A DNA stretch of 22,443 bases from a virus: positions 1-22,443 of the IMG/VR virus record IMGVR_UViG_3300020442_000784, one strand, 5' to 3'. The notes under the pieces are model-generated. The model was not told the DNA's origin and did no database searches. It saw only the letters and a list, made by a program, of their open reading frames with translations. This document shows, in pieces, positions 1 through 22,443 of this stretch (its first letter is position 1; every line of letters starts with the position of its first letter). Position numbers and translations under genes: made by a program.

Positions 1-551
1 GCAACTTTTTCTTTAATTTTATCTGTAACTTCCCACTCCACAGTAGGGCGAACAAATAGAACTTCACCCTCTACATTTTCTAAGTTATGAGTAAGCACAT
101 GAGCAACACAGTCACGAAGGCTTCCACTATCAGTAGTATAAACTGTGTGAGGAGCGACAATGATTTTTTCACTGATCACATCGGGGAAGACATAAGTGAT
201 CGTATTAGGTTGAAAAATATCATCGCCACCGAATCCGATGAAGTCGCCTTGAAAGATACCATCAGTGTCTGGAAGGTAGTCGAAACAAGCATGAAGAATC
301 TCCGCCAGTTCGGGATTAGGATGGTTGCGATCAATATCCTCATGAGATTCATTGATCTTGATCTTTACTTTGTTGAAGACACTTTTAGTGCCTACAAAAA
401 AGTTACCAGTAGCAGGGTTAGTGCCCCACACAATGGCAGGAGCACCATCAATCTTGAGTGATGCCTCACCATAAGCAAGGAACCAGTCAAGAACAGAAAG
501 ATCACCTGTCAGGATAGAATCCTCAGGATGCTCCAGATGGGTGTTCTTCAT
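1..551 (-). CDS. Nucleotidyltransferase / nucleic-acid ligase-like protein, partial
   Basis: Reading from the ATG at 551 to the left edge gives 183 open codons with no stop, so the C-terminus lies outside the window. Three motifs match the covalent nucleotidyltransferase (ATP-dependent ligase) fold in the right order and at reasonable spacing: KIDG at residues 33-36 (motif I, adenylated lysine), QGDFIG near 101-106 (motif III-like, compare GELVG), and EGEVLFVR at 161-168 (motif IV). A ligase or similar enzyme would use ATP to adenylate its lysine and then seal RNA or DNA ends, but the substrate cannot be read here. A -10-like element lies just upstream at 574-579. I see no good Shine-Dalgarno site before the ATG. 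The fold is fairly well supported; the exact enzyme is not. A cyanophage protein of this fold with no assigned role is equally possible. Confidence 0.6.
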   Translation of the reverse strand, partial: MKNTHLEHPEDSILTGDLSVLDWFLAYGEASLKIDGAPAIVWGTNPATGNFFVGTKSVFNKVKIKINESHEDIDRNHPNPELAEILHACFDYLPDTDGIFQGDFIGFGGDDIFQPNTITYVFPDVISEKIIVAPHTVYTTDSGSLRDCVAHVLTHNLENVEGEVLFVRPTVEWEVTDKIKEKV

Positions 552-573
552 GTGGTTTGTTCGGTATGTAGTT

Positions 574-579
574 ATTATA
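574..579 (-). promoter_or_regulatory. Candidate -10 element (TATAAT)
   Basis: A perfect TATAAT on the minus strand ends about 22 bases before the ligase-like ATG at 551. Its bases include the TAA stop of the upstream metalloprotease-like gene. There is no recognisable -35 and no TG extension, so this rests on the -10 and position alone. A small stem-loop (GCCTC/GAGGC, 582-594) lies immediately upstream inside the coding end of the previous gene. Confidence 0.4.
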
Positions 580-1072
580 GTGCCTCACAGAGGCGATTCG
601 TGAACGATGGGGTCGGTTTCTTAACTGGCATACCATGGACCTCTTCCATGTAAAGTTGATATAATTTAATCTCTTCAGCGTATGCTTCGATTTCGTGTGG
701 TTGTTTCATGTATTCAAACTCACTTACGCTCTTATCTTTGAAATGCATCTTACCACTCTTCATTGTCAATGTACCACGAACCCATTGACGAAGATGCACT
801 AATTCATGCAGTAGAGTTTTGATGTAATCATCAGGACGAAGATTGCTTTGAATCTCAATCTCAAAGTCTCTTGGATTATAGGATGTTCCTACAAAATCAC
901 AGAAACCCCAGGAGTGATCAGCAACTAAACCACGATGAATAATTGTCACTCCAATGTTATGTCGTGGTAGAAACTTTTTTAGAAACCAAGAAGTGACAGT
1001 TTCACACCTACGCTTACTGTATCCATAACCAGCATAGTAGATACGACTCTTGTGCCCCAATGTAGTACCCAT
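575..1072 (-). CDS. HExxH zinc metalloprotease-like protein (SprT-like)
   Basis: A 165-residue protein with a zincin signature: HELVH at residues 89-93 gives two histidine zinc ligands and the catalytic glutamate, and PHEIEAYAEE at 125-134 offers an acidic third ligand. The N-terminal part (RIYYAGYGYSKRRCE, 10-24) is basic and aromatic. Proteins of this size with HExxH plus a downstream Glu-rich helix are common in marine T4-like phages and are usually labelled SprT-like or metallopeptidase; their substrates are unknown. The ATG at 1072 is used because the next upstream in-frame codons lead to a TGA with no other ATG or GTG, although no Shine-Dalgarno site precedes it. An overlapping ORF starting at 1128 has a strong ribosome site and may couple translation into this gene. 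Confidence 0.75.
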   Translation of the reverse strand: MGTTLGHKSRIYYAGYGYSKRRCETVTSWFLKKFLPRHNIGVTIIHRGLVADHSWGFCDFVGTSYNPRDFEIEIQSNLRPDDYIKTLLHELVHLRQWVRGTLTMKSGKMHFKDKSVSEFEYMKQPHEIEAYAEEIKLYQLYMEEVHGMPVKKPTPSFTNRLCEAL

Positions 1073-1128
1073 ACGAAAGAAGAAAGAAACAACAATTTTT
1101 CAAACCCAGTCATATTACTTGCCATCAT
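979..1128 (-). CDS. Possible small hydrophobic overlapping ORF
   Basis: A 49-codon ORF starting at a doubled ATG inside GAATGATGG, where the first ATG overlaps the TGA stop of the upstream gene. An AAGGGG ribosome site sits about 5 bases before it, much better than that of the next gene. The product has a hydrophobic stretch (LLFLSSFVWVL, residues 12-22) that could enter a membrane. Its last 94 bases overlap the metalloprotease-like gene in another frame, so it may serve only as a leader that carries ribosomes to the 1072 start. I do not recognise the product. Confidence 0.35.
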   Translation of the reverse strand: MMASNMTGFEKLLFLSSFVWVLHWGTRVVSTMLVMDTVSVGVKLSLLGF

Positions 1129-1286
1129 TCGTCCCCTTCAAACTTCTCTCTCACCAGTTCTTCATATTGAATGTCAACATCCTTACCTTCACTTTCAGAG
1201 TTATAATACTCCCATGTACCAAACTTTTCTGGTGAGTACCAAAAGTCTTCCCAATCTTTTGGTGTTGCTTCAGTAATGTTTTTCAT
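1125..1286 (-). CDS. Small acidic protein, unknown
   Basis: A 53-residue ORF that begins MKNITEATPKDWEDFWYSPE and ends in a charged helix rich in Glu and Lys. It starts 5 bases after the stop of the previous small gene and ends in an overlapping ATGA junction, the arrangement expected of a translated operon member. I do not recognise a family. Codon use and aromatic content look like a real protein, and no better ORF competes in this stretch. Confidence 0.6.
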   Translation of the reverse strand: MKNITEATPKDWEDFWYSPEKFGTWEYYNSESEGKDVDIQYEELVREKFEGDE

Positions 1287-1291
1287 GACAT

Positions 1292-1450
1292 TCAGGAATG
1301 GAGGAGGGCAATGTGATCCTTAATTTTTTGCATAATTACATCATGTTTTACTGATGGATGATCGATTTGCTCACCTCTAGCAATAGTATAAGAACTGGTA
1401 GTAGATAAAACATGATGCAAATACTTTAGTTCTTCAGATGTTAGATTCAT
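1292..1450 (-). CDS. Small helical protein, unknown
   Basis: A 52-residue ORF beginning MNLTSEELKYLHHVLSTTSS. It overlaps the stop of the preceding gene by an ATGA junction and is followed closely by the next small gene, so the three genes 1611-1125 look like one translated unit. The predicted protein is mostly helical with histidines near both ends. No catalytic motif is seen and I do not assign a function. Confidence 0.6.
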   Translation of the reverse strand: MNLTSEELKYLHHVLSTTSSYTIARGEQIDHPSVKHDVIMQKIKDHIALLHS

Positions 1451-1611
1451 GAATCACTGTCAATAACTAAAGAATCATCAGGTAGATTATTAGCGCGTGA
1501 CTTCATTCTATTCAATTTTGAAATGTTCCATCCATTTTCATTAGAATCAGTGACTGCGCCATCAAGTTGACGACGCTCACTTTCTGTTTGATAATGACGA
1601 TGATCGTTCAT
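1447..1611 (-). CDS. Small hydrophilic protein, unknown
   Basis: A 54-residue hydrophilic ORF, first gene after the extended -10 promoter at 1638-1646. A TGAGG ribosome site precedes the ATG at 1611 at good spacing. The N-terminus is His/Arg-rich (MNDHRHYQTESERRQ) and the C-terminus acidic. Its TGA stop overlaps the ATG of the next gene. Unknown function. Confidence 0.6.
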   Translation of the reverse strand: MNDHRHYQTESERRQLDGAVTDSNENGWNISKLNRMKSRANNLPDDSLVIDSDS

Positions 1612-1637
1612 AAGAACCTCATGTTTAGAACATGTTC

Positions 1638-1646
1638 ATTATAGCA
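1638..1646 (-). promoter_or_regulatory. Extended -10 promoter (TGCTATAAT)
   Basis: TGC followed by a perfect TATAAT, a classical extended -10 that can work without a -35 box; none is visible. The expected start site near 1631 leaves about a 20-base leader with a GAGG ribosome site before the gene starting at 1611. The same TGCTATAAT word recurs at 12241-12249. Confidence 0.6.
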
Positions 1647-1655
1647 CACAAGTGC

Positions 1656-1832
1656 TTATCGGAAGTAGTATGTAAAGAAGGGAAAAGTGATCAATCCCAG
1701 AATAGCACCAAAGGCAATAGGTGCTGGTGCTAGAGCCACTAGGTAAAAGATTCCAGAAAAGAATGGAATCACCAATCCTACGGCAAGTGAATACATTGCC
1801 GCTTTCTTCAGTTGTCGCTTTGAAAATTTCAT
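1656..1832 (-). CDS. Small membrane protein with two predicted helices
   Basis: A 58-residue ORF starting MKFSKRQLKKAAMYSLAVGL. A short basic N-terminal tail precedes two hydrophobic segments, about residues 13-34 and 36-56, separated by a Pro/Ala turn (LAPAPIAFGA). The pattern suggests an inner-membrane hairpin, with the positive-inside rule placing the N-terminus in the cytoplasm. Small membrane proteins of this shape in phages include lysis, superinfection-exclusion and host-takeover factors, but nothing here distinguishes among them. It starts 4 bases after the stop of the previous gene, and its stop lies about 10 bases upstream of the promoter for the next operon. A longer ORF in another frame covers the same DNA but lacks a credible start. 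Confidence 0.7.
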   Translation of the reverse strand: MKFSKRQLKKAAMYSLAVGLVIPFFSGIFYLVALAPAPIAFGAILGLITFPFFTYYFR

Positions 1833-1835
1833 AAT

Positions 1836-2279
1836 TCAGTTCTTGTAGAGATAACCACCTGCCCAATCGCAATTCTTGAGCACAAATTCACGATCTTCAA
1901 TCAATCGCAGATCGTAGCGAACACCTTTAGCAGGTGCTTTGTATGATGCCGCCTTGTAAAGCTCACCAGTTTTCTTATCAACAAAGGCATGAACACTCTT
2001 CGATTGATTATCAGTTTCCATCATGATCTTGTAATACTTACGACCAGTTTCAATGGAAAACTCATAGAGATCCTGACCTTTTTTAAGGGATTCAATGCGA
2101 GCATTGTGATACTCAGGATTGTCACCACTAGCAGCAAAAAACTGCTGGCGCTTGATAGACTCTTCAAGGAAGTTATTTTCAAGTGCTTCACAGAGCATCA
2201 GACACCACTTGCGAACATTAAGTTGCAAGGTGTTTCGTGCATCTTGAGTGGCGCAGTAATCAGCGAAGGTGGTTCCCAT
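1836..2279 (-). CDS. Conserved phage hypothetical protein
   Basis: A 147-residue soluble protein. The C-terminal half contains SKSVHAFVDKKTGELYKAAS followed by a KAPAKGVRYDLR stretch, a beta-rich segment I associate with uncharacterised proteins widely shared by T4-like cyanophages. The N-terminal half is helical with two cysteines. No catalytic motif is apparent. It is the first gene after a stem-loop and TATAAT element at 2301-2335, and is followed 3 bases after its stop by the membrane-protein gene, so the two are probably cotranscribed. The family resemblance is from memory. Confidence 0.8.
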   Translation of the reverse strand: MGTTFADYCATQDARNTLQLNVRKWCLMLCEALENNFLEESIKRQQFFAASGDNPEYHNARIESLKKGQDLYEFSIETGRKYYKIMMETDNQSKSVHAFVDKKTGELYKAASYKAPAKGVRYDLRLIEDREFVLKNCDWAGGYLYKN

Positions 2280-2300
2280 TGGTTTGTTGCGTATGAGCGT

Positions 2301-2306
2301 ATTATA
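2301..2306 (-). promoter_or_regulatory. Candidate -10 element (TATAAT)
   Basis: A perfect TATAAT about 22 bases before the ATG at 2279, directly after a stem-loop. No -35 or TG extension is visible. Its position in the only untranslated gap nearby supports a promoter role. Confidence 0.45.
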
Positions 2307-2315
2307 GGGGCATAT

Positions 2316-2335
2316 GGGGGCGTTTCAGCGCCCCC
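2316..2335 (-). terminator. GC-rich stem-loop, possible weak terminator
   Basis: A perfect 7-bp stem (GGGGGCG/CGCCCCC) with a 6-base loop, 13 bases after the stop of the gene ending at 2348. It lacks a T-run, so it may be a processing or 3'-end stability element or a factor-dependent terminator. Confidence 0.4.
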
Positions 2336-2347
2336 TGTGACACTAGA

Positions 2348-2575
2348 TCAACCGTCCCTGCGCTTGAGCAGTTCGCGCAGTTCTTCTTCCAGTTGCAATC
2401 TAACATTTTCTGGAGTATAAGAACCCTTTGTTTCTTTACGCCGTTGCATTTCCTCTTCAATTTTTTTGGTGATAGATGCATGGCGGCGAATCTCACCGCC
2501 CATCGACATCTGTTTTTGTGTTTGTTGCATACAGAACTGAAGTTGCATCAGTTCCATGTCGTCAAATTCAAGCAT
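2348..2575 (-). CDS. Small coiled-coil protein, unknown
   Basis: A 75-residue, highly charged, almost entirely helical protein. N-terminal MLEFDDMELMQLQFCMQQTQ is followed by KKIEEEMQRRKE and a C-terminal LQLEEELRELLKRRDG, both typical of coiled-coil packing. The ATG at 2575 is preferred over an upstream TTG at 2584 because a TGAAGA ribosome site sits before it and it starts 5 bases after the upstream stop. It may be a structural or scaffolding mini-protein; no function is assigned. Confidence 0.7.
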   Translation of the reverse strand: MLEFDDMELMQLQFCMQQTQKQMSMGGEIRRHASITKKIEEEMQRRKETKGSYTPENVRLQLEEELRELLKRRDG

Positions 2576-2580
2576 TTTCT

Positions 2581-3006
2581 TCAATCGTTGATAGAGCCAG
2601 CAGGGATTTCTTCTTCTTGTTTGTAGTTGTCATCCCAAGAGCGAACATTATAGCACTTCCAATCAGAACCTGTGAAGAGATAAGCATATTCTTCACCACA
2701 ATCATCAGCAGTGTTAAGATACTCACTCTGATTTTTGCTCAGTTCAGGCTCATTATCATCAATAGATTCACCGCGAGAGGTGTAGTATTGAGGACCAGTT
2801 TCGGGCAGAGTTTCATTGTTCCAACCTGCATTGGTATGCAAAGATGAGATGTTACCACCGTTGATCAGTTGGTTCACTTTCTCCTTCGTATTGTAGAACT
2901 CACGGAGAACTTTACCATTGAAAGAAGGATAACCGTCCCAATGGCAATAAACAGAAAGAATGGAGTCATCTTGGAGTTGGATACCGATGCGAGAGCGAGT
3001 GCCCAT
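2581..3006 (-). CDS. Conserved MGTRSRIG-type phage protein
   Basis: A 141-residue protein whose N-terminus (MGTRSRIGIQ) followed by SVYCHWDGYPS at about 18-28 is the hallmark of a small family widespread in phages of unrelated hosts. A conserved Lys/Asn region and the INGGNISSLH segment follow at about 48-57. The family has no firmly established function, to my knowledge. The acidic C-terminal tail looks less conserved. It begins 20 bases after the methyltransferase stop, possibly from the weak -10 at 3029-3034, and the coiled-coil gene follows 5 bases later. Confidence 0.85.
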   Translation of the reverse strand: MGTRSRIGIQLQDDSILSVYCHWDGYPSFNGKVLREFYNTKEKVNQLINGGNISSLHTNAGWNNETLPETGPQYYTSRGESIDDNEPELSKNQSEYLNTADDCGEEYAYLFTGSDWKCYNVRSWDDNYKQEEEIPAGSIND

Positions 3007-3026
3007 TGCCTTTGTTTGAACTGAAG

Positions 3027-3791
3027 TCAGTATAGGGCATCTGCAAGGGGATTCTGTGCCTGCTGTGCCACCTCTTGAACTGACACACTCTTGTTTATAC
3101 GGTTCTGTGTGATTTCAATATACTTCTGATCAATGTCAAATCCAATCCATTGTCGCTTAAGTTCTTCTGCAACAATAGCAGTAGTACCAGATCCCATGAA
3201 AGGATCAAGGACAATATCATTTTCCTCAGTAGTAAGTTGAATACAGTTTCTGACAAGTTGTGGTGGAAATGGTGCTGGGTGTTGTTTCTGCCGCTCAGGA
3301 TTGATCACCCATACTTCACCTTTGTATGCAGGATCTATAGCATCACGAAATACTTTTGGTTTCTTTTTACAGAACCAGTAGATATGTTCTGTGCATGGTA
3401 CAAGAACATCATTGCGAATGTTAGGAGAGTTTCTTCTATCCCAGATGATCAGTTGATATAACTGAGCATCACTTTGACTGATAAAATCTGTTGGAAGATA
3501 ACAACGATTCTTATATCTACGGGGTTTATGATTAAAGAATATACTACCCTCTGGTTTGATGATACGATGACATTGATTCAAAAACTCTATCATCCATGCC
3601 TGATACTCTCCTTCAGGCATGTCATCACCATATGTGTTGTAATCAATCTGAAACTTACCCCAGATTTGATTACCTTGCTTCACTTTACCTAACAATCCCT
3701 TCTTGTTATATGGAGGAGATGTGATGATACAATCAATGGAGTTTTCCTCCAGATCCTTCATCCCCTCAATACAATCTTTATTGATAATCAT
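3027..3791 (-). CDS. DNA methyltransferase, beta-order (N4-cytosine or N6-adenine)
   Basis: A 254-residue SAM-dependent amino-methyltransferase. The catalytic motif IV (TSPPY, residues 24-28) comes first and the SAM-binding motif I (DPFMGSGTT, 196-204) near the end, the order of beta-class enzymes, with the target-recognition part probably in between. DxK-type C-terminal residues (GFDIDQKY, 218-224) fit motif II. SPPY is more common in N4-cytosine enzymes, but N6-adenine enzymes with it exist, so base specificity stays open. The gene overlaps the upstream gene by 14 bases, which ties their translation together and suggests a functional pair. It could protect phage DNA from host restriction, or be the modification half of a phage restriction-modification unit. 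Residues after about 235 look like a disordered tail. Confidence 0.93.
   Translation of the reverse strand: MIINKDCIEGMKDLEENSIDCIITSPPYNKKGLLGKVKQGNQIWGKFQIDYNTYGDDMPEGEYQAWMIEFLNQCHRIIKPEGSIFFNHKPRRYKNRCYLPTDFISQSDAQLYQLIIWDRRNSPNIRNDVLVPCTEHIYWFCKKKPKVFRDAIDPAYKGEVWVINPERQKQHPAPFPPQLVRNCIQLTTEENDIVLDPFMGSGTTAIVAEELKRQWIGFDIDQKYIEITQNRINKSVSVQEVAQQAQNPLADALY
3029..3034 (-). promoter_or_regulatory. Weak -10 candidate (TATACT)
   Basis: TATACT overlaps the methyltransferase stop codon, about 22 bases before the ATG at 3006, the same geometry as the -10 at 574-579. No -35 box is visible, so it may be chance. Confidence 0.25.
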
Positions 3792-4488
3792 TTACTTGAG
3801 GACGATAAATGTGGAACATGAGAGAGTGATAACCAGAGTTGAACTTTGCTCCAGATCCCTTCATCTGAAGGTGAAATAGTTTATTACCGTTAGCATCAAC
3901 GAAGTAAAGTGTAGTAGGATTCAGAACCCACTTTCCACCTTCAATAACATCAGCAATATCCTGAATATCGTACTTCCACTCTTCTTTCGTAATTTTATTA
4001 TACCATATCATTTTGTTGACTGGTTCACCAAGTTTAATCTCCTTGGTCTTTTTATTGCGATAGATTCCCTTACGAACGATAGCATCAAAGGTTTCCATCT
4101 TATGATCATTGAACCACTTAAGACCAAGTTGATTCAATCGATCGTTATCAACAACACGATGTTGTGGGTGAGCACCATTACTAACATCTTCATGGGGTGT
4201 TCCAAAGAACAATCCAAACCATTCACGAAGTTCACCAGTGATATTGAAATAAGTACACCAAACATCTGAAGATGTTAGATGACATTGAGTATGGTTTTTT
4301 GATACTGATTTCTTGCTATAGTAATCTTGAAGATCATCACAAACAATATCCCGTTTTGTATCACTAGCACCATCTGTATCGTGCTTATATCCTGTTGATT
4401 CAGTCAAAGTATCTGCTGAAGTATCTTCTTCAGTATGCCCATCATACTTTGCCTTCCGACCTGCTTCGATCTGTGCGAGAGTGCCCAT
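3778..4488 (-). CDS. Unknown protein paired with methyltransferase; candidate restriction endonuclease
   Basis: A 236-residue protein, first gene after the strong terminator/promoter junction at 4510-4542, with an AAGGA ribosome site before its ATG. The first 60 residues are acidic, Thr/Ser/Asp-rich and probably disordered. The C-terminal part holds a beta-strand with an acidic residue (LYFVDANG, Asp198), then LFHLQMKGSG with Gln208 and Lys210. An acidic residue followed about ten residues later by (E/D/Q)xK is the pattern of PD-(D/E)xK nucleases, here in the rarer QxK form. The 14-base overlap with a DNA methyltransferase is the usual arrangement of type II restriction pairs. I do not recognise the family by sequence, so nuclease activity is an inference from one motif and the neighbour. 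Confidence 0.45.
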   Translation of the reverse strand: MGTLAQIEAGRKAKYDGHTEEDTSADTLTESTGYKHDTDGASDTKRDIVCDDLQDYYSKKSVSKNHTQCHLTSSDVWCTYFNITGELREWFGLFFGTPHEDVSNGAHPQHRVVDNDRLNQLGLKWFNDHKMETFDAIVRKGIYRNKKTKEIKLGEPVNKMIWYNKITKEEWKYDIQDIADVIEGGKWVLNPTTLYFVDANGNKLFHLQMKGSGAKFNSGYHSLMFHIYRPQVNDYQ

Positions 4489-4509
4489 GGGATCCTTGAC
4501 GATGTTCTA

Positions 4510-4518
4510 ATCATAGCA
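4510..4518 (-). promoter_or_regulatory. Extended -10 promoter (TGCTATGAT)
   Basis: TGC plus TATGAT lies immediately downstream of the T-run of the terminator at 4520-4542. The predicted start near 4503 leaves a leader of about 15 bases before the ATG at 4488. There is no -35 box. It would drive the methyltransferase pair separately from the small-gene block upstream. Confidence 0.55.
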
Positions 4519-4519
4519 T

Positions 4520-4542
4520 AAAAAAAGGGGCATTGCTGCCCC
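4520..4542 (-). terminator. Rho-independent terminator with GCAA tetraloop
   Basis: GGGGCA, loop GCAA, TGCCCC, then seven T residues on the minus strand: a compact 6-bp stem capped by a GNRA tetraloop. It lies about 20 bases after the stop of the gene ending at 4562. This is the best intrinsic terminator in the window. Confidence 0.85.
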
Positions 4543-4561
4543 CCAACCAGTTATATTTCTG

Positions 4562-4852
4562 TCACATGAACGCTGCTTGTAACGGATTTAAATTTAGTTG
4601 CATTGCAGTATAATCTCTAGTATCATCGAAACTCACAACTTCTCCACACTTTTTGAAGTTGATGGGTGCGTGATACTCTCCCTTTTTAGTATTGTAGAAT
4701 CCCCATATTGTCTTGACAGGAATACCATCATTGAAAATAAATGAAGAGTGGTTGACAAGCCAAATAGCAAGATAATTACGCTTGAACTCAGTAACCTCAT
4801 AGGTAAAGTTTTCATTAGGAGGTTCGTGGGTAAATGACGAAGGGAGATTCAT
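4562..4852 (-). CDS. Conserved small phage protein, unknown
   Basis: A 96-residue beta-rich protein. The C-terminal half (GFYNTKKGEYHAPINFKKCG, then DYTAMQLNLNPL) resembles a small uncharacterised family that I associate with T4-like cyanophages. No catalytic residues stand out. Its ATG at 4852 directly follows the stop of the gene ending at 4853, and the gene is followed by the terminator at 4520-4542, making it the last gene of the small-gene block. The family link is from memory. Confidence 0.8.
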   Translation of the reverse strand: MNLPSSFTHEPPNENFTYEVTEFKRNYLAIWLVNHSSFIFNDGIPVKTIWGFYNTKKGEYHAPINFKKCGEVVSFDDTRDYTAMQLNLNPLQAAFM

Positions 4853-5068
4853 TTAGTTGTCGTGTAGTTTACACTCAGGTGCCCAGGGTTCTTCATCACA
4901 GAACATTTCAAAGTCTGTAGGATCGTGATGATCTTCTGGATGGTTTTCATGATACATCATAAGATGCTCAAGCTCTTCTGTCAAGTGTCTCCTTGCTTGA
5001 GGAGACATTGAAGGATCTTCTAACTTTGCAAGATTATCACTAATGTGATCCTCTATTGAACGGTACAT
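4853..5068 (-). CDS. Small His/Glu-rich protein with C-terminal CD..P.A.EC motif
   Basis: A 71-residue acidic, histidine-rich protein (HHDPTDFEMF region, HENHPEDHHD). Its last 19 residues (FEMFCDEEPWAPECKLHDN) align without gaps with the C-terminus of the gene at 5530-5763, sharing the two cysteines, a proline, an alanine and the Glu-Cys pair. The two cysteines nine residues apart among acidic and histidine residues could bind a metal or form a disulfide, but that is only a suggestion. It abuts the next gene directly. No function is known to me. Confidence 0.75.
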   Translation of the reverse strand: MYRSIEDHISDNLAKLEDPSMSPQARRHLTEELEHLMMYHENHPEDHHDPTDFEMFCDEEPWAPECKLHDN

Positions 5069-5096
5069 GTACCTATACCTGTGTTAGTATTTGTTA

Positions 5097-5537
5097 CTAT
5101 TTAACAATTCCACCACCAGAGTTCCATCCACCAGGACCAGTTTGGAAGTTTTCAGAACCACCAATAGACTCCCTAGTTTCGTCTACAGTATTCCAATTAC
5201 TGGTTGCCATTTCATACATCAACTGGTGCATATTGCAAGGTTCACCCTTATATTCATGGGTTTCTTGCGCTTCCTGTTGTTTAATGATAGTTTCTTGTTC
5301 CATATAATCTAACTGCTTTTCTGAGCGAAGAGGAGCAGGACCGAACCAAGAATCATCTTCTAAGTAGACAGGAGCAGGAATACCGATATAAGGAGGATTG
5401 TCCATTTCGCGGCAGTCCACAATTTCTTCATCGATTGCACATTCTACCTTGTATGTGTTTGCTTTCTTTTGAAGAAGTGTGGTTTGTGTTTCCACTTCTT
5501 TTTTCTTCTTAAAAAGATTGGAGAATTTTTTAATCAT
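5097..5537 (-). CDS. Hypothetical protein with basic N-terminus and Gly-rich tail
   Basis: A 146-residue protein starting MIKKFSNLFKKKKEVE, with a middle containing VECAIDEEIVDCREMDNPPY (residues about 31-50) and a C-terminal GPGGWNSGGGIVK tail. The ATG at 5537 overlaps the end of the upstream gene (GATGATTAA). A longer reading starting at 5687 would run 150 bases into that gene and is not favoured. A Gln/Glu-rich helical segment lies near residues 76-95. The lysine-rich amphipathic start could bind nucleic acid or membrane. I do not recognise a family. Confidence 0.65.
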   Translation of the reverse strand: MIKKFSNLFKKKKEVETQTTLLQKKANTYKVECAIDEEIVDCREMDNPPYIGIPAPVYLEDDSWFGPAPLRSEKQLDYMEQETIIKQQEAQETHEYKGEPCNMHQLMYEMATSNWNTVDETRESIGGSENFQTGPGGWNSGGGIVK

Positions 5538-5763
5538 CGTAGACTCTACATTCAAGGGCATCTGGGTGATTGTCGCAGTATTTTTCCAGAACTTTATCTG
5601 AATGGCGTTGTTTCCAACCATCATCTTGTTCTCCCTCATGCTTGTCCATAAATCCATGCATTTTGAGGTCTTCTTCGGTATATTCAAGCATACCGTGATT
5701 TACATGCTCTTTGCCATCTTCTGGATCAATATAAACATGATCCAAATCCTGTTTATCAGTCAT
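5530..5763 (-). CDS. Small acidic protein with C-terminal CD..P.A.EC motif
   Basis: A 77-residue acidic protein (DPEDGKEHVNHGMLEYTEED at residues 13-32). It ends in LEKYCDNHPDALECRVYDD, matching the tail of the protein at 4853-5068 at eight of 19 positions. I recall similar NP-A-EC-RVYDD tails ending several small cyanophage proteins, which suggests a shared C-terminal module. Its stop overlaps the start of the next gene by 8 bases. Function unknown. Confidence 0.78.
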   Translation of the reverse strand: MTDKQDLDHVYIDPEDGKEHVNHGMLEYTEEDLKMHGFMDKHEGEQDDGWKQRHSDKVLEKYCDNHPDALECRVYDD

Positions 5764-5780
5764 ATGTTCTTAGCTTTTGA

Positions 5781-5984
5781 TTATTTAACCAAGTTTTCTT
5801 TTCGGATAAACATTCCCTCCATATCATAGAATAGTTTGAAGTTACTTGTAGTGACATAATGCCCTACAATAGCATTGCCCTCACTATTCCATCCGTATGC
5901 ACGAACCTTTTCGCAAGATCCATCGATATTGAAGCACTTATCTGTGTGTAGATAGGAGTGGTATCGTTCATCCAGGTTAATCAT
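5781..5984 (-). CDS. Small beta-rich protein, unknown
   Basis: A 67-residue protein beginning MINLDERYHSYLHTDKCFN. The start at 5984 is chosen because a longer reading begins with TTG inside the -10 element at 6008-6016, upstream of where RNA would start. Alternating hydrophobic and polar residues (AIVGHYVTTSNFKLFYDMEG) suggest a small beta barrel or sheet. No motif is recognised. Confidence 0.65.
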   Translation of the reverse strand: MINLDERYHSYLHTDKCFNIDGSCEKVRAYGWNSEGNAIVGHYVTTSNFKLFYDMEGMFIRKENLVK

Positions 5985-6007
5985 AGTGGCGATTTGAAGA
6001 TTCTGCA

Positions 6008-6016
6008 ACTATAGCA
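6008..6016 (-). promoter_or_regulatory. Extended -10 promoter (TGCTATAGT)
   Basis: TGC plus TATAGT, five of six -10 matches, with expected transcription start near 6001 and about a 17-base leader before the ATG at 5984. No -35 box. A short inverted repeat (GCTTTT/AAAAGC) lies between it and the upstream stop codon. Confidence 0.5.
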
Positions 6017-6044
6017 CGCTTTTGTTAGGAAAAGCCTACAAACA

Positions 6045-6338
6045 TCACTTCTTAACATAAGGATTTTCTATAGGTCCACCCATGTCAACCTTACCAGAGT
6101 CACCAGTGGGCAATTCAGTATAATCTACCCAATTCTTTCGGTTTTCAAGACCATTCATCAAATCAAGTAGATTGCCTGCACCCTTCGCACATGCTCGATA
6201 ATATAACATCTTACGACGCGCAACAGTACGAATTACACTGTAAATCTCATCTGGAGTACAATCTGATTCAAGTGCATCTTCTACAGCATCTTCTAATTGA
6301 CGAAGTGCGTAACTACTCTCTTCTGTCATTAAGTTCAT
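6045..6338 (-). CDS. Conserved small helical protein, unknown
   Basis: A 97-residue protein whose first half is a helical domain (SSYALRQLEDAVEDALESDC, then PDEIYSVIRTVARR), a pattern I associate with small uncharacterised cyanophage proteins. The second half is longer than in the short forms I recall and ends with Pro/Lys. ATG codons at 6338 and 6329 are both possible; either overlaps the upstream gene. No catalytic motif. Confidence 0.75.
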   Translation of the reverse strand: MNLMTEESSYALRQLEDAVEDALESDCTPDEIYSVIRTVARRKMLYYRACAKGAGNLLDLMNGLENRKNWVDYTELPTGDSGKVDMGGPIENPYVKK

Positions 6339-6489
6339 CCATTTTCAATGCAGTTTCAATCATAGCAGTAATTTCTTTGGATGTCAATCCATTTAAGAAA
6401 TTCCATTTAGGATCTTCTTTATCCCATTCTAATGTAAAGGAACCATCTTGATTCTGCTCTACAGTCAAAGAATCATCATTTACCATCAT
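6313..6489 (-). CDS. Conserved small phage protein (DGSFTLEWDKEDPKW type)
   Basis: A 58-residue protein with the stretch NQDGSFTLEWDKEDPKWNFL at about residues 13-32, which I recognise as typical of a tiny cyanophage family whose members end in a short helix. The start is set at the first ATG of GAATGATGG (6489), overlapping the upstream stop; an upstream TTG in frame is less likely. Probably a protein-binding beta-hairpin plus helix. Function unknown. Confidence 0.8.
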   Translation of the reverse strand: MMVNDDSLTVEQNQDGSFTLEWDKEDPKWNFLNGLTSKEITAMIETALKMDELNDRRE

Positions 6490-6803
6490 TCCCAAGGCAT
6501 GTTTTTAATTATTGATTGATTGGATGTATTGAGTCGATCAATAACAGACTCTTCAATGTTTGGGTACTGTTGATTGATCCAAGCAACTATATTATCCTTT
6601 GTAATATCAGAGTATGCAACAGGATCAGTGATATTATCAGTATTTAACTGTAGACTACCGCGAGTATAATACTCTGTTAATGCGACACCAGTTGTATTGA
6701 TGCCAGTAAGAGAATATCCAACCTCATATACAATATCAGGGTTCCCATCATGAATGGCATACTTTCTTAAATGACTGATTGTCCAGTCAAAGTGTGTGTT
6801 CAT
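6486..6803 (-). CDS. Conserved phage hypothetical protein
   Basis: A 105-residue protein. An AAGGGAA ribosome site precedes its ATG. The N-terminal FDWTISHLRKY followed by a beta region (IVYEVGYSLTG) resembles a short family shared by podoviruses and myoviruses of marine bacteria, with no known activity. The C-terminal part contains ITKDNIVAWINQQYPNIEES, which reads like a helix capped by a turn. The start lies within the end of the preceding gene (17-base overlap). Confidence 0.8.
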   Translation of the reverse strand: MNTHFDWTISHLRKYAIHDGNPDIVYEVGYSLTGINTTGVALTEYYTRGSLQLNTDNITDPVAYSDITKDNIVAWINQQYPNIEESVIDRLNTSNQSIIKNMPWE

Positions 6804-6933
6804 TTCCCTTCTTTTCCTCCGCTTTAATGAGTTTCCTGATCATTTTAACATACATCAACTCTTCTTTAGTGTACCAATCAGGATGTTTTTTAGCTCTTTT
6901 AATGATTAGTTTGGTTGCTTTCTTGTCTTTCAT
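6787..6933 (-). CDS. Very small basic helical protein (HPDWYTKEEL type)
   Basis: A 48-residue lysine-rich ORF. The core KKHPDWYTKEELMYVKMIRK (residues 16-35) matches a pattern I recall from mini-proteins of cyanomyoviruses, where P.-Y..EEL.Y is conserved. It overlaps the next gene by 17 bases and begins 3 bases after the upstream stop codon. Function unknown. Confidence 0.72.
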   Translation of the reverse strand: MKDKKATKLIIKRAKKHPDWYTKEELMYVKMIRKLIKAEEKKGNEHTL

Positions 6934-6936
6934 GGG

Positions 6937-7188
6937 TCATTCGGATTTGTCCCTTAACGACCTATTTAGATTATTGAGTTGATTTTGAACCTGAATCATC
7001 TCACTTTGCAGTCTTTCTACTCGTTCATTGGTAGTTTTCATATAATCATCTAAGATACTCTGAGTGTTGATGGATACCTTCACATCACTAGAGTCATACT
7101 TATCATCATTATATGGATACAAAATATCTGATAGGATTTCAGAACCCCACCAAAGATATTCACGAACGATATAGATTAACTTTTTCAT
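6937..7188 (-). CDS. Small protein with C-terminal coiled coil
   Basis: An 83-residue protein. The N-terminus (MKKLIYIVREYLWWGSEILS) is amphipathic and aromatic, and residues about 50-80 (ERVERLQSEMIQVQNQLNNL) form a clear coiled coil. The protein may oligomerise at a membrane surface. Its start overlaps the end of the ORF at 7160-7321. I do not recognise a family. Confidence 0.72.
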   Translation of the reverse strand: MKKLIYIVREYLWWGSEILSDILYPYNDDKYDSSDVKVSINTQSILDDYMKTTNERVERLQSEMIQVQNQLNNLNRSLRDKSE

Positions 7189-7321
7189 GAACCCATCTCT
7201 TTACTGATTGCCACCATGTAAGTTTAGATTGCTCATCACTTTTCACCCCTTTGTACATCCAGGGTTTGGGATTTGCTATCTTCCCCGACATTAACCTCTT
7301 TTTGAACTCCCCTTTGTCCAT
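7160..7321 (-). CDS. Small basic Trp-rich protein, unknown
   Basis: A 53-residue ORF beginning MDKGEFKKRLMSGKIANPKP, followed by WMYKG and a Trp-rich basic helix (LTWWQSVKRWVHEKV). The composition looks like a genuine protein. It overlaps a second ORF (7236-7382) by 86 bases in a different frame and the coiled-coil gene by 29 bases. No strong ribosome site is visible. Either this ORF, the other, or both are translated; I slightly favour this one for its composition. Confidence 0.5.
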   Translation of the reverse strand: MDKGEFKKRLMSGKIANPKPWMYKGVKSDEQSKLTWWQSVKRWVHEKVNLYRS

Positions 7322-7382
7322 TTTTACCGTACATCTTTTGATATTGATAGTTAGGTAAGTTATCTAAAAAATCGTGGTACAT
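7236..7382 (-). CDS. Small hydrophilic ORF, unknown
   Basis: A 48-residue ORF beginning MYHDFLDNLPNYQYQKMYGK with a charged Gln/Gly-rich tail. It starts 12 bases after the upstream stop, the usual spacing in this operon, with an AAGA ribosome-like site. More than half its length overlaps the ORF at 7160-7321. Unrecognised. Confidence 0.45.
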   Translation of the reverse strand: MYHDFLDNLPNYQYQKMYGKNGQRGVQKEVNVGEDSKSQTLDVQRGEK

Positions 7383-7394
7383 TGTCTTAAAAAT

Positions 7395-7952
7395 TTATAC
7401 ATTTGTCAGTTCTGGAAACCTTGTCACTCTAATATGATCTTCATATCGTTGCTGAATATCCTGACCAGCATCAAACCATGCTGCACAAGAACCAACAGTT
7501 TCTTTATATAAAGCATACCAACCTTCAGATTCCCTATCAGGTACGATTGGTGGTGGATTTTCTAAGTAACTAAAATGTGGAATTTGAGTTCCATCTTTTG
7601 ATCTATTAGTAGAGAAGTATTTGGAGTCTACCCATAGATCAACTCCACAAAGTTTAATACCTACAGAATGTACATATTTTCCATCTTTTTTCCAACAAAA
7701 AATCTTAGCATCCTTATCTAACTTATAGTTTCCTTGATCTAAAAGAAAGATGTTTGGATCAGCAAACATAGGACACTGATTATCAATTTCTTCTTGAGAT
7801 GGTTCATTATAATAAACAGTCCAAAGTGCTCCCCAATGTTGAGGATAATCACTCATAGAATGTTCATAAGATGTATACGCATCAGGATCAAAGTTTTGGG
7901 GTTTACCCCACTCAAACCAAGTCCGTGAAATATATTCAAACCAAGTTTGCAT
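7395..7952 (-). CDS. Hypothetical protein, Trp/Tyr-rich
   Basis: A 185-residue protein unusually rich in tryptophan and tyrosine (TWFEYISRTWFEWG at the start, DLWVDSKYF and EGWYALYKE later). The content suggests a compact beta-rich fold with many aromatic side chains. No known motif, signal peptide or membrane helix is visible. It overlaps the upstream small gene by 17 bases. It is the largest unassigned protein of this block. Confidence 0.75.
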   Translation of the reverse strand: MQTWFEYISRTWFEWGKPQNFDPDAYTSYEHSMSDYPQHWGALWTVYYNEPSQEEIDNQCPMFADPNIFLLDQGNYKLDKDAKIFCWKKDGKYVHSVGIKLCGVDLWVDSKYFSTNRSKDGTQIPHFSYLENPPPIVPDRESEGWYALYKETVGSCAAWFDAGQDIQQRYEDHIRVTRFPELTNV

Positions 7953-8103
7953 CGAATTTCTCCATCATACTCAATAAAGTTGCAAAAGGGATCCATGCAG
8001 GTTCTTCATTGGCAAACTGAACTTGAACTTCAGTAATAACTTCTTGAAGATCTTTTCGATAAGTCTCCCTAGTGTTTTTTATATATGAAACTGGATTAGT
8101 CAT
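7936..8103 (-). CDS. Small helical protein, unknown
   Basis: A 55-residue ORF (MTNPVSYIKNTRETYRKDLQ start) that overlaps the upstream stop by ATGA and the downstream gene by 17 bases. The predicted protein is an amphipathic helix, a Pro-Trp turn (EEPAWIPF) and a second helix. This compact design is typical of translated phage mini-genes. Unrecognised. Confidence 0.65.
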   Translation of the reverse strand: MTNPVSYIKNTRETYRKDLQEVITEVQVQFANEEPAWIPFATLLSMMEKFDANLV

Positions 8104-8342
8104 TTAATAATTTTTTCGTTTTTCAAATAATTTAGAGTTTCTTTTAGTCCACCAATATGTTTAAATCCAACATTAACTTGTGGATATTCTGCTTCATTGC
8201 CAAACTCAGCAACAAAACCTTTTTGTGTAAAATGATGATTTAATTTATATACTTGAATCTGAAAGTTAAGTGTTTCTAACAGATTCTTAGCGCGTTCACA
8301 CTCTTGATTGCCGTTTGAATACAAGACAACAGTGCCCATCAT
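8100..8342 (-). CDS. Glutaredoxin-like protein with altered active site
   Basis: An 80-residue thioredoxin-fold protein. Supporting features are the first strand and turn (VVLYSNGNQECERAKNLL), the cis-proline (YPQVNVG, Pro54) and the GG turn (IGGLKE, 64-65) used by glutaredoxins to hold glutathione. A normal glutaredoxin has CPxC; here the aligned positions read N12-Q-E-C15, so the first nucleophilic cysteine is missing and Cys15 is the only cysteine. Classical disulfide reduction for ribonucleotide reductase is therefore doubtful; it may act as a binding protein. A GGAG ribosome site precedes the start. A second ATG follows at once. Confidence 0.85.
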   Translation of the reverse strand: MMGTVVLYSNGNQECERAKNLLETLNFQIQVYKLNHHFTQKGFVAEFGNEAEYPQVNVGFKHIGGLKETLNYLKNEKIIK

Positions 8343-8494
8343 TCTTTCTCCGTATATACGATTGAAATTTTTCTTTGTTCTTGACCTTTATAGTCAACCA
8401 AAAGAGAGTGATGAACTTCTGCATCAAGGAGTTCAGCAATCTTCTCTACCAAGTTATTTACTATATTCAGTTCGGTTACCTTTTTGCCAGTCAT
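8339..8494 (-). CDS. Small protein, unknown
   Basis: A 51-residue ORF (MTGKKVTELNIVNNLVEKIA start) with a helix then a beta hairpin (HHSLLVDYKGQEQRKISIVY). It ends in a GAATGATGG junction with the glutaredoxin-like gene. It overlaps the upstream gene by 41 bases if the ATG at 8494 is used; no ribosome site is clear there, so an internal non-ATG start is possible. Unrecognised. Confidence 0.55.
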   Translation of the reverse strand: MTGKKVTELNIVNNLVEKIAELLDAEVHHSLLVDYKGQEQRKISIVYTEKE

Positions 8495-8594
8495 CAATTT
8501 GTTCTTGTGTTGGGACAATAATTCTGAAGGCGAGTCCTTCTTCTTCAAACTCACGATTCATTTCCTCGTAAGTTTCTGGTGTAATCTTAGTCAC
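8454..8594 (-). CDS. Small acidic protein, probable GTG start
   Basis: A 46-residue acidic protein (TYEEMNREFEEEGLAFRIIV, then PTQEQIDDWQKG). The GTG at 8594 has GGAG six bases upstream and overlaps the stop of the preceding gene; the first ATG, at 8561, has GAGG too close to it. A longer reading from 8690 would overlap the upstream gene by 104 bases. Unrecognised. Confidence 0.62.
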   Translation of the reverse strand: MTKITPETYEEMNREFEEEGLAFRIIVPTQEQIDDWQKGNRTEYSK

Positions 8595-8901
8595 GCTGTC
8601 TCCAATCGTCAGGTTTATCTCTTTGGAACCAATCTTTAATATCTTCTGCACCATCAAATCCCGTTTTATAATTGGATGGGTCGGGATCACCTAGTCCCAT
8701 CCTATTCATAAAATCATCAATACTGCCCTCTTCAATATCTTGAGCAGCGTGGCGTCTTGCTTTATTCAACCAATCTCTAGCAGTAGTGTGACGCTTAGCA
8801 AGTTTCTCTGCCCAGATCATATCTTCCAGAGGAACTTCTTCTTTATTTGCAATACAAGTGCAGATAGACTCAAGACGAAGTCGGTAAGCAGTAGATAGCA
8901 T
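8587..8901 (-). CDS. Conserved cyanophage-type hypothetical protein
   Basis: A 104-residue protein: an N-terminal helical segment MLSTAYRLRLESICTCIANK, then EDMIWAEKLAKRHTTAR and a C-terminal GLGDPDPSNYKTGFDGAED region ending DDWRQRD. I recall closely similar small proteins in Synechococcus and Prochlorococcus myoviruses, one of the better clues to phage type in this window. No enzyme motif is present. Three cysteines or fewer make metal binding unlikely. It begins just after the preceding gene's stop. Confidence 0.85.
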   Translation of the reverse strand: MLSTAYRLRLESICTCIANKEEVPLEDMIWAEKLAKRHTTARDWLNKARRHAAQDIEEGSIDDFMNRMGLGDPDPSNYKTGFDGAEDIKDWFQRDKPDDWRQRD

Positions 8902-8902
8902 A

Positions 8903-9097
8903 TTAGTCTCTTAGTTTTAACTCTAGGTCTTCGAGTTTGTGATACTCAGCATGTGCTCGTTCTTGACGAACACACACAATATCCAGAATGTCCTTGACGA
9001 TTACTTCATTATCAACATAATCATCCAAATACTTATCGATTGCCTCTTTCAAGTATCGATACCTATGCCATTCTGGACTATACGGTTTGTAAGCCAT
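8903..9097 (-). CDS. Conserved small phage protein (MAYKPYSPEWHR type)
   Basis: A 64-residue protein with the N-terminus MAYKPYSPEWHRYRYLKEAI, a start I associate with a tiny conserved family of cyanomyoviruses, followed by helices ending LEDLELKLRD. It is the first gene behind the consensus sigma-70 promoter at 9122-9150, so it and the following genes are probably expressed early. Function unknown. Confidence 0.82.
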   Translation of the reverse strand: MAYKPYSPEWHRYRYLKEAIDKYLDDYVDNEVIVKDILDIVCVRQERAHAEYHKLEDLELKLRD

Positions 9098-9121
9098 GAT
9101 GTATTGGTGTTTTATAACCTG

Positions 9122-9150
9122 ATCATACTACTATTTACCCCTATTGTCAA
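9122..9150 (-). promoter_or_regulatory. Consensus sigma-70 promoter (TTGACA-17-TATGAT)
   Basis: A perfect TTGACA (9145-9150), a 17-base spacer and TATGAT (9122-9127) stand in the gap between purN and the gene starting at 9097. The expected transcription start is near 9115, leaving about 18 bases of leader. This is the form of an early phage promoter used by host RNA polymerase. Confidence 0.85.
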
Positions 9151-9157
9151 CTCCACA

Positions 9158-9682
9158 TTAACGAAGTAAATCAATAGCTTTGGGTAAAATTTCATACTCT
9201 GCAAGTTGTATTCTTCTTGTAAGAGTCTTTACATCATCATCTTCAAGAATAGGAACTGCTTTCTGTATAATGATAGGTCCACTATCAAGTTCTTCACTTA
9301 CAAAGTGAACCGTGCAACCAGTTTCACTATCATTTGCTTCCATTGCTTGTTCAATAGCATGGAGACCTTTATATTTTGGCAACAATGATGGATGAACATT
9401 GATAATCCTATCAGGAAAGGCATTTATCAATTTTGGTGATACAATTCTCATCCATCCTGCAAGAACTACAAGTTCAACACCCCAAGCTTGAAGTAAACTG
9501 ATAATCTCAAACTCATTCTTAGATTTTAAGTGACAGTTTGGGATACCAAGTTTATCTGCTCTCTTATGAGCACCACACTTTGATTTGTTGTAGATCATAA
9601 CTACAACTTCATCGCGTTTACAGGTTCTTACAATGTTCTCAAAGTTAGAACCATTTCCAGAACAAAGTACACCTATCCTCAT
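9158..9682 (-). CDS. purN: Phosphoribosylglycinamide formyltransferase
   Basis: A 174-residue PurN enzyme, which transfers a formyl group from 10-formyl-tetrahydrofolate to GAR in purine synthesis. Visible landmarks: CSGNGSNF (7-14) for the phosphate site, LAGWMRI (74-80), the catalytic Asn95 and His97 in NVHPSLLP, and the catalytic Asp133 in ELDSGP. Bacterial PurN is about 200 residues, so this version is trimmed, mainly at the C-terminus, but keeps every catalytic residue. purN is a known auxiliary metabolic gene of cyanophages, thought to boost purine supply for phage DNA. It overlaps the upstream gene by ATGA. Confidence 0.95.
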   Translation of the reverse strand: MRIGVLCSGNGSNFENIVRTCKRDEVVVMIYNKSKCGAHKRADKLGIPNCHLKSKNEFEIISLLQAWGVELVVLAGWMRIVSPKLINAFPDRIINVHPSLLPKYKGLHAIEQAMEANDSETGCTVHFVSEELDSGPIIIQKAVPILEDDDVKTLTRRIQLAEYEILPKAIDLLR

Positions 9683-9882
9683 TGGTGGGGATTATGTAAA
9701 TGTGCAACATAGTCCATGATTTGACTACGAATTTCCATTAGTTCATAATAACAATGTTGATTGTGAGCACAAGAACGGAGATCACTATCTGGTTTGATGA
9801 CAGACTCTAGGAACAATGCCTTTGCTCTGTACCACTTTTCACCCTTAGTTTCAACTCCTTGAACCGAGTTCTGATCTTTCAT
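9679..9882 (-). CDS. Small helical protein, unknown
   Basis: A 67-residue protein with an Arg/Lys-rich middle (EKWYRAKALFLESVIKP), two cysteines (CAHNQHC) and a helical C-terminus. CxxxxxC with histidines might coordinate a metal, but this is weak. It lies between a lysine-rich gene and purN, overlapping each by 4 bases. Unrecognised. Confidence 0.72.
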   Translation of the reverse strand: MKDQNSVQGVETKGEKWYRAKALFLESVIKPDSDLRSCAHNQHCYYELMEIRSQIMDYVAHLHNPHQ

Positions 9883-10136
9883 TTTTTCTTACGGCGCTTC
9901 TTACCAGCGGAAATTTGTTTCTTTATGTATGTAAGTGCAGAACTATAATTTCTTGCAGTATGCACTACTTTTCCGTTGTTAATAATCACCAATTTTGCAT
10001 CACTATTGCCAAATGGAACTGCTGCCCATTGACCATCTTTAGTGACATATCCATCAGGATCACCAACAACGGGACTCAGTAATTTTCGATTTTGAGGTTT
10101 ATAGAATTTACGATAATCTTCAGGACTTTGACTCAT
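9879..10136 (-). CDS. Small basic protein with poly-Lys tail
   Basis: An 85-residue protein (MSQSPEDYRKFYKPQNRKLL start). A beta-rich central region (DGQWAAVPFGNSDAKLVIIN) is followed by a helix and an extremely basic C-terminus KKRRKKK. That tail suggests nucleic-acid or polymerase binding, an inference only. The ATG at 10136 is chosen over a GTG at 10160, which has no properly spaced ribosome site and doubles the overlap with the gene upstream. Confidence 0.7.
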   Translation of the reverse strand: MSQSPEDYRKFYKPQNRKLLSPVVGDPDGYVTKDGQWAAVPFGNSDAKLVIINNGKVVHTARNYSSALTYIKKQISAGKKRRKKK

Positions 10137-10458
10137 AAGGATGTGCTGGTTTGAACTCACCTTCAGGGAAAGGTTGTGTCTTACTTAGATCCCTACGACC
10201 TTGGTTCTTGATGACAATAAAAGCATCTTTGTTATACTTGCGTGTTCCTTTAGGTGACTGCCACTTCTTATTGTAGACTTCACCAACATCAATACCAGAG
10301 ACTTGAGTGCCACCAATTTCAACAGTCACATCATCATAACAATCCCATCCAAGTTGTGAAATAATCTCTTGAAGTTGTTCTACAAGACCTTGATTGCAGA
10401 CTGCCATTGCTTTACGCTTTGATGTAATTTCAGACATGGTTTCTTCTTTGATTTTCAT
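10120..10458 (-). CDS. Hypothetical protein
   Basis: A 112-residue protein. A GAGG ribosome site seven bases before the ATG at 10458 supports this start. A helix (NQGLVEQLQEIISQL) precedes a beta-rich region (VTVEIGGTQVSGIDVGEVYN) and a basic stretch (KKWQSPKGTRKYNKD). The arrangement could fit a small nucleic-acid-binding protein, but no known family is recognised. It begins one base after the stop of the mini-gene upstream. Confidence 0.72.
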   Translation of the reverse strand: MKIKEETMSEITSKRKAMAVCNQGLVEQLQEIISQLGWDCYDDVTVEIGGTQVSGIDVGEVYNKKWQSPKGTRKYNKDAFIVIKNQGRRDLSKTQPFPEGEFKPAHPYESKS

Positions 10459-10459
10459 T

Positions 10460-10600
10460 TCAATACCTCACATCAGAGGATAGAACTTCTGCACCAGGGT
10501 TTCGTGCAAGTGCAACGCTTTCAGCGTAATACGGATCGTCGGTATGAACGGTTTCCTTGATGATGTAACCGTTTTTTTGAAGTTTTACGATGCAGCGCAT
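10460..10600 (-). CDS. Conserved mini-protein (46 residues)
   Basis: A 46-residue ORF reading MRCIVKLQKNGYIIKETVHT then DDPYYAESVALARNPGAEVL and a short tail. Strand-strand-helix-strand patterning with an A.AR-NPGA stretch resembles small cyanophage proteins that I recall as often adjacent to tail or regulatory genes. It lies behind the TATAAT at 10622-10627 and leads the operon running to purN. Function unknown. Confidence 0.75.
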   Translation of the reverse strand: MRCIVKLQKNGYIIKETVHTDDPYYAESVALARNPGAEVLSSDVRY

Positions 10601-10621
10601 AGATTTTTTGCTGATACAGTT

Positions 10622-10627
10622 ATTATA
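10622..10627 (-). promoter_or_regulatory. Candidate -10 element (TATAAT)
   Basis: A perfect TATAAT in the untranslated gap, about 22 bases before the ATG at 10600. No -35 or TG extension. It overlaps one arm of an inverted repeat (AACCGA ... TCGGTT) that spans the gap. Confidence 0.5.
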
Positions 10628-10664
10628 ACCGATTCAGGGTAGGAAGTACAGGGTTTGTGTCGGT

Positions 10665-11054
10665 TCAATCACTGGCATACTGATAGAGAAAACCATCATC
10701 TGTAGTGTAATGAACTTTCTTAACTCCCGCCTCTTTCAATGCGAGAGCGCAAACAGGACAAGGCTTTGCATTTCTTAGTTCTTCACCAGAATGACCACCT
10801 AATCTTGCAACTACAATCGTGTCACATTCACTTCTACACTTTACAAGTGCAGCAATCTCTGCATGAAGATAAATCTTCTCAGGTCTTCCTGCACGAACTG
10901 CAAATGATGCTTGCAGTGGATGTGATTTTGTTTCAAGATTAGTTGCTGAGACTACAACTTTACTTTTATTGAGAAGAATAGCACCAACCTGCTTCTTGGA
11001 TGGTGATGATCTTGCAACCTGAAGGACATGCTCATAAATGTTATCAGACAGCAT
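10665..11054 (-). CDS. Cytidine/deoxycytidylate deaminase-family protein
   Basis: A 129-residue zinc-dependent deaminase. HAE at residues 64-66 (zinc His, proton-shuttling Glu) and PCPVC at 98-102 (two zinc Cys) are complete. The substrate-facing region is short: the protein is smaller than T4 dCMP deaminase (193 residues) and lacks a visible dCTP-binding insertion, so it could act on cytidine, dCMP or a modified nucleobase. In a phage it would most simply serve pyrimidine deoxynucleotide supply. Its start overlaps the helicase stop (TGATG), so the two are probably translated together. Confidence 0.88.
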   Translation of the reverse strand: MLSDNIYEHVLQVARSSPSKKQVGAILLNKSKVVVSATNLETKSHPLQASFAVRAGRPEKIYLHAEIAALVKCRSECDTIVVARLGGHSGEELRNAKPCPVCALALKEAGVKKVHYTTDDGFLYQYASD

Positions 11055-12214
11055 CAGCGGCGCACCACAGAAACAGCAGGTTCACCTTTGTAGAAGACAG
11101 TATTCACAACTGCCTGAACGCTCTTAGCAGTGCTGATGCCCACTTTATCGGCAACAGGTACACAAACCAACCCAAAGGTTTTCTCAGCGCCTCCCAGGCG
11201 GATTACACGCCCGATTGATTGGGAGATACCAATATAATCCATGTTACGCATGAAAAGAACTGCTTCCAATCCTTTGACATTCATACCTTCAGAAAGGATA
11301 GAATGATGCATCACAACAAATCTTTTGTTGTCACGACCCCAAGCGTTCAGTGTGTTGAAGAACTGCTCACGGGTAACTTTCTGCCCGTTGATGATTGCAC
11401 CAGTTTTACTGGTGATATACATCCAGTTGTAACCACGCTGCTCCAGTTGCATCGTGAAGTCAGATTGAGTGGTAAGTTGCACAATCTGCTTAGTGGATCG
11501 TGCAGCAATCAGAATCTTATCCAGTGAGTTGTCATCAATGGTATCCAGAAGATTCTGACTATCAGATTGCTTGAAATCACCCTGAGGGAGCTCCTTCACA
11601 ACAACTTTAGGAGGAAGGATGTAACCTTGCTCAACCAGTTTAGGTGCAGGAACATTGCAGATTACCTGCCCATAAACAGCACCATCATTCATCCCAGGTT
11701 TGAAGACGGTAACAGAGTGTTTAGGAGTAGCAGTGAAAAAATAGCAGCGATCAGCGTCAGAAGAAAAATGTTCAGTGGCAGGGAAGAAATTACGCTTGAC
11801 AGAATTGTGCGCTTCATCAAAATAAATTGTATCAACATGAATACCTGACTCTTGAATACGATTCAGAGAGTTGTAGGTAGTAAAGATTAGTTGATTGCGA
11901 TATGCTTGGCGATGCCAATTAGCAATCAATGCAGGTTTAGTGCTGCTGAAGTGCTCAGTTTCACCACTGTGAACATGATAAACAGCAGCATTAGTGATAA
12001 CATCCAGAAACTCCTTACAGAGTTGTTCTGCCAGCAGAATACGAGGAGCAACCACAACAATAGTGGTAGATCCCTCACGATCAAACTGTTGCTTTGCATC
12101 AGTGATCATGGCAAGAGTTTTACCACCACCAGTAGGGATGATGACCTGACCCTTTTCATACTTCTGCATCGCTGCCAAAGCATCCTGCTGATGGGGGCGA
12201 AGTGTGATGGTCAA
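11054..12214 (-). CDS. Superfamily 2 DEAD/DEAH-type helicase
   Basis: A 386-residue SF2 helicase: LRPHQ near residue 5 (Q-motif-like), PTGGGKT 27-33 (Walker A), DEAH 133-136, TAT 161-163, and QSIGRVIR 332-339 (motif VI). Both RecA-like domains are present; there is no room for an extra N-terminal DNA-binding domain as in T4 UvsW (about 500 residues), so I leave the symbol blank. It may unwind DNA or R-loops during replication or repair, or be a ResIII-type translocase. The start is TTG at 12214 with AGGA seven bases upstream; the first ATG, at residue 16, would remove the LRPHQ motif. Confidence 0.9.
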   Translation of the reverse strand: MTITLRPHQQDALAAMQKYEKGQVIIPTGGGKTLAMITDAKQQFDREGSTTIVVVAPRILLAEQLCKEFLDVITNAAVYHVHSGETEHFSSTKPALIANWHRQAYRNQLIFTTYNSLNRIQESGIHVDTIYFDEAHNSVKRNFFPATEHFSSDADRCYFFTATPKHSVTVFKPGMNDGAVYGQVICNVPAPKLVEQGYILPPKVVVKELPQGDFKQSDSQNLLDTIDDNSLDKILIAARSTKQIVQLTTQSDFTMQLEQRGYNWMYITSKTGAIINGQKVTREQFFNTLNAWGRDNKRFVVMHHSILSEGMNVKGLEAVLFMRNMDYIGISQSIGRVIRLGGAEKTFGLVCVPVADKVGISTAKSVQAVVNTVFYKGEPAVSVVRR

Positions 12215-12240
12215 GTGTTTGTCCTGTTCAGTATGGAGTA

Positions 12241-12249
12241 ATTATAGCA
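12241..12249 (-). promoter_or_regulatory. Extended -10 promoter (TGCTATAAT)
   Basis: TGC plus perfect TATAAT directly after the terminator hairpin at 12250-12282. The start site near 12234 leaves a 20-base leader carrying AGGA ahead of the TTG start of the helicase. No -35 box. Confidence 0.65.
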
Positions 12250-12282
12250 GAAAACCGCCCACGGGGGAACCCCATGGACGGT
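12250..12282 (-). terminator. Rho-independent terminator, 13-bp stem
   Basis: A 13-bp stem with two G-T wobbles and a three-base loop (ACCGTCCATGGGG paired to CCCCGTGGGCGGT), followed by TTTTCTGC. The T-run is short but the stem is strong. It lies 15 bases after the stop of the ParB-like gene and isolates it from the helicase. Confidence 0.75.
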
Positions 12283-12296
12283 CTGTGAACTGGATC

Positions 12297-13355
12297 TCAG
12301 TTCTGGAGTGCTACCAGATCACCACGATCAAGGTCTACCAGATGTGGCAATCGATAACCGTAAGACAAGTAAGAACGAATCCGTGTAGCTTCATTCTTAC
12401 CTAGAATCTTACCAAAGTTTTCAATGTAATCTTCAATCTCATCCATACGCTCACGAATCAGATGCAGAACACCAATCTCATCGTCTACATTGTTTGTATT
12501 CACATAGAAGTGAATAGTTGTAGAGATGCCGTTTGCAGCATCTTCAAAGAACTGTGGGAAAAAGTCACGATAAACATGAACTGGACCCATAGCACTTACG
12601 AGACGATCAACACTAGAACCACGAACATCAGCAGCAGTGCTTTGAATCTTGATTCCTTTCTTGGAGAAGAAACGAATACCCTCACCACGGGTAAAGTTTG
12701 CAAGGAAGGTTTTCTTCTCAGTTGCGTTGTAGATTGCCTTTACAAGGCGTTCTTGAGTATCGGGAGTCTCAAAATCTGCGTACTCTTGTACCCAGTTACG
12801 AACTTCAGTCTCAGTTACGCGAGCATCTTCACGCAAAGAGTTCTGTTCGATCACCCACAAAATACCCCGTGCTTTGTAGTCATCGAAGGCAGATGATGTG
12901 CCTTCAGGACGAGGTTGATACTTCAACCCAATCTCATTGATGACATCGTTCTTAGAGAATCCCAGTTTGGGGACTACTTTCAGAACGGGAACATAAGGAA
13001 CTTGATGCTCATCGAACCAACGGAAACGGTGGTTTCCATTCACAGGTTCATCATCATCTGCAAAGACAAAAGGAGGAAGTTTGTTGATATTCCATCCAGG
13101 AGTCAGGTTCTTGTCAACGATGTCATATACATCTTTGTCATTACCCCGAACACGACCCACATTTGCCTGTCCAAGTTTGCGAACAGTATCAACAGCGATA
13201 ACTGTGCATGATACTACTTCACAAGTTTTATATTCAAGAGTCTTGATAATCTCTTTATGATACATCTCAGCGAGTTCATAAAGGATGCCAGACTCTCTAA
13301 AGTCTTCCCAATCGATAAATCCAGTGGGAATCGTAATTTCATTAAAGATAGTCAT
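12297..13355 (-). CDS. ParB-like nuclease-domain protein
   Basis: A 352-residue protein. Its core, PVNGNHRFRWFDEHQVPYVP (residues 105-124), carries the (D/N)G.HR signature of the ParB/sulfiredoxin fold, found in plasmid partition proteins, phage ParB-like nucleases and DNA-modification systems. The preceding segment (INKLPPFVFADDDE) fits the strand leading into it. The remaining two thirds are helical with no recognised motif and may bind DNA. The start at 13355 is used because the longer reading begins inside the -10 of the promoter at 13414-13442. It follows the methyltransferase genes directly and is followed by a terminator, so it forms its own transcription unit. Confidence 0.75.
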   Translation of the reverse strand: MTIFNEITIPTGFIDWEDFRESGILYELAEMYHKEIIKTLEYKTCEVVSCTVIAVDTVRKLGQANVGRVRGNDKDVYDIVDKNLTPGWNINKLPPFVFADDDEPVNGNHRFRWFDEHQVPYVPVLKVVPKLGFSKNDVINEIGLKYQPRPEGTSSAFDDYKARGILWVIEQNSLREDARVTETEVRNWVQEYADFETPDTQERLVKAIYNATEKKTFLANFTRGEGIRFFSKKGIKIQSTAADVRGSSVDRLVSAMGPVHVYRDFFPQFFEDAANGISTTIHFYVNTNNVDDEIGVLHLIRERMDEIEDYIENFGKILGKNEATRIRSYLSYGYRLPHLVDLDRGDLVALQN

Positions 13356-13413
13356 TGTCTGCCTTTGGCATTGTGTAATGCGGTTGTTTGGCGATTCGCC
13401 CAACCACACATAC

Positions 13414-13442
13414 AATATACACTGATTTTTCTATCCTGTCAA
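13414..13442 (-). promoter_or_regulatory. Consensus sigma-70 promoter (TTGACA-17-TATATT)
   Basis: A perfect TTGACA (13437-13442), a 17-base spacer and TATATT (13414-13419). It begins just after the stop codon of the methylase gene. The start site near 13407 gives about a 52-base leader to the ATG at 13355, containing two small stem-loops, one (TGCC/GGCA) covering the likely ribosome site. Confidence 0.88.
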
Positions 13443-13454
13443 CCCCCTGTGCCA

Positions 13455-13937
13455 CTAGAAGAACTGTTCTAAGGATGCCTCACTAGGATCTGTATTGGGT
13501 TCTGGGGGTGTATAATCGTCGGGTCTTCTGATCTTACCTAGACCCTGCTCTAAACCCACTTCTTCATCGAAAGAGTAATCATACTCTAAAGCATCAGCAC
13601 AAACATAGTGTGGATGATCTACAGGAACTCCAAGATTTGCACACAGTTCCTTATGATTATCTTCCATCATTTCTACAGCATATAACATATTGTTTAGAAT
13701 ATGATCTTCACTATGAAACTGTAGTAAACGATTCTTCATTCCAACTAGAAAGTTACCACAACCAGCAGAGTTATCAATAAATGTACTCTCTGGATCTTTT
13801 AGTAATTCAATATCAATCTCATCAATCATCTGCTCAACAAGTTCCATCGGAGTGAAAACTTCTTGAGTTACTTTGATTCTTTCATCGGATCTTTCAATCG
13901 TAGATCCAACATCTTTATTATGCTTATTCTTTGCCAT
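13455..13937 (-). CDS. N6-adenine DNA methyltransferase-like, SAM-binding half
   Basis: A 160-residue protein carrying only the SAM-binding part of an amino-methyltransferase: VFTP near 27-30 (motif X), FIDNSAGCGNF at 53-63 (motif I), YAVEM at 86-90 (motif II) and CADALEYD at 113-120 (motif III). The catalytic (N/D/S)PPY motif is absent here but present in the gene directly upstream (13924-14508), so the two probably assemble into one enzyme that methylates adenine in DNA. The acidic C-terminus (Asp/Glu/Pro-rich) looks disordered. The ATG at 13937 follows a GAAAGAG site and overlaps the upstream gene by 14 bases; a TTG at 13949 is less likely. Confidence 0.85.
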   Translation of the reverse strand: MAKNKHNKDVGSTIERSDERIKVTQEVFTPMELVEQMIDEIDIELLKDPESTFIDNSAGCGNFLVGMKNRLLQFHSEDHILNNMLYAVEMMEDNHKELCANLGVPVDHPHYVCADALEYDYSFDEEVGLEQGLGKIRRPDDYTPPEPNTDPSEASLEQFF

Positions 13938-14508
13938 CTCTTTCTTCAAGACATCTAATATAAGTTGAAATCAAATCGTTCTTGCCAAAGTGATACCTTC
14001 CATTACACTGTGTAGCAGTTGCACGAAACGAATCAGCAAATTCTAGCATATTATTTACAACTTCTGGACATCTAGTTTTCAAAAAATGATGTCCTTTCGC
14101 ATAGTGGGTAAAGTTCTCGATCTTGACTCTACCACTGGGTCCACAGCCATATTCACCAACAAAAACATCAGCATCAAACCTTCTCTCATAAGGTAAGAAC
14201 TCAAAGTCTGGATGTTCCTTATGCATAGGTATCTCTCCAACACCTACTTGGAATCTCGATGTGTTTTTAACTTCCCAGTATTGTTTTACAGCACTAATAC
14301 CACCAGGGAAGGTTGAAGGATCTAGATCTTCATCTACACTACAATGCAAATGACCTACAATCTTATTCAAGGAAGATGGCTTCCTTACAGATGTAGGCAA
14401 TACAAATCTAATATCATCAGTAACTTCTGATGTTTTATTTAAAAATTTAATAGCAAGATTACCTCCAACACCATATGGAGGATTCCCAATAGCTAAGCTA
14501 AATCTCAT
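13924..14508 (-). CDS. N6-adenine DNA methyltransferase-like, catalytic half
   Basis: A 194-residue protein starting almost directly at the catalytic motif IV: IGNPPYG at residues 7-13, the form typical of N6-adenine methylases. It continues with IKFLNKTS and IRFVLPTSVRK (about 20-43), which fit motifs V and VI. The rest (about 60-190) would contain the target-recognition domain. No SAM-binding motif is present; that part is encoded next (13455-13937). Together they reproduce beta-type order IV...X-I-II-III across two chains. It is the first gene behind a consensus sigma-70 promoter, so it is expected early. A GAAGG site abuts the ATG with a very short leader. Confidence 0.85.
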   Translation of the reverse strand: MRFSLAIGNPPYGVGGNLAIKFLNKTSEVTDDIRFVLPTSVRKPSSLNKIVGHLHCSVDEDLDPSTFPGGISAVKQYWEVKNTSRFQVGVGEIPMHKEHPDFEFLPYERRFDADVFVGEYGCGPSGRVKIENFTHYAKGHHFLKTRCPEVVNNMLEFADSFRATATQCNGRYHFGKNDLISTYIRCLEERDGKE

Positions 14509-14528
14509 CCTTCAAAAGCAACAAAGAG

Positions 14529-14557
14529 ATTCTACAGATAATCTAAGACTTTGTCAA
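14529..14557 (-). promoter_or_regulatory. Consensus sigma-70 promoter (TTGACA-17-TAGAAT)
   Basis: A perfect TTGACA (14552-14557), a 17-base spacer and TAGAAT (14529-14534), located just past the stop of the glycine-rich tail gene. The start near 14522 leaves only about 14 bases of leader before the ATG at 14508. It separates the methylase block from the fibre genes. Confidence 0.82.
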
Positions 14558-14560
14558 GCC

Positions 14561-16693
14561 TTACACGATAATAAATTCTTTTTTAGATGTTCCACCTGGT
14601 CCTGTTGCAGTGATTGTATATTTTATTGGAGTGTATTTCACTGGTCTCCAACTATAAGTATATGTTTTTGATTCTCCTGGTGCTGGAAAATCATTTGGTA
14701 TATTGAACAGAGGATCACCTCGATCATTAGAACCAGTTACATTTGTAATTGGATTTTCTAGTGACGAAGTGAGTCTATATCTTATTGTTGCTGCGGGATA
14801 TAATTGATTATTGTTCTTGAAGATCGCAATCGCTCCGTTTGCATCATTACCATCATCATCTCTAAGACCTATTACATTAAGTTCTTCAATATTTGTTTCT
14901 CGGTTTAGACCAAGTACCTTTAAAGCACTGCTCCTCATCTGTGGATCCATTAGAGTTTTAGATACTCTTGGATAATCATTATTACCGCCTGCATTTCTAC
15001 TATTCAAATTTCTCCAAATAATAGGATATTCACCAGTCAATAAACTGAAGGATCTTTGCATATCACCGCGCTCACCACTTCTTGTGTATATGGTTTGTTG
15101 GAACTCAAATTCGTCTAAGTGAATATCATCACTGCTACTGCTATCATCCCATTCATATTTTACTTTGAAGTCAGCCTTCACACCTTCTGGTGCTGTCACA
15201 AATATATTTCTAACACCACCAGTAGCCTGGAATCTTACATATGTTGGTGTTTCAACCAGTTCAACTCCTGGGAGACCTGGTACTGTACCTGCATTTTCTG
15301 ATGTTTCACCAACACAGGATCCATCATATCTAACTTTTAAGGTTTTACTGTTCTTATTTCCTTCTACTGAGAAGTTATTACCACAAATAGCAGCGCCTCC
15401 AGAACCGCCTCTGTCGGACGATGTAGTGAATTGCCCCGCTCTTCCTGGAGCACCACCATTACCGCCTCTTCCGCCATCTCCTGCGGCTTTCCTGCCGTAT
15501 GGTATCGTATCACCAGGACAATTTGGAAACTCATTTTGAGTTCCTAACTCACCTTCTCGACCATTAGATCTATATTGACCATCTAACCAACCTGCACCAT
15601 CTCCACCTTTACCACCGACACCTCTTATTGGTTCTGGTCCAGGTTCACCAATGTTTGCTTGACATACTGCACTGGTTCTATAAATTTGAACTGTATCACA
15701 CCTTTTTCCACTTCCATCCTCATGTCCAGGTTCACTGGGATCATCAGCATCAATCCATCTACAGTTTTCTTGAGATGTACTACAGACTTCTGTACTTGTC
15801 GAAACCCTAGTATAATCAGTAGGACAAGATGGCGTTCCACCACCACATGATCCTGAAACAGTTGTGTATACTTTTCTGATACATTGTCCTCTTTCCCCAT
15901 CTTCTCCCATCTTACCTTGTTCACCACCACCTCCACCACCGTGGATTCTGGCACCATTTTCAACATAAACAACAGTTGTTGAACCAGAATGTGAAATTTT
16001 TAACGCAGTACCACCCGCTTTTCCTCTTCTAGTATCTGTATTATTTGTTTGATTTTTATATCCACCTCTTCCAGCGGCACCATATATTTTTCCACTAACA
16101 TTTAATTGTAAATTATATACACCGTATGCACCCCCTGATATAGCGGGTTCTAGACTCATTGCTGGTATTTTACCTAAACCAGTTCCATTTTTACTCTCTG
16201 CAGATCCACCATCACCACCATCATTATCAGATGAATATGCTGTATTCATCCAATGTATAAATTTTTGAATATTTTTAGATAAGTTATTATTCGCAGCTGA
16301 TCCGTCTGCTCCACCTGTTCCACCATTAGACCAGTCCATACCATTAGTGCCATCATAGTGATTTAAGTGGACTTGATCTCCATCACTAATAGAGTCTGCA
16401 TAATATCTTTTAACAGATCCCCTAAACTGGGACAAACTCAAATTGTTTTCAGTAGAAATTTGTTCGTTTTGAGTAGAATCTGGAACAATAGGATTAGTTT
16501 CAGATGTAGATGTAACTCTACGAAGTTCACTTGCCTTAACTTCTCCTGATGTTTCTTCTTTAAAAAGTCTTCTTAAAACACTGAACTTGATTTCACCTGA
16601 TGTGAAATATGGTCCTGCAGTTGTTATTTCAAATTTTCCTGCTGAATGTGTAGTAAGTGGACCACCATTATCTACTTTTGTTACTCCTGCCAT
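14561..16693 (-). CDS. Glycine-rich tail/adhesin-like protein with Cys-rich insert
   Basis: A 710-residue protein. The first 95 residues hold repeats of the type I.FS.LRR.F (about 35-44, 52-60, 84-92), a motif of phage tail proteins. Two Gly-rich sections (HGGGGGGEQGKMGEDGERGQ, 251-270; GGKGGDGAG, 360-368; also 406-420) flank a stretch with ten cysteines (271, 283, 290, 304, 311, 332, 344, 392, 437, 460). The C-terminus (from about 500) is beta-rich, ending in a fibronectin-like YTYSW...YTITATGPGG region that fits an Ig/PKD-like domain. Such glycine-rich adhesins (compare T4-type gp38) usually bind the host surface. It is the third consecutive fibre gene, and has no S74 domain. Confidence 0.75.
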   Translation of the reverse strand: MAGVTKVDNGGPLTTHSAGKFEITTAGPYFTSGEIKFSVLRRLFKEETSGEVKASELRRVTSTSETNPIVPDSTQNEQISTENNLSLSQFRGSVKRYYADSISDGDQVHLNHYDGTNGMDWSNGGTGGADGSAANNNLSKNIQKFIHWMNTAYSSDNDGGDGGSAESKNGTGLGKIPAMSLEPAISGGAYGVYNLQLNVSGKIYGAAGRGGYKNQTNNTDTRRGKAGGTALKISHSGSTTVVYVENGARIHGGGGGGEQGKMGEDGERGQCIRKVYTTVSGSCGGGTPSCPTDYTRVSTSTEVCSTSQENCRWIDADDPSEPGHEDGSGKRCDTVQIYRTSAVCQANIGEPGPEPIRGVGGKGGDGAGWLDGQYRSNGREGELGTQNEFPNCPGDTIPYGRKAAGDGGRGGNGGAPGRAGQFTTSSDRGGSGGAAICGNNFSVEGNKNSKTLKVRYDGSCVGETSENAGTVPGLPGVELVETPTYVRFQATGGVRNIFVTAPEGVKADFKVKYEWDDSSSSDDIHLDEFEFQQTIYTRSGERGDMQRSFSLLTGEYPIIWRNLNSRNAGGNNDYPRVSKTLMDPQMRSSALKVLGLNRETNIEELNVIGLRDDDGNDANGAIAIFKNNNQLYPAATIRYRLTSSLENPITNVTGSNDRGDPLFNIPNDFPAPGESKTYTYSWRPVKYTPIKYTITATGPGGTSKKEFIIV

Positions 16694-16710
16694 ATCTTAT
16701 TTCCCCCCTA

Positions 16711-18774
16711 TCAATGTAAGTTGTTCCAAGTACTTCCATCCCAAACTTGTAGTTTGTTGACAGTCGTATTGTATATAAATGCACCAACTTCTACTGGTCC
16801 AGCATCAAAATCTGTAAAAGCATCTCTTTCAGTAGTTGTAACTTTTGGAGGAACCATATATGATATGGGTGATGCACCATTACTAAAATAAGCTGCCTCT
16901 GAGAAGTCAACTGCACATCTAGGTGCAGCTGTACCAACACCAAGTATAGATGTACCTTGAAGATTTAAAACAGTACCACCTACAAGATTAAGTCTACTCT
17001 TATCAAAGACATTAGCTCCACCAAGAACTTTTAATCCATAACCCGTAGTTCCATAAGCATCTGCGGGTGTAGTTGTTCCAATACCAACTAAATTATTTCC
17101 AAATGATGTTGTACCGTTATCAACCAAGAGTGCATTTCCTGCATTACCAGTAGCAGTTGTTCCTACAGATAAAAGACCAAATGCACCAGCAGTTCTGGAA
17201 GCATCTAAACCTCCACCGAGTGCAAAAATAGATTTATCTCTATCAGTACCAATCGCAACTGATGTTCCCTGTAGATTCTGTACTACAATATCTGCAATAG
17301 TTGATACGCCTATGGTATTATTGAGATTTATATCATTAAGTATTGGATCAAGAACTACTGTTCCGTTTATATTACCTTGAACATTCAAGTCATTAGTAAT
17401 AGTTACATTACCAGTAAGCCTAGAATCTCCAATAACATCAAGAATCTCAGTTGGTGCATCATTATTGATACCTAACTTACCGTCGTAAGTTAAGGTCATG
17501 CGTTTATTTGTGGTATGATACCAATTAAAAGATCCTGTATTAAGACCTACTTGACCAGATAATTGTAGATAGTAATTAAAATCTCCATTATCTCCATTGT
17601 AAAGATCAAAAGATTTATCGGTAGAACCAAATCTCATTCCACCAGTGCTAACTGCAACACCAGTTTGGATAGCTGATCTTTGACCAATACTGAGTATCAC
17701 ACTTTCAGTACCAACAATTTGTACTGTCGCAATACCTACCTTTAAGAAATCAAAGTCTTGTGTTGGAGAATTTAAACCAATACCTATCTTATCGACTCTT
17801 AAAGTAGATGCTGTTGCAATACCTAATATTGAATCACTTAGAACTGCTGATTGAGCAGTAAGAATACCAGCACTAGCTTGAAGTCCTTTACAACTTATCT
17901 CTTCAACAAATGATGCTCTTCTAGATTCTAATTGATCAGAGACTAAAGTAACTGAGGTGAGAATACCAGCAACATTTACATTTCCAGTTGAAGTTAAGAA
18001 TCCAACAGTTGCGATACCTACATCCAAAGATCCTGATAGATTTCCAGATACATCTCCAGTAACATTACCTAATAAATTTCCTTCTAATGTTCCTTTAAAT
18101 GTTGTTGCAGTGATAACACCAGCAACATTCATACCTTCGGTTACTGTTAAGAAACCAACAGTTGCGATACCTGCATTTACATCTCCAGTAAAATCACCTT
18201 TAAATTCCGTCGCAGTAACGACACCAGTAGCAACAATTCCACCACTGTTTATACCTACACCATCTTTAAAGTCGTTGAGGTCATTATTACCACCAATCTG
18301 TAAAGTAAATCGTGGGTCAACAGTTGCAATACCAACAGCACCTATGGCATCAGTAACATAAACACTCGCATAACCTAATCCAACATCAACATTTTGCCAT
18401 TGTGAAGTAGGTAGATTCTGTAAATATTGACCATCGCCATAATAAGTTACAGTTCCCCCATCAGATGCTGTTATAATACCAGCAGGATAACCAACACTTA
18501 CACCTGTTCCAACTTGCCCAAGGTGAAGTTTAGAACTTCCAACTTCAAGTTCAGAAGTTACATTTAATGCAGTAATAATACCAGTAGTGGCATTTACAAC
18601 ACCAGAACCAGCAACGGCAGAGTCTGCAATAACTCTAACCCTTCCGCGAACATCCAAGGCTTCCGTTGGTACGGTAGTACCGACACCAACTAGTCCATTT
18701 GAATTAACAATCAAATTGTCGTCATCAACTTGAACTCCGTTACGGAAGTTGAAAGCCTTCTTGATATTAGCCAT
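16711..18774 (-). CDS. Repeat-built tail fibre-like protein
   Basis: A 687-residue fibre protein. It has at least four copies of a (V/I)G(I/V)GT..P...LDV-type motif (near residues 28-42 and again in the C-terminal half), a feature of long phage fibres, and a repeated block NVAG(V/I)(I/L)T...FKG with GIATVGFLT between copies in the first half. The C-terminus (GAFIYNTTVNKLQVWDGSTW) is a conserved end of phage fibre and tail-tip proteins. The trimeric beta-helix-like repeats would extend from the virion. No S74 domain is present. It begins 25 bases after the upstream stop, which contains an AATAAATA late-type element, and is followed closely by the glycine-rich protein. Confidence 0.85.
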   Translation of the reverse strand: MANIKKAFNFRNGVQVDDDNLIVNSNGLVGVGTTVPTEALDVRGRVRVIADSAVAGSGVVNATTGIITALNVTSELEVGSSKLHLGQVGTGVSVGYPAGIITASDGGTVTYYGDGQYLQNLPTSQWQNVDVGLGYASVYVTDAIGAVGIATVDPRFTLQIGGNNDLNDFKDGVGINSGGIVATGVVTATEFKGDFTGDVNAGIATVGFLTVTEGMNVAGVITATTFKGTLEGNLLGNVTGDVSGNLSGSLDVGIATVGFLTSTGNVNVAGILTSVTLVSDQLESRRASFVEEISCKGLQASAGILTAQSAVLSDSILGIATASTLRVDKIGIGLNSPTQDFDFLKVGIATVQIVGTESVILSIGQRSAIQTGVAVSTGGMRFGSTDKSFDLYNGDNGDFNYYLQLSGQVGLNTGSFNWYHTTNKRMTLTYDGKLGINNDAPTEILDVIGDSRLTGNVTITNDLNVQGNINGTVVLDPILNDINLNNTIGVSTIADIVVQNLQGTSVAIGTDRDKSIFALGGGLDASRTAGAFGLLSVGTTATGNAGNALLVDNGTTSFGNNLVGIGTTTPADAYGTTGYGLKVLGGANVFDKSRLNLVGGTVLNLQGTSILGVGTAAPRCAVDFSEAAYFSNGASPISYMVPPKVTTTERDAFTDFDAGPVEVGAFIYNTTVNKLQVWDGSTWNNLH
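17990..18180 (-). repeat. Tandem fibre repeat in coding sequence
   Basis: Two near-identical stretches of about 25 bases, one near 17996-18021 and one near 18149-18174 (plus-strand reading centred on AACAGTTGCGATACCT), about 153 bases apart. They encode the repeated GIATVGFLT unit with NVAG(V/I) following, an internal duplication of roughly 51 residues in the fibre. Homologous exchange between such repeats can alter fibre length. Confidence 0.7.
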
Positions 18775-18792
18775 TTATACTAATTTTTTAGT

Positions 18793-18800
18793 TATTTATT
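18793..18800 (-). promoter_or_regulatory. Candidate T4-type late promoter (AATAAATA)
   Basis: AATAAATA differs by one base from the T4 late element TATAAATA. It overlaps the TAA stop of the large fibre gene and lies about 19 bases before the ATG at 18774. Late expression is expected for a fibre gene. The single mismatch and AT-rich context keep confidence low. Confidence 0.3.
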
Positions 18801-21800
18801 ATGATAAAGCGTCAACCTTAGAATTGAGTTCTTTGATTGCTTCAATTAGAATAGGAATGATTTTGTGGTACTGAACTGATAAGTACCCATTCTCATTAAC
18901 TCTAGTTAGTTCGGGAAGACCAAGTGCTTCCAGTTCTTGTGCAATTACACCAGTACTTGCAGAACCATCAGCAATCATTTCATAAGTATTTCCACTTATA
19001 GATAGAATTTTTGCTAGAGCATCTGGGATTGGTTTAATATTCTTCTTCAGATTTTTATCGGATGATTGGTAGAATGCGGTAATATCCTTAGTAACATTCA
19101 AATCTCCTTCAATTAAAACATCATCGTTAAATGTAGATTTCCCTGTTACAAGTATGTCACCTTTTAGTTCAATATCACCAGAATTAGAGCTTAATCTTAA
19201 TGGTCCACTTCTAGTTGTAACATGCTGATTTCCATTATCAGGAGTACCATCATATACACCAATTTGAATCCTACCAATGTGTGCTTCAGCAAATGCAAAT
19301 GATGCAGATCCAAGTGCTACACCCGCACCACCATTAGCAGCAGCATCGACAATGGGTCGAAGACCCACTTCGAGTGAGCTTGAGGCACTATTTGAACCGA
19401 ATCTTGCCGTTTGGTTAAAGAAACTATTACCTTCAACATATAATGCAGCACCCGTGCCGTTAATAGTTACACCACCATCAACCACTAATGAACCCTGACT
19501 TCCAGCTGATGCAGCAGTAGTATCACATAGTTTAACAGTACCGTTCATCACGGTAATCGCTCTACTTTGGTTATTGCCTCTAGATAATGCCTTACCAACT
19601 GAGATACCACCCTCAACAATTAAGCTACCTGATGCAGCATTATCACATGAAGTATTTGCTTGTGCTTCATTAGTAAATCTGCCGATACCATCAACAGTTA
19701 GATTTGATGTAATTCTCAAATCTCTGTTAAATCTTACTTTGCCGTTGAAGGTAACAGGACCATCAAACTGAGATAGAATTTGTTTGGATGTTCCACCTTC
19801 AACAAGTAGTCTATCCTTAACAATAACTTCATCGAAGACAACACTGAGTCTACTTGGATCTTCACCAGTTACAGTTGGAACGGGAATATCAAAGGTTACC
19901 TGCTCACCAGAGTCAGATGAAATCTTGGTGTTTCCAATATAGAAATCACCTTTGTCATTCATACCAGTGTAAACAACAGTACCACAAGAAGTTTCTTGGG
20001 ATTGTGATAGGAATTCTTCTCTTTCAGTTAGAGTCTTAAGTTGTACCTGTGGTAAACCAGTTGAATAGTTACCAGGTCCATAACCAAGATATTCAAAAGT
20101 ATGACCAGATGCACGAAGAATAGAAGGTCTGCGAAGTTCAATCGCAAGAGGTTTAATCTTCTTAATTAGTTGATTATTTGCATGAGGTTCAACAATAGTA
20201 CCTAATGCGCCACGGATAACTTTTAGTTTTACTCCATTAGCTAGAGTCGTATCAACGACTCTCATAATCTCATCATCAATCTGGAAATAAGAACCTAGTG
20301 GGAATCTTACTCTAATATCAGCATCAGTACCTCCACCATCAGGTAGAGCAACTGGAATCTGATCAGTAGTTGAGATTGCGCTGGTTAGTTTTAGAGAAAC
20401 ATTATCATATAAACCAAATCCTCTAGTACCCAAACTTTCACCATCTCTACCAGAGTTTGCATTATGTGATGATAATGCATGTTTTAAGATATATTTTGCA
20501 CTACTTATATTTGATGGTGCATTTGAAAGTCTAAACTGAGTTACACTAACAACTTCACTAACAACATAATCACCTAGATTAGAGTCATTTGTATCAAGAA
20601 CTCTAAATTTAGATCCTTTGGATAATCCATGTGCTCTTGTTGTACTAATAGTAGTTACTTCATTTGAAGTAGATGGGGTGCCACTAACTTCAGCAACAGG
20701 TCCAACACTAACAACACTCTGACCATGTAGAATAGTTTCTTGTCCAGATTTCTTGATGTTAATCTTATTGGTTGCTGGAACATCTTGGATTCTGAAATAA
20801 TTATCAGTACCAGTGGTAATACCAGTTACCTGAACATAATCACCTGTTGCAAGTTGAATGTTAGAATCGACAATAGAAATGTTCGCACTAGGTGCTCCAC
20901 CAATACCACCATCTTCTGGAAGTGAGCTATCAAAATATAAAGGTGATAGTGATGAAGTATATCCCGAACCAGGTTCTTCAATCTTAAAGTTAGTAACAGA
21001 TCCACCATTAACTACTACAGTAGCAGTTGCACCTTTCCATACGGCAGATGCAGGAGCAGAAGCGTCATCAAAGATCTTTACATTATAATAAGTACCATCA
21101 GTATGACCACCACCGCCAGTTAAGCTGCTAGCAGAAACTAAACCATTTAAAGTATGCTCTCTATTAAATGTTAGAATAGCAGAAGTAGTGTTGTCAATAA
21201 CATCAGAGATTTCATTTGCAACATCAAAACTACGCAGTAGTTTATTAGTAGACTCTCTGGTAATACTCTTCTTGAGATCGTTAGTTACAACATCACCAAT
21301 CGGGAATCTCTTAGCATAGCTAGCTGCTTCCTGTGGATTATCATTGAGGTTATCTCTATCAAGTTCTGGATAAAGGTTTACAACATTCTGATTATACTTT
21401 GAAGTAGTAAACTCTTCCTCAAGGGAATTGCCACCATTTAGAACATACAGGTGGAAGACACCATCTTGAGCACCTTCAATATAAGGTAGGATAGTCTCTG
21501 TTCTATAGATGAATAGATTTTCTTGATTATTGTTCTTCTCAAATCTAGGTAGAGCAGTTGTTCTTGCAGTAGTTGGATCATTAGTATATGCACCAACAAT
21601 ACGAGAGTTACCTAAGACATCAGTAGTTACATATTCAAAGGTCTTAGAATTTAGAACATTAGTTACAACAAAAGTACCGTTGAAACCCTTATCACCTGCA
21701 CCTGATGTGTTAACAGTATCAATAATATTCTTTACAATGATCTGATCACCAATTCTTAGATTGTGATTTTTATCGGATCTAATTCTAGCAACTCTAGTTG

Positions 21801-22443
21801 TGCTGTTATAGAATAGATGAGAAATAAATCTTGGATTTCTATTAAAGTCATAATCAGTAGAACCAATAGAAGTTCTAGTGAAATCAGAATCAAATCTTAC
21901 ATTAGTGAAACTAGAGTCTTGAATAATGAAACTATCATTAGGATCTCTAGAGTTCTGCAATTCTTTTGGAATTACATAGCGAACTTTGAATAGTTTGTCA
22001 TCTAAACTTCTATCGTCACTTCTTCTCTTAATGTATGGAATATCCTCATTAGTATCATCTAGTTGAGCTCTATTAGTATAGATTTCATTAGATGCACCCT
22101 GAACATGGATGAACCAGTTACCAGCGGTAGAATCAAATTGAATTGGGTGACCTAGTTCTCCAGGTTTTTTATCAGCTACTCTACTGATAATCTTTAACTT
22201 ACCAGCAGCAGGATTGGAAATAGTTTTTATGTATACTGGAGTGGTTCTCTCAGCATTGGTTTTAGAAGATGCAATCTGAATTTCATAATCAGTAAGACCA
22301 ATGTTATCAGTTCTTGTGGAGTTCTTCTCAGAAGTAATTGCATAGTAAGTTCTATGTGGATCTAATCCTTCTGGAAGGTCTCCATTCTCTGCAATAATTC
22401 TAATAGATTCACCATTATTCAGATCATGCTTTGCACCAACATC
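18799..22443 (-). CDS. Large tail fibre protein with C-terminal S74 chaperone, partial
   Basis: An ORF open over all 1214 visible codons and running off the right edge; its start is beyond the window, although a TTG at 21960 can be mistaken for one. The first part is a mosaic of beta-rich domains, including repeated DNKYAI/NGTFVVTNV-type modules; the central part is a fibre shaft; the last 88 residues (about 18802-19065) form a peptidase S74 domain: SDKNLKKNIKPI, then TGVIAQELEALGL and VQYHKIIPILIEAIKEL. Such domains trimerise the fibre and then cut themselves off just before the first Ser of the SSDK region. Product would be a host-recognition fibre of the virion, acting outside the cell. 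It leads the fibre block. Confidence 0.9.
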   Translation of the reverse strand, partial: DVGAKHDLNNGESIRIIAENGDLPEGLDPHRTYYAITSEKNSTRTDNIGLTDYEIQIASSKTNAERTTPVYIKTISNPAAGKLKIISRVADKKPGELGHPIQFDSTAGNWFIHVQGASNEIYTNRAQLDDTNEDIPYIKRRSDDRSLDDKLFKVRYVIPKELQNSRDPNDSFIIQDSSFTNVRFDSDFTRTSIGSTDYDFNRNPRFISHLFYNSTTRVARIRSDKNHNLRIGDQIIVKNIIDTVNTSGAGDKGFNGTFVVTNVLNSKTFEYVTTDVLGNSRIVGAYTNDPTTARTTALPRFEKNNNQENLFIYRTETILPYIEGAQDGVFHLYVLNGGNSLEEEFTTSKYNQNVVNLYPELDRDNLNDNPQEAASYAKRFPIGDVVTNDLKKSITRESTNKLLRSFDVANEISDVIDNTTSAILTFNREHTLNGLVSASSLTGGGGHTDGTYYNVKIFDDASAPASAVWKGATATVVVNGGSVTNFKIEEPGSGYTSSLSPLYFDSSLPEDGGIGGAPSANISIVDSNIQLATGDYVQVTGITTGTDNYFRIQDVPATNKINIKKSGQETILHGQSVVSVGPVAEVSGTPSTSNEVTTISTTRAHGLSKGSKFRVLDTNDSNLGDYVVSEVVSVTQFRLSNAPSNISSAKYILKHALSSHNANSGRDGESLGTRGFGLYDNVSLKLTSAISTTDQIPVALPDGGGTDADIRVRFPLGSYFQIDDEIMRVVDTTLANGVKLKVIRGALGTIVEPHANNQLIKKIKPLAIELRRPSILRASGHTFEYLGYGPGNYSTGLPQVQLKTLTEREEFLSQSQETSCGTVVYTGMNDKGDFYIGNTKISSDSGEQVTFDIPVPTVTGEDPSRLSVVFDEVIVKDRLLVEGGTSKQILSQFDGPVTFNGKVRFNRDLRITSNLTVDGIGRFTNEAQANTSCDNAASGSLIVEGGISVGKALSRGNNQSRAITVMNGTVKLCDTTAASAGSQGSLVVDGGVTINGTGAALYVEGNSFFNQTARFGSNSASSSLEVGLRPIVDAAANGGAGVALGSASFAFAEAHIGRIQIGVYDGTPDNGNQHVTTRSGPLRLSSNSGDIELKGDILVTGKSTFNDDVLIEGDLNVTKDITAFYQSSDKNLKKNIKPIPDALAKILSISGNTYEMIADGSASTGVIAQELEALGLPELTRVNENGYLSVQYHKIIPILIEAIKELNSKVDALS
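18802..19065 (-). other. Peptidase S74 (endosialidase-type) intramolecular chaperone domain
   Basis: The 88-residue C-terminus of the large fibre: SSDKNLKKNI start, conserved GVIAQELEALG core and YHKIIPILIEAIKELN helix. In this family a Ser/Lys dyad in the S.D..LK region cleaves the fibre after trimer folding, so the mature fibre would probably end at about base 19066. Confidence 0.88.

Follow-up and report, generated by a model that had tools for sequence, protein, structure and literature searches.

DNA methyltransferases composed of two separately encoded chains are known among the C5-cytosine enzymes, viz., M.AquI and M.EcoHK31I, in which the larger subunit harbors motifs I-VIII (PMC3404938; a constant subunit with exchangeable partners is not mentioned for them in that source). 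Naturally permuted cytosine methyltransferases have also been described, together with a model in which the evolution of methyltransferases proceeds through permutation by duplication (PMC5944983). The gamma-class adenine methyltransferases CamA, M.BseCI, RM.BsaXI, HsdM and M.TaqI carry every motif in one chain, in the order X-I-II-III-IV. Among phages, the rV5 type (Escherichia phage V5 gp096 and Xanthomonas phage XbC2_125) is likewise a single chain, in which motifs X and I are followed by NPPF and the target part, and Aeromonas phages Aeh1 (Aeh1p090), PX29, Ah1 and phiAS5 possess a chain made up of NPPY, a target part, FTP and motifs I-III, which is annotated as hypothetical or as 'similar to type III restriction system endonuclease'. 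In a literature search that excluded REBASE and most subscription journals, we found no published account of the split phage system described below.

Here we describe a pair of overlapping genes, A (13924-14508, minus strand, 194 aa) and B (13455-13937, minus strand, 160 aa from its ATG), which appear to encode complementary halves of an adenine methyltransferase. The window analysed is a 22,443-base marine virus fragment (IMG/VR record IMGVR_UViG_3300020442_000784). Its DNA is similar to that of Prochlorococcus phages P-SSM2 and P-SSM5 and this, along with the gene neighbours of the pair, viz., fibre-like genes upstream and a helicase and a dCMP deaminase downstream, points to a T4-like cyanophage, i.e., a P-SSM2-like cyanomyovirus fragment. 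The window also encodes a second DNA methyltransferase, which is single-chain and CcrM-like (3027-3791, minus strand; phrog_67), and a phosphoribosylglycinamide formyltransferase, a cyanophage auxiliary metabolic gene (9158-9682, minus strand; phrog_9240). Between B and the helicase lies a gene for a 372-aa hypothetical protein (12297-13415, minus strand) with a weak PHROG match, a 'VNGNHR' stretch and a strong promoter-like site of its own at 13442-13414 (11/12 matches).

Like M.AquI and M.EcoHK31I, the pair would give one DNA methyltransferase from two chains, but the cytosine enzymes are cut at a different place. Motifs X and I of CamA, M.BseCI, RM.BsaXI, HsdM and M.TaqI can be aligned with B, and the fold of A resembles the motif IV part of these enzymes; unlike in them, however, the motifs are distributed over two genes, with A (motif IV onward) preceding B (motifs X to III) and each chain lacking essential motifs found in the other. 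The NPPF-onward region of the rV5 type is homologous to nearly all of A (~28% identity over ~90% of A), but the rV5 type has neither a separate B nor the clamp-like tail in which B ends. The Aeromonas phage proteins are natural A-B fusions whose B half is homologous to the B of the window, and the phiAS5 copy ends in TNTLEAFF; they differ in being fused, in having a different target part and, in the case of Aeh1, PX29 and Ah1, in the absence of the tail. The AF2 model of the phiAS5 fusion is poor (pTM 0.45) and was not used for placing the halves. The halves are also separate genes in bacterial operons of the form B - helicase - A (Janibacter, Microbacterium, Gordonia and an actinomycetote MAG; loci L182-L185), but there B comes first and is ~34% identical, a ResIII helicase of ~1,100 aa lies in between, and a clamp-like tail is missing. 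The A-like genes of these operons encode NPPY proteins, and that of L182 covers Pfam Eco57I (171 positions) from 71 to 171 only. In Aurantimicrobium (L187), a B-like gene (3878-4603, plus strand) is directly followed by a complete single-chain Eco57I-type methyltransferase (4591-6249, plus strand).

Sequence and structure of the two genes

Gene A encodes the putative catalytic and target-recognition half, from motif IV onward. The protein starts with MRFSLAIGNPPYG, which places just eight residues ahead of its NPPY (residues 9-12; 14473-14484, minus strand), so that A is devoid of motifs X and I, and no SAM motif was found in the A translation. Residues 6-85 of A match positions 80-164 of 269 of the PADLOC MTase_II type II profile (E=7.5e-8), while a Pfam scan returned no relevant match and a sequence profile of A gave no meaningful match against PDB sequences. 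AF2 models A with confidence (pLDDT 90.3, pTM 0.78), placing NPPY right behind the first strand, and the strands of the model can be read as strands 4, 5, 6 and 7 of the methyltransferase fold. Fold matches of this model in the PDB are mostly adenine methyltransferases (M.TaqI, EcoKI HsdM, KsgA, Erm and CamA), at weak E-values of 0.0044 (best) upward. A thus displays the (D/N/S)PP(Y/F/W) motif IV that is required of a gamma-type N6-adenine DNA methyltransferase, as NPPY in a matching fold; NPPY and a KsgA-like fold are by themselves no proof of DNA as the substrate.

Gene B encodes the putative SAM-binding half. Its translation has motif X as FTP (residues 28-30 within VFTP at 27-30; 13848-13856), in which TP is invariant in the B alignment, followed by motif I, FIDNSAGCGNF (residues 53-63; 13749-13781), the motif II region YAVEMMEDN (residues 86-94; 13656-13682) and the motif III region CADAL (residues 113-117; 13587-13601), all on the minus strand, and contains no (D/N/S)PP(Y/F/W). 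Motif X followed by the SAM site of motif I is the succession seen in gamma-type N6-adenine DNA methyltransferases, and motif I is retained across B sites. Residues 16-102 of B match positions 71-158 of 607 of a complete type II methyltransferase profile (E=8.7e-5), and a profile built from 30 B sequences aligns with CamA (E=3.7e-4), BsaXI, M.BseCI and HsdM, the aligned part being limited to motifs X and I. A linker (approximately residues 129-154; 13476-13553, minus strand), present in the clade of the window and a few others and missing from most relatives, connects these motifs to the C-terminal SLEQFF (13458-13475, minus strand), which is similar to the clamp-binding tail of cyanophage DNA polymerase.

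By sequence comparison with complete type II adenine methyltransferases, A corresponds to the second half only and B to the first half only. A sequence-only reading of this DNA had assigned NPPY at residues 9-12 and no SAM motif to the first gene (14508-13924, minus strand), and motifs X, I, II and III, no PPY and a 14-base overlap to the second (13937-13455), and the translations bear out both descriptions.

Conservation of the split arrangement

The stop of A and the start of B overlap by 14 nt (13924-13937, minus strand), with B in the +1 frame of A. This overlap is conserved and makes translational coupling of the two genes likely. Scans of public viral contigs yielded 89 non-identical A/B pairs (IMG/VR counts are given after removal of identical stretches, with near-duplicates still included), in every one of which B follows A on the same strand. 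With two exceptions, viz., S-CAM7 (4-nt overlap) and locus L040 (genes not touching), B is read in the +1 frame of A; 50 pairs overlap by 14 nt and 19 by 20 nt. The pair is also present in P-SSM2 (PSSM2_036/037, annotated 'hypothetical'), S-SKS1 and S-CAM7. The recurrence of the split in 89 non-identical pairs rules out a sequencing error or frameshift as its cause, a possibility that the sequence-only reading had raised against itself. Nor is the split the unusual case for which it had been taken, since members of this B family are split as a rule and the bacterial operons also have separate halves.

Both genes are under purifying selection, with a median dN/dS of 0.09 for A and 0.11 for B when relatives are compared with the window. 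A sigma-70-like promoter, TTGACA-N17-TAGAAT (14529-14557, minus strand), precedes A, with 11/12 positions agreeing in what is a consensus match only; similar promoter-like sites are present ahead of A in many relatives, though not in all.

Relationship to gamma-type methyltransferases

The pair had initially been described as having the permuted, beta order of motifs. This description holds for the order of genes and motifs: the beta-class succession (IV-VIII, target part, X, I-III) is seen as gene order, and within a single chain only in the relatives from Aeromonas phages. It does not appear to hold for descent. The alignment of B runs over motifs X and I of CamA, M.BseCI and HsdM, and the full-length proteins closest to A (rV5 gp096 and XbC2_125) are canonical X-I-NPPF single chains; both points argue for halves of the gamma type. 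The named matches of B and its relatives are CamA, BseCI, BsaXI, HsdM and M.Alw26I-type enzymes. The most economical reading is that the halves are gamma-type by homology and that 'beta' denotes an order, and a descent from the beta class is judged unlikely from the homology of both halves. The position of the cut changes with this assignment, as it was earlier placed between the target-recognition part and motif X but, seen as gamma-type, falls between motifs III and IV.

The C-terminal tail of B

In T4, gp43, gp55 and gp33 bind gp45 via interchangeable hydrophobic and acidic C-termini, with a linker of variable length in gp55 (PMC2988020), and a motif of this kind is also present in ligase (PMC7892883). 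B resembles gp43 in having a hydrophobic and acidic C-terminus on a variable linker, the length of which changes among B proteins whereas the tail is retained. The majority of cyanophage B proteins terminate in (L/I/V)(D/E)xFF or a near variant of it. The B of the window ends in DPSEASLEQFF, the tail being retained despite the ~27-residue linker inserted before it, and the corresponding ends of DNA polymerases are NLELFFS (Bellamy), NLDSFFS (P-SSM2), TLESFFG (S-CAM7), TLEDFFS (MA01) and SLESFFT (ACG-2014f). Over all loci, the pattern is found in 123 of 143 distinct B C-termini versus 14 of 959 other long ORFs, with eight of those 14 being B-like. In the S-CAM7 proteome, 5 of 266 proteins match, viz., the polymerase, the two copies of B, a small hypothetical protein and a fifth, weaker match, while shuffled sequences gave a mean of 1.2 matches and at most 5. 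A 127-aa hypothetical protein of S-CAM7 (NC_031927.1; locus L200, 48576-48959) ends in SNLDTFFSK and is a candidate further clamp client. Outside cyanophages, a short hydrophobic end, KENKC(E/D)ALF, is found on the B of Lak phages and a Clostridium MAG (L009, L016 and L186).

This likeness suggests that B may tie the methyltransferase to the sliding clamp gp45. The case for such a tether is weakened by the B of P-SSM2 itself, which ends in GVLKF without the tail motif, so that the tail is not universal, and by the absence of a clamp-like tail from gp55 and gp33 of S-CAM7. Alternatively, the tail could be part of the folded core or serve in binding A, with no role as a clamp ligand. It lies directly behind a conserved YDYSFG stretch in most relatives, and the few B proteins without a tail, like the tailless gp55 and gp33, would fit such a role. 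However, the clade of the window keeps the tail though the linker parts it from the core, and the tail equals that of the polymerase and is rare elsewhere in the proteome. We hence regard this alternative as rather unlikely, though it deserves to be taken seriously.

A near-constant B and exchangeable A proteins

An added scan starting from a distant B brought the total to 192 distinct B sites, and scans with two distant alignments turned up no stretch of sufficient conservation. Among the 182 that are viral and non-fused, an NPPY-type gene lies immediately upstream in 125 and upstream with one gene in between in 29; 22 of the remaining sites are cut by the contig end, two have A downstream only, and at four none was seen, although two of these four carry a helicase-fused A with NSPY or NSPF. 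In ACG-2014f US44 (L017), B is without an adjacent A and the record contains no strong A match elsewhere. In Bellamy-type loci (L003, 4385-4948, minus strand, and many IMG/VR loci), a ~190-aa hypothetical protein (MKLQHTFG...) without a Pfam match is encoded between A and B.

The A proteins, compared from motif IV onward, fall into five groups by single linkage, while the B proteins of the two largest A groups have a median identity of 63% and are up to 89% identical. For example, B of locus L252 is 87-89% identical to those of L258 and L271 beside an unrelated A. Judged by sequence, B hardly varies as a subunit, while the A families with which it is paired are unrelated to each other. S-CAM7 has two A-B pairs, one of them with a helicase gene in front. 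Neither this exchange of A partners nor the clamp-like tail had figured in the earlier reading.

The stretch before NPPY also varies among the A proteins, being absent in the window and ~60-100, ~140 or ~270 residues long, or an 800-900-residue helicase, in others. In A proteins that do have a half ahead of NPPY, motif I of that half appears degenerate (e.g., GDPxGxHS and NALSGS), and for three of them a relationship between this half and B could be detected (E=4e-4 to 2.5e-3). A proteins with a degenerate SAM half and those without one resemble stages of permutation by duplication. Such a permutation would leave related upstream halves; alternatively, B could have come from elsewhere. In S-CAM7 (L005, 4953-5051, minus strand), the open frame of A extends beyond the annotated start, and this upstream part (GILPILLRQEFPDAEICCLEYNN) still shows a likeness to part of a SAM half, of which it may be a relic. 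Variants of NPPY in A proteins next to B include NYPY (L002, L267, L274, L262, L254 and L273), NFPY (L211 and L229) and NSPY/NSPF (L241 and L236). Pfam did not confirm a GIY-YIG domain that seemed to be present at the N-terminal end of S-SKS1-type A proteins.

Proposed mechanism and alternatives

Based on the complementarity of the two halves and the fusion of A to B in Aeromonas phages, which also lend inferential support to the earlier claim of a two-subunit adenine methyltransferase, we consider it likely that A and B are the subunits of one gamma-type DNA (adenine-N6) methyltransferase, with the tail of B on gp45. That they assemble into one enzyme, act on adenine in DNA, bind the clamp and serve to protect phage DNA are inferences. 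Under this proposal, a gamma-type enzyme would have been divided after motif III and before motif IV, and the gene encoding its second half would come first. B would contribute motif X and the SAM site (strands 3-2-1), A would contribute the catalytic NPPY (strands 4-5-7-6) and the target-recognition region, and SLEQFF on the linker of B would bind phage gp45 in the manner of the polymerase tail. Methylation would then follow the replication fork and, with a common B and an exchangeable A, new specificities would arise by swapping A alone. The purpose may be protection from host restriction or, perhaps, the marking of replicated DNA. Among the observations that speak against this proposal are that A of several relatives retains its own degenerate SAM half, which makes the docking of B harder to explain, and that B of ACG-2014f US44 has no A nearby.

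A wider hypothesis, which we put forward tentatively and think somewhat less probable than not, is that of plug-in, clamp-tethered methylation. A near-constant SAM subunit on gp45 would be served by a pool of exchangeable A proteins (bare, with a dead SAM half, or helicase-fused) that is traded among phages, and the loci would represent the stages of permutation by duplication, viz., B beside an A whose SAM half is dying, B beside an A that has none, and A and B fused.

B could instead be a separate SAM-binding or clamp-tethering accessory, with A obtaining its cofactor site in some other way or B serving several enzymes, such as the methyltransferase at 3027-3791. The A proteins that keep a degenerate SAM half beside a normal B, and the one record with B but no A, would suit such an accessory. 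Yet the A of the window has no SAM half at all, B nearly always adjoins an A gene, and the two form one chain in Aeromonas phages, which makes this explanation improbable. More doubtful still is that the pair methylates another substrate, i.e., RNA or protein glutamine. NPPY and a KsgA-like core are also found in enzymes acting on these, and several top fold matches of A are the KsgA/Dim1 and Erm rRNA enzymes, but both halves match type II and type I DNA methyltransferase profiles, CamA and M.BseCI, and helicase- or restriction-type partners are found in relatives. That the pair is a decaying, inactive remnant of a canonical methyltransferase, as decayed motif I in the N-terminal halves of many A relatives and NYPY, NFPY or NSPY in place of NPPY in some A might suggest, is very improbable given that NPPY and motif I are both intact in the window, that dN/dS is ~0.1 for both genes and that motif I of B is conserved across sites.

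Biological implications

If the two-subunit enzyme is true, a catalytic fold is split mid-sheet across two phage proteins, one of which (the cofactor half) is shared while the other (the specificity half) is exchangeable. The loci would then offer natural intermediates for the permutation-by-duplication model of methyltransferase evolution (PMC5944983). The tail of B predicts that methylation is delivered at the fork via the sliding clamp, and the proposal provides a testable activity for gene pairs annotated as 'hypothetical' in P-SSM2, S-SKS1, S-CAM7 and Bellamy.
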